Assembly: GCA_902774115.1 (NCBI GenBank)
Contig: CACYHH010000004.1
Location: forward strand, 1-64,000
DNA length: 64,000 nucleotides
Source: an uncultured Spirochaetales bacterium
Lineage (GTDB): Bacteria > UBP6 > UBA1177
Direction: 5' to 3'
This document shows, one piece after another, positions 1 to 64,000 of this stretch. Position numbers and translations under genes: made by a program. The notes beneath the pieces were generated by a model. It saw only the letters and a program-made list of their open reading frames with translations, was not told the origin of the DNA and searched no databases. Numbering within the stretch: the first letter of the stretch is position 1; each line of letters opens with the position of its first letter.

Positions 1-3000
1 ATCAATGATGCAAGTCACGTAACTCTCGGCGGCACCGAAGTTTCTGTAGCTGAGGCAAACGCAATATTCACGAAATACTTCATGCCTTTTAACAGCAGGC
101 TTAACGACGAAGAAAAACTTCATCTTTTCAGAACGCTCTATCTTGCACTCAAATATGCAGGAACGATTTTCTATAACGGCACGGATGTTGAAGAACTCAA
201 CGACAGCCTTCTTGAAACGGCATACCTTGTCTTTGACGGTATCGACAGTAACGCAAATGCAGTCAGCATAGTTGATTCGTTTGACGCATCGGCGCACACC
301 GTTTCAGTCCTTGACGGAAACGAGATGGCTGCAAGACCTTACCTCACGAAACTGAGTGCACTTACAGAAAAAGAGTTTGAGAAAGTTCAGGAAAATACGC
401 GTACTTACTACACTCCGAAAGGCGATCTCAAGGAAAAATCGATAGTTCTCACTCCGGGAACACTTACTCAGGGTGAAAAGGCTCTCAAAGAACTGCTCGG
501 TTCTGAAAACGTCGATTCACTCGGCAGCATAACCGGAAAAATGACGATAGTTGCCAACTCGAAGATCTCAGGAAAGACCTATACTACGCAGAAGAGCTAC
601 GACTTCTTCGTAAACAATGACAGCGACGGCGTAAATTCGAAGCCGGTTCCTGCAAACATCCAGATCTTCGTAAACGATTCGACCGGTCACGCGATTGCGG
701 CTAATGCAAATCCGACGATAATCCTGAATCCGGGCAGCAAGGTCTACTATCCGACAAACGGCGTAGTCAGCATTGAGAACCTCACTCCGGCGGCATACAC
801 TGTCGACGCATTCGCAGACGGCTATTATGCAAAGAATGTCAGCGTAAACGTTCCTGCAGGAGCTACGTTCGGAGTAGAGATCAGACTTGACGAAGAGCTT
901 ACAAGCACGGCGGACGCAAATCTCGAGCTTAAGGTAAACATCAATACGGCAAAGCATCCGTCAAAAGTTTACATCCAGATCTACAACGATGACATGGATC
1001 TCGTAGCGAATGAAACTGCTAAGTTCAACGACGGAACGAACAAATATGAAAATGTAAATATCGAAATGAATTCAGGCAGATACACTCTTCTTGCAGTAGG
1101 AGAAGAGATGTACAGATACCTTGAAGCGATAACGCTTTACGAAGGATCAAATGAAAAAACGATAACAGTCGTTGCAAAGAACGCATGCGGCAACGGAATC
1201 GTTGATTCTGCAGAAGAGTGCGAACCTTCGGTCGAAGGATCAACTCTCGAAGTTCTCTGCGGAGAGATCTATCCTGCATCGACCAATCCTGAAAAGACTG
1301 CAACATGCGATCCGAACACATGTACCTTCAATAAAACTGATTGCGGCAAGGCTGCATACTGCGGAGACGGCATAATCGACGCTCCGTCAGAAGGATGTGA
1401 CGGCGGTGCAAAAGACTGCTCTGAAATAGCAGGTTTCGGCAATTCGACCGGTTCTGCACCTTGTGCTTCCGACTGCTCGGGATATATCACGGCAAACAAC
1501 TGCTCCAAAGCTACGGCAGAATGCGGCAATCTTCCTGCAAATGCAGTCTGGAACGACGGTTCAGGCAGATTTAATCAGAAATATGACGGTGCAGACTGGC
1601 TTCCGGCAGCAAAGACGGCAGTTTACGGCGATACGAAAGAAGAATGTGTCTTCTCCTGTGCAAAAGGCTACAAGTGGAACGGTTCTGTCTGCGAACAGTA
1701 TCCGCTTTCTCTTGCCATCATCTGCACCGGTGCGGACGGCTGCTCCGACAATACGAATGAGACCGAATGCCCGGCTTACGGCGTTGCTTTCTTCGGTCAG
1801 GATGTTCAGTATGCAGAAGCGGGATTCTGCACGCCTCATAACTTCACGACAAGCGGCACCGGAAACAAGTACGAGTGGCTTGCGAACGCTTCAGGTGCTA
1901 TGGACTGGGCTGACGCAGAGGCTTACTGTGCAAATTACGAGAATGAAAGCGGTTCCACGGCAGTCTGGAGACTTCCGAGCCCGACTGAACTTCTCTCGAT
2001 AGTTGACAGCAGCACTGCAAGTCCCGCTCTCAATGACATATTCACGACCGCAAATTATTCCTTCTGGGCGACCGGAGACGCTAAAAACAGCGAAAACGCA
2101 TGGATCATTGATGAAAACGGCGCACTGACAAGCGTTGCAAAGACTAATGCGAACAGCGTAATCTGCGTCAGAGTCCACGATTACGACGCACCGGAGAACC
2201 GCTTCACCGCAACTGCTGAAACAGTCAAAGACAATGAAAGCGGCTTAATGTGGCAGAAACAGGCGGTAGCATCGAGAACATGGGCTGAAGCACTCAACTA
2301 CTGCGGCGAAGTTTCGACTGATGACAAGTTTGACTGGAGACTTCCGAACAGAAACGAGCTTGCATCCCTCATAAATTATGAAAAAGTAAACGGTGCAGTC
2401 AGCGACTTCCCGGCAATAGCTGCAAAAGGCTTCTGGACTTCGACTGCTTCGGCAAACGAAACTGCGAAAGCTTGGACAGTTGATTTTGAGAGCGGCGCAG
2501 TTGAAGCGACTGACAAGACAAATACCAAATACATAATCTGCGTAAGGAACGACGAGCCGTGCTTCGGAGACGAATGCCCGAACGCATGCGGCTTCAATGC
2601 GTGCAAAGGTATGGCAAATTCGACAGGACTCTGCACCGCTAACGACTACAGCTTCACATGCGGCTGCAAATCTGGCTTCAACTGGAACCACGGCAAATGC
2701 CTGCTTGATACCACAAGATACACCGCATGCACCGGTTTACCGGAAAACGCTATCTGGAACACCGTATTCGGTATCAGCCAGACTTATGACGGCGACAAGT
2801 GGTATCCGAGCGAAGCAGGTTCGTTCAACAAGATCGCAAGCAGCACCGAATGCCGCTTCATCTGTGCGACAAACTACAAATGGGATGCTGATGAAGAAAA
2901 GTGTCTTCCGGTTTCGAGAATGACCAACTGCTCGGAGAAGAAACCTTACTCCGACTGGAACGTAGTTTCGAAGATCTCGCAGACCTGGGACGGCGAAAAG

Positions 3001-6000
3001 TGGCAGCCTTCGGCAGAGTCAGTCTACAACACAGAATCAAGCGAAGAAGAATGCAGATTCATCTGCAAAGAGCACTACAACTGGGACAGCGAAAACAATA
3101 TCTGTGACGGCGAAACGCAGCCTGCGACCTGTATAGGACTTCCGGCGAACGCACACTGGTGGAACGATCCTGCATCGATCACCCAGAAATGGACGAACGG
3201 CGGCTGGGCACCCGCTGCAACAGGCCGCTACAACGATGCACAGGCAGACAACGAATGCTACTTCGGATGCGATGAAAACTATGAATGGAACGGCACTGCC
3301 TGCGCTGCGAAGAAGCAGACCGCAAACTGTGAAGGTCTTCCCGACAATGCAGAATGGACAGGCGGATATTCCACCGTCCAGCAGACATGGAACGGTCTGG
3401 AGTGGTATCCGAACACCGTCGGCAGCTACAACACCGAAGCAAATTCAAGTTACTGCCGCTTCAAATGCAAGGCAAACTACAACTGGAACGGCTCTACCTG
3501 CGCAGCTGCGACGCAGATCGCAAACTGCACCGGACTTCTTGCAAACGCTCAGTGGAATACCGTTTCGAGCATAAAACAGACTTACGTCAACGGAAACTGG
3601 ATGCCGACGACCACGGCAACCTATCAGGAAGAAGCATCCGACATCGAATGCCACTTCAAATGCAAAGAACACTATGAGTGGAAAGACGGAGAGTGCAAAG
3701 CAGGAACGAAACCTGCAAACGCATGTACCGGTCTTCCTGCAAACGCGCAGTGGGTCGGAAACACGACTGTAGAGCAGACCTGGAACGGCACTGAATGGAC
3801 TCCGTCAACGGAAGGACACCACCAGTCAGTATCAACTACCGGCTGTGTTTTCACCTGCAAGACCAACTACAACTGGTCGAACGGTGAATGCAAAGCTGCA
3901 ACGCAGAACGGAGAGTGCACCGGACTTCCTGCAAACGCTCAGTGGAACGGCAGCAACACGATTCAGCAGACGTGGAACGGCTCGACCTGGCTTCCGGAAC
4001 TTGACGGTTTGTACAGCGAAAGCTCCGTTGCGAACCAGTGCAGATTCAAATGCAGACAAAACTACACATGGAACGGTACGTCATGCGAACCGAGGACTCA
4101 GATCGTAAGCTGCGGAACTCTTCCCGGAAATGCTGCATGGAACACAGTTTCACAGATCAAGCAGACCTGGAACGGTTCGACCGAAAAATGGGAACCCGCT
4201 GTAAATCTCGTACACAACGACACTTCAAGCGAGACTGAATGCCGCTACACATGCAAAACCAACTACGAGTTCAAAAACGGCGCGTGTGTTGCAAAGAAAC
4301 AGACGGCGGCATGCACGGGACTTCCGGCAAACGCAGTATGGAACAGTTCTACAGTCGTTCAGGAATGGAACGGCACTATGTGGGCTCCCGAAACGATAGG
4401 AACACACACGACCGGCAGTGCAACCGACAAATGTTACTTCAAGTGCATCGACGAAGGCGTAAAATTCGACTGGGATACGACAACCAGCACATGCAAAGGT
4501 CACACCAAGTCCAATGTCGCATGCGACAACAATTCGCTTCCGGCAAACGCTTCATGGTGGAACGCAAATATCAACCAGACATGGAGCGGCTCGGAGTGGC
4601 TTCCGACGACGACAGGCAGCTTCAGCAACAGTGCTGTTGATAACCAGTGCCGCTTCAAATGCAACAGCCACTACAGCTGGAACGGCGCGACATGCGAAGC
4701 AGAGACAAAGATTTCATCCTGCGGAACACTTCCGGCAAATGCTGAATGGAACACCGCTTCAAGTATAGAGCAGCACTGGGACGAAAGTGCTTCCGGATTT
4801 ACTCCGACTCTCACTCCGGAATACGGCACTGAGGCTACGACAGCTTACTGTCGCTTCAAATGCAAGGAAAATTACGAGTGGAAGAACGGTTCATGTCAGG
4901 CTAAGACAAAAACCGTTGCATGCACAGGACTTCCGGCAAATGCGGTATGGAGAACGAGCTCTTCTGGAACAGGCAGCTCATTCAGTATAACGCAGAGATG
5001 GAGCGGCACAGAATGGACTCCGTCAACAACAGGAACACACGGCTCCTTCATTTCAGGTCAGTGCCGTTTCACGTGTGCTGATGAAGGCTATAAGTTCAAA
5101 TGGGAGAACAACGCATGCCTGCCGAACACAATCACAGATCAAGAGTGCGAAGGACTGCCCGACAACGCTGAATGGACAGGCGGTTTCTCAACTATATCTC
5201 AGACATGGAACCCGGCTACCAACAGTTTTGAACATGGTCTTTGGGCAACATTCGCTACCGAGGCGGATTCCGCTTACTGCCACTTCAAATGTAAGGAAAA
5301 CTACACTTGGACCGGTCTTGAAGACGATACAGCCGATGACGGAGAATGCGTTGCAGACACAAGGACTATGGATTGCAAGACTCTGCCTGAAAACGCAGTA
5401 TGGAACTACGTTCCGACTATTACCCAGACTTGGGACGGCAAACAGTGGCTTCCTAAACTTGAACCGAAATACAATGTTGTCGGAAGCGAATCGGAATGTC
5501 TCTATATCTGTGATGCCGGATACTATCCGCTTGACGGTAAATGTGTCGGGAGTCCTTGCGATGATTATGATCCGTGCAGCGGCGTTGACAATGCAAACGG
5601 AACATGTTTAGGAAACGGCAATATGATTCTTTCGTACGCCTGTGAATGCAACAGCGGATACTACTGGTGGGGCAGAACGGGCTGCCGTTCTCAGAATGTG
5701 ACTCTCGGAAATTTGTGTCCCGGTACAATGAGGTGTTACAGCAACGATTCTGAAATAGGCTGTCCGGAATCGCAGTCAGGAACAGGTGAAAGCTATAATT
5801 TCTACGGTCAGGACGCATACTATGAGGAAACAGGTTTCTGCGTTCCCAAAAACTTCTCAGTCGGAGGAACCGTTTCTGAACCTATAACTATTGACAACGC
5901 TACAGGTCTTAAGTGGACAAAGAATCATTCCGGCAATCAAGACTATAGTGAAGCCAAAACCTACTGTTCAGAACTCACTTACGGCGGTGAGACCGGCTGG

Positions 6001-7845
6001 AGACTTCCCAGCATCAAAGAGTTAATGACAATATTTGACAATAGTATGAGAAATCCTGCAGTAGACACGAGATATTTCGATGCCGATGACATTTACGATA
6101 CATTCTGGTCAATTACTGAGGTTCAAGTTGAATCGGATTTCACGCTGGTATGGACCTTCTCTTCTTCCAGCGGCTCTATCTCCCAGACGATCACTCTTCT
6201 TTCTCGTGAGGCCGCCATTTGCGTAAAGGGAACTATGACAGAGACTCCGTCGTTCACCACTGTAGTAAGTAATGCAGTAGTCAAAGACAGTACGACAGAA
6301 CTTTACTGGCAGAAAGACTACGCAACCGGCAAAACCTGGCAGCAGGCTCTTGAATACTGCGAAAATCTGACTTTAGGCGGATACGATGACTGGAGACTTC
6401 CGAATTACAACGAACTTGCGTCCATTATTGATTTTACAAGAACAGACCCTGCCGCTAACCCAACTTATCTCAATATACCGACTGACGAAACAAAATATTT
6501 CTGGACTTCCACAACAAGACAAGACTCTCCCAATAAAGCTCTTGCATTTGATTTTAAAGTGGGTCTTTCAAAATTCGGCATTGCAAAATCAGATATGAAC
6601 TATGTCCGCTGCGTCCGCTCAGATCTTTGCGGTGCAGGAAAATTCCTGTCCGGTAAAAACTGTGTGACGAGTCCGTGCACTACAAGTTCATGCTCTTCTG
6701 TCGCCAACTCCGACGGAGTATGCATACCGATTACAGAAACTACCTATTCATGCGGCTGTGCCGACGGATACACTTGGGAAAGCTCGACTTCGAGCTGCAT
6801 AGCCGATCCGTGCATCACCAACAACGAGTGTATTTCCATGGAAGGTTCCGACAAAATATGCACGCCTGATGACGGAAAAATCAAATGCGGCTGCGTTGAT
6901 GGTTACTTCTGGAACGGTTCAAGATGCATGAAGAAAGTCTTCGGCAACATCTGCACCGGGCAGCAGCAATGTTACAATGGAAGAAAAATAATAGATTGTC
7001 CGGAGAGCGAAGATGAAGAATTCTTCGGTCAGGATGCATATTACGCCTCAAAAGGTGTCTGCACTCCGCAAAGCTTTATTATCAAAACTCCATATAGCAC
7101 CAAACCTGATGAAAAGGTCGTTCTTGATGAAAACACGAAGTTGGAGTGGCAGCGGACGATTTCCGGAGAGACATATACTTTCTATCAGGCGGTAACATAC
7201 TGCGCTAATCTTGAATATGCCGGATACGATGACTGGAGACTTCCGACTACGAAAGAACTTGCAAGTATTATGGATCAACGCACCAATGCTCATCTGAACA
7301 CCGATTATTTTAGTACACAAGTAAACAAACAATTCTGGACTTCGAAAAGGTATGTGAGTGATACGAATAAAGCATGGACTATAGATTTCGGCTCATCAAC
7401 CTCAAATGTAATAGAAAGAGCAACAGGTGATGCTTTCTATGCTGTCTGCGTCCGCGGCGAAATTCTGCCGGAAAGTTCTTTTACAACATTTACAAAGAAC
7501 GGAGACAGCATAATTAAGGATAATGTTACCGGACTTATGTGGCAGTATCTTGTAGATGAGGGAGACTGGTCTTATGCACTGAATTACTGCAAAAGTTCGA
7601 CTTACGGCGGATATACAGACTGGAGATTGCCTAACATTAATGAACTTCTGTCAATCGTTAATTACGACAGATACCGTCCGACAACTGATATACCTGCGGC
7701 AATTGCTGAAAATCTGACAGTATGCTCTTCTACCACTAATACAAGCAGTAGCGGAGCCAGAAATTGTGACAGAATAACTTTCAGTGACGGAAGCTTCTCC
7801 ATGTTCCGCAAAACCGGTGATCATGATGTTCTCTGCGTCCGTTAA
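1..7845 (+). CDS. Giant Cys/Trp-rich repetitive surface or secreted protein with Lcl/DUF1566 domains (5' end outside window)
   Basis: The frame is open from base 1, so the true start lies upstream; the first Met in view is at 82. Order of parts: an unrecognised N-terminal region; a small beta-domain resembling carboxypeptidase-regulatory folds (about 640-900); two Myxococcus-type Cys-rich repeats (CGNGIVDSAEECE, YCGDGIID; about 1185-1500); one 65-residue repeat; a pair of Lcl/DUF1566 domains (about 1700-2560); an EGF-like segment; 14 tandem 60-70-residue repeats (about 2720-5550) with consensus C-x-G-LPANA-x-W ... QTWNG-x-W-x-P ... ECRFKC-x-x-NY-x-W; an EGF-like segment; a second Lcl pair (about 5700-6620); two EGF-like segments; and a third Lcl pair up to the stop. 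Each Lcl domain carries a W-RLPN-ELASI core and ends CVR. The many cysteines imply disulfides and export. Role unknown; adhesion or surface coating is a guess. Confidence 0.85.
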   Translation: MNDASHVTLGGTEVSVAEANAIFTKYFMPFNSRLNDEEKLHLFRTLYLALKYAGTIFYNGTDVEELNDSLLETAYLVFDGIDSNANAVSIVDSFDASAHTVSVLDGNEMAARPYLTKLSALTEKEFEKVQENTRTYYTPKGDLKEKSIVLTPGTLTQGEKALKELLGSENVDSLGSITGKMTIVANSKISGKTYTTQKSYDFFVNNDSDGVNSKPVPANIQIFVNDSTGHAIAANANPTIILNPGSKVYYPTNGVVSIENLTPAAYTVDAFADGYYAKNVSVNVPAGATFGVEIRLDEELTSTADANLELKVNINTAKHPSKVYIQIYNDDMDLVANETAKFNDGTNKYENVNIEMNSGRYTLLAVGEEMYRYLEAITLYEGSNEKTITVVAKNACGNGIVDSAEECEPSVEGSTLEVLCGEIYPASTNPEKTATCDPNTCTFNKTDCGKAAYCGDGIIDAPSEGCDGGAKDCSEIAGFGNSTGSAPCASDCSGYITANNCSKATAECGNLPANAVWNDGSGRFNQKYDGADWLPAAKTAVYGDTKEECVFSCAKGYKWNGSVCEQYPLSLAIICTGADGCSDNTNETECPAYGVAFFGQDVQYAEAGFCTPHNFTTSGTGNKYEWLANASGAMDWADAEAYCANYENESGSTAVWRLPSPTELLSIVDSSTASPALNDIFTTANYSFWATGDAKNSENAWIIDENGALTSVAKTNANSVICVRVHDYDAPENRFTATAETVKDNESGLMWQKQAVASRTWAEALNYCGEVSTDDKFDWRLPNRNELASLINYEKVNGAVSDFPAIAAKGFWTSTASANETAKAWTVDFESGAVEATDKTNTKYIICVRNDEPCFGDECPNACGFNACKGMANSTGLCTANDYSFTCGCKSGFNWNHGKCLLDTTRYTACTGLPENAIWNTVFGISQTYDGDKWYPSEAGSFNKIASSTECRFICATNYKWDADEEKCLPVSRMTNCSEKKPYSDWNVVSKISQTWDGEKWQPSAESVYNTESSEEECRFICKEHYNWDSENNICDGETQPATCIGLPANAHWWNDPASITQKWTNGGWAPAATGRYNDAQADNECYFGCDENYEWNGTACAAKKQTANCEGLPDNAEWTGGYSTVQQTWNGLEWYPNTVGSYNTEANSSYCRFKCKANYNWNGSTCAAATQIANCTGLLANAQWNTVSSIKQTYVNGNWMPTTTATYQEEASDIECHFKCKEHYEWKDGECKAGTKPANACTGLPANAQWVGNTTVEQTWNGTEWTPSTEGHHQSVSTTGCVFTCKTNYNWSNGECKAATQNGECTGLPANAQWNGSNTIQQTWNGSTWLPELDGLYSESSVANQCRFKCRQNYTWNGTSCEPRTQIVSCGTLPGNAAWNTVSQIKQTWNGSTEKWEPAVNLVHNDTSSETECRYTCKTNYEFKNGACVAKKQTAACTGLPANAVWNSSTVVQEWNGTMWAPETIGTHTTGSATDKCYFKCIDEGVKFDWDTTTSTCKGHTKSNVACDNNSLPANASWWNANINQTWSGSEWLPTTTGSFSNSAVDNQCRFKCNSHYSWNGATCEAETKISSCGTLPANAEWNTASSIEQHWDESASGFTPTLTPEYGTEATTAYCRFKCKENYEWKNGSCQAKTKTVACTGLPANAVWRTSSSGTGSSFSITQRWSGTEWTPSTTGTHGSFISGQCRFTCADEGYKFKWENNACLPNTITDQECEGLPDNAEWTGGFSTISQTWNPATNSFEHGLWATFATEADSAYCHFKCKENYTWTGLEDDTADDGECVADTRTMDCKTLPENAVWNYVPTITQTWDGKQWLPKLEPKYNVVGSESECLYICDAGYYPLDGKCVGSPCDDYDPCSGVDNANGTCLGNGNMILSYACECNSGYYWWGRTGCRSQNVTLGNLCPGTMRCYSNDSEIGCPESQSGTGESYNFYGQDAYYEETGFCVPKNFSVGGTVSEPITIDNATGLKWTKNHSGNQDYSEAKTYCSELTYGGETGWRLPSIKELMTIFDNSMRNPAVDTRYFDADDIYDTFWSITEVQVESDFTLVWTFSSSSGSISQTITLLSREAAICVKGTMTETPSFTTVVSNAVVKDSTTELYWQKDYATGKTWQQALEYCENLTLGGYDDWRLPNYNELASIIDFTRTDPAANPTYLNIPTDETKYFWTSTTRQDSPNKALAFDFKVGLSKFGIAKSDMNYVRCVRSDLCGAGKFLSGKNCVTSPCTTSSCSSVANSDGVCIPITETTYSCGCADGYTWESSTSSCIADPCITNNECISMEGSDKICTPDDGKIKCGCVDGYFWNGSRCMKKVFGNICTGQQQCYNGRKIIDCPESEDEEFFGQDAYYASKGVCTPQSFIIKTPYSTKPDEKVVLDENTKLEWQRTISGETYTFYQAVTYCANLEYAGYDDWRLPTTKELASIMDQRTNAHLNTDYFSTQVNKQFWTSKRYVSDTNKAWTIDFGSSTSNVIERATGDAFYAVCVRGEILPESSFTTFTKNGDSIIKDNVTGLMWQYLVDEGDWSYALNYCKSSTYGGYTDWRLPNINELLSIVNYDRYRPTTDIPAAIAENLTVCSSTTNTSSSGARNCDRITFSDGSFSMFRKTGDHDVLCVR

Positions 7846-7902
7846 GGCGCTCCTGAACGCTTTTCTGCAATCCTGAACATCTCCAAAAATCGTGGTTCAT
7901 CG

Positions 7903-7931
7903 GTAGAAACGTCATAATATGGCGTCTCTAC
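7903..7931. repeat. Imperfect palindrome in the 7846-8019 gap
   Basis: The arms GTAGAAACGTCATA and TATGGCGTCTCTAC pair at 12 of 14 positions. It lies between the giant gene and murG. A TATAAT at 7940-7945 follows, but I see no convincing -35 at the right distance. The GTAGAGACG-type arm recurs in the palindrome at 42161-42184, so this may be a dispersed palindromic repeat rather than a terminator; there is no T-run after it. Confidence 0.5.
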
Positions 7932-8019
7932 AAATTAGGTATAATTTCACATCTTTTTTACTTGTAATATTCCTTATTTTTGTTAAAAAGCATTGGTTTT
8001 TTGTACAAAAAGAGGTTCT

Positions 8020-10023
8020 ATGAAAGAAAAAAAGATAAAATTCATCTTCACGGGCGGCGGAAGCGGCGGTCATGTCAGTCCAGCGCTTGCAGTTGCAGCC
8101 GAACTCAAAAAAACTCTTCCGGAAGCTGAAATCACCTACATAGGAGTTAAAAACAAAGCCGAAGCGCACATGGTTCCGAAAGTCGGAATCCCGCTGAAAT
8201 TCGTGAAAAGCGCACCTCTTCCGCAGGGAAAATCACCTGCCCGGCTGCTGAAATTCGCAGTTACGATGTTCTCAGGGCTTACGAAAGCGGCTCTTCTCCT
8301 GCTGAAAATCAGGCCTGCCGCAGTTTTCGCTACCGGAGGATTCGTCAGTGCGCCCACAGTCTTTGCAGCGTGGTTCCTGCGCAAGGCTACTTTCGGGCTT
8401 TTCAAAACCAGGATCATGATCCACGAATCAAATACCGATCTCGGCAAAATGAACAAAGCCGCAGCAAAGGCTGCCGACAAAGTTGCCGTTTCATTTTCCG
8501 AAACGATCAGGCATCTGCCGAAAAACAAAGGATTTTTCTCAGGTTATCCGGTAAGAAGTTCTATTGCTCTTGAAGAAAGAAGTGCCGCAAGAAAAGAGCT
8601 CGGAATTCCGAATGACGCATTCGTGATTTTCGCTTTCGGCGGCTCTCAGGGATCGCGCACAATAAACCGCGTCCTCGCAAATTCCGCAAAAAAACTTCTT
8701 GAAAATCCAAGCACTTATATAATTCACGGCGCAGGCAAACCTTTCGGCAAAGTCTATGAATACCACGGTTTCAACGATGTTTCCGGCATTCTGGAAAAAC
8801 AGAAACTTTCCGAAGAAGAGAAAAAACGCTATCTTCTCCGCGATTTCATAGACAACATGGGGCTTTACTACGCAGCATCGGATCTTCTTGTCATCAGGGC
8901 TGGAGCGGGTTCGATCGTCGAAGTGTGCCGTCAGGGAAAACCTTCGGTCATAATCCCGATAAGCAATATCGGAAACGATCATCAGATCGGCAACGCCCGC
9001 TTTATAGAACGTGCCGGAGCGGCAGCCGTAATTTATGAAAGAACCGATCCATTGAACGGAATCGACATCGCGTTTGCCGATGCGGACGAATTCTGCGAAA
9101 CAGTATCAAAACTCAGAGCCGACAAGCAGAAACTTACAGAAATGTCGGAAGCTGCAAAAAACATTTTCCCCGGCAATCCGGCGGAAATAATCGTCAAAAA
9201 TCTTCTTTACCTCTGCCGGCTCGGCGAAAAACCGGATGAAATAAAGGGAACCGAATTCGTAAACGACCGCGTTCTCGGGCTCAATTCGACCTCGCTCGAA
9301 AAGTTTCTGCAGAAAACAAAATCCGGCGCAGAAAAGCCGCTCGAAGCTGACGAAATCAAGCTCATAAAAAACAAGATTGATATGCTTTTTTCATCCCGCA
9401 ATCCGGTTATCAAAGCCCGTGCGTGCCGCTCTTCCGGAATCCTGGGTTATTCCGAAGTCATTCCGCTCATAATCCGATACGCCGCAGACAAAAACAGCGC
9501 ACCTTTTCTCAGCAGAGACGCTTTTGTTGCATTGAAACAGCTCTCTCTCGTCTGCGAAACAGACAAACGCGACGATCTTTTCAAGGCGATCCTTTCCGGG
9601 CTTGAAAATTCATACTACGAAACCCGTTTTTCGGCAGAAAAGTGCATCCCGGCGTTTGCGGGACACTTCGGGATCAGCGAAAACGAACGCGGAAAATTTA
9701 TGGAACTTCTTTTTAAAAATATGGCCGACCACTGCTTTGAGGTAAGAGCTGAGGCAATTCTTGCAGCTGCACAGATCTCAACCGATATCGAAAATCTGCT
9801 CAAGCACTTCTCGAAACTCTATTTCGATGCCGTATGGAAAGTGCGGATGGCTATTCTGCAGGCCTTTGAAATCCTCATAAAAAGAGGCGTTCTCGATAGA
9901 AGTGCAGCTGTATCGGAAATCGACAGAATCCTTATCACGAGCAACGGATACACGACCGAATACGAACTCAAAAAAGAGTATAATTCGGTCTTGGAACTCA
10001 TTTCACAGGAGAAAAAATCATGA
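8020..10023 (+). CDS. murG: MurG (undecaprenyl-PP-MurNAc-pentapeptide GlcNAc transferase) with a C-terminal HEAT-like extension
   Basis: Transfers GlcNAc from UDP-GlcNAc to lipid I to make lipid II on the inner face of the cytoplasmic membrane. The N-terminal glycine-rich loop TGGGSGGHVSP (residues 11-21), FAFGGSQGSRTINRV and the UDP-GlcNAc site region RAGAGSIVEV are all present. The MurG part ends near residue 385, about the usual family length. A further ~270 residues form helical repeats with HEAT-like spacing (such as SRNPVIKARACRSSGILGY and CFEVRAEAILAAAQI). The ATG at 8020 is preferred over an upstream in-frame TTG at 7993 because AGAGG sits just before it. The stop overlaps the mraY start (ATGA), so the two are translationally coupled. 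The extension is unusual for MurG and may be a protein-docking scaffold. Confidence 0.93.
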   Translation: MKEKKIKFIFTGGGSGGHVSPALAVAAELKKTLPEAEITYIGVKNKAEAHMVPKVGIPLKFVKSAPLPQGKSPARLLKFAVTMFSGLTKAALLLLKIRPAAVFATGGFVSAPTVFAAWFLRKATFGLFKTRIMIHESNTDLGKMNKAAAKAADKVAVSFSETIRHLPKNKGFFSGYPVRSSIALEERSAARKELGIPNDAFVIFAFGGSQGSRTINRVLANSAKKLLENPSTYIIHGAGKPFGKVYEYHGFNDVSGILEKQKLSEEEKKRYLLRDFIDNMGLYYAASDLLVIRAGAGSIVEVCRQGKPSVIIPISNIGNDHQIGNARFIERAGAAAVIYERTDPLNGIDIAFADADEFCETVSKLRADKQKLTEMSEAAKNIFPGNPAEIIVKNLLYLCRLGEKPDEIKGTEFVNDRVLGLNSTSLEKFLQKTKSGAEKPLEADEIKLIKNKIDMLFSSRNPVIKARACRSSGILGYSEVIPLIIRYAADKNSAPFLSRDAFVALKQLSLVCETDKRDDLFKAILSGLENSYYETRFSAEKCIPAFAGHFGISENERGKFMELLFKNMADHCFEVRAEAILAAAQISTDIENLLKHFSKLYFDAVWKVRMAILQAFEILIKRGVLDRSAAVSEIDRILITSNGYTTEYELKKEYNSVLELISQEKKS

Positions 10024-11117
10024 TATATTCGATTTTCAAGTCGATTTTCGGTGCCGGCGGCGGATTTGCAGTTTTCAAATACCTTTCTTCGAGAACACTG
10101 ATCGCCTTCGTGACGGCGTTTTTCCTCTCGCTCATCATCGGAAGACCGCTTATCAACACGCTTTACAGGCACGGTTTCCGCTCTTTCGAGAGAAGCTACG
10201 GCGAAATAAATTCGCAGAAAAAAACCGGTACTCCTATGCTTGGCGGGATCCTGATTTTCATAACCGGTATCGGCAGCGCCCTTCTTTGGTGCGACCTCGC
10301 CAACCCGTTTATATGGGCACTTCTTGCAAGCGCAGTATGGTTCGCTGTTTTCGGAGCTATTGACGACTACAAAAAAATCAAGGGGCGTGATGCTGACGAA
10401 GGTCTTTCGCGCTTTGCAAAATACACGATCCAGATTCTTTTCGGCGTCCTGCTTGCGGTTTTTGTCCTTCAGCCCGACATTTCACCGCTTCCGGCAGATG
10501 TCGCCAACTCTTTCCAGCTTCCGTTTTTCAAAGGATTTATCTTCAGTTCGACAGTTCTGACGGCTCTCTGGATAGTTTTCATCATCGTCTACTCGGCGAA
10601 CGCGGTCAATTTCGCCGACGGCATGGACGGTCTTACGATAGTTCCGTCGGTCTTCGTCTTCATTGTTCTCGGCGTTTTCGCATACATCGTCGGCAACAAG
10701 ATCCAGGCTCAGCACCTGCTTTACGAATACATTCCGGGAAGCGGTGAAATCGCCGTTTTCTGCGGCGCGATAGTCGGAGCCGGAATCGGATTTCTGTGGT
10801 TCAACTCCCATCCTGCAGAAGTTTTCATGGGCGACATGGGAAGCCTTTTCCTCGGCGGAACAATGGGGACCGCAGCCGTTCTGATCAGGCAGGAAGTGAT
10901 TTTCATAATCGCAGGAGCAATTTTCGTAATCGAGATAACCTCGACTTTCGTTCAGGAAAATATAGGCTTCAAAATGCATCGCAGAATACTCTACCGCGCG
11001 CCTCTGCACCACCATTACCAGCATCAGGGAATGGCCGAAGCGAAGATAGTAACAAGGTTCTGGATAGTCAGCGCAATTATGGCGGCATTAGCTCTTATCA
11101 CCATTAAATTCAGGTAG
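10020..11117 (+). CDS. mraY: MraY, phospho-MurNAc-pentapeptide transferase
   Basis: Integral membrane enzyme that joins UDP-MurNAc-pentapeptide to undecaprenyl phosphate, giving lipid I, the substrate of the MurG encoded just upstream. The 365 residues match the family length. Signature segments are AIDDYKK, NFADGMDGL, GDMGSLFLGG and the histidine cluster APLHHHYQHQG, which together carry the catalytic Asp and Mg-binding residues. Several hydrophobic stretches fit the ten-helix fold. The 4-base overlap with murG shows an operon. The order murG-mraY, with no murD or ftsW between them, differs from the common dcw cluster, so the cluster is rearranged here. Confidence 0.95.
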   Translation: MIYSIFKSIFGAGGGFAVFKYLSSRTLIAFVTAFFLSLIIGRPLINTLYRHGFRSFERSYGEINSQKKTGTPMLGGILIFITGIGSALLWCDLANPFIWALLASAVWFAVFGAIDDYKKIKGRDADEGLSRFAKYTIQILFGVLLAVFVLQPDISPLPADVANSFQLPFFKGFIFSSTVLTALWIVFIIVYSANAVNFADGMDGLTIVPSVFVFIVLGVFAYIVGNKIQAQHLLYEYIPGSGEIAVFCGAIVGAGIGFLWFNSHPAEVFMGDMGSLFLGGTMGTAAVLIRQEVIFIIAGAIFVIEITSTFVQENIGFKMHRRILYRAPLHHHYQHQGMAEAKIVTRFWIVSAIMAALALITIKFR

Positions 11118-11119
11118 TT

Positions 11120-11557
11120 ATGGCAAAAAAGCAGGAAATGTACTTCAACGGAGACGATTGCAGATTCTGCAACGGGATGTGCTGCCGCTACGTAACTATT
11201 GATATCGAAAAAGAACCTCGTTCAGAAGACCGTTTCGACGAAATAATCTGGTGGCTTTTCAACCCGAATATAAAAATTCTGAAAAACGGACATTTCTGGT
11301 CGATACTTGTCATGGGAAAGTGTGAAAATCTCAATGATTCCAACCTTTGCAGAATTTATGAAGCACGCCCCGATTTATGCCGCGAATATCCGCCCGAAGA
11401 AGACGGATGCCACTTCGACAGCATCAAAAGACTCGAAGGAAAGATTTTCAACACGGCAGAAGAACTCCTCGCCTATTTAGCCGTTGACCGGAAAAAAGAG
11501 TGGGCAAAAAAACGGCTCGAAAATATGAAAAATCAACTTATGCAGGAAAAAAAATAA
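11120..11557 (+). CDS. YkgJ-type CxxC zinc/iron-chelating family protein
   Basis: A 145-residue cytoplasmic protein with an N-terminal cysteine cluster (CRFCNGMCCRY, about residues 14-24) and later cysteines in CENLNDSNLCRIYEARPDLCREYP and a final C-H pair. This pattern is typical of the UPF0153/YkgJ family, thought to bind Zn or an Fe-S cluster; its biochemical role is not known. It starts 2 bases after mraY and its stop overlaps the next ATG by one base, so it belongs to the same operon. Confidence 0.8.
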   Translation: MAKKQEMYFNGDDCRFCNGMCCRYVTIDIEKEPRSEDRFDEIIWWLFNPNIKILKNGHFWSILVMGKCENLNDSNLCRIYEARPDLCREYPPEEDGCHFDSIKRLEGKIFNTAEELLAYLAVDRKKEWAKKRLENMKNQLMQEKK

Positions 11558-12294
11558 TGAACCCGGCAAAATTTTTCCTTTTTGCAGCAGCTTTGAGCGT
11601 GTTTTTTCCGGTTTCGGCAAAATGCGTCCTTTTTGCCGACCGAGACGGTGACGGATTCGGCAGAGAAAAAGCCGTCTTCGACTACGAATGCCCGGATAAC
11701 GATATTCCGACAGGCTATTCAAGCAAAGGGGGCGACTGCAACGACAACAACCGCTATGTTCATCCGAAAGCGGACGAACTCTGCAACGGAATTGATGACA
11801 ACTGCGACGGAAAAATCGATCCGGAAAATTCCAAAGACTGCAACAGATACTACAAAGATCTCGATTATGACGGGACCGGAACCGATGAATACCGCTGCCT
11901 CTGCGTCTCGGAAGGCGATTTCCGCGCACTTGAAAGAGGCGACTGCAACGACAACAACCCGAAAATTCATCCTGAAGCGAAAGAGATCTGCAACGATCTT
12001 GACGACAACTGCAACGGCATCGTTGACGAAGGCGAAAATGTCGCAAACTGCCGACCGTTCTACCGCGACAGCGACGGCGACGGATTCGGAATCGGCGATA
12101 ACAGCAGATGTTTATGCAAAGCAGACGGCATTTTCAGAGCCGAAAAAACCGGTGACTGCAACGACAACAATCCGGATATTTACCCCGGAGCTTATGAACA
12201 TTTTGACAGACTTGACAACAACTGCAACGGCATAATTGACGAAAATCCGGGCAATCTTCCGCCGCCGCCAAGACCGAAACCCAAGAAATACTGA
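11557..12294 (+). CDS. Secreted protein with three MopE-type putative metal-binding repeats
   Basis: The ATG at 11557 overlaps the previous stop (TAATG). This start gives a clean signal peptide (MNPAKFFLFAAALSVFFPVSA) before the mature part. Three copies follow of a DRDGDGFG ... GDCNDNN ... HPxAxExCNGIDDNCDGxID unit, the MopE/PF11617 motif known from myxobacteria and methanotrophs. The dense Asp/Asn clusters suggest Ca or other metal binding, as in EF-hand-like loops. The second copy is degenerate at its first loop (LDYDGTG). It ends in a Pro-rich, Lys-rich tail. 245 residues; export is inferred from the signal peptide. Confidence 0.8.
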   Translation: MNPAKFFLFAAALSVFFPVSAKCVLFADRDGDGFGREKAVFDYECPDNDIPTGYSSKGGDCNDNNRYVHPKADELCNGIDDNCDGKIDPENSKDCNRYYKDLDYDGTGTDEYRCLCVSEGDFRALERGDCNDNNPKIHPEAKEICNDLDDNCNGIVDEGENVANCRPFYRDSDGDGFGIGDNSRCLCKADGIFRAEKTGDCNDNNPDIYPGAYEHFDRLDNNCNGIIDENPGNLPPPPRPKPKKY

Positions 12295-12299
12295 AATAT

Positions 12300-13310
12300 T
12301 TAAAGATTTTCTTTATTAAATTCGCGAAGTTTGAGAATTTTCTTGTACATTGATTCGAAATGATCGAAATTCAGCGACTGGTAACCGTCCGAAAGTGCGT
12401 TTGTCGGATTGTAGTGGGTTTCGATGATTAAACCGTCCGCACCGAGAACGACAGCCGCTTCAGAAACAACCGGAACATACTTGAAGTTACCGACGCTGTG
12501 CGACGGATCAAGAATTACCGGAAGATGGGTAAGCCCTTTTATTATCGGGATCGCCGCAATATTCACGATGCTGCGCGTCGAATCGTCGAACGAAGTAATT
12601 CCGCGCTCGCAGAGAATAATGTTTTCATTGCCCTCCGCCATAATGTATTCAGCACTCGACAGAAATTCGTCAATCGTCGCATTTGCAGAACGCTTGAGCA
12701 GAATCGGCTTACTGCATTTTCCCAATTCTTTGAGAAGCGCGAAATTCATCATGTTTCTCGCACCGACCTGAATGATATCGATATACTGCTCGAAAAGATC
12801 GATATGTCTGACATCGACTATCTCTGAAACCGATTTCATGTTGTATCTTTTCGCAGTCTCATTCAGAATTTTCACGCCGTTTTCACCCAAACCCTGGAAA
12901 GAGTAAGGTGACGTTCTCATTTTGAATGTTCCGCCGCGAAGAATCTTTACGCCTAAATCGGAAAGAAATGACGCTATTTTATCGAGAGAATCAGCGCTTT
13001 CGACACTACAAGGACCTGACATCATTGCAAAATCCTCACCGACCTTAACTCCGTCGCCCAAGTCGACTACGCTCTTTTCACGATAACTTTTTGAAACCAT
13101 GAAATAGGGTTTTGAGATGTTGATGATCTTCTCGACTCCCGGCAGGGATTTAAAACGTCCGATATCGGAAGTTGTAAGATCGCCGACAACCGGAATCAGC
13201 ACATAACTTGAACCCTGCAAGACTTCAAACGACATTCCGTTGGCAATCAAAGTCTCTCTTATATTGTCCAAAAATTCTTCGTTGGTTCCTTTTTTAACAA
13301 CAATGATCAT
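12300..13310 (-). CDS. aroF: 3-deoxy-7-phosphoheptulonate (DAHP) synthase, type I-beta, with N-terminal regulatory domain
   Basis: Catalyses the first shikimate-pathway step, PEP plus erythrose-4-phosphate to DAHP. Residues 1-~75 form the small ferredoxin-like regulatory domain seen in Thermotoga-type enzymes. The barrel follows with MMSGPCSVES, LRGGTFKMRTSPYSFQGLG, IQVGARNMMNF, KPILLKRSANAT and ILDPSHSVG. The length of 336 fits this class. The ATG lies 17 bases inside the end of rph, so translation is coupled. The N-terminal domain usually mediates Tyr/Phe feedback; that is family knowledge, not seen here. Confidence 0.94.
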   Translation of the reverse strand: MIIVVKKGTNEEFLDNIRETLIANGMSFEVLQGSSYVLIPVVGDLTTSDIGRFKSLPGVEKIINISKPYFMVSKSYREKSVVDLGDGVKVGEDFAMMSGPCSVESADSLDKIASFLSDLGVKILRGGTFKMRTSPYSFQGLGENGVKILNETAKRYNMKSVSEIVDVRHIDLFEQYIDIIQVGARNMMNFALLKELGKCSKPILLKRSANATIDEFLSSAEYIMAEGNENIILCERGITSFDDSTRSIVNIAAIPIIKGLTHLPVILDPSHSVGNFKYVPVVSEAAVVLGADGLIIETHYNPTNALSDGYQSLNFDHFESMYKKILKLREFNKENL

Positions 13311-13998
13311 TTGTAAATCCTGCGATTGATTTCATTCCGTCAATAATCTCTTTCACACTTTCACGTGATTTATTCAGCAGTTCAAAGAACTTGTCATCGT
13401 CAAGAGGAACTCTCTCGGCAGTCCCCTGAAGTTCGATTATATTGCCGTTTTCAGAAAAAACAAAATTAAAATCGGTGTCTGCGCGGGAATCTTTTTCGTA
13501 ATCCAGATCTATCACGACTTCGCCGTCAATAACACCTCCGCTTATAGCTCCTATCCAGTTTTTAAGCGGATTTTCGGGAACCACCCCTTCTTCTACCAGT
13601 TTTCTGCATGCAAGTGCCACTGCAAGCATTCCGCCGTTTACCGAAGCGGTGCGCGTACCGCCGTCGGCTTCCATAACATCGCAGTCGATAAGCATCGTGA
13701 TTCCTGGGATTTTTTCGAGATCGATCGCCATTCTGAGCGAACGCCCGATCAGGCGCTGGATTTCGGCAGTTCTCCCCGAAATTTTGGTTCTTTCGCGGGC
13801 GCTTCTGACGTTTGTCGAACCCGGAAGAAGTGAATATTCGGCAGTGAGCCAGCCACCGCTTTTGACGTGCGGAGGAACTTTCATGTCAAGCGAAAGCGCA
13901 GTTATGACCTTCGTGTTTCCCGAAACCGAGAGAACCGAAGAATAAGGATTTTTCAAATAATTTGTGACAAAAGAGTGTTCTCTCAAAAATCTCTCCAA
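13294..13998 (-). CDS. rph: Ribonuclease PH, N-terminally short
   Basis: Phosphorolytic 3'-5' exoribonuclease that trims tRNA 3' ends. Core motifs are clear: GGWLTAEYSLLPGSTNVRSARE, GRTAEIQRLIGRSLRMAIDL, DCDVMEADGGTRTASVNGG, and the C-terminal DLDYEKDSRADTDFNFV. The best start is a TTG at 13998; the frame continues upstream only to a stop overlapping the DUF368 gene, with no ATG/GTG. With this start the RxDGR motif normally found at the N-terminus is missing and the protein begins about six residues late. 234 residues, near the low end of the family. The TTG start has no strong Shine-Dalgarno, which fits coupling to the upstream gene. Confidence 0.88.
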   Translation of the reverse strand: MERFLREHSFVTNYLKNPYSSVLSVSGNTKVITALSLDMKVPPHVKSGGWLTAEYSLLPGSTNVRSARERTKISGRTAEIQRLIGRSLRMAIDLEKIPGITMLIDCDVMEADGGTRTASVNGGMLAVALACRKLVEEGVVPENPLKNWIGAISGGVIDGEVVIDLDYEKDSRADTDFNFVFSENGNIIELQGTAERVPLDDDKFFELLNKSRESVKEIIDGMKSIAGFTNDHCC

Positions 13999-14012
13999 TA
14001 AAAATTCAATAA

Positions 14013-14975
14013 TTATCCGTGTTTTTCCGAAATTCTGTCAAGAACGACTATCAAAACTACGCCGACGATCATCAGCGCGATGCAGAGAAAGAAATATCCG
14101 CCGAATTCAGCAGGAAAAACATTCGCCTGCGAAACGATTTTCTCCTTTCCGCCGACCATTTCGACGATTGCCTCGCCTTTCCACGGCCAGATGCTGCGAA
14201 GAGAGCCGGCCATAAGACCGGTAAGAAAAGCAAGCGTCACGGAGTGCCATTTAGTGAGAAGCCAGTTGAAAAAGCGCGAAAATCCGATAAGTCCGGCGCC
14301 GCAGCCGAGGCAGAAAACAACTATCACAAGAATGCTGTTGAGAGTGAACGGATTTTTAACCGCCTCTATAATGTACTCATATTTTTTGAGGACAAGGAGA
14401 ATGAATGCGCCGCTTATGCCCGGAAGGATCATCGCACAGATGCTTAAAACACCGCAGAGAAAGATGAACCAGAGCCCGTCCGGAGTTTCGACAGGGATGA
14501 GCCCTACCAGAAAATACGCCGCAACCGTACCTGCAAGTATTGCAACCACCTCAGGAATGCGCCATTTTATCGTCTTTCCTACGACATAGATCGAAGCAGC
14601 GATAAGACCGTAAAAAAGGCTGTACGTCGGCTCAGGACACTCGTTGAGCAAAAACTTCATGATGTGCGCTAAAGAAACTATCGCAACGGCGACACCGAAG
14701 AAAAGAACTGCAAGAAAACGGGTGTGAAGGTGTGCGACGGCACCTTTGATATCGAAAGAGAGCAGTTTTTTCACGCATACGGCGTCAAAAGATTTGATCG
14801 CGGCGAGAAGTTTCTGGTAGATTCCGGCAATAAGCGCGATCGTGCCGCCGGAAACTCCCGGAATGACGTTTGCAGCTCCCATGCAGACTCCAGTTATCGC
14901 GAGAACTATCGCCTCTTTCCATGAATTCGGCCCAGGAGTAGCCATAAGCGCTTTTTTAAAAGTGAGCTTTTCCAT
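14013..14975 (-). CDS. DUF368 membrane protein (polyprenyl-phosphate transporter family)
   Basis: 320 residues with many hydrophobic helices and the DUF368 signatures GAANVIPGVSGGTIALIAGIY near the N-terminus and ILPGISGAFILLVLKKYEY in the middle, an internal duplication typical of the family. Recent work on DUF368 (PopT) and DedA proteins assigns them the return of undecaprenyl phosphate across the cytoplasmic membrane. That fits a genome segment that also encodes MurG and MraY. It lies one base after surE in the same operon. Confidence 0.85.
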   Translation of the reverse strand: MEKLTFKKALMATPGPNSWKEAIVLAITGVCMGAANVIPGVSGGTIALIAGIYQKLLAAIKSFDAVCVKKLLSFDIKGAVAHLHTRFLAVLFFGVAVAIVSLAHIMKFLLNECPEPTYSLFYGLIAASIYVVGKTIKWRIPEVVAILAGTVAAYFLVGLIPVETPDGLWFIFLCGVLSICAMILPGISGAFILLVLKKYEYIIEAVKNPFTLNSILVIVVFCLGCGAGLIGFSRFFNWLLTKWHSVTLAFLTGLMAGSLRSIWPWKGEAIVEMVGGKEKIVSQANVFPAEFGGYFFLCIALMIVGVVLIVVLDRISEKHG

Positions 14976-14976
14976 T

Positions 14977-15753
14977 TTAACCTCTTATTTTTTCAAGAGT
15001 TTTTTCATCGGTAAAATCAAGTGACACAGGTGTTATCGTCGCGCATCCCTGCCTTATCTCGTGGCAGTCGCTGCCGTCTATATCGGCAAAACCGAACTGG
15101 TCGCCACCTATCCAATAATACTCTTTTCCGCGCGGATCGACCCGTTTTACAACATCGCCGCCGTACAGCCTTTTACCGAAAGGAACCCATTTTACCGGAA
15201 CTTTTCCTGACTTTGCTATAGTTTCGGGAATGTTGATGTTAAAAAGTTTAGGATTTCCATAAAGCTCTGATTTTCCTATCTTTTTTTCGACTTCCGGAAG
15301 AATTTCATCAAAAAAGAAATCGGCGCAGACGGCAAAAGTTTCGTTTTTGAACGCCGCGAAATCTGTGATGTAAAGAGAAACTGCAAACGAAGTGATTCCG
15401 TCGTAAAAAGTTTCCATCGCAGCCGAAACAGTGCCGGAATAAGTGATGTCGTCGCCGAGATTGCCGCCCTTATTGATGCCTGAAACGGCAAAAAGAGGCT
15501 TTTCCTGCATCAAAGCGTTGATTCCGATATAAACCGCGTCCGTCGGAGTTCCGTGAACGGCAAAACGATTTTCTGAAAACTTTGAAACCCTGAGCGGTTC
15601 CCCCAGAGTTATTGAATGACCGGCACCGCTCTGTTCGTTCAGCGGCGCTGCAACAAAGCACGAAAGATTTCTCTTCGATGCCGCGATTTCCAAAGCCGAC
15701 AAACCTGCGGCATAAATTCCGTCATCGTTTGTGAGAAAAATCTTTTTAATCAT
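14977..15753 (-). CDS. surE: SurE 5'/3'-nucleotidase
   Basis: Metal-dependent nucleoside monophosphate phosphatase. The active-site motif LTNDDG gives D10 and D11, S42 lies in NEQSGAGHS, and the conserved Asn lies in SGINKGGNLGDD. Also seen are PTDAVYIGINAL and SGTVSAAMETFYDGITSFAVS. 258 residues, the usual length. The start lies 11 bases after the tRNA-Pro, leaving no room for a separate promoter, so it is probably cotranscribed with the upstream tRNA and ihfA. Confidence 0.94.
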   Translation of the reverse strand: MIKKIFLTNDDGIYAAGLSALEIAASKRNLSCFVAAPLNEQSGAGHSITLGEPLRVSKFSENRFAVHGTPTDAVYIGINALMQEKPLFAVSGINKGGNLGDDITYSGTVSAAMETFYDGITSFAVSLYITDFAAFKNETFAVCADFFFDEILPEVEKKIGKSELYGNPKLFNINIPETIAKSGKVPVKWVPFGKRLYGGDVVKRVDPRGKEYYWIGGDQFGFADIDGSDCHEIRQGCATITPVSLDFTDEKTLEKIRG

Positions 15754-15764
15754 TTTTCAAAAAA

Positions 15765-15842
15765 TGGTCGGGATGACTGGATTTGAACCAGCGACCACCT
15801 GAACCCCATTCAGGTACGCTACCCAGACTGCGCTACATCCCG
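15765..15842 (-). tRNA. tRNA-Pro (anticodon GGG)
   Basis: Folds as a full cloverleaf: acceptor CGGGATG/CATCCCG with the C1-G72 pair and A73 expected of bacterial tRNA-Pro, anticodon stem CCTGA/TCAGG with loop ATGGGGT (anticodon GGG), T arm GCTGG-TTCAAAT-CCAGT, and an encoded CCA. It sits between ihfA and surE inside the operon. Confidence 0.96.
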
Positions 15843-15859
15843 ACCTTATAAGGAACAAC

Positions 15860-16144
15860 CTACTTGTTGTTGAGCCTGTCTTTCAGCACCTGGCTGTGAT
15901 GAAAAGTCGCAACTTTTCTTTTGCTGATCGTCAAGGGTTTTTTGGTCTGAGGATTGCGTCCTCTTCTCTCTTTCTTTTCCTTAACGGTGAATTTGCCGAA
16001 ACCGCTGAGCTGGATCTCGCCTTCTTTTGCAAGAGTGTCCTTCAACTCTTCAAAGAACATATCAACGAGTTCCGATGCATATTTCTTATCGATTTTCATC
16101 TGCTCATAAACAAAGTCTGCAAGTTCAACTTTTGTTACACTCAT
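15860..16144 (-). CDS. ihfA: HU/IHF-family DNA-bending protein, probably IHF alpha
   Basis: A 94-residue nucleoid protein. The C-terminal arm RGRNPQTKKPLTISKRKVATFHHSQ is the DNA-binding beta-arm with the intercalating Pro, and GEIQLSGFGKFTVKEKKER is the usual preceding motif. The ATG at 16144 is chosen over an in-frame TTG at 16156 because GGGGGAAG lies just upstream. Its place directly after rplT matches the infC-rpmI-rplT-...-ihfA order of many genomes and supports IHF alpha over HU, although pheS and pheT are absent between them. Confidence 0.88.
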   Translation of the reverse strand: MSVTKVELADFVYEQMKIDKKYASELVDMFFEELKDTLAKEGEIQLSGFGKFTVKEKKERRGRNPQTKKPLTISKRKVATFHHSQVLKDRLNNK

Positions 16145-16160
16145 TTCTTCCCCCAATTAA

Positions 16161-16511
16161 TCAGTTAACGCCTCTGGCTTCTTCTATGATTCTGTCGAAA
16201 GCTTTCGGATCTTCAGCTGCGAGGTATGCAAGAACTTTTCTGTCAATGTCAATATTTGCCTTATGAATCATATCCATGAATTTCGAATATGAAAGACCTC
16301 TTTCTCTGACTGCGGAATTGATTCTCGTAATCCAGAGTTTTCTGAAATCTCTCTTTTTAAGTTTTCTGTGAGCAAACGCATAAGCCCAGCCTCTTTCTAC
16401 GGTTTCCTTGGCAACTCTGTATCTTCTCGATCTTGCCATATAGTTGCCTTTTGCGGCCTTGAGTATCGTAGCTCTTCTTCTATTGGCTTTAAATCCTCTT
16501 TTTACTCTCAT
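16161..16511 (-). CDS. rplT: Ribosomal protein bL20
   Basis: 116 residues. It binds 23S rRNA early in 50S assembly. The basic N-terminus MRVKRGFKANRRRATILK, AKGNYMARSRRYRVAKETV, RDFRKLWITRINSAVRERGL and YSKFMDMIHKANIDIDRKVLA are diagnostic. It lies 12 bases after rpmI and 16 before ihfA in a continuous operon. In other bacteria L20 autoregulates this operon; I did not identify its RNA target here. Confidence 0.98.
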   Translation of the reverse strand: MRVKRGFKANRRRATILKAAKGNYMARSRRYRVAKETVERGWAYAFAHRKLKKRDFRKLWITRINSAVRERGLSYSKFMDMIHKANIDIDRKVLAYLAAEDPKAFDRIIEEARGVN

Positions 16512-16523
16512 TTCTGACTCCTA

Positions 16524-16721
16524 TTAAAGATAAGGAAGAAGTTTCTTCATCTGCGGAATATCGCATGTTTCAATGTATGCGCCCTTTCTCAGATCTCTTT
16601 TTCTCTTACGTGTTTTCTTCGTAAGGATGTGGCTTTTGAAAGGATGCCATCTTTTCATTTTACCGCTACCGTTCGATTTAACCCTTTTCGCAGCAGCTCT
16701 ATTAGTTTTCATTTTCGGCAT
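16524..16721 (-). CDS. rpmI: Ribosomal protein bL35
   Basis: 65 residues, extremely basic, with the family pattern [40 protein letters not shown] and [11 protein letters not shown]. Lies between infC and rplT, as in most bacteria. Confidence 0.98.
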
Positions 16722-16733
16722 AACAAATTCTCC

Positions 16734-17285
16734 TTAATTTTTTTGCGCTACCAACATTGTCATTTTTTTATTTTTAACAACACTATCCAATTCAATCGCG
16801 AGCTGATCTTCTCCGCCGAGTTCCTTAACGATAACATTAAGGTTTTCCAAAGCTTTTTCAGCAAACATGATTTCTCTGCCTCTGAAAAAAACAGTGAATT
16901 TGACCTTGTTTCCGTCTTCAAGGAATTTTTTGGCCTGACGGACTTTCGTCATAAGATCGTGCGTATCGGTATTCGGACGGATCTTAAGCTCTTTAATTTC
17001 AACAACAACCTGATTTGCCTTAGCTTTTTTAGCTTTTTTCTTTAACTTGTAAAGATGTTTTCCGAAATCCATTATCTTACATACTACAGGATCCGTGTTT
17101 GGGGAAACACAGACGAGATCCAGCCCAAATTCTCTCGCTTTTTCCAAAGCTTCCCGTTTTGTAAGAACACCCAGCACTTCGCCCGTGGGAGCAACCACCC
17201 GCATCGTAGGTGATTTTATGGTCTCGTTTACAAGACCAGGTGCAGGCTGTGCCGAATTGCCTGATTCCGGCTTAGCAGGCTTCAT
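16734..17285 (-). CDS. infC: Translation initiation factor IF-3
   Basis: Binds the 30S subunit and checks initiator tRNA and start codon. The N domain (EVLGVLTKREALEKAREFGLDLV, DPVVCKIMDFGKHLYK) and C domain (EIKELKIRPNTDTHDLMTKVRQAKKFLEDGNKVKFTVFFRGREI) are both complete. I use the ATG at 17285, which overlaps the thrS stop as TGATG; an in-frame TTG lies 3 bases earlier. A short acidic and Pro-rich N-terminal tail precedes the fold. Many bacteria use a rare start here for autoregulation; the ATG suggests that control is absent. Confidence 0.97.
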   Translation of the reverse strand: MKPAKPESGNSAQPAPGLVNETIKSPTMRVVAPTGEVLGVLTKREALEKAREFGLDLVCVSPNTDPVVCKIMDFGKHLYKLKKKAKKAKANQVVVEIKELKIRPNTDTHDLMTKVRQAKKFLEDGNKVKFTVFFRGREIMFAEKALENLNVIVKELGGEDQLAIELDSVVKNKKMTMLVAQKN

Positions 17286-19198
17286 CAATAGTAAACTCCA
17301 TTGAAATTTTCAGAGTTTAACTTAGCCAAGAAATCTTCCGTTGTAAAAGTTTCCTGTTCTCCGCCTCTCTTTCTGACAGTTATAGTCTTGAGATCGGCTT
17401 CGTTATCGCCTATTACAACGATGTAAGGAACTTTCTGGACAGACCATTCGCGAATTTTATATCCGACTTTTTCATTTCTGTCGTCAAGTTTGACCCTGAT
17501 ACCGGTTTCAACAAGTTTCTGAATAAATTTATCAGCAGTTTCCGCATGTTTTTCAGAAACAGGAAGAACTGCGACCTGCACCGGAGCAAGCCAAACAGGA
17601 AATGCGCCTTTGAAGTGCTCGATAAGAACGCCGAAGAAACGTTCGATCGAACCGAGCAGAGCCCTGTGAAGCATGATCGGGCGGTGCTCCTGACCGTCTT
17701 CGCCGACATAGGAAATGTCGAATCTTTCCGGCAGGTTGAAATCGACCTGAACCGTAGAAAGCTGCCACAGTCTGCCGATTGAATCGGTGATGTTTATATC
17801 GATTTTCGGACCATAGAACGCGCCGTCGCCTTCCTGAATTTCCCAAGGAAGACCTGATGCTTCAAGAACATCCTTTAATGCGCCTTCAGCTCTGTTCCAG
17901 ACTTCGATTTCGCCGACATATTCTTTCGGGCGTGTGCTGAGGAAAAGTTTGAAACTTTCAAATTCAAAACTCTTCAGCATGAAAAGCGAGAAATCGAGAA
18001 CGCGTTTGATCTCGTCTTCAAGCTGGTCAAGCCTGCAGAAAAGGTGTGCATCGTCCTGTGTGAACCCGCGGACGCGCTTCAAACCGTTGAGAGTTCCCGA
18101 TTTTTCATATCTGTAAACCGTGCCGAGTTCCGCCCATCTGAACGGGAATTCACGATAGCTCCATTTTTTTCTCTTATAAAGCATTACGTGGAACGGGCAG
18201 TTCATCGGTTTTACGTAATAATCTTCGCCGTCTATGTCCATCGGATTGTACATTCCGTCTTTGTAGAAACCGAGGTGTCCGCTCGTTTCCCAGAGCAAGC
18301 TTCTTCCGATGTGCGGAGTGAAAACCAGATTATATCCGTTTCTTACGTGCTGTTTTCTCCAGAAATTCTCGATGACCATTCTGACTATGCCGCCGTTCGG
18401 AGTCCAGAGAACAAGACCACCGCCGACATTTTCAGAGAATGTAAAAAGATCAAGGTCTGCACCGAGTTTTCTGTGGTCCCTCTCTTTAGCTTCCTCAAGC
18501 ATTTTGAGGTATTCGTCGAGAGATTCCTTGTTCGGAAACGCAGTCGCATAAATTCTCTGAAGCATATTCCTGTTTTCGTCGCCTCTCCAGTAAGCGCCCG
18601 CAACCGACATAAGTTTGAAAGCCTTTATAAAACCGGTGTTCGGAACGTGAGGACCTCGGCAGAGATCAACAAAATCGCCGTGGTAGTAGAGAGAAACGAA
18701 CGGCTCGCCCAAATCTTCAATGATTTCGACTTTGTAATTTTCGCCCATTTTGGTGAAAAGCTCGATAGCCGCTTCTTTTGTTACGACTTTTCTCATGAAA
18801 GGGAATCTCCCTTTTACGATTTCGGACATCTTCTTTTCAATAGCCTCGAAATCATCTACCGAAAAACGGTGAGGAGAATCAAAATCGTAATAAAAACCGT
18901 TCTCTATCGAAGGACCGATTGTTACTTTCGTGCCCGGAAAAAGTTTCTGGACTGCATCAGCCATGATGTGAGAAGCGGAGTGACGCATGATTGCAACACC
19001 TTCCGGCATCTTCATCGTGATGACCGACATATTGCCCGATTCGACTTCAGCCGTAACATCAACGATTTTGTCGTTTATCGAAACAGCAACAGCCGCTTTT
19101 GCAAGACCTTCACCTATTACACGTTTTATGAACGACAACCAGTTTTCAGAAATTTCGGATTCGATTTTATTCCCGTCGGGAAGTATTACTTCAAACAT
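17285..19198 (-). CDS. thrS: Threonyl-tRNA synthetase
   Basis: 637 residues with the full class II layout: TGS domain (1-~62), editing domain with the HSASH motif (H73, H77) and the later Cys/His site, catalytic core with MNCPFHVMLY (zinc Cys), ARGRG-equivalent RGFTQDDAHLFC and MLHRALLGSIERF, and the anticodon-binding domain from about residue 535. Starts 19 bases after tRNA-Val. The stop overlaps the infC start, so thrS-infC-rpmI-rplT form one transcript. Confidence 0.98.
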   Translation of the reverse strand: MFEVILPDGNKIESEISENWLSFIKRVIGEGLAKAAVAVSINDKIVDVTAEVESGNMSVITMKMPEGVAIMRHSASHIMADAVQKLFPGTKVTIGPSIENGFYYDFDSPHRFSVDDFEAIEKKMSEIVKGRFPFMRKVVTKEAAIELFTKMGENYKVEIIEDLGEPFVSLYYHGDFVDLCRGPHVPNTGFIKAFKLMSVAGAYWRGDENRNMLQRIYATAFPNKESLDEYLKMLEEAKERDHRKLGADLDLFTFSENVGGGLVLWTPNGGIVRMVIENFWRKQHVRNGYNLVFTPHIGRSLLWETSGHLGFYKDGMYNPMDIDGEDYYVKPMNCPFHVMLYKRKKWSYREFPFRWAELGTVYRYEKSGTLNGLKRVRGFTQDDAHLFCRLDQLEDEIKRVLDFSLFMLKSFEFESFKLFLSTRPKEYVGEIEVWNRAEGALKDVLEASGLPWEIQEGDGAFYGPKIDINITDSIGRLWQLSTVQVDFNLPERFDISYVGEDGQEHRPIMLHRALLGSIERFFGVLIEHFKGAFPVWLAPVQVAVLPVSEKHAETADKFIQKLVETGIRVKLDDRNEKVGYKIREWSVQKVPYIVVIGDNEADLKTITVRKRGGEQETFTTEDFLAKLNSENFNGVYY

Positions 19199-19217
19199 AT
19201 CAACCTCAAAAGAAACA

Positions 19218-19292
19218 TGGTAGGCCCGAGTGGGATCGAACCACTGACCCCTGCTACGTCAAAGCAGTGCTCTCCCGCTGAGCTACGAGCCC
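19218..19292 (-). tRNA. tRNA-Val (anticodon GAC)
   Basis: Cloverleaf: acceptor GGGCTCG/CGGGCCT with a G1-U72 and a U5-G68 wobble, D arm GCTC...GAGC, anticodon stem CTGCT/AGCAG with loop TTGACGT (anticodon GAC), T arm AGTGG-TTCGATC-CCACT, A73 and an encoded CCA. It is the first gene of the thrS transcript. The G1-U72 closing pair is unusual. Confidence 0.95.
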
Positions 19293-19318
19293 ACACATGA
19301 ACAAGAAAATTGCCGCGC

Positions 19319-19347
19319 TTTATAATCAAATCTTCCACTGATGTCAA
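19319..19347 (-). promoter_or_regulatory. Strong sigma70-type promoter for tRNA-Val-thrS operon
   Basis: On the minus strand TTGACA and TATAAA are separated by 17 bases, followed at once by a GC-rich stretch (GCGCGGC), the usual discriminator of stable-RNA promoters under stringent control. It lies about 27 bases before the mature tRNA end. Confidence 0.75.
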
Positions 19348-19408
19348 CATTTTTTCCACAAACTGAAATAACTATTTGATTTTATTTGCATTTTTCCGTT
19401 TTTCCAAA

Positions 19409-19918
19409 TCATTTGAAGAACTCAAACATTCTCAAAACCGACACAACATAGCGTTTTGTTTCGGGATTTTCGTAAATTTTTCCTGCGAGTCCGCCGCTTT
19501 TTTCGGTCGGTCTGCTCTCGGTCGAGTAAGTTCCGCCGTTGTAACCTGACAAAGTTTTGACGAGATCACCTTTATTGTAAGTTAAAAGCGCAGCTAAAAA
19601 CTTCGCTGAACACTCGACTGCGTTCCGTGGCACATTCAGCGTTTCGTAGCGGCACCCGAGAAGTTTCGCAGTTTGCGGCATTATCTGGGTCAGTCCGTAA
19701 GCTCCAGCCGCACTCTTCGCATCAGGCTTTCCGCGCGATTCGACATATATCACAGCTTTTATCAGCGCTGGATCCATAACTTTTTTACCGCCGTCCGCAG
19801 AAATGTACGGATATTTTTTCACAGCCTCTTCTATAATGAACGAATATTCTGCATCAATCAGCTTGACGGCTGACGTGTCGATCTCTGCAAAAAATATGAA
19901 AAGTGCGGCAAAAAACAT
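19409..19918 (-). CDS. Secreted lytic transglycosylase (SLT/Slt70-type domain)
   Basis: Cleaves peptidoglycan glycan strands. After a signal peptide (MFFAALFIFFAEIDTSA) come the SLT motifs: catalytic Glu in AVIYVESRGKPDAKS, AAGAYGLTQIMPQTAKLLG, and LLTYNKGDLVKTLSGYNGG. About 169 residues, a minimal single-domain form. The ATG at 19918 is preferred over an in-frame TTG at 19930 because GAGG sits six bases before it. It follows the hypothetical gene upstream by 15 bases in an operon. Confidence 0.88.
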   Translation of the reverse strand: MFFAALFIFFAEIDTSAVKLIDAEYSFIIEEAVKKYPYISADGGKKVMDPALIKAVIYVESRGKPDAKSAAGAYGLTQIMPQTAKLLGCRYETLNVPRNAVECSAKFLAALLTYNKGDLVKTLSGYNGGTYSTESRPTEKSGGLAGKIYENPETKRYVVSVLRMFEFFK

Positions 19919-19933
19919 GATCAGCCTCAAATC

Positions 19934-20797
19934 TCAAAGTCCGAAAATACTTTTCTTTTTATCCCCTTTCTGCAAGCCCTTTTCCTTCTTATCGTCACTC
20001 AGAAACTGGAGATAAGACCCTGCGGAATCGCGGTCAAACTGCTCTTTCATCACCTTCAAATCAAGGTTTTTGCGGATATGTTCCAGCGTTTCGGCAGAAA
20101 TATAGCTCGCCTGCATCAGATTCGCGAGCCCCAGAGCCTCGATGTTGTCGTTTTCCTTCGCGCTTTTCATGTATTCCTCATAGTAACGTCTGAACATTTC
20201 GCCGCGAACCGCATCGTTTTTCATCTCGTATTCCATTCCTGATTCGAGCCATGCCTTGTGGATGATCTTCTGCGAACTTTCAGCACTGATAAACTCTTTT
20301 CCCGACTGTGCCGAGGCAGGAAAAAGTTCCGGAAACATCGTCTGACTGCCGTAATTTTCAAGCAGTTTATCGTGATAATCGCGCAGTTTTCTCCCCCACC
20401 CCGCGACATAAGAGGCATACTTTCCCGCATTTGCAGCTTTTTCACCCGTTTCAGAGACAAATTCAGCGACTTCTCCAAGATCGGGATAAACTCCGGCGAG
20501 CCCTTTTTCTACTTCGTCAAGCCACTCTTTCGCACTCTTGTTTTTAAGTCCGCTGCCGATTTTCAGCACCTTCGCAGCCTCTTCGCTCCTCTTTTTTATC
20601 GCTGAAACAATTTCTGCAAACTGCCCTAAATATTCGATAAACCGTTCTGTTTCAGCAGTCCGGCTGCTGATCGCGAGTTCGTTTATAAGCAGCATCTGCG
20701 TCGCAAGAAGCGCGTCCGTCTCAGGACTTTCGACAACCATCTGCGCCGAAAGGAAAAAAGTCGTAAAAAAACATAAAATAAAAATAACAATCTTCAT
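19934..20797 (-). CDS. Hypothetical exported alpha-helical protein
   Basis: 287 residues from the ATG at 20797, which has a perfect AGGGAGG upstream; the longer frame to 20830 has no such site. Signal peptide MKIVIFILCFFTTFFLSAQ, then a charged, mostly helical body with few cysteines, and a Lys-rich C-terminus (KKEKGLQKGDKKKSIFGL). Family not recognised. Pairing with a lytic transglycosylase hints at a periplasmic assembly role, comparable to the slt plus helical-protein pairs of secretion systems; this is weak inference. Confidence 0.7.
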   Translation of the reverse strand: MKIVIFILCFFTTFFLSAQMVVESPETDALLATQMLLINELAISSRTAETERFIEYLGQFAEIVSAIKKRSEEAAKVLKIGSGLKNKSAKEWLDEVEKGLAGVYPDLGEVAEFVSETGEKAANAGKYASYVAGWGRKLRDYHDKLLENYGSQTMFPELFPASAQSGKEFISAESSQKIIHKAWLESGMEYEMKNDAVRGEMFRRYYEEYMKSAKENDNIEALGLANLMQASYISAETLEHIRKNLDLKVMKEQFDRDSAGSYLQFLSDDKKEKGLQKGDKKKSIFGL

Positions 20798-20821
20798 AAC
20801 GAGCCTCCCTAAAAACTGCAA

Positions 20822-20849
20822 ATTATACAAATTTTAAAATTATTTTCAA
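20822..20849 (-). promoter_or_regulatory. Promoter for the helical protein-transglycosylase operon
   Basis: Minus strand TTGAAA, 16-base spacer, TATAAT, 25 bases before the ATG at 20797, in a very AT-rich divergent intergenic stretch. Confidence 0.55.
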
Positions 20850-20904
20850 ATTTTCTAATATAAAATTATTTTTCGTTTTACAAATGATGTAACTATTCAA
20901 ATTT

Positions 20905-20932
20905 TTGCTTTTTTGTACCTTTTTTTTATAAT
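20905..20932 (+). promoter_or_regulatory. Possible promoter of the lipoprotein gene at 20973
   Basis: A perfect TATAAT at 20927-20932 is preceded by a weak TTGCTT 16 bases upstream; AAGGAGAG follows before the ATG. Confidence 0.42.
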
Positions 20933-20972
20933 ACTGCGTTTTTTGTTTATTAATTTTTTTAAGGAGAGAAAA

Positions 20973-21851
20973 ATGAAAAAATTTTTGGTTTTCGCAGCTA
21001 TGTTTGCTGCAATGTTTCTGATGATGTCCTGCGGCGGAAGCAGTATCACCGGTGACGGGTACTATACCAACGGAGACAAAGTATGCTCCGATTACTCCGA
21101 CTCCGGAGACTGCAAAGGACACGATGTCAGAGCCTGTGTAGAAGGCGACGATTGGTGGTATGAAGTCGAAGGAACAGGTAAAAAATTCAAATGCGACGAT
21201 GGCGACTGCACTAAAGCTGCATTCGAACTGAATAACTACTGCTACGACACAAACATTGATTACGACGAGGAAGACGGTGCGACGTGTGTTACTACCGAAG
21301 AACCTGACACCTGCGGCGGCAAAGCTGTCAAATTCTGCACGAAAGATGAATCCTACTGGTATGAAGTAGACGGTAAAAAATACGAATGTAAAGACGCCGG
21401 TTCGGAAGAATGTACTCAGGCAATGATGGATTTCTCAAACTACTGCGCTAAAGCCGAAGAAGAAGCGGAAGAAAACGGCGAATCGACATTCGCAACAGAC
21501 CCGGAAGCATATCTGCCGGCATCTTACGCAGACAAGACTCTGGATGCATGGTACATGCTCAAAGACGAAGATGATGACAGAATAAAAATCGAAGCTATCT
21601 TCCTTTTCAACGACAATACTCTGGTAAAAACAAGCAGTAAGGTCTATTCCGTAGAAGACGGCAGAGAACCAAGCTATGAAATTGACGCAGAAGGCACTTT
21701 CACAATCACTTCCGGCGACTACACCAACGGCACAGCCAGTGTCGATGCAGGCGGAATGCAGTTCGAAGTCACCATCACCGACGGTGTTCTCTCTGCTATG
21801 GATGCTGAATTCGTCAAACAGGACAACGCCGACGCACCGGAACCTAAATAG
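20973..21851 (+). CDS. Cys-rich lipoprotein with two duplicated Trp-Tyr domains
   Basis: The ATG at 20973 follows a strong AAGGAGAG. Lipobox at the end of the signal peptide (FLMMSCGGSS; Cys about residue 20). The mature part holds two similar Cys-rich units (C..VRACVEGDDWWYEVEGTGKKFKC... and C..AVKFCTKDESYWYEVDGKKYEC...), a Glu-rich linker, then a beta-rich C-terminal domain (AWYMLKDEDDDRIKIEAIFLFNDNTLVKTSS...). 292 residues. No named family recognised; the style matches the giant protein at the window start. It ends 3 bases from the convergent radical SAM gene. Confidence 0.8.
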   Translation: MKKFLVFAAMFAAMFLMMSCGGSSITGDGYYTNGDKVCSDYSDSGDCKGHDVRACVEGDDWWYEVEGTGKKFKCDDGDCTKAAFELNNYCYDTNIDYDEEDGATCVTTEEPDTCGGKAVKFCTKDESYWYEVDGKKYECKDAGSEECTQAMMDFSNYCAKAEEEAEENGESTFATDPEAYLPASYADKTLDAWYMLKDEDDDRIKIEAIFLFNDNTLVKTSSKVYSVEDGREPSYEIDAEGTFTITSGDYTNGTASVDAGGMQFEVTITDGVLSAMDAEFVKQDNADAPEPK

Positions 21852-21854
21852 GAA

Positions 21855-22775
21855 TCACTTCTGAATTTTTCTTCCAATAAACGGGAACTCTTTTTTAGCT
21901 ATATTGAAACTTGTTTCGAAGTTATCTGGAATGCAGAATTCTGTTTCACCTTCTTCTGCAAGACGCGATATCGCTTTTGCAACCACGACCTGAAAGAGAT
22001 TGGCGGGATAAATTTCCGGCACATCGCTGCTTTGCGGCAGGCCGATTCTTACAACTGGAATTTCAAGTTTCATAGCGGCAAGAAAAAGCGTCACAGTTCT
22101 CTCAAGAATCGTTTCGACACTTTCCATAGATACTGTTCCCGATGAAATTTCACGCCCGACCGGCGTGTTTTTAAGAGGAACAAACGGATAAATCCTTATA
22201 AAATCAGGTTTAAGAACTGAAAGCGAGGCACATGAAATTTCGACATCTTCATCTGTTTCATAAGGAAAACCTGTCATAAACTGCAAGCCAGCCGCGATTC
22301 CGGCGTTTTTCAGCAATTTTACCGCATTTCCGACACATTCCGACGAGTGTCCGCGCCTCATTTTTTCAAGCAGCTTTTCCGACATGCTCTGCACGCCGAG
22401 CTCAACTGTTTCAAAGTGACTATTTTTCAGGATCTCAGCCCGTTCCTCGTCGATTTCATCTGGTCTAGTAGAGCAGCGCAAAGCATTCACCGTGCCGTTT
22501 TCAACAAATTCGACCCCTTTTCTGATGTAATTCATCATTTTTTCGCGCGGAAGAGCTGTAAAAGTTCCGCCGTAGAACGAAATTTCGGTCCTTTCACGTG
22601 GTTTCGACCATGAAAGATAGCTATTTACCGCTGTTTCGACATCTTCCAAAGTTGGTTCGGTAACTCCGGTAACATCGCGCTGATTGCAGAAAGCGCACAG
22701 TTTTTTACAGCCTAAATGCGGTATAAACACCGGAATTATCAGCGGTTTCTGTGTTGCGGCAACGAATTTGAACAT
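21855..22775 (-). CDS. Radical SAM protein, Elp3/YhcC-like
   Basis: The 4Fe-4S/SAM site is C-x3-C-x2-C in GCKKLCAFCNQ (about residues 22-32). TEISFYGGTFTALP, ELGVQSMSEKLLEKMRRGHS and GLQFMTGFPYETDED are typical of the Elp3/MiaB-like radical SAM group that includes YhcC. About 307 residues from the ATG at 22775; an in-frame TTG at 22787 would add four. It starts 2 bases past the stop of the lipoprotein upstream, so the two are coupled. Substrate unknown; there is no acetyltransferase domain as in true Elp3. Confidence 0.82.
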   Translation of the reverse strand: MFKFVAATQKPLIIPVFIPHLGCKKLCAFCNQRDVTGVTEPTLEDVETAVNSYLSWSKPRERTEISFYGGTFTALPREKMMNYIRKGVEFVENGTVNALRCSTRPDEIDEERAEILKNSHFETVELGVQSMSEKLLEKMRRGHSSECVGNAVKLLKNAGIAAGLQFMTGFPYETDEDVEISCASLSVLKPDFIRIYPFVPLKNTPVGREISSGTVSMESVETILERTVTLFLAAMKLEIPVVRIGLPQSSDVPEIYPANLFQVVVAKAISRLAEEGETEFCIPDNFETSFNIAKKEFPFIGRKIQK

Positions 22776-22776
22776 C

Positions 22777-23907
22777 TTAAAATTCAAAGGTCGCTTTTAA
22801 TGCGGCATGATCGGAAGAACCCAGAGAATACAAACTCGGAGCATCTTTTACGACTTCGGCAGAACCTGTTTGATACGAACCAGCATCACCTTTTACCAAG
22901 AAAATGTGATCAAGCGCAATCGCATCGCCGCGGTATAAATAAGTCGCCTGATCTTTCGAAGGAAGTTCGTCTGCGACTCTCAGAAAAGCAGAATCATTTT
23001 CAAAATACTCGAGCGTGCCGCTTCCAGGTTCATCGTTGAGATCTCCGCCCATGACAATCAGCGCACCAGGATATTTTTTAGCAGTATTTTTAAGTATTTT
23101 TGCAGCAGCAGCAGCTTCGGCAAGTCTGCGCGCAGGATCGTCATCGTTTTTTGATCTGAAATGAGCCGAAAAGACTATGATTTTCCGGCATCCCAGTTCG
23201 ATGTGCGTCTCAAGAAAAGCGCGGGTAAAAGTAGTCTTGCCGCCGTCACACTCCGCACAGTCTATCTGTTCCGTGTGCTTGTTTTTGTAGGTGATTTTTC
23301 CTTTTGTCATCACACCGGTATCAACTGAAGCATTCGAGCCTTTTTCGCCAAGATAATATTCATCGTAACCGCCTGATTTCTCAAAAAGATCTTTAAGGCA
23401 CGAATCTTTTTCGACTTCCTGAAGAAGAATTATATCGGCTCCGATTTTTTTCACTGAATCAGACAGATCTTTGACTTTTGTGTTATACTCGGAATCACTC
23501 GGCACACTCTCGAAATCGGAACCTGAGCAGTATCCCGAGTCGCACATTTTATCGAAAAACAGATGAGTGTTATAAGTTCCGACAATTACTGAATTTATTT
23601 TTTCAGCATCCGGTGCAAGGCACGGGTCTTCCGGTTCAGCCGGTTCAGCGGGTTCGGTCGGATCAGCAGGCTCAGTCGGTTCAGCAGGCTCAGTCGGTTC
23701 AGTAGGCTCGGTCGGATCGGTTGGCTCACTTGGTTCGGTCGGATCAGTGGATTCGGTCGGATCAGTGGATTCGGCAGGTTCAGTTGCTTCTGCAGGATCA
23801 GTCGGATCGACGGCATCGGTATTGTCCGTGTTTTCATACGTTTCTTCACAACCGGAGAGATTTAAAACAAATACTGAAAACACAAGGACAATAAAAATTT
23901 TTGTCAT
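22777..23907 (-). CDS. Lipoprotein with Thr/Pro/Glu linker and endonuclease/exonuclease/phosphatase domain
   Basis: Signal peptide MTKIFIVLVFSVFVLNLSGC with the lipobox Cys at residue 20. Residues ~25-95 are a repetitive T/S-D/E-P linker, then a DNase I-like fold: VGTYNTHLFFDK, DIILLQEVEKD (catalytic Glu), VFSAHFRSKN, MGGDLNDEPGSGTLEYF and SSDHAALKATF (catalytic His). All metal and catalytic positions look intact. Probably cleaves nucleic acids or phosphoesters outside the inner membrane. The ATG at 23907 is chosen for the signal peptide, 14 bases after purB; the longer frame to 24060 lies inside purB. Confidence 0.87.
   Translation of the reverse strand: MTKIFIVLVFSVFVLNLSGCEETYENTDNTDAVDPTDPAEATEPAESTDPTESTDPTEPSEPTDPTEPTEPTEPAEPTEPADPTEPAEPAEPEDPCLAPDAEKINSVIVGTYNTHLFFDKMCDSGYCSGSDFESVPSDSEYNTKVKDLSDSVKKIGADIILLQEVEKDSCLKDLFEKSGGYDEYYLGEKGSNASVDTGVMTKGKITYKNKHTEQIDCAECDGGKTTFTRAFLETHIELGCRKIIVFSAHFRSKNDDDPARRLAEAAAAAKILKNTAKKYPGALIVMGGDLNDEPGSGTLEYFENDSAFLRVADELPSKDQATYLYRGDAIALDHIFLVKGDAGSYQTGSAEVVKDAPSLYSLGSSDHAALKATFEF
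23630..23815. repeat. Short tandem coding repeat (Thr/Ser-Asp/Glu-Pro linker)
   Basis: A degenerate 9-base unit encoding T/A/S-E/D-P is repeated about 20 times within the nuclease lipoprotein gene. The near-identical units make it prone to slippage and length change. Likely a flexible or cell-wall-spanning stalk. Confidence 0.85.
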
Positions 23908-23920
23908 TAAAAACAAATAC

Positions 23921-25300
23921 TTATTCACTTTTTTCACCGTTTCTTGCAAAATATTCGTCAACAAGTTTTTCGGCAATTCCGAGATAAGTCGAAGGGGTGA
24001 GCTTTTTGAGTTTTTCTTTGACATCGGCAGGAACTTTTTCAAGCGAATCGATAAACTCATCCAACCCTTTTCTCTCGATTCTTTTGCCGCGGGTAAGCAT
24101 TTTCAGCTTTTCGTACGGATTTTCCTCGCCGTAAACCCTCATGACTGTCTGAACCGGCTCGGCTAAAAGTTCAAGGTTGTTTTCAAGGTCTTCCGCAAGT
24201 TTCGGATAGTTGACTTCGATTTTGGAAAGCCCTTTCATGCAGTTTTTGACGCTTATCAGAATGTAGCCGAAAACAAGACCGACATTTCTGAGAACCGTAG
24301 AATCGGTAAGGTCGCGCTGCATCCTCGAATTGAGAAGTTTCGTGCTCAGATGCTCCATAAGTGAAATCGCGACTCCTGCGTTTCCTTCGCTGTTTTCGAA
24401 ATCGATCGGGTTGATTTTATGCGGCATTGTGGAAGAGCCGACTTCGCCTTCTTTCGGTTTCTGCTTGAAATAAGCAAGCGAAATATAGGTCCAGATGTCT
24501 CTGTCCATATCGATAAGCGTCGAACTGATGCGGATGAGCGTGTGGAAAATCTCAGAAATGTAGTGGTAGTTGTTTATCTGCGTTGTCCAGATGAGAGGTT
24601 TCGCTCCGAGACGTTCCGAAATGAACTCCTCTGCCGCGCCAAGCCAGTCTACATCGGGTTTTGCGGCGACATGAGCGTTCCAGTTGCCAGTCGCGCCGCT
24701 GAATTTGCATTCGACCTCGATTTTATCGAGAATTTCAAGCTCGCGCCTGAATCTTGCTGCGAAATTTATGAATTCTTTGCCGACAGTTGTGGGCGTTGCG
24801 GGCTGGCCATGAGTTCTCGCCATCATGGGAACTGCCTTGTTCGCCTTTGCAAGAGACTCGATTTTTTCAAGAAGTTCGCTAAGAAGTTTACCGACGATCC
24901 CTTTTCCCTTCTTGATCATCAGTGCGTAGGAAGTGTTGTTGATGTCTTCCGAAGTGCAGCAGAAGTGAACCCACTCCTTCAAATGACCGAGTCCGCGGTT
25001 TTCGAGCTGATCTTTGACATAATATTCGACCGATTTGACATCGTGGTTCGTAACCGATTCGAACTTTTTGACCATCAGTCCGCTTTCGGTGTTGAAACCT
25101 TTGTAAATCGCATCGATCGCATCAATCACACCCTGCGGAGCATCGTCAAAACCAAGGCGTCCGAGAATGAATTTGAGCCACTCGACTTCGACAAAAACAC
25201 GATGTTTTATGAGACCGTATTCAGAAAAGATATCCCTGAGTTCGTCGGTTTTTCCAGCGTATCTGCCGTCAACAACCGAAATAGCGTCCAAATTATTCAT
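23921..25300 (-). CDS. purB: Adenylosuccinate lyase
   Basis: Cleaves SAICAR and adenylosuccinate in purine synthesis. The fumarase-superfamily signature GSSTMPHKINPIDFENSEGNA is intact, with the catalytic Ser loop, ARTHGQPATPTTVGKE and CSEDINNTSYAL regions. 459 residues, similar to the E. coli type. The start has GGAGGGTAAA just upstream. First gene of a minus-strand run purB, nuclease lipoprotein, radical SAM. Confidence 0.97.
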   Translation of the reverse strand: MNNLDAISVVDGRYAGKTDELRDIFSEYGLIKHRVFVEVEWLKFILGRLGFDDAPQGVIDAIDAIYKGFNTESGLMVKKFESVTNHDVKSVEYYVKDQLENRGLGHLKEWVHFCCTSEDINNTSYALMIKKGKGIVGKLLSELLEKIESLAKANKAVPMMARTHGQPATPTTVGKEFINFAARFRRELEILDKIEVECKFSGATGNWNAHVAAKPDVDWLGAAEEFISERLGAKPLIWTTQINNYHYISEIFHTLIRISSTLIDMDRDIWTYISLAYFKQKPKEGEVGSSTMPHKINPIDFENSEGNAGVAISLMEHLSTKLLNSRMQRDLTDSTVLRNVGLVFGYILISVKNCMKGLSKIEVNYPKLAEDLENNLELLAEPVQTVMRVYGEENPYEKLKMLTRGKRIERKGLDEFIDSLEKVPADVKEKLKKLTPSTYLGIAEKLVDEYFARNGEKSE

Positions 25301-25421
25301 TTTACCCTCCGAAAAACAAAATTCGCGGAATTATAGTTTTCAATAACATTTTTTCAATATTTTCTAAGAGTAATACGATTTTTTAAAATCTTAGGAACTT
25401 GTCTGTATTACTAATCCCCGG

Positions 25422-25461
25422 CAGTCAAATCGATTATTTGCGGCTGAAATGGCAAGGAAAC
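25422..25461. repeat. Dispersed intergenic repeat, copy 1 (short)
   Basis: Joins two boxes seen separately elsewhere: CAGTCAAATCGAT-TA-TTGCGG and TGAAATGGCAAGGAAAC. Related copies lie at 26785-26946, 28747-28800, 29187-29361 and 31301-31341. Confidence 0.6.
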
Positions 25462-25473
25462 GGATTTGCGACT

Positions 25474-26751
25474 TCAGTTTTTCAGAGCCGTAATCGGAAC
25501 AACGTAAACCCCGTCCGGACGGAGATATGCGGCGTTGGTCATCCCGCAGACAACGATCAGCGAGGATGGCGCTTTGCTGTTTTTGTCTGCAAGAAAGCTC
25601 TTTTTTATCGAAAGAAGATTCTTTGCCGCCTCATCAATCTGGTGCGCTCCGAGCTTGATTTCTACAGCACTCCACGAACCGTCAGGCATTTCGATAACTG
25701 CATCGATTTCTTTGCCTGAATAATCCTGATAGTGATAAAGATTTCCGCCGAATGAATCTGCATAGATCCTAAGATCCCTTTCGCACATTGCCTCGAACAA
25801 AAAGCCCAATGTATTCAAATCTTTAAGCAGAATTTCAGGAGTGGCGCGAAGAAGTGAACAAGCAAGAGAAGGATCTGCAAAATGGCGCTTTTCCTGCTGT
25901 TTCACACGGATTGAAGAACGGATATTTGAAGAAAACGGCATGATATTGTCGAAAAGGAAGAGCTTTGCAAAAACTTCCAGATATGCCGAAATCGTTCCTG
26001 TTTCCAAAGAAGAATCATCTTTCTCCAAGATGTCTTTCTGCAAAGTTCTGAGTGAAACGACAGTGCTTTCGTTCCTCGCGAGAGAACGAAGAAGTTTTCT
26101 CATTTTTGTCCGGTCACGGTTTGCGGTTTCGATCCTTTCAATATCCTCGTCAAGAACCGCCTGAATATATGATTCCGCCATAATCGAAGCCTGATTTACC
26201 TTGGCTCCGATATTACCGGGCCAGCCGCCGCGCAGAATGAGATAAATGATTTCGGACAGATCGACTTCGCCGGTGAGTTCGTTTGCGAATCTACCGCTGC
26301 AAATGTCAAAAAGCGAAATTTTTCCGGAAGAATCTCCCGATTCGAACAAAGACATCGGACGCATTCTGAGGCGTACTATCCTCCCTGCGCCGCTGTGTAT
26401 TTTGCCTTCCCTGTTCGGTGTCGCGGAACCTGTCAGAATGAACTGACCTTTGAGCGCACGCTTGTCAACGACATTTCTCACGGCATCCCAAAGCGGCGGA
26501 ACTTCCTGCCATTCGTCAATCAGTCGCGGCGTCTCGCCCTCAAGAACCGTGAGCGGCGAAATCTGTGCCAGAATTCTGTTCGAATAGTTTCCGGCAGGAT
26601 CACCGATATAGACCGCGCTTTTGCTGTGATGCTCCGAAGTCCAAGTTTTTCCGCACCATTTGCACCCTTCAATGCAGACCGCTCCGGCAGCTCCCAGATA
26701 CTCCTCAACTTTTGCGTCAATGATTCGTTTTTTGTAATTTTTTCTTTCCAT
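25474..26751 (-). CDS. AAA-type ATPase with DUF4143 (AAA_14 family)
   Basis: 425 residues. Walker A GCKWCGKT near residue 29, Walker B-like RLIDEWQEVP, sensor-like FILTGSATPN, then the DUF4143 domain with the restriction-like core DAVIEMPDGSWSAVEIKLG near the C-terminus. The family is common in bacteria and archaea, often solitary, with unproven roles (suggested toxin-like or DNA-related). The ATG at 26751 has GGAGG five bases upstream; a GTG one codon earlier is less likely. It sits between two copies of the dispersed repeat, which suggests acquisition. Confidence 0.9.
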   Translation of the reverse strand: MERKNYKKRIIDAKVEEYLGAAGAVCIEGCKWCGKTWTSEHHSKSAVYIGDPAGNYSNRILAQISPLTVLEGETPRLIDEWQEVPPLWDAVRNVVDKRALKGQFILTGSATPNREGKIHSGAGRIVRLRMRPMSLFESGDSSGKISLFDICSGRFANELTGEVDLSEIIYLILRGGWPGNIGAKVNQASIMAESYIQAVLDEDIERIETANRDRTKMRKLLRSLARNESTVVSLRTLQKDILEKDDSSLETGTISAYLEVFAKLFLFDNIMPFSSNIRSSIRVKQQEKRHFADPSLACSLLRATPEILLKDLNTLGFLFEAMCERDLRIYADSFGGNLYHYQDYSGKEIDAVIEMPDGSWSAVEIKLGAHQIDEAAKNLLSIKKSFLADKNSKAPSSLIVVCGMTNAAYLRPDGVYVVPITALKN

Positions 26752-26784
26752 CACAACCTCCGGAAAAGACTAAAGAAACATAAA

Positions 26785-26946
26785 TCATCAATACAAATTT
26801 GTCAAGTCCATCAATACAAATTCAGGATTTTCAACCATACAAATTCTGAGTTTTCATCAATACAAATTCGGGATTTTATATGGCTTTTGCGGATTTTGGG
26901 GATTTGCGATTTTTTGTCAGTCTTCAGTCAAATCGATCACTTGCGG
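26785..26946. repeat. Dispersed intergenic repeat, copy 2
   Basis: Contains CATCAATACAAATT units in near-tandem, then GGATTTTATATGGCTTTTGC and the shared box at 26909-26946. It closely matches 29236-29361 over more than 100 bases. Its last bases form the 3' end of the gene at 26937. Confidence 0.8.
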
Positions 26947-27407
26947 TCGTCCGTTCCGTTCTTCTTTTTTGCATTACCCTGGCTTTTTTGTTCTACAAGT
27001 ATTTTCTGACATCCTTCAGCATTGAAAAACTCGTCGCCTTTTCCTGTCAATGATATCAAACGCAATCCTTTTGCAGAATTCGGATAATCTTTAAGTTCTG
27101 AATATGAGAACACATATTTTATGCCGACTCTTTCAATAAGAATTTTGTTACCATCCACTTTGTAATCGACTGTTGATAAATAGGTTACTTCTCCAGCGTT
27201 GTCACCATCTTCCGGCCAGAATTCATGGAAAATAAACTCAGCTTTTTTGTTGCTTATAAAAATGATTTTTGTGGAAAGTTCGCCTTCGCAGACACTTTGA
27301 AAAGTTTTCCCAGACAAATTAAGACTGCGTTGTTTTTCTGCCTTTCCTTCTTTTCCAAAAACACTCAAGCAAAAAAGAAAAATTGTTAAAAATATCAGTT
27401 TTTTCAT
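26937..27407 (-). CDS. Hypothetical exported protein, paralogous signal peptide
   Basis: 156 residues. The signal peptide MKKLIFLTIFLFCLSVFG is almost identical, also at DNA level, to that of the gene directly upstream (27409-28713), while the mature parts are unrelated. The body is small and beta-rich with two Cys. The ATG at 27407 overlaps the upstream stop region (TGAAATG); an alternative ATG is at 27416. The last codons (DRK) lie inside the dispersed repeat. Family not recognised. Confidence 0.65.
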   Translation of the reverse strand: MKKLIFLTIFLFCLSVFGKEGKAEKQRSLNLSGKTFQSVCEGELSTKIIFISNKKAEFIFHEFWPEDGDNAGEVTYLSTVDYKVDGNKILIERVGIKYVFSYSELKDYPNSAKGLRLISLTGKGDEFFNAEGCQKILVEQKSQGNAKKKNGTDDRK

Positions 27408-27408
27408 T

Positions 27409-28713
27409 TCACTCATCTTCCCCGAGATAATACGGCATAATAAATATTTCGCTTATGCACGGAGTTTTTTTCGTAGTTTTATCCGGCTCAATTTTTATTT
27501 TTATGCGGCACTCTTCAACTTTTGTCGCGTCGTACTCTCCGGGATCAATCAGATCATAGGCACACTCTGTCGGAAATTTACAGTTTGATTTTTCCAGAAT
27601 TTTAGCAGTAGATGCACAGTTATTCCACTTTCTGACTTTGCCGTGGATATACTCAAAAGATACTTTATCAATACTGTCTCTTGAACCGCATTCCATTTCA
27701 CCGGCGACTTGGAATTTATCGTTTTTTGAGGTTTTCAAAAGCAGCGAGGAATATCCTGGCAATGATTTTTTATCGAACAAAAATGTGAATTCATTCTCTT
27801 TGCCGGGGGTAAAGCAGGTATCTGGATCAAAATCGAACATTTTTTTCACATTTTCCGGTGAAATCTTCGGCGAAACCATGCGGAACTGTGCAGGAAGCAG
27901 CCTTTTTGCCTTGATGTAGTCGGATTTGTCTTTCTCGTCTAAGGAATACCAAACAAAAAAATACTTGGTTTTCTTAAAATCGACATTTTTTCCTTCAAAC
28001 TTTAAAATTCCGGGAGTTTGTTCTGTAAAATTAAGACCATTTGTCTCCTCAAGTTTGCCGTTGTCTTTCTTGAGTTCAGTAAGATCGACAGTGACACTCA
28101 AATCGCCGACAGTTCCATTGCCAAAAAAGGAGGCCGGATAAAAGTTATAAAGTATATTTCTTGAAGTGATGTACGGCATTGAGGAACAGCTGTAAAATCC
28201 AAGTTCTCTGTCAGATTCAATCGTATATGCGATATAAATTTCAGCCTTTTCGAACTTTTTGAATTCGATTTCAGAGATAAACCATTCTCTGATTTTCATT
28301 ATATCTCCGATATCCGCACTGAGACAGTTCTCGACTTTTGTTATTTCCGCTTTTTTTAACCACTTTAAATCTTTGCCGTTTTTTGAAATCTTATAAGAAA
28401 GAACCTTCTCTTTTTCGATAAAATTTTTTACTTCTTTATCAGATATCTCGAAGTCAGAAATGTCTGTTTCCATCGGAAAGGCGAACTGTATTTTTGTATC
28501 GCCTCCGATATTCTGGAAAGTATATCTGACCTGGAAATGAGCTTTTTCGCCGTCGATTTTTATCTTCAGATCTTCTTTTAAAAGCTGGAGATTGGCCTTT
28601 TTAACGAATGTGACATTTCCGGTAGCACCGAGCTTGTTGTCAAATACAGGTCCGCCGTTGGCAAAAACACACAAACAAAAAAGAAAAATTGTTAAAAATA
28701 TCAGTTTTTTCAT
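27409..28713 (-). CDS. Exported protein with DUF4424-like N-terminal domain
   Basis: 434 residues after choosing the ATG that begins the signal peptide MKKLIFLTIFLFCLCVFANG. The following part (LKEDLKIKIDGEKAHFQVRYTFQN, TKIQFAFPMETD) resembles DUF4424, beta-rich exported domains of unknown role. The C-terminal part is beta-rich with several Cys and no clear family. No good Shine-Dalgarno is visible. It heads the pair with the gene at 26937. Confidence 0.68.
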   Translation of the reverse strand: MKKLIFLTIFLFCLCVFANGGPVFDNKLGATGNVTFVKKANLQLLKEDLKIKIDGEKAHFQVRYTFQNIGGDTKIQFAFPMETDISDFEISDKEVKNFIEKEKVLSYKISKNGKDLKWLKKAEITKVENCLSADIGDIMKIREWFISEIEFKKFEKAEIYIAYTIESDRELGFYSCSSMPYITSRNILYNFYPASFFGNGTVGDLSVTVDLTELKKDNGKLEETNGLNFTEQTPGILKFEGKNVDFKKTKYFFVWYSLDEKDKSDYIKAKRLLPAQFRMVSPKISPENVKKMFDFDPDTCFTPGKENEFTFLFDKKSLPGYSSLLLKTSKNDKFQVAGEMECGSRDSIDKVSFEYIHGKVRKWNNCASTAKILEKSNCKFPTECAYDLIDPGEYDATKVEECRIKIKIEPDKTTKKTPCISEIFIMPYYLGEDE

Positions 28714-28746
28714 TTTGTTAAAGATAGTCTTAAAAATTACCAAAAA

Positions 28747-28800
28747 ACTCAATTATTGTAGGGAATTTGCCTGAAATGGCAAGGAAACTTTGTCAAGTCC
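28747..28800. repeat. Dispersed intergenic repeat, copy 3
   Basis: ACTCAATTATTGTAGGGAAT then TGAAATGGCAAGGAAACTTT and GTCAAGTCC; nearly the same as the starts of the copies at 29187 and 31301. Confidence 0.7.
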
Positions 28801-28835
28801 GTTAATTCATACGGTATCAATGCACATCATCACAC

Positions 28836-29156
28836 CTATAGTGCCGGAATAATAAAAATTACTGAAATTACCAGCAAAGCAATATGGAAACTTATAAAAA
28901 GAAAGAATTCCAGCACGAACCTTTTAAGATTTTCGACAAAAAATGACATGATAAACAAAATAACGAAGCTCACCACTATGATAAGTTGGGAAAAAAGCAG
29001 GAGTTTTATACTGTTATCTTTTACCAATTCATAATAAGGTGAAGCCGATCCGATCATAAGATTCAACCATATAAGTGCAAATGAAAACAGATAAACTATT
29101 TCCCCCGAAATATAAAAAGGATAAGCTATCCATCTTTTTATAGTTTTTATTTCCAT
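28836..29156 (-). CDS. Small hypothetical membrane protein
   Basis: 106 residues with three or four hydrophobic helices and almost no soluble part. Lies alone between two copies of the dispersed repeat. Family not recognised. No clear Shine-Dalgarno, so the gene is moderately supported. Confidence 0.5.
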   Translation of the reverse strand: MEIKTIKRWIAYPFYISGEIVYLFSFALIWLNLMIGSASPYYELVKDNSIKLLLFSQLIIVVSFVILFIMSFFVENLKRFVLEFFLFISFHIALLVISVIFIIPAL

Positions 29157-29186
29157 GATTCAAACCCCAGCCGGATTAATGAGTGC

Positions 29187-29361
29187 AAAAAACTCAAATT
29201 ATTTTAGGAATTTCGGCTTAAATGGCAAGGAAACTTTGTCAACTCCATCAATACAAATTCAGGTTTTTCATCCATACAAATTTAGGATTTTATATGACTT
29301 TTGCGGATTTTTGGGAATTTGCGATTTTTTGTCAGTCTTCAGTCAAATCGATCACTTGCGG
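29187..29361. repeat. Dispersed intergenic repeat, copy 4 (longest)
   Basis: Carries every box in order: the ACTCAAATTATT start, CGGCTTAAATGGCAAGGAAA, two CATNCATACAAATT-type units, GGATTTTATATGACTTTTGC, and the CAGTCAAATCGATCACTTGCGG end. It is the best guide to the full element. Its right end is read as the C-terminus of the gene at 29332. Confidence 0.8.
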
Positions 29362-29895
29362 CCTGTTCAGCCTTTCTTCAATGAAATTCTTGATGTAGAG
29401 CAGATCTTCCTTACTTCCTTTCAAATAGAGAGCCATCTCTTTTTTTGTTCCGCTTTTTGATATTTCATTGAAATTTATTTGCAACATTTCTTCCAACAGA
29501 ACTTTTTTCATTTTTATGAAATTTATATCTTTTATTTCGATTTCCAACACGTTTTCAGTCACTATTCCTATGCGGTTTTGGAAAAGTAAAACATTACCCC
29601 ACACAACGCCTGGACCTCCTAAGGCAACAGATTTTGCTGAGAGCTCATCATTATATCCAAAAGCAACTTTGCAATATTCAAAAATTTTCAATGGTTTTTC
29701 TTTAGCTTTAAGTTCATTCGTTTTTTTCTCTTTTTTGTTGCTGTACCATATTTCAAACACAATAAGAGCTATGAAAACAATCGTGTAGCCAATCATCCGA
29801 AATGTAAAATCAGATGTTGAATGTGTTCCAGGTTCAGTTTTCCCGAAAATGCTGAAACCAAAAAGGAAAAGCATTGAAATTATTAAAACTTTCAT
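29332..29895 (-). CDS. Hypothetical membrane-anchored protein
   Basis: 187 residues: a signal-like first helix (MKVLIISMLFLFGFSIFGK), a second hydrophobic helix (about 35-52), a Lys-rich stretch, then a cytoplasmic domain of mixed alpha/beta type resembling small PH-like or stress-protein folds only loosely. The last residues, PQVIDLTED, are read from the dispersed repeat in a frame different from that used by the gene at 26937. It starts 9 bases after the WG-repeat gene. Confidence 0.6.
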   Translation of the reverse strand: MKVLIISMLFLFGFSIFGKTEPGTHSTSDFTFRMIGYTIVFIALIVFEIWYSNKKEKKTNELKAKEKPLKIFEYCKVAFGYNDELSAKSVALGGPGVVWGNVLLFQNRIGIVTENVLEIEIKDINFIKMKKVLLEEMLQINFNEISKSGTKKEMALYLKGSKEDLLYIKNFIEERLNRPQVIDLTED

Positions 29896-29904
29896 TCAAG
29901 CTGC

Positions 29905-31269
29905 CTATTTGGAATATTTCTTTTCAATATCATCTATTGTTTCATACTGCAATTCATCTTCCTTATATTTTTTGACTTCTCCGCTCCAGAATACTTTGTG
30001 ATCACTGTTTAGGTAATAAAGAGTTTCACCAATCTTGGCAACAGGAAGACATCCCTGATTCAGACTCCGGTATTCACGAAAAGAAAGAAAAGCCGACCTG
30101 GCTGTAACTGCAACTTTTCCTGTTTTCACATTATAAACTTCTCTGGTTAATATATGGTTAACATATCTCTCTCTGCTTTTCAGATTATAACCACAGGAAT
30201 TTTCGAACAATCTTTCACTGAAGCTTGTTTTTTTATCATTTTCATCATTCCAAAAAATGTTGTCCCTATACTTTTCAGACAAAGCAAAATGTTCTTTTTC
30301 TGGTTCGGCATAATGACGTTTTTGCCCGTGCAAATCAAAAATTTCAGCTTTTCTGCCGCCGTAAAAAGCTATTCCGAGCCTATTTTTGTCGATGTAGACA
30401 ATTCTTTTTATAACATCCTCGCTTTCAAAGCTTGCGATTTCTTTTCCTTCCAGATTGTAAAGAAAGAAAGTTTTCTCTCCGCCGCTTTTTTTAAGCCATA
30501 AAATATTAGTTAGCCCAGCCCTGCACGCAGGAATCTCATAAGCACTAAAATTATCAAGAGTTTTTAAGGCCTTTCCGTTTTTCATAAAAATCATCTTTCC
30601 GTCTTTTTCCAACAATTTCACATTTTCACATGTTTCAACGAGTTCATCTTTTAAAACGCTGTTTACACTGAGCCTCTGATGGGAATAGTCTTCAAAATAT
30701 GACCTGGGTTTTCTTTCTTTCATCACTACAAGTCCTTCTCCTAAAACGAAAGCATTGCCCCTACTTATTCCAGGAATGTAACGATACACAATATCTCCGT
30801 AGTCTTTCAGGAACATTACCGCTTTACCCTCTTTGTTTTCACCGTATCTTGCAGGGTATCTTTTGTTGTCTTTATCTATATAAAATTTTTCTTCTTTTTC
30901 TCCGTGTATTTCTGCAAAAGCCTTTCCCTCATAAAAAAACCACGCGAAATCGAGGTAAAAATCAATCACAACTTTGCCTGATTTGTCTATAAATCCGAAT
31001 TTGCCATTTTTCTCTACGCGGGCAAGACCTTCGCTGAATTCAAGAGCGGAATCGTAAATAGGTTTAATTACAACTCTGCCGCATCCGTCAATAAAGCCCA
31101 TGTAACCGTTTTGTTTTATCAGAAATCGCTGCTCCGTTTTCTCCTTGTTTTTGTAACATGTCTTGAGTTCTGCTTGCGTCATCATTGAAACAACATCTTT
31201 CTTTTGTTCTTCCGCGTGGACAAAGCAGACTAAAAACAGCAGGATTGTTAAGATTATTACTTTTTTCAT
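29905..31269 (-). CDS. Exported WG-repeat protein
   Basis: 454 residues. Signal peptide MKKVIILTILLFLVCFVHA, then WG beta-repeats (PF14903 type): NGYMGFIDGCGRVVIKPIYDSA, NGKFGFIDKSGKVVIDFYLDFA and weaker copies further on. Such proteins are usually periplasmic or surface-bound with unknown ligands. It heads a two-gene unit with the membrane protein at 29332. Confidence 0.78.
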   Translation of the reverse strand: MKKVIILTILLFLVCFVHAEEQKKDVVSMMTQAELKTCYKNKEKTEQRFLIKQNGYMGFIDGCGRVVIKPIYDSALEFSEGLARVEKNGKFGFIDKSGKVVIDFYLDFAWFFYEGKAFAEIHGEKEEKFYIDKDNKRYPARYGENKEGKAVMFLKDYGDIVYRYIPGISRGNAFVLGEGLVVMKERKPRSYFEDYSHQRLSVNSVLKDELVETCENVKLLEKDGKMIFMKNGKALKTLDNFSAYEIPACRAGLTNILWLKKSGGEKTFFLYNLEGKEIASFESEDVIKRIVYIDKNRLGIAFYGGRKAEIFDLHGQKRHYAEPEKEHFALSEKYRDNIFWNDENDKKTSFSERLFENSCGYNLKSRERYVNHILTREVYNVKTGKVAVTARSAFLSFREYRSLNQGCLPVAKIGETLYYLNSDHKVFWSGEVKKYKEDELQYETIDDIEKKYSK

Positions 31270-31300
31270 ATTAGCAGATACGAACCTTAAAAAACCAAAG

Positions 31301-31341
31301 AACTCAATTATTGTAGGGATTTCGGCTTAAATGGCAAGGAT
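31301..31341. repeat. Dispersed intergenic repeat, copy 5 (short)
   Basis: ACTCAATTATTGTAGGGATT then CGGCTTAAATGGCAAGGAT; only the first third of the element is present. Confidence 0.65.
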
Positions 31342-31360
31342 TTAAGAATGTGTAGCTGAT

Positions 31361-32689
31361 TTAATATCCGTATTTTTTACGTTTCGCCGCATAGAATGAA
31401 ACTGTTACAAGAGCCGCCACAAATTCGGCCGCCACAAGCGAGAACCACACTCCGCTTATGCCGAAAAAGAGCGGCAGAACGAGGACTGAAACCGTTTCAA
31501 AAACGACTGTCCTGAGAAACGAAATCGCCGCCGACACAAAACCGTCGTTGAGTGCCGTGAAAAACGATGAGCCATAAATCGGGACTCCGGCAAGAAGGAA
31601 ACTGAACGAAAAAATCCTGAATCCGCTGACTGTGAGTCCGGTGAGTCCGGCATCGTAGCCGACAAAAACTGCGGCAAGCGGTCTTGCGAGGATTTCACTC
31701 GCACAAAACATCACGACAGCAACAAAAGCAAGTATTTTCAAGCTCTTATAAAAAACATTTTTTAACTCCGTGACATTTTTCGCCCCGAAATTGAAACTAA
31801 CTATCGGGGCAGTTCCGACCGAATATCCGATAAAAACGGCAAGAAAGAGAAAGTTGACGTACATCAGCACGCCGTAAGCCGCGACGCCGTCTTCTCCGCT
31901 GTATTTCAGAAGCTGCATGTTGTAAAGCATGCTCACAAGCGACATCGAAACGCCAGAAACGAATTCCGAAGAGCCGTTCGTGCAGGTTTTACGCAGCGCT
32001 TTAACGTCGAATTCCGCTTTGCCGAGCTTGAGAAGACTTGTGTTTTTCCGTGCAAAATAGATGAGCGGAATGATTCCTCCTGCAAACTGGCTCGCAACTG
32101 TCGCCATGGCAGCCACGACAATGCCGAAAGGAAACACCGCCACAAGAAGGAAGTCGAAAATCATATTTGTAAAACCTGCCGCCAGAGTCGTGCAAAATCC
32201 GAGTTTCGGTTTTTCCGCCACAACAAAAAGGCTGTGAAATTCAAACTGAAGCATGACGACCGGAAGCCCGAGCATGACGAGATTTCCGTAGAGAACACTG
32301 TCTTCGAGCATCTGCCCTTCGGCGCCGAGCAGTAGAGCGACACTCCGCATCGAAGCGATCCCTGCGGCGGCAATCACGATTCCGAGCGCAAGCGTGACAT
32401 AGACGATCAGCGAAAAAACGGAATTTGCCTTTTCACGCCTTCCCTCGCCCAGCAGTTTACCTATGAGCGCACTGCCGCCCGTTCCGAAAATAAAACCCCC
32501 GACGCCGAGAATCATCAGAAACGGATAAATCAGGTTTATCGCGGCAAACGGCGTCTTTCCGACATAGTTCGAGATGAAAAATCCGTCCACCATGCCGTAA
32601 ATAGAGGTAAAAATTATCATCATTATCGTCGGCAGAGAAAACCGCAACAAACGACTGTATGTGAAGTGATCAGAAAGCTGGATAACCAT
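31361..32689 (-). CDS. MATE-family multidrug/Na+ efflux transporter
   Basis: 442 residues, about 12 hydrophobic helices in two related halves. It begins like the MATE family (SRLLRFSLPTIMMIIFTSIYGMVDGFFISNYVG) with the pseudo-repeat later. The ATG at 32689 lies 4 bases after the deaminase stop; the longer frame to 32734 would overlap that gene. Probably exports cationic compounds; substrate not predictable. Confidence 0.9.
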   Translation of the reverse strand: MVIQLSDHFTYSRLLRFSLPTIMMIIFTSIYGMVDGFFISNYVGKTPFAAINLIYPFLMILGVGGFIFGTGGSALIGKLLGEGRREKANSVFSLIVYVTLALGIVIAAAGIASMRSVALLLGAEGQMLEDSVLYGNLVMLGLPVVMLQFEFHSLFVVAEKPKLGFCTTLAAGFTNMIFDFLLVAVFPFGIVVAAMATVASQFAGGIIPLIYFARKNTSLLKLGKAEFDVKALRKTCTNGSSEFVSGVSMSLVSMLYNMQLLKYSGEDGVAAYGVLMYVNFLFLAVFIGYSVGTAPIVSFNFGAKNVTELKNVFYKSLKILAFVAVVMFCASEILARPLAAVFVGYDAGLTGLTVSGFRIFSFSFLLAGVPIYGSSFFTALNDGFVSAAISFLRTVVFETVSVLVLPLFFGISGVWFSLVAAEFVAALVTVSFYAAKRKKYGY

Positions 32690-32693
32690 AATA

Positions 32694-33137
32694 TCAGTAA
32701 CTTTTCCTATCCTTAATCGCTTTGTATTCCTCAAAAAGACCGAGGCATTCCTTTCTGTCCATCTCCGTTTTTATGTCGAAAGATGAAGTACAGAAAATTT
32801 CGTCACGGAAACCGAGTTTGTCGGTGTCGGAAATTGTGCAGCCGTAGTAGACTTTTCTGATGTTTGCCCAGAGAATCGCGCCGAAACACATGGGGCACGG
32901 TTCTGCCGTCGTATAAAGTTCGCAGCCTGAAAGATCGAACGAGTTCAGATTTCTGCATGCGTCGCGTATAGCCATGACTTCTCCGTGACATGTAGGGTCG
33001 TTGCGCCTTATCACTTCATTGTGACCGCGCCCGACGATCTCGCCGTTTTTGACGACAACGCATCCGAAAGGACCGCCGTGACCTGCATTTATGCCGTTTT
33101 TCGCTTCCTGAAGAGCGATTTCCATATATTTGTTCAT
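32694..33137 (-). CDS. Nucleoside deaminase (guanine/tRNA-adenosine deaminase family)
   Basis: 147 residues. Zinc site H-A/G-E in TCHGEVMAIRDA and PCPMC in TAEPCPMCFGAILWA. The N-terminal GGPFGCVVVKNGEIVGRGHN and C-terminal LGFRDEIF resemble bacterial guanine deaminase more than TadA, but I cannot separate them fully. GGGAGG precedes the start. Cotranscribed with the MATE gene. Confidence 0.85.
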   Translation of the reverse strand: MNKYMEIALQEAKNGINAGHGGPFGCVVVKNGEIVGRGHNEVIRRNDPTCHGEVMAIRDACRNLNSFDLSGCELYTTAEPCPMCFGAILWANIRKVYYGCTISDTDKLGFRDEIFCTSSFDIKTEMDRKECLGLFEEYKAIKDRKSY

Positions 33138-33226
33138 ACTTTCACCTCCCTCTATCGATAATGTCTCACAACAAAAATAAAATCAAACACACGGATAAAT
33201 TTTCTTAAAAAAATCGCTCCGAAATC

Positions 33227-33254
33227 TTGTCTTTCAACGAAAAATCCCTATGCT
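33227..33254 (+). promoter_or_regulatory. Possible pyrG promoter
   Basis: TTGTCT, 16-base spacer, TATGCT, about 49 bases before the ATG. Confidence 0.35.
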
Positions 33255-33302
33255 GTGCAGGCTCTTTTAACCTTTTATCAATAATTTCAAGAGGAGAAAG
33301 CT

Positions 33303-34949
33303 ATGCAGAAAAAAACCGTATCGCCGAAAGGCAAAAAGCAGACAAAGTACATTTTTATCACCGGAGGAGTCGTAAGTTCCTTAGGAAAAGGAATCACTTC
33401 GGCATCGCTCGCCCTCATTCTTAAAAGCCGCGGATATCAGGTTTTTATGCAGAAACTCGACCCTTATCTCAACGTCGATCCCGGCACGATGAGTCCTTAT
33501 CAGCACGGCGAAGTTTTTGTCACCGATGACGGCTACGAGACTGACCTCGATCTCGGTCATTACGAGCGTTTTGCAGGAGTCCACTGCACAAGGGCTTCAA
33601 GTTACACTTCGGGCAGGATTTATTCGTCTGTCATCGCGAAAGAGCGTGCCGGAGCATACCTCGGCGGCACAGTCCAGGTCGTTCCCCACATCACGAACGA
33701 AATCAAGGATGCATTCCGTTCGGCAGCTGAAAGCGGTGCCGACATCGTTCTTTGCGAGATCGGCGGTGTTGCAGGCGACATCGAATCGCTTCCTTTCCTC
33801 GAGGCTGCGCGTCAGTTCCGTTTTGAAGTAGGCCCCGAAAACAGCTGCTTCGTCCACCTGACGCTTGTTCCTTATCTGAAAGCGGCGGGCGAACTCAAAA
33901 CAAAACCTTCACAGCATTCCGTCGCTGAACTCAGAAACATCGGTATAATCCCCGACATCCTTGTATGCCGCACCGAAATGACGATCCCGCAGGATCATCT
34001 CAATAAACTTGCCCTTTTCTGCAATGTCCGCCCCGAATGTGTCATCGAGGAAAAAGACGTTACCGATTCAGTTTACGCAGTCCCGCGCGAACTTCTGAAA
34101 CAGGAGCTTGACCTCAGGATCCTTGAGCAGCTCAAACTTCCGATAAAACCTGTCATCCACACCGAATGGGACACTCTTGTCCGCAAGGCGACAAAGCCGA
34201 AATACGAATGCACGATAGCACTTGTCGGCAAATACATCGCGATCAGAGATGCCTACAAATCGGTCCATGAAGCGCTTCAGCACGCGGGAATGGCGAATAA
34301 CGCGAAAGTTCATGTCGAATGCATCGAAGCAGAGGATCTTGAGAAAAATCCGAAACTCCTCAAAAAGGCTGACGGGATCCTTATCCCCGGCGGCTTCGGT
34401 ACACGCGGAGTAAACGGAAAGTGCATCGCGATAAAATATGCCCGTGAAAACAAAGTTCCGCTTCTGGGAATATGCCTCGGAATGCAGTGCTGCGTCATCG
34501 AATACGCAAGGAATGTTCTCGGCTGGAAGGATGCGAACTCGACTGAATTCGACACAAAGACGAAACACCCGGTCATCGACCTCATGGACGAGCAGAGAAA
34601 AGTTACAAAAAAAGGCGGCACGATGAGGCTCGGCGCATATCCGTGTAACCTTGTAAAAGGCTCGAAAGCGGCGAAACTCTACAAAAGCGAATCCATCAGC
34701 GAACGTCACCGCCACCGCTACGAATTCAATTACGACAGCAAATTTAGAGAGGAACTTGAAAAAGCGGGACTCAAAGTTGTCGGAACTTCGCCCGACGGAA
34801 AACTTGTAGAAATGATCGAACTTGCAGATCATCCATATTTTGAAGCGTGCCAGTTCCATCCTGAATTCAAAAGCAGACCGACCGATCCGCATCCGCTTTT
34901 CAACGGCCTTGTCAAAGCGGCTTTGGCAAAGAAAAAAGAGAAAAAATAG
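33303..34949 (+). CDS. pyrG: CTP synthase
   Basis: Makes CTP from UTP, ATP and glutamine. The amidoligase domain has [17 protein letters not shown] and [23 protein letters not shown]; the glutaminase domain has PGGFGTRG, the nucleophile in [16 protein letters not shown] and HPEF near the end. 548 residues, full length. AGAGGAGAAA precedes the ATG at a good distance. Confidence 0.98.
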
Positions 34950-34966
34950 ATCCTTTCAGGCACTGA

Positions 34967-36439
34967 ATGGCAAAAGAAATCGTCCTTGAAAACTCGTCCA
35001 GTTTAAATGAAAATCAATACCACGACACTCCCATCACCGCATCAGAAGCAAACGATCCCGATATCCCGCAGAAAATCTGGGAAATGATGAAACTTTACGA
35101 ATACGGCGACGGCTCTTTCGAACAGCAGAAAAAAAATTTCCGCCGTCAGGGCGAGTTCATGAAGGATTTCGAGGACGATTTCCACGGCTGGAGCGGAGTA
35201 TGCATGCACTATTCGCCTTCCTATCACGACCTTTCGGTAGGTCAGCTGAGAAAGTATTTCACATGGAGAACTGCCGCGAGAAAAGGGAAATTCAGCCCGA
35301 TCGAACCGCCTTTTGCGTATCTTTATCTCTACGAACTGCTCTGCGGCATCGGAACAGGGTCGCCGGAAGAAGGTTTCAGGAAAATGGAGGATTTTGACAG
35401 AAGTTTCCCTGATTTTTCCGATTACGGCTTCGGGAAAAAGCTCCTTCAGAAAGATCTGAAGCAGTGGATGTTCGATTACGCTGTGATACACTCGCTGCCT
35501 ATTGACACGATCACGCAGTATGCCGACCCGTTCACGCTTGCTTCGGACACATACCTTGCGATACTGCGGAAACCAGCATTGAAAAAGGATGATGAGATAT
35601 TTATGGCACTCAGTTTTTTTGCCGAAAAAGACCTTTTTCAGTCTCCGCTTGTCGCTGAAAACGGAAGTAAAGGCAAACACCTTTTCGCCGAACTCTGGAA
35701 ATGCGTTTCGGCTAAGTACGATGAATGCGGTCTCGACTTTTTTACCGAGTGTTTCGGACAGATCTACACAATAAAATGGCATCCCCTTTTCAACGCTCTC
35801 TACCACGATGACTGCGCCGATTCCGACAAAGAGTGCCGCATTGACGAATGCAGACGGTATTTCTGCAAAAACGGAGTGTGGTATGAGGAATATTTCGAAA
35901 AAATGATGTTCGACAAGGAAAAATTCTACGCGCTTCTTCATGAAGGAGAGAGAGTTTTCCGCAAATATCTGAAAACCGGCAAAGCTTTACACAAGAAACC
36001 TGATGAAAGCTGGGCGACGCAGTATGCCGAAGCGGTCGTCGCGGCAGATAAAAAGGCCGAAATCGAGGCAAAAAGACCGAAAATAAATATCGACATTTCA
36101 GGTTTGGACAAGATCAGAAGCGATGCGGCTCTCACGAGGGAAAGCCTTCTTACCGAAGACGAAATCGAAGAAGAAACCGCAACTGAAACAATTCCAGAAA
36201 ATGAAGAAAACGGTCTTCTTGACAAGATCCACACCGAAATCCTGCGAAACCTGCTCAAAACAGGCTCCGCAGACGAATACATCAAAGCCGCGCATCTCAT
36301 GCCGTCAGTCGTCGCCGACACGATAAACGCCGCCCTATTCGACGAAATCGGCGACAACGTCATCGAATGTGACGGAAAAACTCTTGCAATCGTTGAAGAT
36401 TATGTTGAAGAAGTTACGGAAATAATTATAAATCGATAA
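34967..36439 (+). CDS. TerB_N / TerB_C domain protein, first core gene of a DNA-processing or defence island
   Basis: 490 residues. The N-terminal half matches the TerB_N domain (KKNFRRQGEFMKDFEDDF, LSVGQLRKYFTWRTAARKGKF, PFAYLYLYELLCGIG). A charged linker (about 395-415, Glu-rich) leads to a TerB_C-like end (NLLKTGSADEYIKAAHLMPSVVADTINAALFDEIGD ... VEDYVEEVTEII). These are not the stand-alone tellurite-resistance TerB fold; no terC, terD or terZ is present. Elsewhere such proteins are encoded beside DUF2791 ATPases and Lhr-like helicases, which is what follows here at 38487 and 44084. The start lies 17 bases after pyrG, with a weak ribosome site. Confidence 0.8.
   Translation: MAKEIVLENSSSLNENQYHDTPITASEANDPDIPQKIWEMMKLYEYGDGSFEQQKKNFRRQGEFMKDFEDDFHGWSGVCMHYSPSYHDLSVGQLRKYFTWRTAARKGKFSPIEPPFAYLYLYELLCGIGTGSPEEGFRKMEDFDRSFPDFSDYGFGKKLLQKDLKQWMFDYAVIHSLPIDTITQYADPFTLASDTYLAILRKPALKKDDEIFMALSFFAEKDLFQSPLVAENGSKGKHLFAELWKCVSAKYDECGLDFFTECFGQIYTIKWHPLFNALYHDDCADSDKECRIDECRRYFCKNGVWYEEYFEKMMFDKEKFYALLHEGERVFRKYLKTGKALHKKPDESWATQYAEAVVAADKKAEIEAKRPKINIDISGLDKIRSDAALTRESLLTEDEIEEETATETIPENEENGLLDKIHTEILRNLLKTGSADEYIKAAHLMPSVVADTINAALFDEIGDNVIECDGKTLAIVEDYVEEVTEIIINR
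36389..36411 (+). repeat. Direct repeat in the TerB 3' end (copy 1)
   Basis: These 23 bases, encoding IVEDYVEE, recur exactly at 37517-37539 downstream of the inserted three-gene cassette. The flanks beyond are similar but diverged. Confidence 0.75.
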
Positions 36440-36463
36440 ATTCAACCTACCTGTTTCAAAGCC

Positions 36464-36491
36464 TTGTTAAAAATCAATTTTCTGCTATAAT
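36464..36491 (+). promoter_or_regulatory. Promoter of the DUF3791-DUF3990 cassette
   Basis: TTGTTA, 16-base spacer, perfect TATAAT, 30 bases before the ATG at 36522. It starts just past the TerB stop, so the cassette brings its own transcription signal. Confidence 0.6.
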
Positions 36492-36521
36492 TCGCTGTTT
36501 TTTTGAGACGGAGACACTCAA

Positions 36522-36746
36522 ATGGCCATTCTTAAACAAAATAACCAGATTTCCTACATGGTTGCATGTGTAAGCGGTTTTGCCGCCGCTCACGATCTTT
36601 CAAAGAAAGATGCTTTTATTTACCTTTACAACAACAAAGCGATAGCGTTTTTGAAAGAGCATTACGAGATCGAACACACTCTTTCGATTGAAGACGCTGT
36701 CGAGGATATGGCAGAGATCTGCCGTCAGAACGGAGGAACGCTTTGA
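36522..36746 (+). CDS. DUF3791 protein, probable antitoxin partner
   Basis: 74 residues, helical, with the DUF3791 pattern QISYMVACVSGFAAAHDLSKKDAFIYLYNNKAIAFLKEHY. DUF3791 genes often precede DUF3990 genes and are thought to neutralise them. GGAG lies before the ATG. Its stop overlaps the next start (TTGA). Confidence 0.78.
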   Translation: MAILKQNNQISYMVACVSGFAAAHDLSKKDAFIYLYNNKAIAFLKEHYEIEHTLSIEDAVEDMAEICRQNGGTL

Positions 36747-37258
36747 TTCTCTATCACGGGAGTAATACCGAAGTTAAGGAAATCGTTCTGAAAATGTGCA
36801 AACCTTTCAGAGATTTCGGCAGAGGATTTTACCTGTCTGATATTCGTGTCCAAGCTGAGAATATGGCAAAACGAACAGTGAGAATAAAAGGTTACGGCAA
36901 GCCGATTTTGAATGTCTATGAAATCAATGACAGTTTTATGAGAAGCAATGATTTGAAAATAAAGGATTTTTTGACAATTCCGTCTGAGGAGTGGGCTTTG
37001 TTCGTTATGAACAACAGAAATCGTTATTTTTCAGATTTGACTGATCCGCTATGCAATCAGGATTGCAAGTATGATATTGTCCACGGTCCTGTCGCAAATG
37101 ATGATATGGCTGTTTTGTTTCAGCAATATGAGCAGAAATTCATAGACATTGAAATGCTCAAAAAGCGTATGACTTACAAAGAACTTTCGATGCAGTATTC
37201 GTTCCATACGGAAAAAGCTGTGGAACTATTGAAAAAACTGGAGACGATTTATGTATAA
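36743..37258 (+). CDS. DUF3990 protein, ADP-ribosyltransferase-like putative toxin
   Basis: 171 residues. The start is a TTG overlapping the previous stop, with GGAGG six bases before it, which keeps its expression below that of the antitoxin. The N-terminus LYHGSNTEV ... FRDFGRGFYLSD resembles the H-x-G and G-x-GFY-x-T/S core of ART-fold toxins, and the family is placed there by sequence studies. Activity untested; the NAD-binding assignment is inference. Confidence 0.75.
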   Translation: MILYHGSNTEVKEIVLKMCKPFRDFGRGFYLSDIRVQAENMAKRTVRIKGYGKPILNVYEINDSFMRSNDLKIKDFLTIPSEEWALFVMNNRNRYFSDLTDPLCNQDCKYDIVHGPVANDDMAVLFQQYEQKFIDIEMLKKRMTYKELSMQYSFHTEKAVELLKKLETIYV

Positions 37259-37472
37259 AGCAGACAAAAAAGACTGGCTTATCGACTCTCTCACAAAAGA
37301 AATTGCAGCTTTCATCGTTGAAGATGAAAAAATAGAATATGAAGAAGCGTTGAAAAAACTCTACACATCGCGGATTTTTGAAGCTCTTAACGATAAGGAA
37401 ACAGGGCTTTACCGCGAAGGCGCGGCATATGTTTATCAGCATTATCTTGAAGAACAGAAAAACAAAAACTGA
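37251..37472 (+). CDS. Small helical protein, third gene of the cassette
   Basis: 73 residues, charged, overlapping the DUF3990 gene by 8 bases, with GGAG upstream. The segment IVEDEKIEYEEALKKLYTSRIFEALNDKETGLYREGAAYVYQHYLEE is of a kind often seen next to DUF3990 genes. It could be a second antitoxin or helper. No named domain recognised. Confidence 0.65.
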   Translation: MYKADKKDWLIDSLTKEIAAFIVEDEKIEYEEALKKLYTSRIFEALNDKETGLYREGAAYVYQHYLEEQKNKN

Positions 37473-37480
37473 AAATCACT

Positions 37481-37576
37481 TTGAAAAAATCCGAATACAT
37501 TAACAAAACATCTGATATCGTTGAAGATTATGTTGAAGATATTGCTGAAATATTGGGAGAAACTCATATTTTATAA
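37481..37576 (+). pseudogene. TerB C-terminal fragment after the cassette
   Basis: Read in frame this gives ...SDIVEDYVEDIAEIL then a few residues and TAA, matching the end of the intact TerB protein (AIVEDYVEEVTEII) but diverged. It has no start or ribosome site. I read it as the displaced 3' end of a TerB gene, a scar of cassette insertion or allele exchange. Confidence 0.65.
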
Positions 37577-37593
37577 AAAGCATGGAGGCAAAA

Positions 37594-38469
37594 ATGAAAA
37601 AAATTGTGATTTTTGTTGTTGTTTTGCTTGCAATAGCCTCTGTTTTCGGTCAGATGCCTGAAACAGACCAAGAGGCTTGCGAATACGCCAGAAATAACGA
37701 CAATGCCAAAAACTGGCTTGAATATATAGGCAAATTTCCAAAAGGAACGTGCCTTGCCGAAGCTCAATACAGTCTCGGTCTTATTTATCAACAAGGAAAC
37801 GGAGTTCCTCAAGACTCTGCGGAAGCCTTTAAATGGTATAAGAAATCGGCAGAACTCGGCAATATTCATGCCCAGAACAATTTGGGACGTATGTATTTCA
37901 ACGGTGACAGTGTTCCTCAAAACTCTGTGGAAGCCTTCAAGTGGTACAAGAAAGCAGCCGAACAAGGAAACACTCAATCCCAATACAATCTCGGAGTTAT
38001 GTATGTGAACGGTCAGGGAATTCCTAAAAACTTTGAGGAAGCGATACAATGGTTTTTAAAGGCATCAAAGGGCGGATTTGCTGCGGCACGAAACGAGATA
38101 GGAATCATGTACTACTTCGGTGAAGGCGTCAAACAGGACTATCAAAAAGCTGCAAAATGGCTTGAACTGGCGGCAAAGCAAGATTACGCTCCGGCTCAAT
38201 TCAATTTCGGGCGTATGACTTTCAACGGCGAAGGCATTCAGCAAAACTACGCAGAAGGCTTGAAATGGATAACTAAATCGGCTGAACAAGGTTATATGAA
38301 AGCTCAAATCACTTTAGGAGCTATATATACTGACGGAAAAGTGGTTAGACAGAATCTTGCAGAGGCAAAAAAGTGGTTCAAATATGCTGCTGACCAGGGT
38401 TCTGACAAAGCTAAATCCTATCTTTTGAAAATTGAAGAAGCAGAAAAAGCGGCTGGGAAAAACAAATAA
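37594..38469 (+). CDS. Exported Sel1-repeat (TPR-like) protein
   Basis: 291 residues from the ATG with GGAGG upstream. Signal peptide MKKIVIFVVVLLAIASVFG, then six Sel1 repeats of 36 residues, e.g. AQYSLGLIYQQGNGVPQDS-type units with A-x-A-x-YN-LG and EAFKWYKKAAEQGN. The first three repeats are also very similar in DNA. Sel1 proteins bind other proteins in the envelope. It sits between the TerB scar and the ATPase gene and looks like cargo. Confidence 0.85.
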   Translation: MKKIVIFVVVLLAIASVFGQMPETDQEACEYARNNDNAKNWLEYIGKFPKGTCLAEAQYSLGLIYQQGNGVPQDSAEAFKWYKKSAELGNIHAQNNLGRMYFNGDSVPQNSVEAFKWYKKAAEQGNTQSQYNLGVMYVNGQGIPKNFEEAIQWFLKASKGGFAAARNEIGIMYYFGEGVKQDYQKAAKWLELAAKQDYAPAQFNFGRMTFNGEGIQQNYAEGLKWITKSAEQGYMKAQITLGAIYTDGKVVRQNLAEAKKWFKYAADQGSDKAKSYLLKIEEAEKAAGKNK

Positions 38470-38486
38470 GGCTGATAGAGGAATAA

Positions 38487-39818
38487 ATGGCTGAAGAAAA
38501 GAGGATAGTTCCGAAACGTATAGCCCAGACTGTCATAAATTCGCTGAAAGGGGGCGTTGTGCCGAGGATCGGGCTTCCGTATATCGCTGTCGGGAGGAAA
38601 AATGAGATCGCGGCTCTGTTGCACGATGTCGATATAATCGCGGAAGGAGGGGCTTCGTTCCGCTTCATCGTCGGAAAATACGGCTCGGGAAAGAGTTTTC
38701 TGATCCAGACGATCCGCAACTATGTGATGGATAAAGGTTTTATTGTCGCCGATGCCGACCTTTCGCCAGAAAGACGCTTGCAGGGAACACACGGACAGGG
38801 CCTGGCGACTTACCGCGAGCTGATAGGCAACCTTTCGACTAAAACGAAACCGGAAGGTGGAGCGCTGACGCTTGTTCTCGACCGCTGGATAAACACGGTG
38901 CAGTCTGAAACTATGCAGGAATACGGTTTTTCGCCCGATGATCCGGCTTTGGCCGCGGCTGTCGACAGGAAAATCTACGCCGTCACTTCGGCGGTAAGCG
39001 AACTTGTCCACGGATTTGAGTTCGCACGGCTTCTTTCGCTCTATTACCGCGCATATTCCGAGGGAAACGACGAAACGAAAATGAAGGTAGTCCGCTGGTT
39101 CCGTGCCGAATACGTGACAAAGCGCGAGGCAAAGGAAGAACTCGGAGTCAACATCATAATAACCGACGACGACTGGTATGACTATCTCAAACTTTTTGCC
39201 CTCTTTTTCAGGCTCGCAGGATATGCCGGAATGATGATAATGATAGACGAACTCGTGAACATCTACAAGATCCCGAATTCGATAACTCGCCAGTATAACT
39301 ACGAAAAAATGCTCACGATGTATAACGACACACTGCAGGGAAAGGCGCGTTATTTAGGAATAATCATGGGTGCGACTCCGCAGGCAGTTGATGACAAAAG
39401 ACGCGGAGTTTACAGCTATGAAGCGCTCCGTTCGCGCCTTGCTGAAGGAAAATTTTCTAGAGAGGGTGCCCGTGACATGCTTGCTCCGGTGATAAGACTT
39501 GAGCCTCTGACCGCCGAAGAGATGCTTGTTTTATGCGAAAAATTGGCCGATATGCATGCATCACTTTACGGTTACCAGCGCAAGATCAACGTTGACGACC
39601 TCACAGCCTTCATCAAACTTGAATACGGAAGGATAGGAGCAGATAATAACATCACTCCGCGCGAAGTCATCAGAGATTTCATCGAACTCCTTGATCTGAT
39701 GTATCAGCATCCAACTATGACAATGGCCGACCTCATGCAATCTGACGATTTCACCTACACTAAATCGGAAGCCGTTTCCGATGAGACCGAGGAAGATTTC
39801 GCGGAGTTCACGATCTAA
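38487..39818 (+). CDS. BrxC/BrxD-like (DUF2791) P-loop ATPase, second core gene
   Basis: 443 residues. Walker A GKYGSGKSFLIQ near residue 65, Walker B MMIMIDELVNIY near residue 250, and the family segment DADLSPERRLQGTHGQGLATYRE are present. This is the ATP-binding family of BREX type 2 BrxD and of TerB-linked operons. AGAGGAATAA precedes the ATG. The last 73 bases are duplicated at 40823-40895. In the layout inferred for the ancestor, the final codons EFTI ran straight into the helicase start as an ATGA overlap. Confidence 0.87.
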   Translation: MAEEKRIVPKRIAQTVINSLKGGVVPRIGLPYIAVGRKNEIAALLHDVDIIAEGGASFRFIVGKYGSGKSFLIQTIRNYVMDKGFIVADADLSPERRLQGTHGQGLATYRELIGNLSTKTKPEGGALTLVLDRWINTVQSETMQEYGFSPDDPALAAAVDRKIYAVTSAVSELVHGFEFARLLSLYYRAYSEGNDETKMKVVRWFRAEYVTKREAKEELGVNIIITDDDWYDYLKLFALFFRLAGYAGMMIMIDELVNIYKIPNSITRQYNYEKMLTMYNDTLQGKARYLGIIMGATPQAVDDKRRGVYSYEALRSRLAEGKFSREGARDMLAPVIRLEPLTAEEMLVLCEKLADMHASLYGYQRKINVDDLTAFIKLEYGRIGADNNITPREVIRDFIELLDLMYQHPTMTMADLMQSDDFTYTKSEAVSDETEEDFAEFTI

Positions 39819-39820
39819 AA
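39748..39820 (+). repeat. Direct repeat, ATPase 3' end (copy 1, in gene)
   Basis: Matches 40823-40895 at 70 of 73 positions, reading TYTKSEAVSDETEEDFAEFTI and the stop. Its last 12 sense bases GGAGTTCACGAT occur again at 44072-44083. Confidence 0.95.
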
Positions 39821-39846
39821 GTTTCTTTTGTAACATATTGGATTTA

Positions 39847-39874
39847 TTGACAAAAAAATCGTGGAATGTATGTT
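39847..39874 (+). promoter_or_regulatory. Promoter of the Cys-rich cassette gene
   Basis: TTGACA, 16-base spacer, TATGTT; the ATG at 39920 follows after GGAGG. Confidence 0.5.
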
Positions 39875-39919
39875 GCTTCAAGTTATTTGTTTTTTATTGT
39901 TTATTTCTTGGAGGAACCA

Positions 39920-40801
39920 ATGAAAAAATCATTGATTTTGGTCGCAATTATGATTGCGGCAACAACACTTTTTGCTGAAACAGTAACTTGCGAATCAAAG
40001 ATGGGAAAATGTACTTATGAAATTACTTCAAACGGCACCTATTTAGAGGATTGCACCTGCCGTGACGGGAATTATTCCCGAGTTGGTGGTTCAGACTTGC
40101 AGCCTCTGCCGTCAGAAGAAGAATGCTATGCCCGTCTTGATACAGAATGCAAAGATGCAGGATTCAAGTGTGAAAACGAGGCAGGAGAATGTGTAATAGC
40201 ACAAAACGGCGAATACATTTGCCAGTGCCTTGGCGTCTGGTCGGCAAACGGTGCTGTAGAAGGAATGTTTAAAGGAACGATGGAATTCAATGAAGAAACA
40301 AGTGAGAAAGAAAACTGCGACAAACTTGTCGAAATATGCGGAACAGAACCTGCAACGGTAAGAGATGTTTGCGAAGATCAAGAAATTTTGAATGAATGTA
40401 TCACTTACATCAAACCTGTCAACACCTGCTATGGCCGGCAGTGGCCTGATGAAGATATAGAAGCAATTCTTGATCATCAGGCATATAACCCTGGAACGGT
40501 GTATGACAAGATCTCTGATTGTTGTCAGTGGGGAGAAGAGAATGACTTGAAAGAATGGCGAACCAAATGGGAATGCCTTGACAATTGCACAGACGAAGAC
40601 TGCTGCAAAACCTGCGGTTTTTATTTTGATGAAGGAGTTGTTTCCTCGGAAGAGGACAGTGCCGAAGATGCAGCTGCGGCAAATACAGAAGTTCCGACCG
40701 ACGGTGCAGCCCCGGAAGACACTGCTGACGGCGATTCCTCAGCTCCTGCAGAAAACAAAGAAGAAAGCAAATCAGACGGCTGCTCAGTGCTGTTTATCTA
40801 A
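39920..40801 (+). CDS. Cys-rich exported protein inserted between ATPase and methyltransferase
   Basis: 293 residues. Signal peptide MKKSLILVAIMIAATTLFAE, about 25 cysteines, two similar early units (CTYEITSNGTYLEDCTC and CVIAQNGEYICQCLG), a second Cys-rich domain with DNCTDEDCCKTC, and an acidic Ala/Glu/Pro-rich tail ending in Cys. GGAGG before the ATG. No named family recognised. Disulfide-rich export makes a direct role in an intracellular DNA system unlikely, so it looks like passenger cargo. Confidence 0.78.
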   Translation: MKKSLILVAIMIAATTLFAETVTCESKMGKCTYEITSNGTYLEDCTCRDGNYSRVGGSDLQPLPSEEECYARLDTECKDAGFKCENEAGECVIAQNGEYICQCLGVWSANGAVEGMFKGTMEFNEETSEKENCDKLVEICGTEPATVRDVCEDQEILNECITYIKPVNTCYGRQWPDEDIEAILDHQAYNPGTVYDKISDCCQWGEENDLKEWRTKWECLDNCTDEDCCKTCGFYFDEGVVSSEEDSAEDAAAANTEVPTDGAAPEDTADGDSSAPAENKEESKSDGCSVLFI

Positions 40802-40822
40802 TATCAAATATTCTGAATAAAA

Positions 40823-40895
40823 ATTTCACCTATACTAAATCGGAAGCCGTTTCCGATGAGACCGAGGCAGATTTTGCGGAGTTCACGATCTAAAA
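40823..40895 (+). repeat. Direct repeat, ATPase 3' end (copy 2, orphan)
   Basis: A second copy of the ATPase C-terminus and stop, with no upstream gene; one difference changes Glu to Ala, the other two are silent. It marks the far side of the Cys-rich cassette. Confidence 0.93.
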
Positions 40896-40901
40896 TCGGC
40901 A

Positions 40902-40948
40902 GTTATGGGGGTAAAAAATGCAAAAAAGTAAAAAGATACCCCGATAAC
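40902..40948. other. Hairpin after the orphan repeat
   Basis: GTTATGGGGGTA pairs with TACCCCGATAAC across a 23-base loop with one mismatch. No T-run follows. Function unknown. Confidence 0.4.
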
Positions 40949-40986
40949 GACGATTAAAATCCTAAAAATAAAATTACGTCTAAAAC

Positions 40987-41015
40987 TTGTTTTCTGTTTG
41001 TTTATCTGATATAAC
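40987..41015 (+). promoter_or_regulatory. Promoter of the methyltransferase gene
   Basis: TTGTTT, 17-base spacer, TATAAC, 33 bases before the ATG at 41049. Confidence 0.5.
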
Positions 41016-41048
41016 GCAACGCTTTAATCGTGATTAGCGGAGTGAAAT

Positions 41049-44000
41049 ATGGCAAAAACTGCAATAAATCGCAAAAAAGCGGCAAAGGAATTCGCGGAAA
41101 AATGGCGTGGCAAAGGCTATGAAAAAGGAGAAAGCCAGGTCTTCTGGCTTGAACTGCTTTTGAATGTGTTCGGGGTCGAAAACATTAGTGATTTCATAAT
41201 TTTTGAAGACAAAGTCCACCTTGACCATACGAGTTTCATTGATGCCTATATTCCATCAACCCATGTTATGATCGAGCAGAAAAGTATCGACAAAGATTTA
41301 CTCAAACCGATAAAACAGAGCGACGGCAGTCTTCTTACGCCGTTCCAGCAGGCAAAAAGATATTCTTCGGAATTACCTTATTCAAGCCGTCCGCGCTGGA
41401 TAATCACCTGCAACTTTCAGGAGTTTCTGATTTATGACATGGAAAAACCGCAAGGCGAGCCGCTTCAGGTTCTGCTTGAGGATTTGCCTGATAAATTCGG
41501 ATGCTTGCAGTTTATGATCGATACTAAAAAGACTTCAATTTCGCCGGAAGAACAAATTTCACTCAAAGCCGGAGAACTTGTCGGAAAGCTCTACGACGCG
41601 CTTATCAAAGAATATATAAATCCCGATGAAAACAGCTTTAGAAGCCTGAATATTCTGTGTGTCCGCATTGTTTTCTGCCTTTATGCCGAAGATGCCGGGC
41701 TTTTCGAAACCAGAACAAGTTTTGAGGATTATATTAACTCATTTTCGCTTGAAAATCTGAGACGCGGACTGATTGATTTGTTCAAAATCCTGAACACAAA
41801 ACCGGAAAACCGTGACAAATACGATACAAAAATCAATTCATTCCCGTATGTCAACGGCGGTTTGTTTGCCGATGACACGATTGAAATTCCTAATTTTACT
41901 AAAGAAATTGTAGATATTTTAGTAAATTACTGTGCCCCTTTCGACTGGAGCGAGATTTCTCCCACGATTTTTGGAGCAGTTTTTGAATCGACTTTGAATC
42001 CCGAAACACGTAGAAAAGGCGGGATGCACTACACCTCGATTGCAAATATTCACAAAGTGATTGATCCGCTGTTTCTGGATGAGTTGAGAAAAGAATTTTA
42101 CCAAATTGTAGAGCCGTTTCCTGAAACGGCTCATAAAACAAAAACCACGATTCCCTCAAAAGAGACGTATCAGGTTACGTCTCTACGAAAACGTCGTGAA
42201 TTGGAACACTTCCGCGATAAAATCGCATCGTTGACATTTCTCGATCCGGCCTGCGGAAGCGGTAATTTCTTAACTGAAACCTATATTTCACTGCGCCGCC
42301 TGGAAAATGAAATTCTGAAAAGAATCCACGGTAAACAAATGCTTTTCGGGCATGAACTTTCACCGATAAAAGTCAAAATTTCGCAGTTTTACGGCATTGA
42401 AATCAACGATTTTGCAGTAACAGTCGCAAAAACGGCACTTTGGATTGCTGAATCGCAGATGATGAAAGAAACTGAGGAAATTGTTGAAGAAGACCTCGAT
42501 TTTCTGCCTCTTTCGACGAGTGCGACAATAGTTGAAGGCAATGCGCTTCGAATGGACTGGGCAACGCTTGAAGAAGAACAGAATGAAAAATTTGTCTATG
42601 CCGACAAACTGAATGTCTATAAAGTCGGAGAAAAAAGTTGGGAAAACGGCATGCATGAGCCGGAAATTCCTTACGGAGCGCACTTTAAGGAACTGAATGT
42701 TGCGACTAAAGAGATTACCGAAAAGAAATTCTCTGAAAAAAACAGCAGCAAATCTGTGATCTATGACTACATAATCGGGAATCCACCGTTTGTGGGAGCA
42801 CGCTGGATGGATAAGCGGCAGAAAGAGGATGTTACACTAACTTTTGGAAAAACATGGCATGGAGCGGGAGATCTTGATTATGTCTGCTGCTGGTACAAAA
42901 AGGCAGGCGATTTTATTCAAGGAAAACAAACTCATTGCGCTTTTGTTTCGACAAATTCCGTAACGCAGGGCAGTTCTGTCGCAAATCTGTGGAAACCGCT
43001 CTTTTACGCAGGAATGCACTTCGATTTTGCTTGGCGGACATTCAGATGGGCAAACGAGACAACTGATAAGAAAAACATGGCAGCGGTTCACTGCGTAATT
43101 ATCGGATTCAGTGCTACAGAAAGCAGCAAACCTAAAATCATTTTTGTTAACGAAGATGAAAAAATCGAAGCTAAGAATATAAATGGTTATCTTCTCGATA
43201 TGCCGAATGTATTCATAGAGAGCAGAACAAAGCCTATTTGCGATGTTTCTTTAATGAACAAAGGGAGTATGCCGGCAGATGACGGAAATCTTATTATTAC
43301 AGATCAAGAATATAATGGATTTATAAATAAGGAACCTGAATCAAAGAAGTTTATTCGTGAGTTCTTGGGAGCGGAAGAGTTTCTCAACAATAAAAAACGC
43401 TATTGTCTTTGGCTTGTAAATACAACTCCCGCCGAACTTAGAAAAATGCCGCTTGTTATGAAAAGAATTGAAAGTGTTAAAGCGGCTCGTGCTGCAAGCA
43501 AACGCGAAGCAACAAGAAATTTAGCTGCATATCCTTATCTTTTTGCTGAAAATCGCCAGCCTGAAACAGACTACATTGCTATCCCTGAAGTTTCATCTGA
43601 AAAAAGAAATTATATTCCTATTGGTTTTATGTCTGCCGATGTTATTTGCAGCAACAAACTCCAAATTATTCCTAATGCCACTTTGTATGAGTTTGGTATT
43701 CTTACAAGCAAGATACACAACGCATGGTTGCGGACTGTCTGTGGTAGATTAAAAAGCGATTATGATTATTCTGGAAAAATAGTTTACAACAATTTCCCGT
43801 GGTGCAATCCGACAGATTCGCAGAAAGCAAAAATCGAGCAAACTGCGCAGGCTATTCTCGATGCCCGCGCAAAATATCCCGATTCGTCGCTTGCCGACCT
43901 TTACGATGAAAGCACGATGCCGCCTGAGTTGAGAAAAGCCCATAAAGAAAATGACAAGGCAGTTATGGCGGCTTACGGTTTCGACCAGAAAATGAGTGAA

Positions 44001-44069
44001 ACTGAAATCGTTGCAGAGCTTTTCAAAATGTATGAAAAGCTGACGAAAAAGATTACCGGAAAACGGTGA
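41049..44069 (+). CDS. MmeI-like fused endonuclease/N6-adenine DNA methyltransferase (type IIG-like)
   Basis: 1006 residues. An N-terminal PD-(D/E)xK-like part (FIDAYIPSTHVMIEQKS, then Q..Y in FQQAKRYSSELP) is followed by a helical linker, the methyltransferase core with SAM motif LTFLDPACGSGNFLTETY and catalytic IIGNPPFVGARWM (NPPF, adenine-N6), and a target-recognition and C-terminal region. This is the MmeI layout, in which one protein cuts, modifies and recognises DNA. GGAG precedes the ATG. About 25 residues (360-385), encoded by two palindromes, sit just before the SAM motif and look like an in-frame insertion. It lies between the ATPase and helicase as a separate transcription unit. 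Confidence 0.85.
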   Translation: MAKTAINRKKAAKEFAEKWRGKGYEKGESQVFWLELLLNVFGVENISDFIIFEDKVHLDHTSFIDAYIPSTHVMIEQKSIDKDLLKPIKQSDGSLLTPFQQAKRYSSELPYSSRPRWIITCNFQEFLIYDMEKPQGEPLQVLLEDLPDKFGCLQFMIDTKKTSISPEEQISLKAGELVGKLYDALIKEYINPDENSFRSLNILCVRIVFCLYAEDAGLFETRTSFEDYINSFSLENLRRGLIDLFKILNTKPENRDKYDTKINSFPYVNGGLFADDTIEIPNFTKEIVDILVNYCAPFDWSEISPTIFGAVFESTLNPETRRKGGMHYTSIANIHKVIDPLFLDELRKEFYQIVEPFPETAHKTKTTIPSKETYQVTSLRKRRELEHFRDKIASLTFLDPACGSGNFLTETYISLRRLENEILKRIHGKQMLFGHELSPIKVKISQFYGIEINDFAVTVAKTALWIAESQMMKETEEIVEEDLDFLPLSTSATIVEGNALRMDWATLEEEQNEKFVYADKLNVYKVGEKSWENGMHEPEIPYGAHFKELNVATKEITEKKFSEKNSSKSVIYDYIIGNPPFVGARWMDKRQKEDVTLTFGKTWHGAGDLDYVCCWYKKAGDFIQGKQTHCAFVSTNSVTQGSSVANLWKPLFYAGMHFDFAWRTFRWANETTDKKNMAAVHCVIIGFSATESSKPKIIFVNEDEKIEAKNINGYLLDMPNVFIESRTKPICDVSLMNKGSMPADDGNLIITDQEYNGFINKEPESKKFIREFLGAEEFLNNKKRYCLWLVNTTPAELRKMPLVMKRIESVKAARAASKREATRNLAAYPYLFAENRQPETDYIAIPEVSSEKRNYIPIGFMSADVICSNKLQIIPNATLYEFGILTSKIHNAWLRTVCGRLKSDYDYSGKIVYNNFPWCNPTDSQKAKIEQTAQAILDARAKYPDSSLADLYDESTMPPELRKAHKENDKAVMAAYGFDQKMSETEIVAELFKMYEKLTKKITGKR
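42111..42132. repeat. Perfect palindrome inside the methyltransferase gene (1)
   Basis: GAGCCGTTTC and GAAACGGCTC with a 2-base loop, encoding the linker region VEPFPETAH. Confidence 0.9.
42161..42184. repeat. Perfect palindrome inside the methyltransferase gene (2)
   Basis: AGAGACGTA and TACGTCTCT with a 6-base loop; the arm resembles the palindrome at 7903-7931 (GTAGAGACG type). It encodes ETYQVTSL. Confidence 0.88.
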
Positions 44070-44071
44070 AT

Positions 44072-44083
44072 GGAGTTCACGAT
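44072..44083 (+). repeat. 12-bp remnant of the ATPase 3' end at the helicase start
   Basis: GGAGTTCACGAT is identical to bases near the stop of the ATPase and of its orphan copy, and here runs into ATGAACG. In the ATPase frame this reads GAG TTC ACG ATA TGA, so the stop would overlap the helicase ATG. Confidence 0.8.
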
Positions 44084-46330
44084 ATGAACGTTTTCGCAAG
44101 ATACGCACCGTTTATTCAGGATTATATCTACCGCAGCGGCTGGAAAATGCTCCGTGCCGTGCAGAATGCAGCGGGAGAAGCTGTTTTCGGGAGCGACAGC
44201 AACGTTCTGATATCGGCTTCGACCGCTTCAGGAAAGACCGAGGCGGCGTTTTTCCCGATACTCACCATGCTTGAGGAAAATCCGGCATCAAGCGTCGGAG
44301 TTCTCTATATCGCACCGCTTAAAGCTCTCATCAACGACCAGTTCGGAAGGATAAACGAACTTTGCGAAGAAGCGGCTATCCCTGTTTACCGCTGGCACGG
44401 CGACGTTCCGCAGACACAGAAAAGAAAACTCATAAAAAAGCCCGCTGGGATCCTTCAGATAACGCCCGAATCGCTTGAATCGCTTCTGATAAACAAGCAC
44501 ATGGAAATTCCGGCTCTTTTCGGAGACTTGCGTTTTGTGGTCGTTGACGAGATCCACTCTCTTTTGCGCGGCGACAGAGGAATGCAGACTTTCTGCCTTA
44601 TTGAAAGGCTTTGCCGCATTGCAGGCTGTGACCCGAGAAGGATAGGCCTTTCGGCTACGATAGGGGATCCCGAAGCGGCGGGAAAATTTCTTTCTGCCGG
44701 AAGCAGGCGTGAAACAGTGATCCCGCGTTTTGACGGCGGAAAGGAAGTGTGGCGGCTCAGTATGGAGCATTTCTACAACACTGATCCGCAGGCAGATTCC
44801 GATGATGTGATTCCGGAAGAAACTCCTGAAGAAAAACCAACTGACACCGCTCCCAAAGCGGCTGATCCGGGACTTGCCTATATTTTCGAACATACTCGCG
44901 GCAAAAAGTGCCTTGTTTTCACAAATTCAAGAGAAGAGTGTGAATCGGTCTGCCAGAATCTGCGGCAGTACTGCGAAATAAACCGCGAGCCGGAGCGTTT
45001 TCTGATCCATCACGGCAACCTTTCGGCTTCATACCGGGAGAGTGCGGAAGAAGAGATGAAAGACGACTCTTCGCTTAAATCGGTGTGCGCGACAGCCACG
45101 CTGGAACTCGGCATCGACATCGGCAGACTTGAGCGCGCTTTCCATATCGACGCCCCTTTCACAGTTTCAGGCTTTCTGCAGAGGCTCGGAAGGACCGGCA
45201 GACGCGGTGACCCGTCAGAGATGCATTTTGTAATGCGTGAAGATCACCCGGAATCGAGGGCGATGATGCCGGAACTCATTCCGTGGTATCTTGTTCAGGG
45301 GATCGCGTTAGTGCAGCTTTACATCGAGGAACGTTTTGTCGAGCCTCCGAAAACTGACAGGCTTCCTTTCAGTCTGCTTTACCACCAGACAATGAGCACA
45401 CTTGCTTCGTGCGGAGAGATGACGCCGGCAGAACTTGCCTCAAAAGTGCTTCCGCTCAACTGTTTCAGAAGGATAACGCAGGATGATTTCAAGATCCTTC
45501 TCAGACATCTGATCAATATCGGCCACATCAGCCGAACCGAAAACGGAGGTCTTATCGTCGGTATTGCCGGAGAAAGAATAGTCAACAACTACAAATTTTA
45601 CGCCGTATTCCAGGAAAATATCGAATATTCGGTGAAAACAGGCTCCGAAGAGCTTGGCACGATCGTGAAACCGCCGCCAGCCGGTGAAAAAATCGCGATC
45701 GCAGGGCGTGTCTGGGCTGTTGACGAAGTCGACCACAAAAAGAGGATCGTCTACTGCACGCTTGTCAAAGGGAATATCCCCGCATATTTCGGCGATGTCG
45801 CGGGTGATATCCACACTCACATTCTGGAGCGGATGAAAGGAGTCCTGACTGAGGACAAAGTTTATCCTTACCTCATGCGTCATGCCCGCTGCCGACTTAG
45901 TGATTCAAGGGAAACTTTCAGAAAATCGGCAGCCGGAAATTCTCCGCTCGTTCATTTGGGCGGAAATATGTGGGCGCTTTTTCCGTGGCTCGGGACTTAC
46001 GCATTCATCGCACTCGAACGCTTTCTTAAAATACGCTGCGCTTCAAAGCTAGGTTTGAAAGGACTTGCTCCGTCGCGGCCTTATTTCATGCAGTTCACGA
46101 TGAAAGTTGATCCCGAAACTTTCTATAAAGTCGTTTCCGAAGAAGCTGCAAAAGGGATTGACCCGATGGAACTCGTCTATCCGAAAGAAAATCCCGTTTT
46201 TGAAAAATACGACGAATTTGTGCCAGTTGACCTTGTGAGAAAAGGCTTTGCGCTCGGTATTCTCGATGTAGAAGGAATGAGAAAGCGCGTCCTTGAATGG
46301 TCACAAAAAACCGATTCGAACCGGAGTTGA
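44084..46330 (+). CDS. Lhr/BrxHI-like DEAD/DEAH superfamily 2 helicase, third core gene
   Basis: 748 residues from the ATG at 44084; the GTG at 44066 would start inside the duplicated scar. Motifs: I ASTASGKTEAAF, Ia IAPLKALINDQ, II VVDEIHSLLRGDRG, III LSATIGDP, IV/V HHGNLSASYRESAE and TATLELGIDIG, VI LQRLGRTGRRGDPSEMHF. An Lhr-type winged-helix and C-terminal region follows. BREX type 2 BrxHI and TerB-linked helicases are of this kind. It probably unwinds or remodels DNA together with the TerB and ATPase proteins. Confidence 0.9.
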   Translation: MNVFARYAPFIQDYIYRSGWKMLRAVQNAAGEAVFGSDSNVLISASTASGKTEAAFFPILTMLEENPASSVGVLYIAPLKALINDQFGRINELCEEAAIPVYRWHGDVPQTQKRKLIKKPAGILQITPESLESLLINKHMEIPALFGDLRFVVVDEIHSLLRGDRGMQTFCLIERLCRIAGCDPRRIGLSATIGDPEAAGKFLSAGSRRETVIPRFDGGKEVWRLSMEHFYNTDPQADSDDVIPEETPEEKPTDTAPKAADPGLAYIFEHTRGKKCLVFTNSREECESVCQNLRQYCEINREPERFLIHHGNLSASYRESAEEEMKDDSSLKSVCATATLELGIDIGRLERAFHIDAPFTVSGFLQRLGRTGRRGDPSEMHFVMREDHPESRAMMPELIPWYLVQGIALVQLYIEERFVEPPKTDRLPFSLLYHQTMSTLASCGEMTPAELASKVLPLNCFRRITQDDFKILLRHLINIGHISRTENGGLIVGIAGERIVNNYKFYAVFQENIEYSVKTGSEELGTIVKPPPAGEKIAIAGRVWAVDEVDHKKRIVYCTLVKGNIPAYFGDVAGDIHTHILERMKGVLTEDKVYPYLMRHARCRLSDSRETFRKSAAGNSPLVHLGGNMWALFPWLGTYAFIALERFLKIRCASKLGLKGLAPSRPYFMQFTMKVDPETFYKVVSEEAAKGIDPMELVYPKENPVFEKYDEFVPVDLVRKGFALGILDVEGMRKRVLEWSQKTDSNRS

Positions 46331-46331
46331 A

Positions 46332-47003
46332 ATGCAGCTCAGTATTTCAGGCAAAACCGTTGAAATTTTTACAAAAACCAATTCCATCAACAAGATTCCG
46401 TCAGTGATTCTCCACACATTTCAGGGTGAAGGAAAGGAAGTTTTCGAGAAGTGCGCAGAACTAGGCTGCGATAATTTCGCCCTTACCGCTATCGGAAATC
46501 TCAACTGGAATCATGACCTTTCTCCATGGCCGACTCCGACTATAGGAAACAACAAATACGGTTTCGGCGGTGCAGAGGGATATATCAAAAAACTGACAAA
46601 TGAAATTATACCTGAAATCCGCGCAAAACTCGGATTTGAGCCTGAATTTACCGCTATCGCAGGCTATTCGCTTGCCGGACTTTTCGCCCTTTATGCCGCA
46701 TACAGAACCGACATTTTCAGCCGGATTGCAAGCGTTTCCGGCTCACTCTGGTTCCCCGGATTTACCGAATTTGCCGAAACAAACAATTTCGCGAGAACCC
46801 CTGATTTGATCTACCTTTCGCTGGGAGAAGCCGAAGCAAAAACACGCGACAAAAACCTTGCTCCGGCGCGGAAAAACACCGAAAAACTCGCTGAAATCTA
46901 CAAATCACAGAATATTACGACAATTTTTGAACTGAATCCCGGAAACCACTTCACGGAAACTATTCTGAGAACGGCGAAAGGGATCAAGAGGTTATTGGAT
47001 TAA
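46332..47003 (+). CDS. Alpha/beta-hydrolase, esterase-D/IroE-like
   Basis: 223 residues. Nucleophile elbow GYSLAG (about residue 115), acid region near SLGEAEAK, and the final His in PGNHF fit the PF00756-type esterases that include siderophore esterases. It starts one base after the helicase stop, so it is translated from the same message. No signal peptide. It ends overlapping the convergent cytX stop. Substrate unknown. Confidence 0.82.
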   Translation: MQLSISGKTVEIFTKTNSINKIPSVILHTFQGEGKEVFEKCAELGCDNFALTAIGNLNWNHDLSPWPTPTIGNNKYGFGGAEGYIKKLTNEIIPEIRAKLGFEPEFTAIAGYSLAGLFALYAAYRTDIFSRIASVSGSLWFPGFTEFAETNNFARTPDLIYLSLGEAEAKTRDKNLAPARKNTEKLAEIYKSQNITTIFELNPGNHFTETILRTAKGIKRLLD

Positions 47004-48169
47004 GCCGCTTTTTTCCCGACAATTTTATTCGCCGCAACGCAGATGACCATCGTTATGAGCATATCGGGAAGGGTGTTTCCGAGAATGAAATCGACTGTCA
47101 TGAGATAGCGGTAAAGCACGAAACCTATGACCCAGACAACAAGATTTGTCCAGACGAATGCTTTTTCGATCGCACGGTGTTTCAAAATGAAGAAATCTGC
47201 GATCAAAACCGCTGTCATCGGAGCGAAAACGGAGCCGATGAGATAGAGGAAATCAGTGATGTCATCCATGTTGAAAAGTATCGCACCGATCGTTCCGAGA
47301 ACCGCCGCCGCGACTGCGACTACCTTGGATTTGAGCTTCATTGAAACCGATTCTGCCGAAATTCCTGCCGAATATGCGTCCAGAAATGTGGTCGTGACTG
47401 TCGAAAAGATTATGATGACAAGTCCTGCACCGAGTCCAGCTTTGATCATTATCTGAGCAAGGTCGCTTTCTCCTGTGAAAATCGCGGCTCCCATGCCGAT
47501 CGTGTACATCCAGCAGCTTACAATGCCGTAGATGACCGCGCTGACAGCCGATGCCTTTACCGGTTTTTCAGCCTTGCTCGTGTAGTCGCTGATGAGAGGA
47601 AGCCACGAGAGCGGCATTGCAGCTGAAAGTTCGACAGCCGCACCGAAACTCATTGCATCTTCAGCCGATACCGCCGCACCTTCGCCGGTAAATATTTTCA
47701 CACTTAAAATCACGGTGAGAACAAGAAGCGCAGTGACTGCCACGCTATTGATTTTGGTGACATTGACGATCCCGAACATTACCCAGAGCACGATGAGAAC
47801 GCCGATCACAAGCGCCCAGACCCAGTTCCCCGCCGAAACAAGGCCGTTTGCCGAAAGGGCGCCGTCATAGATCATTATTCCGGTCCAGCCCAGAAGCTGC
47901 ATTATGTTGAGAACGGCAAAGAGTATTCCGCCTTTTTCACCGAAACTCATTTTGACTGAATCCATCGCGGAAAGACGAACTTTTCCGCCGACAACGCCTG
48001 CAAGAAAAAGCATCGCGCAGCCTATGATGTGACCTAAAATTATCGCTAGGAATCCGTTTTTGAAGCCGAGCGGCGCGAAGTAAGTACCGGTCAGAATTTC
48101 TGCGATCGATACAGCCGCGCCGAACCAGATAAAGCTGTTTTCAAGCAAACTCGTTCTTTTTTCTTCCAT
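47000..48169 (-). CDS. cytX: CytX-like hydroxymethylpyrimidine permease
   Basis: 389 residues, about 12 membrane helices, nucleobase:cation symporter-1 family. The start (ENSFIWFGAAVSIAEILTGT) is typical of CytX, which is linked to thiamine genes. It directly follows thiD with no gap and lies behind the TPP riboswitch, so it likely imports the HMP that ThiD phosphorylates. Confidence 0.9.
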   Translation of the reverse strand: MEEKRTSLLENSFIWFGAAVSIAEILTGTYFAPLGFKNGFLAIILGHIIGCAMLFLAGVVGGKVRLSAMDSVKMSFGEKGGILFAVLNIMQLLGWTGIMIYDGALSANGLVSAGNWVWALVIGVLIVLWVMFGIVNVTKINSVAVTALLVLTVILSVKIFTGEGAAVSAEDAMSFGAAVELSAAMPLSWLPLISDYTSKAEKPVKASAVSAVIYGIVSCWMYTIGMGAAIFTGESDLAQIMIKAGLGAGLVIIIFSTVTTTFLDAYSAGISAESVSMKLKSKVVAVAAAVLGTIGAILFNMDDITDFLYLIGSVFAPMTAVLIADFFILKHRAIEKAFVWTNLVVWVIGFVLYRYLMTVDFILGNTLPDMLITMVICVAANKIVGKKAA

Positions 48170-48973
48170 TTACGCCTCCTTCGAAAATTCGCCCGAGAGA
48201 TTGAAATTGTGCTGCATAGGTCCGCGTCCTCTGCCGAGATCGAGCATAGCCGCAAGTGCGCCCGAAATGTAATCTTTCGCCCGCTGTATCGAAGTTTCAA
48301 GGTCAAAACCTTTCGCCAGATTTGCCGCGATCGCGGAAGAAAGGGTGCAGCCTGTTCCATGGGTGTTTGGGTTGTCGATCCTTTTGCCCGTGAACCACTT
48401 TTCGCCTTTATCGGAAACAAGAAGGTCGTTCGCGTCATTTACGCTGTGACCGCCTTTGAGAAGGACCGCACAGCCGAATTTTTCATGGATCACATGGGCC
48501 GCTTTGATCATGCCGGCTTCATTTTTGATTGACATTCCAGAAAGGATTTCTGCTTCGGGAATATTGGGTGTAGCGACTGTCGCAATGCTCAAGAGTTCGG
48601 TTTCAAGAGCTTCTACCGCATCGTTTTTAAGAAGCGCGGAACCGCTTGTCGCAACCATGACAGGGTCAACTACGATGTTTTTCGCGCTATGCATGCGTAG
48701 CCTTTCGGCAATCACTTTGATGAGGCCGGTGGATGAGACCATTCCGATTTTTACGGCATCGGGAAAAATGTCCGTAAACACTGCGTCAATCTGTTGTTTG
48801 AGAAAATCCGGAGTTACTTCCGAAATCCCCGTCACGCCGGTGGTGTTCTGCGCCGTGAGAGCCGTTATCGCGCTCATTGCGTAAACCCCGTTCATGGTCA
48901 TCGTTTTGAGATCGGCCTGAATCCCGGCGCCTCCGCTGCAGTCACTGCCAGCGATTGATAATGCTGTTTTCAT
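48170..48973 (-). CDS. thiD: Hydroxymethylpyrimidine / HMP-phosphate kinase
   Basis: 267 residues. GSDCSGGAGIQADLKTM at the N-terminus, DPVMVATSGSALL in the middle, and NTHGTGCTLSSAIAANLAKG with the catalytic Cys near the end are all typical. The ATG at 48973 has AGGAGG; the longer frame to 49081 runs toward the riboswitch and is not coding. First gene of the TPP-controlled operon. Confidence 0.96.
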   Translation of the reverse strand: MKTALSIAGSDCSGGAGIQADLKTMTMNGVYAMSAITALTAQNTTGVTGISEVTPDFLKQQIDAVFTDIFPDAVKIGMVSSTGLIKVIAERLRMHSAKNIVVDPVMVATSGSALLKNDAVEALETELLSIATVATPNIPEAEILSGMSIKNEAGMIKAAHVIHEKFGCAVLLKGGHSVNDANDLLVSDKGEKWFTGKRIDNPNTHGTGCTLSSAIAANLAKGFDLETSIQRAKDYISGALAAMLDLGRGRGPMQHNFNLSGEFSKEA

Positions 48974-49094
48974 AACTCCTCCTTTTGTCAGCACTATTTT
49001 TATTACGCGACGCAGAGTGGTGCCCCCGGTGCGCCGCAACTCACTTGTTTGTTTTCTGCATAAAAGCCGCTTGGCTGACAAAAAGATTCCAAAA

Positions 49095-49181
49095 AGACTC
49101 CCTACGGCGGCATTACCCGCATCAGGTCAAAGGGTCAAAGCCTAACTTCCTCTCAGCCTGCCTCAGCACGCTCCCCTGCAA
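49095..49181 (-). promoter_or_regulatory. TPP (thi-box) riboswitch
   Basis: On the minus strand: GGGGAGC ... GCTGAGAGG (thi-box start CTGAGA) ... ACCTGATGCGGGTAATGCCG then CGTAGGGA, the conserved TPP-binding core. It lies 122 bases before thiD and is expected to shut off thiD-cytX when TPP is high. Confidence 0.94.
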
Positions 49182-49215
49182 AAGACGAAACAGTCAAAAA
49201 ACCAGAAACATTGGG

Positions 49216-49243
49216 AATGTAGCGTTAAAAAAGAGTTTGTCAA
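49216..49243 (-). promoter_or_regulatory. Promoter of the riboswitch-thiD-cytX operon
   Basis: TTGACA, 16-base spacer, TACATT on the minus strand, 35 bases before the riboswitch. It overlaps the last bases of thiE. Confidence 0.6.
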
Positions 49244-49878
49244 ATGAAAGCGTGTTCCGCCAGCTTTTTCAGCATTCTGCACTCGCTTTCGATATCGGTT
49301 GCTCCGAAAATTGCGCTCACGAGGGCGACTCCGTCGATTCCGCTTCCAGAAAGCTGCAGAATGTTGTCCTTGTTTATGCCGCCGATCGCGACAACAGAGA
49401 TCTTAACACTTGCACAGATATTTTTGAGCGTTTCAAGCGGCAGAGTATGAACATTTGACTTGGTCCGACTTCCGAAAACTGCTCCGCTTCCGAGATAATC
49501 AGCACCGTTTTTTTCGGCAAGGAGAGCTTCTTCGACATTGTGCGCCGAAACTCCGACGACGAGCCTCTTCCCTGCTGTTTTGCGAACTTCCGCGACATCT
49601 CCGTCATCCTGACCGATGTGGACTCCGTCAGCTCCGCTTGAAAGCGCGATCTCGATATTGTCGTTTATGATAAGAGGCACGGAATACTTTGCGCAGAGCT
49701 TTTTCACTTCTTTGGCTTCGGCAAGAAATTCTTCAAAAGGAAGGTGCTTTTCCCTAAGCTGGAAGCAGGTGATACCGCCTTTTAAAGCCGATTCGAGATC
49801 GGCGAAAAATTTGTTTTTTTCAGTTCCGTTTGCACCGCCGACAGCGTAAAGAAGAAGGTTTTTTCCTGTAAAATTCAT
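49240..49878 (-). CDS. thiE: Thiamine phosphate synthase
   Basis: Joins HMP-PP with the thiazole phosphate. 212 residues. CFQLREKHLPFEEFL, LIINDNIEIALSSGADGVHIGQDD, YLGSGAVFGSRTKSN and VVAIGGINKDNI are the family motifs; the usual TPTKT pyrophosphate loop is altered to SRTKS. The ATG at 49878 has GGAG eight bases before it. It has its own promoter and no riboswitch; thiM, thiC and thiG are not in the window. Confidence 0.93.
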   Translation of the reverse strand: MNFTGKNLLLYAVGGANGTEKNKFFADLESALKGGITCFQLREKHLPFEEFLAEAKEVKKLCAKYSVPLIINDNIEIALSSGADGVHIGQDDGDVAEVRKTAGKRLVVGVSAHNVEEALLAEKNGADYLGSGAVFGSRTKSNVHTLPLETLKNICASVKISVVAIGGINKDNILQLSGSGIDGVALVSAIFGATDIESECRMLKKLAEHAFI

Positions 49879-49918
49879 AATGAACTCCAATTTAAAGAAA
49901 AAACTTGTAAACAACGCG

Positions 49919-49946
49919 AATTTAGTGCCTGAAAAGGGTTTGTCAA
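49919..49946 (-). promoter_or_regulatory. Promoter of thiE
   Basis: TTGACA, 16-base spacer, TAAATT on the minus strand, 41 bases before the ATG. Confidence 0.5.
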
Positions 49947-50074
49947 ATATAAGGATTTTTTGAAAATACCTATTGACTTTAAGTTTTAAATCTATAAAAG
50001 GGCGGCGCTAAAACGCTCGCTGCTGAATGCTGCTTTTTTGTTACCTGTTGCTTGAATCGGAGGTTGAACACACT

Positions 50075-51259
50075 ATGCAGAGAATTCCCGGATCGAATCT
50101 TTCCTACAAAAAGGAACTCGGACTTGAAACATTTCTTTTTCCGGTCGTATTTTTCGCTTTTTTCGCTCTTTTTGCCACACAGATGGGGCTTGAAAACACT
50201 ATCAACACAATGATGAACACCGCTTACCGCCTGCTCATCGACACAGTCCTCTATCTTACCGCGATATGCGTTATCATGGGAGCGATCTCCGCCCTGCTTT
50301 CGGAATTCGGTTTCGTTTCGCTTGCGAACAGGCTCCTTCAGCCGCTTATGAAACCGCTTTTCAGTATGCCGGGAGCCGCTTCTCTCGGAGTCGTAACGAC
50401 ATTTCTTTCGGATAACCCTGCGATTCTGGCTCTTGCCGAAGACAATAACTTCCGCCGTTTTTTCAAGAAATACCAGTTTCCGGCTCTTACCAATCTGGGG
50501 ACCGCTTTCGGAATGGGACTTATCGTCTGCTCGTATATGTACAGCCTTTCTCCGGCGATGGGAAAACCGCTCGGACTCGCTGTAATAATCGGAATCGTCG
50601 GAGCTGTTATCGGAAGCCTTGTCAGCACGCGCCTTATGCTAACTTTTACGAAAAAACTTTACGGCACAAATGCAAAAATGGTTCCTGAGTGCCAGACTAT
50701 GGAAATTCCGCCTCTCAACATGCGTCCCGTCAGAGCGGGCGGTATCGGAAGACGTATCGTCGGAGCAATGCTTGACGGCGGTCACAGCGGAGTTGAGATG
50801 GGAATGGCGATTGTTCCGGGTGTTCTTGTTATCTGCACGCTCGTAATGATGCTGATAAACGGTCCCTCGGAAAGCGGAGCCTACACCGGAGCGGCTTACG
50901 AAGGAATCAAACTCCTTCCTCTTGTTGCCTCAAAATTCAATTTCATACTTGAACCGCTTTTCGGCTTCTCATCCCCCGAAGCTGTCGGCATTCCGGTAAC
51001 AGCTCTCGGTGCCGCGGGAGCATCGCTCAGCCTTGCCGAACGCCTTGTCAAAGCAAGCCTTGTAGGCCCTTGCGATATCGCGGTGTTTACGGCAATGTGC
51101 ATGTGCTGGAGCGGATATCTGAGCACTCACACTTCGATGATGGACAGCCTTGGCTGCAAGGAACTCATCGGGAAAGCTATTTTCAGCCACACGATCGGCG
51201 GACTCTGCGCCGGAATTGCTGCTCACTGGATCTTTGTTCTGGTTTCAACGGTACTCTGA
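50075..51259 (+). CDS. Gate-domain (nucleoside-recognition) multi-spanning membrane protein
   Basis: 394 residues with about nine helices and two Gate-like regions (LLSEFGFVSLANRLLQPLMKPLF and VSLSDN-like FLSDNPAIL; later LLPLVASKFNFILEPLFGFSSPEA). These Gate proteins resemble spore maturation SpmA/B and nucleoside transporters; this full-length type is seen in many anaerobes without a proven substrate. The ATG at 50075 has GGAGG ten bases upstream. It ends 4 bases from the convergent NRPS gene. Confidence 0.75.
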   Translation: MQRIPGSNLSYKKELGLETFLFPVVFFAFFALFATQMGLENTINTMMNTAYRLLIDTVLYLTAICVIMGAISALLSEFGFVSLANRLLQPLMKPLFSMPGAASLGVVTTFLSDNPAILALAEDNNFRRFFKKYQFPALTNLGTAFGMGLIVCSYMYSLSPAMGKPLGLAVIIGIVGAVIGSLVSTRLMLTFTKKLYGTNAKMVPECQTMEIPPLNMRPVRAGGIGRRIVGAMLDGGHSGVEMGMAIVPGVLVICTLVMMLINGPSESGAYTGAAYEGIKLLPLVASKFNFILEPLFGFSSPEAVGIPVTALGAAGASLSLAERLVKASLVGPCDIAVFTAMCMCWSGYLSTHTSMMDSLGCKELIGKAIFSHTIGGLCAGIAAHWIFVLVSTVL

Positions 51260-51263
51260 AAAT

Positions 51264-54200
51264 TTATTCCCCATCCTCGAAATAATCGAGCGTTTTCAGG
51301 CTTTCTATGATCCTGTCAAGGTATGGTTCGTCTACGAGCGGCCACGAGAAGCCGAGGCGGTAGAGGACATTCGTCGTGAATGTGTTGTCTGTTTCGGCCA
51401 TGTGCATGTCGGGACGGTCGTTCGTGATGAGACCTGAAAGTTTGGAGTTCATCTTTTCGTCGGCGAGCAGACGCATATATTCGGCGTAGAATTCCTCGTC
51501 GGTTGCAGGTTCGATCTTTACTCCGCAGCGGTTGCACGCATCGATCATCTGCTGCGAATCGAAGTGGAAACGGCTGTCAACGTTGAACGCCGTAAAGTTG
51601 TCGTTCGTTCCTGCAAGAAGGACGATCGCTTTGGCGGTAAGGTCGATGGGAGAAAGGCGCATCGGGTCAGTTGCGTGGCTCATAGGGTATTTACACATCG
51701 CCGCAAAGCCGCGTATTGCGTTGAGGAAAGCGTTTGTTCCCGAATTTATCTGGAATTCGCCGTCGCTGTGGCGCCCCATCAGGTTGCCGACACGCATGAT
51801 CTTTCCGCGCAGTCCGTTTCTGACTGCTTCAAGCACCTTGAGTTCGCCGTGATATTTGGAAAGAAGGTATTTGTTGTCAAGTGCATCGATGACGTAGAGC
51901 TCGTTCTCGTGCATTTTGAGGCCGCGCTGGTAGGTTTCTGCGGTGTGGGCACCGGGAATAGAAGTCGTCGAGATCTGGATCATCCTCGAAGAGTGCTCTT
52001 TTGCGCATTTTATCAGGTTTTCGACCCCGTGGACATTGACCTGCTCGATGCTGTCATCCGCAGCGTAGTGCTTTACGAGAGCTGCGCTGTTTATGATCGT
52101 GTCGAAGTGCAGGTCTTTAAGTTTTTCGGAAAGCGAATCGTCTGTGATATCGGCCTCTACAACGGTGATGAACTCTTCGATTTCTTTGTCAAAAGGCTTG
52201 TCGAAGTAGTACATAAGCATGTTTTTGAGCCGTTTTTCCGCCGTAGCCGCGTTTCCTTTGCGAAGAAGGCATATTATTTTCCCTTCGCGCCTGTCGATAA
52301 GTTCCTTTAAAATGTGGATCCCGAGGAAGCCGACGCATCCCGAAAGAAGGACGTCTCCGATGCTTTCGCGCTTAACTTCGGCCGCTTTTTTGAGTGTGTT
52401 GTCCTTGAGCTGTTCGTAAACGGCAGGCTTGTCTTCCTCTTTCAAAGCAACATCTTCCCTTGGAACGGCGCGGCTCGACTCGACGAATGCAGCCAGAGTT
52501 TCGGGTGTCGGATAGTCGAAAATGTTCTGATATTCGACCTTTACCCCTTTAGCCATAAGGCGCATGATGACTTTTGAAGCCGAAAGCGAAGTTCCGCCCA
52601 TTTCAAAGAAGTTGTCGTCTGCGAAGACTTCGTCAAGCGAGAGAACAGATGCAAAAAGTTCGCAGAGCTGCGCTTCGAGTGACTTTTTCGCCTGCTTTCT
52701 GCCGGTGCGTTTGCGCTCTATCCTGACCTCGGGAAGGGCCTTCTTGTCGATTTTTCCGTTCGGTGTGAGCGGCATAGTCTCGATCTGCATGAGGACATCG
52801 GGGACCATGTAGTATGTGAGCGATGCCTTAAGGTAATTCGTGAGTTCGGAAGTATCGACCGCGCGGTCTGCGGTAAAGAATGCGGCGAGGTAGTCTTCCG
52901 AACCGTTGCTGCGGACTACTACTTTTGTCCGTTTGATGCCCGGGAAAGTGAGGATGCGGTTTTCGATCTCGTCAAGTTCGACGCGGAATCCGCGGAGTTT
53001 GACCTGGTTGTCGATCCTGCCGAAGAATTCGACTTCGCCGTCCTTGTTGATGCGCGCCGTGTCTCCGCTGTGGTAAGCTTTCACGCCGTTAAGCGTAAAG
53101 AAGGCTGCCGCAGTCTTTTCGGGAAGTTTGACATATCCGCGTCCTACACATTCGCCGCAGATTATAAGCTCTCCGCAGGCATAGGGCGGAAGGACTTTTC
53201 CGAAGCGGTCAAGGACGTAGAAGGCGCTGTTTGCGATAGGAGCGCCGATAGTGATGTTTTTTGCACTGTCAAGCTTCTTTGCGCTGCATGTTATCGTGCA
53301 TTCCGTCGGGCCGTAGCCGTTGAGGATATGAGCATCCGGCGCAAGTTTACGCAAATCGTCGAATACTTTTGCCGGGAAAGCCTCCGCTCCGAGAAGAATC
53401 GACCTGAACCCTGCAAGAGCCTGCCTGAATTCCGGAATATCGAGATAGCTTACTAAGAAAGAAGGTGTCGCGAACATTATATCGACATGGTTTTCTATAA
53501 GCATCTGCGAAAGTTCCGCCGGATTGTGGATCTCATGCTCGGTCGCGATGCTTACTGTCCTTCCGTTCAGAATGATTACAAGATCGTCCATTACAGACAT
53601 GTCGAACGATATCGAACTGAGCGCAAGGCAGACGTTTCCGCCCTCTTTTCCGTACATATAAGCGTAAGAGAAACCTTCCTGCTGGACAAGGTTCGCGAAG
53701 TTGCGGTGATCGACAACGACACCTTTCGGTTTTCCGGTAGAACCTGAAGTGTAGATGCAGTAAAGCAGGCTCTCCATCGGGATATCTATATCTGGATTGG
53801 TCTCATCCTTTTCTTCCGCAAAAATTTCTTCGAGAGTGAGCGGTTTATAAGGCTTGTCGCTTGAGAAAAGTTCCGTTTTTTCCGCTTTTATTGCTTCCGT
53901 CGTGATTATGAACGGGCTTTCGCCGTCTCTCATGCAGAAATCGATCCTGTCGTCGGGATACGATGTCAGAACACCGAGGAATGCGCCTCCCGCCTTCATG
54001 ATACCAAGCTCGATGGCGGGAATGTAGACGCTTCTTTCGATCATCAGGGCAACGATCGTATCTTTCTTTACGCCGCGTCTGATAAGCCCTCTTGCAATGC
54101 GGTTGGCGATAGCGTTGAGTTCGCTGTAGGTAAGTTTCTTTCCGTCGGAGATGACCGCGGTTTTGTCCGGATGCGCTGCGACATGCTCCTCGAAAAGTTT

Positions 54201-57200
54201 GTTTACAGGAACGGCTTTGAACTCTCTTTTCGTGTCGTTCATCTTTTCAAGCGCTTTTTCGGCATCTTCCGAAACCATAGAAACATCGCTGAGTGCCGTT
54301 TTTTCGATAAAACTGCCGACTACTTCGTCGAATGCCTCTACAAAAGCCTTTATGAAAGGAGCGCTGTACATATCGCGGCGGTATTCGGCGTTGAAAATGA
54401 ATTTTCCGTTTCTGAGATCGACTGTAACTGCTATCGGCGCTTTTGCTGCATCGGGCAGAACGTTTATCGCTTCCGCAGGCTTTCCGCAGATAGTATCGAA
54501 CGTGAAAGAGTCTCCCTGATAAGCAAAGATTATGTCTGAACGTATTCCGTAAGCCGCCGAGATCTCTGCAAACGAATAGAGGTCGTTAGCCATGCTCTCC
54601 ACAAGCTGTTCCTGGGTCTCACGGACAAAATCGACAACTTTTTTGTTTGCTGCCGGGTGTATCAGGACAGGAAGAGTCTTGACAAGCATCGTCACCGAAG
54701 AAGCGAGACGCGAGTTGTTCCTGCCGTTGTATATCGTCGCAAAAACAGTGTCGTCGGCAAGCGAAAAGCGGTTCAGAGTAAAGCCGAAAGCCGTATTGAA
54801 AAAGGCGTTGAGAGTAAGGGCGTTTTTGTCGCAGAATTCTTTTGCCTTATCTGAGCTTGTTTTTGAAGTGATTGTAAAAGTTGCCGAGCCTGTTCCCTTT
54901 TCTTCAGGCGATTTCGGCGGAAGGCAGTCTGTCTCGCACCCTTTGAAAATGCTGTCATAGTAAGCCCTTGCCTTGTCATAACGCTCTGAAGCACGCGCCT
55001 TTTCTTCGTCAAGCGCAGCTTCGAAGCCGGTGTAGCGTTCCTTTTCAAGGATTTTTCCGTCGTAAGCCCTGTCGATATCTGTAAGGAGGATAGCCGCCGA
55101 AGTTCCGTCAGAAACTATGTGGTGCATATCGATGAAAAGGTAGTTCCCGTCCGGAGTTTTATAGATTTTAACGCGGTAAAGCGGTTCTCCGATAAGCGTG
55201 TAAGGTCTGACGAGTTCCTTTTTATCGGGAACTTTGCTGCATTCAACAACTTCAACTGTAACTTCCGCGTTGTCGTCGCGTTTCGCACGGATATCGCCGG
55301 TTTCGTCTGCAAAAAGTATCGTTTTGAGGTAAGGATGGGCGTCGATCGCCGCTTTTATTGCCGAAACAAGCCTGTCAGTATCTATTTCACCGCTGATTTT
55401 GAAAAGTTGCGGGATGTTGTATGTGACCGAATCTCCTTCAAGGCTGCTTGATGTGAAGATCCCTTTCTGCGTCTGGGTTATCGGGTAGTCTGCAAGCATT
55501 CCGTAATCCTGGGCGCGTTCAGTAGAAAGGATCATCGTTTCAAGCTGTCTGACGGTGCTGTACTGCTTGAGGTCGCTCAGTTTTATCGCAAGGTCGAACG
55601 CTTTTCCGAGCATGACGTTTAGTTTGAGCATTCCGATCGAGGTGAGACCCGCTTCGAAAAGGTCTGTGTCGATGCCGAAACCTTTGCGGCCGATGACTTC
55701 GGCAACAATGTCGAATATAGCTTTCTGGGTCTGGGTTTCAGGCGGTGTGGCATCTTCGGCAGCCGCTACTACCGGATAAGGAAGAGCTCTTTTATCGACT
55801 TTCTGGTTCTGGTTGAGCGGGATCTTTTCGATCTGCATCGTTACGGCAGGAACCATGTAGTAAGGCTTTTCCGAGCGGATGAAGGCGTTCAGAGCCTGAA
55901 TGTCGATCTGCGTATCGGCAACGATGTAGGCTGCGACAAATTTGCCGCCTCCATCTTCGTCAAAAGCTGCTACCGTGACATCCTTGATCCCTTCGAATCG
56001 GCGGATGACTTCTTCGATTTCGGTGAGTTCGACCCTGAAACCTCTGACTTTGACCTGTCCGTCTCTTCTTCCGACAAACTGGATGTTTCCGTCAGGAAGC
56101 ATCCGCACGATATCGCCTGTGCGGTAAACTCTGTCGTATCCCGCTTCAGTCGAGAAGGGATTTTCACCGTAAGCTGCGGCAGTTTTTTCGGGATTGTTTT
56201 TGTATCCTTTCGTGACATGCGCGCCGCTGAGCCAGAGTTCGCCAGCAGCTCCCATGGGAAGCAGCCTTCCGCACGGGTCTACCACATAAAGTTTGACATT
56301 GTCGATAGCTTTTCCTATCGGAATATCCTTGTAAAGACGGTCTACCCTGAAACCTGTCGCCAGGATCGAGCCTTCGGTAGGTCCGTAAAGATTGTAAAGC
56401 GCGAAATCTTTAGGCGGTTCGAGCGGAGTGAGCTTTTCGCCGGCTACCGAAAGCGAGCGCAGAGTCTTCGTTCCCTCCATCAGAGCGAACTGTCTGCCTA
56501 CCTGGGTAGTCATCGTCGAATGGGTTATCGAGTTCTCGTTGAAATATTTCTGGAGCTCGAGCAGATCAAGTCTGATGTCGTCGGCGATTATGTGCAGAGC
56601 CGCGCCGGAAGTGATCGTTGCGTAGGTGTCAAAAACATTTGCGTCAAAACCGTAACTTGCATAAGCCGTGACATTGCAGCCCGGTCCGAGTGCGTAGAAA
56701 TCGCGCTCCCATGCAGCAGTTACCATCGTGTTGCTGTGCATGAAAAGGACTCCTTTCGGTTTTCCGGTAGAGCCTGAAGTGTAGAGCATGATGAAGATAT
56801 CTTCTTTGTCTGGTGCCTGCGGTATTTCGTCAGCATCCGGCAGAGTGTCGATCTCGGAGACCATCATGCGGGAGCCTTTGAATGAATCGGTTATGATGTG
56901 CTGAAGTTCGGGAGTCGTGATGAGAAGCGTCGCCTCAGCGTCTTCGACCATGAGATTGAGTCTTTCGGGCGGATAACCAGGATCGAGCGGAAGGTAAGCC
57001 GCGCCTGCTTTGAGAACGCCTAAAGATGCGGTGAGCATGTATTCGCATCTGGGGATAAGAACGCCGACGACACTCCCTTTTCCGATCCCTTTTCCGGCAA
57101 GATGAGCCGCTAAATTATCGGTGATTTTATCGATTTCTGAGTACGTGAAATGTTTCTCCTTGAACGCGAGACAGAGTGCGTCGGGAGTCTTTTTTACCTG

Positions 57201-58538
57201 CTCGCGGAAAAGATCAACTACGGTGTGTTCGGTGTCGTAAGACTTTTCTGTCAGGTTGAAACTGTCGAGCAGTTTTCTTCCTTCGGCATCAGTCAGCTCG
57301 ATGTCTCCGAGTTTTTCAGCCGTGATCATTCCCTTCAGAACGCTGATGTATGTCCTGGTGAAACTCTGCATGAAAGATTCGGTGTAGCAGGACTTTCTGT
57401 ATTTTGCCTTGAACTGGAAAGAACCGCTTTTTTTCATAACGAGAAACTCGATATCGGCTATCGGATCCATGTCGTTCAGGTGTTCGATTTCTATTGCCGA
57501 ACTGCCGAAAGGAATGGGTTTGAAGAGGTCTGAATGGTAAACAAAAGTGACATCGGTCGAAATTCCGTAGTTCGCCGCGATCTCGGCAAAGGGCACGCAG
57601 TCGTTCTGCTTCATTTCGTAGAAGAAGTCTGACATCGTTTTTATGAGTTCTGCAGGAGCTGCGTTTTCATCGAATGTGCAATGCATCGGCAGTGTTCGGA
57701 CAAACATTCCTATCTCGGAAGCGGCTGATTTTGTGCGGCCGTGGAACGCCGTCGTGTAGACGCTCTCCTTTGCTCCGTTGAATTTTGCCAGAGTATATCC
57801 GAAAGCGGCCTGGAAAAGAGCGTTTTCGGTGAGTTTGAGTGCTTTGATGTATGAATCGACGGCATCAGTGAAACCGTTTTCGTCAGCCGAAAGCAGAACC
57901 GCTCCCATTTTGTTTTCGCCGTCCCCTGCGACGACATCCGAAATCGGGCGGGAGTCGCATTCGATGCCGTCAAGTTTGGTCGCAAGCATGTCGCGGAGGC
58001 GCTGCATTCTTTCAGGATCATCTTTTGCGGCTTCGTCAAAAGCTATATCGAAAAACGTCGGTTCTTCATCGCTGCACTTTTCTCCGCCGTAAACCGCGCC
58101 TATCTGCGGAATAAAAATATTGTGGGAAGCACCGTCCATAACAATGTGGTGGATATCGAAGAAAAACGCGTCGCCCTCTTTCGTGCTGAGGTAGATGAAA
58201 CGGAAAAGCGGCCCGTTCTCAAGGTCAAAAGGTCTGCACAAATCTTTTGTTCCAGCTTCGATCGTGTCGGCAGATTTCTCTTCAAAAACGATCTCCTGAT
58301 TGCGGTAAACCATCGACGGAACGCCCTGAACCGTGCGGCACACGGCGAAAATCGCAGGATGGTGCAAGACAACGGTTTTGACCGCGTCGATGAAACGCGC
58401 CTTATCAGTTCCCTGCGGAAGACGGCAGAGCGTCGGCACATTGTATTTCATTGACGACGGGTTTTCGGACCAGTCCATGTAAAGACCGATCTGCGCCCGG
58501 GTAAGCGGAACACAGTCCCTTTTAAGTTTTCTGTTCAT
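51264..58538 (-). CDS. Two-module nonribosomal peptide synthetase with terminal reductase (C-A-T-C-A-T-R)
   Basis: 2424 residues. C1 (to ~425, DIHHIVMDGAS), A1 (~440-935; LYTSGSTGKPKG, YNLYGPTEGS, YRTGD, GQVKVRGFRVEL), T1 (~945-1020; Ser in EAGLTSIGML), C2 (~1030-1450; DMHHIVSDGTS), A2 (~1460-1950; IYTSGSTGKPKG, NGYGPTECT, GRIDNQVKLRGFRVELDEIE), T2 (Ser in EMGGTSLSASKV) and a reductase (~2050-2424; SGCVGFLGIHIL NADPH loop, Y-x3-K in KYLLSKYHG). All catalytic motifs look intact. The reductase predicts release of a peptide aldehyde, which can cyclise to an imine or pyrazinone. The leading C domain with no loading module suggests N-acylation or a partner enzyme. No PPTase or tailoring gene is in view. 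AGAGGAG precedes the ATG. Confidence 0.95.
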   Translation of the reverse strand: MNRKLKRDCVPLTRAQIGLYMDWSENPSSMKYNVPTLCRLPQGTDKARFIDAVKTVVLHHPAIFAVCRTVQGVPSMVYRNQEIVFEEKSADTIEAGTKDLCRPFDLENGPLFRFIYLSTKEGDAFFFDIHHIVMDGASHNIFIPQIGAVYGGEKCSDEEPTFFDIAFDEAAKDDPERMQRLRDMLATKLDGIECDSRPISDVVAGDGENKMGAVLLSADENGFTDAVDSYIKALKLTENALFQAAFGYTLAKFNGAKESVYTTAFHGRTKSAASEIGMFVRTLPMHCTFDENAAPAELIKTMSDFFYEMKQNDCVPFAEIAANYGISTDVTFVYHSDLFKPIPFGSSAIEIEHLNDMDPIADIEFLVMKKSGSFQFKAKYRKSCYTESFMQSFTRTYISVLKGMITAEKLGDIELTDAEGRKLLDSFNLTEKSYDTEHTVVDLFREQVKKTPDALCLAFKEKHFTYSEIDKITDNLAAHLAGKGIGKGSVVGVLIPRCEYMLTASLGVLKAGAAYLPLDPGYPPERLNLMVEDAEATLLITTPELQHIITDSFKGSRMMVSEIDTLPDADEIPQAPDKEDIFIMLYTSGSTGKPKGVLFMHSNTMVTAAWERDFYALGPGCNVTAYASYGFDANVFDTYATITSGAALHIIADDIRLDLLELQKYFNENSITHSTMTTQVGRQFALMEGTKTLRSLSVAGEKLTPLEPPKDFALYNLYGPTEGSILATGFRVDRLYKDIPIGKAIDNVKLYVVDPCGRLLPMGAAGELWLSGAHVTKGYKNNPEKTAAAYGENPFSTEAGYDRVYRTGDIVRMLPDGNIQFVGRRDGQVKVRGFRVELTEIEEVIRRFEGIKDVTVAAFDEDGGGKFVAAYIVADTQIDIQALNAFIRSEKPYYMVPAVTMQIEKIPLNQNQKVDKRALPYPVVAAAEDATPPETQTQKAIFDIVAEVIGRKGFGIDTDLFEAGLTSIGMLKLNVMLGKAFDLAIKLSDLKQYSTVRQLETMILSTERAQDYGMLADYPITQTQKGIFTSSSLEGDSVTYNIPQLFKISGEIDTDRLVSAIKAAIDAHPYLKTILFADETGDIRAKRDDNAEVTVEVVECSKVPDKKELVRPYTLIGEPLYRVKIYKTPDGNYLFIDMHHIVSDGTSAAILLTDIDRAYDGKILEKERYTGFEAALDEEKARASERYDKARAYYDSIFKGCETDCLPPKSPEEKGTGSATFTITSKTSSDKAKEFCDKNALTLNAFFNTAFGFTLNRFSLADDTVFATIYNGRNNSRLASSVTMLVKTLPVLIHPAANKKVVDFVRETQEQLVESMANDLYSFAEISAAYGIRSDIIFAYQGDSFTFDTICGKPAEAINVLPDAAKAPIAVTVDLRNGKFIFNAEYRRDMYSAPFIKAFVEAFDEVVGSFIEKTALSDVSMVSEDAEKALEKMNDTKREFKAVPVNKLFEEHVAAHPDKTAVISDGKKLTYSELNAIANRIARGLIRRGVKKDTIVALMIERSVYIPAIELGIMKAGGAFLGVLTSYPDDRIDFCMRDGESPFIITTEAIKAEKTELFSSDKPYKPLTLEEIFAEEKDETNPDIDIPMESLLYCIYTSGSTGKPKGVVVDHRNFANLVQQEGFSYAYMYGKEGGNVCLALSSISFDMSVMDDLVIILNGRTVSIATEHEIHNPAELSQMLIENHVDIMFATPSFLVSYLDIPEFRQALAGFRSILLGAEAFPAKVFDDLRKLAPDAHILNGYGPTECTITCSAKKLDSAKNITIGAPIANSAFYVLDRFGKVLPPYACGELIICGECVGRGYVKLPEKTAAAFFTLNGVKAYHSGDTARINKDGEVEFFGRIDNQVKLRGFRVELDEIENRILTFPGIKRTKVVVRSNGSEDYLAAFFTADRAVDTSELTNYLKASLTYYMVPDVLMQIETMPLTPNGKIDKKALPEVRIERKRTGRKQAKKSLEAQLCELFASVLSLDEVFADDNFFEMGGTSLSASKVIMRLMAKGVKVEYQNIFDYPTPETLAAFVESSRAVPREDVALKEEDKPAVYEQLKDNTLKKAAEVKRESIGDVLLSGCVGFLGIHILKELIDRREGKIICLLRKGNAATAEKRLKNMLMYYFDKPFDKEIEEFITVVEADITDDSLSEKLKDLHFDTIINSAALVKHYAADDSIEQVNVHGVENLIKCAKEHSSRMIQISTTSIPGAHTAETYQRGLKMHENELYVIDALDNKYLLSKYHGELKVLEAVRNGLRGKIMRVGNLMGRHSDGEFQINSGTNAFLNAIRGFAAMCKYPMSHATDPMRLSPIDLTAKAIVLLAGTNDNFTAFNVDSRFHFDSQQMIDACNRCGVKIEPATDEEFYAEYMRLLADEKMNSKLSGLITNDRPDMHMAETDNTFTTNVLYRLGFSWPLVDEPYLDRIIESLKTLDYFEDGE

Positions 58539-58640
58539 CTGATACTCCTCTCTTCATACATCAACAGGTGCTGCTATAGCGCAACTCCTTAAAAAACCGC
58601 CGTTTATATCACAAAATCAAATGATTTCAATCGTTTTAAC

Positions 58641-58671
58641 AATTGGAAGTCACAAATTGTGACCTCCAATT
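58641..58671. repeat. Near-perfect 31-bp palindrome after the KilA-N gene
   Basis: Arms AATTGGAAGTCACAA and TTGTGACCTCCAATT around one base; 14 of 15 pairs match. It lies 5 bases past the KilA-N stop and about 100 bases before the NRPS start on the minus strand. No T-run, so it is either an operator or a member of the palindrome family of this region. Confidence 0.8.
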
Positions 58672-58676
58672 TTCCA

Positions 58677-59045
58677 TTACTTATCTATCAAGAATCGCCT
58701 TTCTTCGATGTTTTCAAGAACTTTCATTTGTTGAATTGCGATTTGGTTGAGTTTTTCAAGCCGTTCGCTCTGGCTAAGACCGTCGTTGATGAAAACAGCG
58801 TTCAGATTTTCCATGTTTGAGAGGCAGATCAACTGGTTTATTGTGGCGAATTCGCCATAATTAAAATTAGGATTGTAAACTTGTTCCCAAATGCCTATGT
58901 ATTCAAGAGTATTCCTATTTCTGAGCCAGTCTGTAATGAAAAACTCACCGTCTTTGGCTTTAAGCATATCTGTCAGACAAAAATAGTCTTCATTGTTTAC
59001 ATGAATTAGCCTAATACTTTCACCCTTCACTGTAATTTTTGTCAT
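58677..59045 (-). CDS. KilA-N domain protein, internally shortened
   Basis: 122 residues with AGGAGG before the ATG. The KilA-N start is clear (FCLTDMLKAKDGEFFITDWLRNRNTLEYIGIWEQVYNPNFNYGEF), but the second half of the usual domain is missing. The sequence jumps to the C-terminal tail type found in KilA-N proteins (MENLNAVFINDGLSQSERLEKLNQIAIQQMKVLENI). It looks like an in-frame deletion of about 100 or more residues. DNA binding may be lost. Confidence 0.75.
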   Translation of the reverse strand: MTKITVKGESIRLIHVNNEDYFCLTDMLKAKDGEFFITDWLRNRNTLEYIGIWEQVYNPNFNYGEFATINQLICLSNMENLNAVFINDGLSQSERLEKLNQIAIQQMKVLENIEERRFLIDK

Positions 59046-59251
59046 TTTGAACCTCCTGTTTTTTCTTGATTGTTATTTCAAACCCCTCGAATTCGAGTGG
59101 GTTAAACTTACCTAAATCAGCAAAATTAAAATTCCCAAAGGGGGTCGAATTCGACCCCTTTAAACACGAATCTTCGAATAAAGTATAAAAGAACAATGTT
59201 TTTCTGAGTATTTTTATAAAAATTTTAAAATAAATATCAACTAAAAATTTA
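59046..59251. other. AT-rich gene-free stretch with two palindromes
   Basis: No gene is visible between the KilA-N start and the ORF6N 3' flank. It holds two hairpins, 59081-59103 (AACCC-CTCGAA / TTCGAG-GGGTT with a bulge) and 59137-59161 (AAAGGGGGTCGAA / TTCGACCCCTTT with one bulged G). Both centre on GAATTC. They may act in KilA-N control or belong to the local repeat family. Confidence 0.6.
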
Positions 59252-59356
59252 ATTTTAAATTAAAAATTGTCGTCTTCGCTCAGCGGAGCGATGCAATCAC
59301 CACTCGCATTTCCTCGTTCTCCTACACAACATTGTCTAATATCTAAATTTTAAAAT
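59252..59356. repeat. 105-bp direct repeat flanking the ORF6N gene (left copy)
   Basis: Same length and mostly the same sequence as 60562-60666: both begin ATTTTAAATTAAAAATTGTC, share ATGCAATCACCACTCGCATT, and end CATTGTCTAATATCTAAATT plus TTAAAAT. The variable part is a small hairpin in each copy (CGCTC-AGCG-GAGCG here, TGT-GGCG-ACA there). Confidence 0.88.
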
Positions 59357-59405
59357 TATCAAATAAAATCAAGTAGTTATGTCGTAACACAATGTTTGGT
59401 CATCC

Positions 59406-60488
59406 TTACAAAACAAGTTCCGGATTAGTCAACAGATCTTCAATCAGCGGTTTATAAATTGCATTGTCTGCTGTTGTGGAAATAGAAGAGACTTTGTTTC
59501 CTGCATCCTTTGACGATGCGCCACAGTGATATATTTTTTCATTTTCAGTGCCGAAATCAAGAATGATGTATCTGTCATGCAAAATACCGTTTGTCTTTTT
59601 GAAAGAAACCGAAATCTGCGGATATTCTTTAATAAAATCATCGAGTTCCTTTTTGTGCAGACCATGATGTATGTTGTCTGAAAATATTGTGATATTCACA
59701 TCTTTTTTTACTGATTTCAGCAGAACGAGTGTTTTCAAGCCGATATAATTGTCAATCACAAAAATTGTTTCTTTCGCTTCGGCATAAATCTGCTGGTAAG
59801 CGAGATCTGCTTCAACTGATTTTCCGTTTAGAAATAGAAAATCCTTCTTTATTTCGTGATTGCTGAAATCTTCAATGATTTTCACCACATCATCCTTTGT
59901 GGGCACATTTGATAATTTTTTGTCTATTCTCGCGATATCCTTTGTATTCTGTGAAGTCTGAATCGCGAGCCTTGTGACTTCATCCGAACCGATAAGATTT
60001 TCTCTTTCAATGATGAAATCCTTCATTGTTTTAAAAAGCCGGATCAGAATTTTGCTCTGTCTTATTGCCAGATCGCCGCGCAAAACAGTCATCAGCATGT
60101 AGATTCCCTGCTCGGTGAATGCGTAAGGAAGATATTTTGAATATTTTCCTTGTTCCAAAGTTAAAGTTGATCCTGATTCTTCTATTGCTTCAGAAAATTC
60201 TAAGGTCGAAATTTTCGACCTTAGAATAGGATTGAGTGGAATTGTCTCGGAAGATTCTAAGGTGCAATTTTTGCACCTTAGAATTTCATAATATTCCTCT
60301 TTTGTTATCTGAAACCTAAAATCTTCATCAAATTTTTCAATATTATTCTTGACTTGTCGATTGAATGCCTTTACCGAATACCCGTAGATTTCAGCCAGAT
60401 CGAAGTCGAGCATTACGCGCATTCCGCGGATCGTGTAGATTTTTGACCGTAAATCGTTCTCGTTGTGAATTACTATTTCGTTTTCCAT
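59406..60488 (-). CDS. ORF6N-domain protein with C-terminal PLD-like domain and repeat insertion
   Basis: About 360 residues. The ORF6N part (SKIYTIRGMRVMLDFDLAEIYGYSVKAFNRQVKNN, YLPYAFTEQGIYMLMTVLRGDLAIRQS) belongs to the phage KilA-N/ORF6N DNA-binding group. The C-terminal region has a phospholipase-D-like fold (TIFVIDNYIGLKTLVLL, LHDRYIILDFG with the H-D motif), common in stand-alone ORF6N proteins. Between the two ORF6N halves lie two copies of ILR-x-K-x-x-TLE-x-SE-x-I encoded by palindromes; homologues continue here directly. The ATG at 60488 is preferred over a TTG at 60494. Confidence 0.87.
   Translation of the reverse strand: MENEIVIHNENDLRSKIYTIRGMRVMLDFDLAEIYGYSVKAFNRQVKNNIEKFDEDFRFQITKEEYYEILRCKNCTLESSETIPLNPILRSKISTLEFSEAIEESGSTLTLEQGKYSKYLPYAFTEQGIYMLMTVLRGDLAIRQSKILIRLFKTMKDFIIERENLIGSDEVTRLAIQTSQNTKDIARIDKKLSNVPTKDDVVKIIEDFSNHEIKKDFLFLNGKSVEADLAYQQIYAEAKETIFVIDNYIGLKTLVLLKSVKKDVNITIFSDNIHHGLHKKELDDFIKEYPQISVSFKKTNGILHDRYIILDFGTENEKIYHCGASSKDAGNKVSSISTTADNAIYKPLIEDLLTNPELVL
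60197..60227. repeat. Perfect 31-bp palindrome inside the ORF6N gene (1)
   Basis: Arms ATTCTAAGGTCGAAA and TTTCGACCTTAGAAT around one base; encodes ILRSKISTLE. Confidence 0.95.
60254..60284. repeat. Perfect 31-bp palindrome inside the ORF6N gene (2)
   Basis: Arms ATTCTAAGGTGCAA and TTGCACCTTAGAAT around TTT; encodes ILRCKNCTLE. It starts 57 bases (19 codons) after the first and differs at the inner stem in a compensated way. Confidence 0.95.
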
Positions 60489-60861
60489 ATCCAAACACCA
60501 AAAACAAATTTTTTTACATCAATATTATGATTAAATTGGAAAAATTATCAAATGTATTTTGATTTTAAATTAAAAATTGTCGTCTTTTTGTGGCGACACG
60601 ATGCAATCACCACTCGCATTTTCTCATTCTACGAGTCAACATTGTCTAATATCTAAATTTTAAAATCATTCAATAAAATTAGATATTTACGCTATTGAAA
60701 TAAGAAAAGGGATTTTTGCAGGAAAATTTTTTATTTGTCTCCGAGATAAATAACAAGAAAAAGGAATAAAATGTATTTTCCGCCTTGCCTTTTTGTGAAA
60801 AATATGGCAGATTTACGGCGTTTTTGGTCAATCAGAAAAGAATATGCGGAGGTTCAAAAGG
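60489..60861. other. Gene-free stretch between ORF6N and the restriction genes
   Basis: Contains the right 105-bp direct repeat (60562-60666) and an AT-rich stretch with a purine-rich segment before the restriction gene. No tRNA, riboswitch or further gene seen. A promoter for the restriction genes must lie at about 60700-60850, but I cannot place it with confidence. Confidence 0.55.
60562..60666. repeat. 105-bp direct repeat flanking the ORF6N gene (right copy)
   Basis: Partner of 59252-59356, offset exactly 1310 bases, with no length change across the alignment. Confidence 0.88.
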
Positions 60862-62853
60862 ATGAATATTTTCGATATCTTGAAAGACAGTGATTACAAA
60901 TCCGAGCAGTTTTCTTCCGAGGCAATAAATTGGTTAAACGGAAGAATTGAAGAAAAAACAGACAAAAACGGGAAAAAATATGCTGCTGTAGAATGCCTTG
61001 TTCGAAAAAAAGAAATTGTTCTTAAGCCGGAAGAAGTAGTGCGACAACTGTTTCTTTATAAGCTGACCCAAGAATACGGGTATAAACTTAATAGATTGCA
61101 GGTGGAATACAGTGTTTACTTCGGTCGTGAAGTTAAACGTGCAGACATTGTTGTCATGGATGAGGATCGCCCAACCGTTCCGTATATTATTGTTGAGGTC
61201 AAGAAACCTAAAATGAAAGATGGAAAGGAACAGTTGAAAAGCTATTGCAATAGCACAGGTGCGCCGATTGCTGTTTGGACAAACGGCGACCAGATTGCAT
61301 TTTACAACAGGCAAGATCCAAATTATTTTAAAGATATCCGAAATATTCCTTCAGCAACACAGACTCTTGAAGAAATTGTTACTGAAACATGGACGATTAA
61401 GGAACTTAGAGAAAATGACCGATTGCAAAAAGAGCGTATTTCTTTAAAAGATGTCATTCTTGATCTTGAAGATGAAGTCCTTGCCAATGCTGGAGTTGAT
61501 GTTTTTGAAGAATGTTTCAAGTTGATTTTTGCAAAACTTTATGATGAATTTTTAAGCGGACAAACTCCAGAGCGATATCTTGAATTTTCTAATTCTGGTA
61601 GGACTGATTTCAAATTAAAAGAGAAAATTCAGGAACTGTTTGACAGGGCAAATCAAAAATGGAAAGGCGTATTTGATGAAAACACAAAGATTATGCTTTC
61701 ACCGTCGCATTTAGCTATTTGCGTTTCCTCTCTTCAAAGTGTGAAACTCTTTAACAGTAATCTTGATGTTGTTGACGATGCCTTCGAATACTTGATGAGT
61801 AAGTCAAGCAAAGGCGAAAAGGGTCAGTTCTTTACACCGCGCTATGTAATCGAAATGTGTGTTCGGATGCTGAATCCCCAAAATGGAGAAAAGATGATTG
61901 ATACTGCATGCGGCAGCAGTGGATTTCCAGTACATACAATTTTTAATGTATGGCGTAAGATGGCAAAAAAGAAAGGACTTAATATCAGTGAGTTTTTCTC
62001 TTTGGATCAGAAACCGTACGAATTTACTGAATATGTAAAGGATAACATCTTCGGAATTGATTTCGATGAAAAGGCTGTTCGAGTAGCCAGAACACTCAAC
62101 TTGATTGCCGGAGATGGACACACAAATGTACTTCACCTTAACACTCTGGATTATACGCAGTGGGTAGAAACGGCAAAACAGGAAGATTGGCAAAGTACTT
62201 ATTTTGAGGGTTTTGACAGGCTGAAAAAATTAAGAAGAGACAACAAAAGCTACCGAGATTTTAATTTTGATCTTCTGATGGCAAATCCGCCTTTTGCAGG
62301 AGATATCAAAGAATCCCGTATTCTCAGCATGTATGAGCTTGCAAAAAATACCAAGGGCAAGCAGCAAGCCAAGGTTGGTCGTGATATTCTTTTCATTGAG
62401 CGCAATCTTGATTTTTTGAAACCCGGCGGACGTATGGCGATTGTTCTTCCGCAAGGAAGATTCAACAATTCAAGCGACAAATATATCCGCGATTATATTG
62501 CTGATCGGTGCAGGATTTTAGCGGTTGTAGGCTTGCACGGAAATGTTTTCAAACCTCACACGGGGACAAAAACAAGCGTGCTTTTTGTGCAGAAATGGGA
62601 TGAATTGCTCTGTCCGAAAGTTGATGACTACAATATTTTCTTTGCGACAATGCAAAAGCCGAGCAAAGATAATTCAGGCGACAAAATTTACCTCAAAGAA
62701 ACCGATGGAAACGGAAATTTAAAATATAAATTGGATAGTCACGGTCATTTGATTGTAGATCACGATTTGTTCAATCATGACGGACTTACTCAGGACGGAA
62801 TAGCAGAAGCCTTTGCCGAATTTGCTAAAAAAGAAGGGCTAAGTTTTTTTTGA
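60862..62853 (+). CDS. Fused HsdR_N nuclease-HsdM methyltransferase (BcgI-like or type I RM)
   Basis: 663 residues from the ATG with GGAGG nine bases upstream; an earlier ATG at 60844 lacks one. The N-terminal part is a type I HsdR N-terminal nuclease domain with RADIVVMDEDRP...YIIVEVKKP (D...E-x-K) and the following Q. The rest is HsdM-like: GQFFTPRYVIEMCVRMLNP, SAM motif DTACGSSGFPVHT (the usual DPACGSGG is altered) and NPPFAG. Fusion of nuclease and methyltransferase with a separate specificity subunit is the BcgI plan. An ordinary type I system with a downstream hsdR outside the window is the alternative. Confidence 0.85.
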   Translation: MNIFDILKDSDYKSEQFSSEAINWLNGRIEEKTDKNGKKYAAVECLVRKKEIVLKPEEVVRQLFLYKLTQEYGYKLNRLQVEYSVYFGREVKRADIVVMDEDRPTVPYIIVEVKKPKMKDGKEQLKSYCNSTGAPIAVWTNGDQIAFYNRQDPNYFKDIRNIPSATQTLEEIVTETWTIKELRENDRLQKERISLKDVILDLEDEVLANAGVDVFEECFKLIFAKLYDEFLSGQTPERYLEFSNSGRTDFKLKEKIQELFDRANQKWKGVFDENTKIMLSPSHLAICVSSLQSVKLFNSNLDVVDDAFEYLMSKSSKGEKGQFFTPRYVIEMCVRMLNPQNGEKMIDTACGSSGFPVHTIFNVWRKMAKKKGLNISEFFSLDQKPYEFTEYVKDNIFGIDFDEKAVRVARTLNLIAGDGHTNVLHLNTLDYTQWVETAKQEDWQSTYFEGFDRLKKLRRDNKSYRDFNFDLLMANPPFAGDIKESRILSMYELAKNTKGKQQAKVGRDILFIERNLDFLKPGGRMAIVLPQGRFNNSSDKYIRDYIADRCRILAVVGLHGNVFKPHTGTKTSVLFVQKWDELLCPKVDDYNIFFATMQKPSKDNSGDKIYLKETDGNGNLKYKLDSHGHLIVDHDLFNHDGLTQDGIAEAFAEFAKKEGLSFF

Positions 62854-64000
62854 GTAGCCCTTTTGACGAAGCAAAATACAACGCTTTGTTGAAAGGGCTG
62901 GAAATTACAGAAGTGAAATGGTCTTATGTAAAATCACAAAGTGATGTAGTAAGATTTGATAGTTATTATTACTCAAAGGAGTTTTTATCAGATGAAGATA
63001 TTATCGCTCATCAAAGCAATAAATCTTTGAAAGAGTTAAATGCAGACCTTTTAAGTTTTGGAGCCTATTCTCTAAATAATTTTGTTGAATACAAAGATTC
63101 TGGTATTCCGTTTATTCGCGGTGTCAATATGAAAGATGGTGTACTAGATTTTTCAGATACTTTATATATCGATGAAACAGCTCATAAGTTACTTTGGAAG
63201 TCGGAAGTAAAACCAAATACAATTTTGCTTTCAATGTCAGGAACTATTGGCGATGTTGCTATTGCAATGCCTGATTACAAATATCCGATGAATTCCAATC
63301 AAGATATTGCAAAGATTACCTTGAAAGACGGACTAAATCCGTTTTATCTATATGCGTTCTTGCGTTCGAAATATGGTCAAAACTTTTTGAAAAGAGAAGC
63401 TCGTGGAAGTGTTCAACAGCATGTTTTCCTATCGCAAATGGAAAATATCCGAGTTCCTTTATTAACAGATGACTTTCAGCAGAAAATCGAATCACTCGTA
63501 AAATCTGCCCATGCAAAGCTTGCCGACTCAAAATCCATTTACGCACAGGCAGAAGATATGCTGCTTTCTGAGCTTGGCTTGAAAGACTGGCAACCGAAAA
63601 ATGAAAGCGTTTCTGTAAAAAAGTTTTCTGATTTTACCGCAAGCAACAGGTTGGATGCAGAGTATTATCAGAGAAAGTATGATGAGATTGAAAATGCGAT
63701 AAAGGCATACAAAGGCGGATATTTTACATTGCGAGATTGCGTGAAAAGTTATTCAACAGGTTACCCTTTTGATAGCAAGAGTTATGTTGAAGACGGATAT
63801 AAACTAATTCGTATAACAAATATAAAATCGCCATACTTGGACTTGTCAAATGCTGTTTCAATTCCACAAAAAGATGTAATGTTAAGTCCTCGTGATGTTG
63901 TAAATGAAAATGATATTTTAATATCAATGTCAGGCACAATCGGAAATAGTTGCGTTATTCCTGCAAAAACAAAAGCTGTTATAAATCAGCGAATATTAAA
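62850..64000 (+). CDS. hsdS: Type I specificity subunit HsdS (3' end outside window)
   Basis: The frame starts with a TTG overlapping the upstream stop (TTGA) and stays open to the window end, giving at least 383 residues. Two target-recognition domains are seen: the first ends in ILLSMSGTIGDVAIAMPD ... NQDIAKITLK and a helical spacer (LVKSAHAKLADSKSIYAQAEDMLLSELGL). The second begins FSDFTASNRLDAEYYQRKY and has ILISMSGTIGNSCVIPA. It should give the preceding protein a two-part recognition site. Confidence 0.9.
   Translation, partial: MSSPFDEAKYNALLKGLEITEVKWSYVKSQSDVVRFDSYYYSKEFLSDEDIIAHQSNKSLKELNADLLSFGAYSLNNFVEYKDSGIPFIRGVNMKDGVLDFSDTLYIDETAHKLLWKSEVKPNTILLSMSGTIGDVAIAMPDYKYPMNSNQDIAKITLKDGLNPFYLYAFLRSKYGQNFLKREARGSVQQHVFLSQMENIRVPLLTDDFQQKIESLVKSAHAKLADSKSIYAQAEDMLLSELGLKDWQPKNESVSVKKFSDFTASNRLDAEYYQRKYDEIENAIKAYKGGYFTLRDCVKSYSTGYPFDSKSYVEDGYKLIRITNIKSPYLDLSNAVSIPQKDVMLSPRDVVNENDILISMSGTIGNSCVIPAKTKAVINQRIL

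Follow-up and report, generated by a model that had tools for sequence, protein, structure and literature searches.

The window analysed here, the whole 64,000-nt stretch of DNA, contains an ORF6N gene with two perfect palindromes in its coding sequence, and a near-perfect palindrome occupies the same codons in nearly all ORF6N domains collected from many bacterial phyla and from viruses. The palindrome is kept at the DNA level, beyond the needs of the protein, and its bases covary with residues predicted to read DNA. It is considered probable, at roughly three chances in four, that the palindrome is the encoded protein's own DNA target, carried within its coding sequence and probably serving autogenous control. 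The protein would bind this site as duplex DNA, likely as a dimer; the use in autogenous control is proposed with less confidence.

The product of the window gene belongs to the ORF6N family by profile search (PF10543, E=2.5e-29, 101.8 bits against a curated cut-off of 27.8). Both palindromes lie in this minus-strand gene, 57 bp apart from start to start as the first-pass annotation had described, and their codons correspond to a helix end and the variable loop preceding the YLPYAFTEQG strand; AlphaFold2 likewise places the palindrome-coded residues at the helix end and variable loop of the winged-helix-like domain, while fold matches in the PDB are weak. The putative cognate copy has 14-nt arms around a 3-nt centre, and the second copy 15-nt arms around a 1-nt centre (Table 1). 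The direct repeat surrounding them is 80 % identical between copies. Paralogue L007 carries a single copy at the corresponding place, so the pair is read as a diverged tandem duplication. Between the copies the inner stem CG is replaced by GC on both arms, as had been correctly noted. The pair four bases from the centre (d4) is C·G in the putative cognate copy, the type expected with Arg in the recognition helix, and G·C in the second copy, the Glu type also seen in L007. The residue covarying with d4 in the window gene is Arg (helix SVKAFNRQ, versus TTKRFNEQ in L007). The compensated swap is thus real, but it is a local case of a family-wide pattern rather than a peculiarity of this gene, and it would represent a change of specificity between the Arg type and the Glu type seen in L007.

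Table 1. Features of the ORF6N gene and its surroundings (positions in the window)
Feature	Position	Strand	Remarks
ORF6N gene, 360 aa	59406..60488	-	ATG at 60488; alternative TTG at 60494
ORF6N winged-helix-like domain	60084..60446	-	
Recognition-helix codons (VKAFNRQVKNN)	60342..60374	-	Arg codon CGA at 60357-60359
In-gene palindrome, putative cognate copy	60254..60284		Coding strand ATTCTAAGGTGCAAAAATTGCACCTTAGAAT; gene nt 211-241 counted from TTG
In-gene palindrome, second copy	60197..60227		Coding strand ATTCTAAGGTCGAAAATTTCGACCTTAGAAT
Tandem duplication enclosing both palindromes	60184..60284		57-bp period, 44-nt conserved part
Non-coding KilA-N-type palindrome between the ORF6N and KilA-N genes	59141..59158		GGGGTCGAATTCGACCCC
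KilA-N-type in-gene palindrome, partly decayed	58835..58866		Coding strand TTTTAATTATGGCGAATTCGCCACAATAAACC; intact in relatives
Neighbouring KilA-N gene, apparently truncated past the helix-turn-helix part	58677..59045	-	

Within the 64-kb window, exact ATTCTAAGGT is found only as the four arms of these palindromes, and no further perfect palindrome with arms longer than 10 nt is present. None of 200 synonymous recodings of the gene matched its palindrome score. The source genome encodes 12 ORF6N domains, and most of its ORF6N genes carry a palindrome of 25–35 nt at the same codons, with differing arms.

For the wider family, ORF6N genes were sampled solely by protein homology, from relatives, two further phyla and IMG/VR. 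Best-stem scores averaged 10.1–11.8, compared with about 5 for synonymous recodings, and a score of at least 9 was reached by 88/107 domains versus 36/3000 control coding windows. Among 45 windows of less than 80 % identity, pairs 3–13 were Watson–Crick in 90 % of cases, falling to 21–25 % when the alignment was slid by 1–3 bases, and most stem positions showed two to four pair types. At fourfold-degenerate stem sites 343 of 364 were paired (94 %), where 128.6 (35 %) would be expected. The palindrome is also used in two reading frames, encoding LRSQxxTS in one and ELV/ITNCD in the other. Synonymous nulls, fourfold-degenerate pairing and the use of two frames together place the constraint on the DNA itself. 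The first-pass annotation had named a lack of other such palindromes and of covariation in homologues as the outcome that would speak against it; the result across these 107 domains is strongly the opposite. Some ORF6N genes (L191, L004, L190 and L256) contain between two and five in-frame palindromes that differ in specificity, and such arrays are possibly records of former specificities.

Stems that are perfect, with a small A/U-rich apex and compensatory changes, would also fit selection for an mRNA hairpin that controls translation or stability. RNA helices, however, tolerate G·U, and the ORF6N stem mismatches comprise 7 G·T, 13 A·C and 19 others; in the three related families described below, G·U stands against A·C at 1 vs 3, 5 vs 11 and 6 vs 7, with no enrichment of G·U. 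A transcript structure would not predict covariation with DNA-reading residues either. The mRNA hairpin was set aside on the G·U comparison and is given very little credence. Of the earlier proposal that selection acts on the hairpin itself beyond the protein, maintenance at the DNA level stands and the hairpin is not supported; a translation regulator, one of three functions then suggested, is disfavoured on the same two grounds. A pure DNA hairpin with a conserved tip and a variable paired stem was abandoned given the helix covariation. A group II intron or other known RNA was also discarded, as no Rfam family scored above its gathering threshold at 10 loci.

Covariation was assessed after overall identity had been regressed out of the correlation between half-site and residue. 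It peaks on recognition-helix residues in four families, namely ORF6N, KilA-N, DinD-type Bro-N and a second Bro-N type, with wing residues contributing in ORF6N and KilA-N; the leading column or columns of each family give p(max over columns) <= 0.003. The correlated residues are helix positions 20 and 24 and wing positions 64–66 in ORF6N; 31, 32, 35 and 36 within one helix (model H30–37), as well as 79 and 93, in KilA-N; 17 and 19 in DinD; and 24 in Bro-N type 2. At d4 of ORF6N, Gln goes with A·T, Glu with G·C and Arg/Lys with C·G in 155/158 genes, and of the three exceptions, the window gene and L004 each have a second palindrome copy that does fit. In KilA-N, Asn occurs with T·A (39/39), Asp with G·C (10/10) and His with C on the reading arm (4/4). 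In DinD the pairings are Arg-G (31/31), Glu-C (12/13) and Gln-A (2/2). The usual contact chemistry is Arg-G, Glu/Asp-C and Gln/Asn-A, with which the pairings found here mostly agree.

Parsimony on the ORF6N tree gives 49 changes of residue class and 46 of base, counts that are probably too high as the tree rests on short alignments; with helix residue and base each changing some 46–49 times, shared ancestry alone is insufficient to produce the code. Coevolution within the protein, between the helix and the residues that the palindrome encodes, is unlikely, though not impossible, because the rule also holds in second-frame genes, where d4 is encoded by other amino acids (13/13). The covariation has the form expected of specificity residues and an operator half-site, and the palindrome is in this sense cognate to the protein of the same gene. 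A recognition site, another of the functions first suggested, is thus the option these comparisons favour, since palindrome bases covary with DNA-reading residues. Counting against a self-target is the symmetric pairing out to 12–13 bp, which is long for a winged-helix half-site.

In the related families the palindrome again has a family-fixed place: around FxxxEF in KilA-N (for example TTTTAAACTGGTCGAATTCGACCAGTTTAAAA), around DHFxxVxKMV in DinD-type Bro-N (ACCATTTTGTTGACGTCAACAAAATGGT) and around ELxTNCxQL in the second Bro-N type. In unbiased viral sets, all synonymous shuffles were beaten by 33/47 KilA-N, 32/56 DinD-type and 23/39 Bro-N type 2 genes. The in-gene palindrome of E. coli K-12 dinD, a 30-mer at NC_000913.3 3817934-3817963 (GACCATTTCGAGGAGATCCTCGATATGGTC), forms 13 of 15 pairs, and a clear palindrome is absent from some DinD and Bro-N genes. 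Bro-N and KilA-N had been chosen as negative controls and proved positive; an attempted control with pRha (PF09669) yielded mostly ORF6N genes. HTH_3 genes, then used as the negative control, do not share the feature (1/30). A viral-contig locus (L134) resembles a further related domain family.

These distributions bear on the idea that the palindromes are functionless and self-perpetuating, their arms being kept identical by template-switch repair. Symmetric outward growth in several cases (41 nt in L238, 49 nt in L249) and swaps of several bases at once (CG to GC, for instance) are what such repair would produce, and it may contribute as a mutational route. As a full explanation it is nevertheless very doubtful, for it accounts neither for a fixed, family-specific place in four DNA-binding families nor for the near absence from HTH_3, and it leaves the base-to-helix code unexplained.

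Among 84,980 species genomes scanned, AGGTCRCAAWTTGYGACCT was matched in at least 119 stretches from many phyla. Among the matches listed, with 135 sites, 82 were within ORF6N genes, 19 just upstream and 11 just downstream, and five of the remaining loci coincided with ORF6N fragments. Across two whole phyla nearly all palindrome sites were in or beside ORF6N genes, with no matches to a reversed-pattern control, and 65 genomes without ORF6N, all from one phylum, had no site at all. That AGGTCRCAAWTTGYGACCT is so widespread had first prompted the idea of a mobile palindrome, an RPE- or REP-like element inserting preferentially in ORF6N genes, and a transposable palindrome was among the possibilities raised in the first pass. 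Tandem in-gene copies, copies beside ORF6N genes and solitary copies are in keeping with it. However, because the sites in the two phyla are nearly all ORF6N-linked, a dispersed element is not indicated; copies spread genome-wide through unrelated genes or intergenic regions, as in RPE or REP families, were not seen, and the cores differ between families. This idea was dropped and is rated very improbable. A looser 17-mer in viral contigs matched mostly at non-ORF6N places (ORF6N by motif in 1/120, an ORF6N gene at 6 loci), and that scan was excluded from the evidence. The core GGTCRCAAWTTGYGACC, its arms often longer and symmetric, was observed in many viral contigs (L041–L160) with no ORF6N gene in the stretch examined, and some of these copies may be terminators.

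Autogenous operators of bacterial and phage regulators normally sit in promoters. As in those systems, a palindrome is found at the gene of its reader in nearly every ORF6N domain examined, and its sequence covaries with the recognition helix, matching the specificity residues in ORF6N and under the KilA-N and DinD codes. The difference is that, for almost all the ORF6N genes examined, the apparently cognate site falls within the codons for the DNA-binding domain itself, whereas flanking copies are usually non-cognate. In Bacillus subtilis a palindromic parS lies inside spo0J (parB), the gene of its reader, a feature shared with the present case; parS is one nearly invariant sequence, whereas the ORF6N-type half-site varies from gene to gene, tracking the protein. 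In-gene palindromes of other kinds, the Rickettsia palindromic elements among them, are likewise in frame, but they occur in unrelated genes and not at one set position in certain DNA-binding families. PARCELs, 25-residue amphipathic tandem domains of surface proteins, are coding repeats with dyad-symmetric DNA (PMC2996958); this symmetry is shared, but sequence and setting differ, and the unit here encodes about 10 residues inside a winged-helix domain and no 25-residue amphipathic tandem repeat. KilA-N, a winged helix-turn-helix domain that shares homology with fungal SBF/APSES (Mbp1, PCG2), is termed poorly characterised in a report whose main text does not mention palindromes (PMC4862756). 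In the open-access literature six core variants were not found, nor was any relevant link of ORF6N or KilA-N to palindromes.

Upstream copies of the same specificity would be expected of a promoter operator, without strictly defining one. Palindromes flanking ORF6N genes resemble the in-gene ones in kind, yet they match the adjacent gene at d4 in 21/40 cases, near chance, and comparison of flanking with internal palindromes locus by locus gave no excess of matches; clear upstream matches are seen in a few loci (L408, L452). Flanking palindromes are therefore not generally operators of the adjacent gene, and a simple promoter-operator view is weakened. The in-gene copy, unlike the flanking ones, appears to be the reliably cognate one. 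An alternative purpose is self-recognition for exclusion or homing, in which the protein would act on homologues carried by incoming elements, either silencing or targeting them, and half-sites would diversify as a result. The genes are indeed mobile and multicopy, are found in the context of type I R-M systems, ICEs and phages, in some cases encode a PLD-like C-terminus, and have highly diverse half-sites with only the in-gene site reliably cognate; this alternative is nevertheless regarded as unlikely. A broader and tentative proposal is that the ORF6N/KilA-N/Bro-N superfamily carries its cognate site within the coding sequence of the very domain that binds DNA (in ORF6N almost without exception), that specificity and target are inherited and evolve together as a single unit, and that the in-gene site is the gene's address for self-silencing or for excluding elements of the same allele and not for ordinary promoter control. 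Such an address would explain both the diversity of half-sites and the non-cognate flanking sites.

Several features of the surroundings were also observed. The window ORF6N protein ends in a PLD-like HxRxxxxD motif (HDRYIILD); a PLD-like C-terminus (HxRxxxxD, then GASxKDxG) is present on other long ORF6N proteins (L213, L222, L001), and no Pfam model detects the domain. Type I R-M loci contain or adjoin ORF6N genes both in the window (60844-62853) and on the Treponema plasmid pTS1 (L453), the Treponema gene order being hsdM-wHTH-ORF6N-hsdS-Fic. About 260 nt upstream of two ORF6N paralogues (L003 1808-2067 and L012 1874-2134) are 85 % identical while their sites are unrelated, which suggests that the ORF6N gene moves together with its promoter. 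The non-coding GGGGTCGAATTCGACCCC is of the same type as the in-gene palindrome of a KilA-N gene (L497) and also occurs near ORF6N/KilA-N genes of the same genus (L022, L040, L497, L506); these copies are perhaps sites of a single KilA-N protein. A 2424-aa ORF (51264-58538) adjoining the KilA-N and ORF6N genes reads like a nonribosomal peptide synthetase.

ORF6N, KilA-N and Bro-N are winged-helix-like DNA-binding domains. Under the self-target reading they would recognise a 25–31 bp palindrome, presumably as dimers; the recognition helix would contact the half-site, joined by residues of the wing in ORF6N and KilA-N. Each gene would retain its cognate palindrome in the codons after the helix-turn-helix. 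A change of a reading residue would be accompanied by a new base pair in each arm, introduced by synonymous codons or by substitutions that the variable segment tolerates. Bound protein would block or tune transcription of its own gene, and highly mobile genes would thus carry their operator along. In the window gene the site is duplicated, one copy fitting the Arg helix and the other still being of the Glu type. If this is true, regulators of phages and mobile elements that still await characterisation, thousands in number, would each have a DNA target legible in the gene itself, and public sequence would suffice to derive the code by which ORF6N, KilA-N and Bro-N domains recognise bases. The function of these domains, E. 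coli DinD included, would be open to direct testing, and coding sequence would be constrained, across bacterial phyla, as the binding site of its own product.
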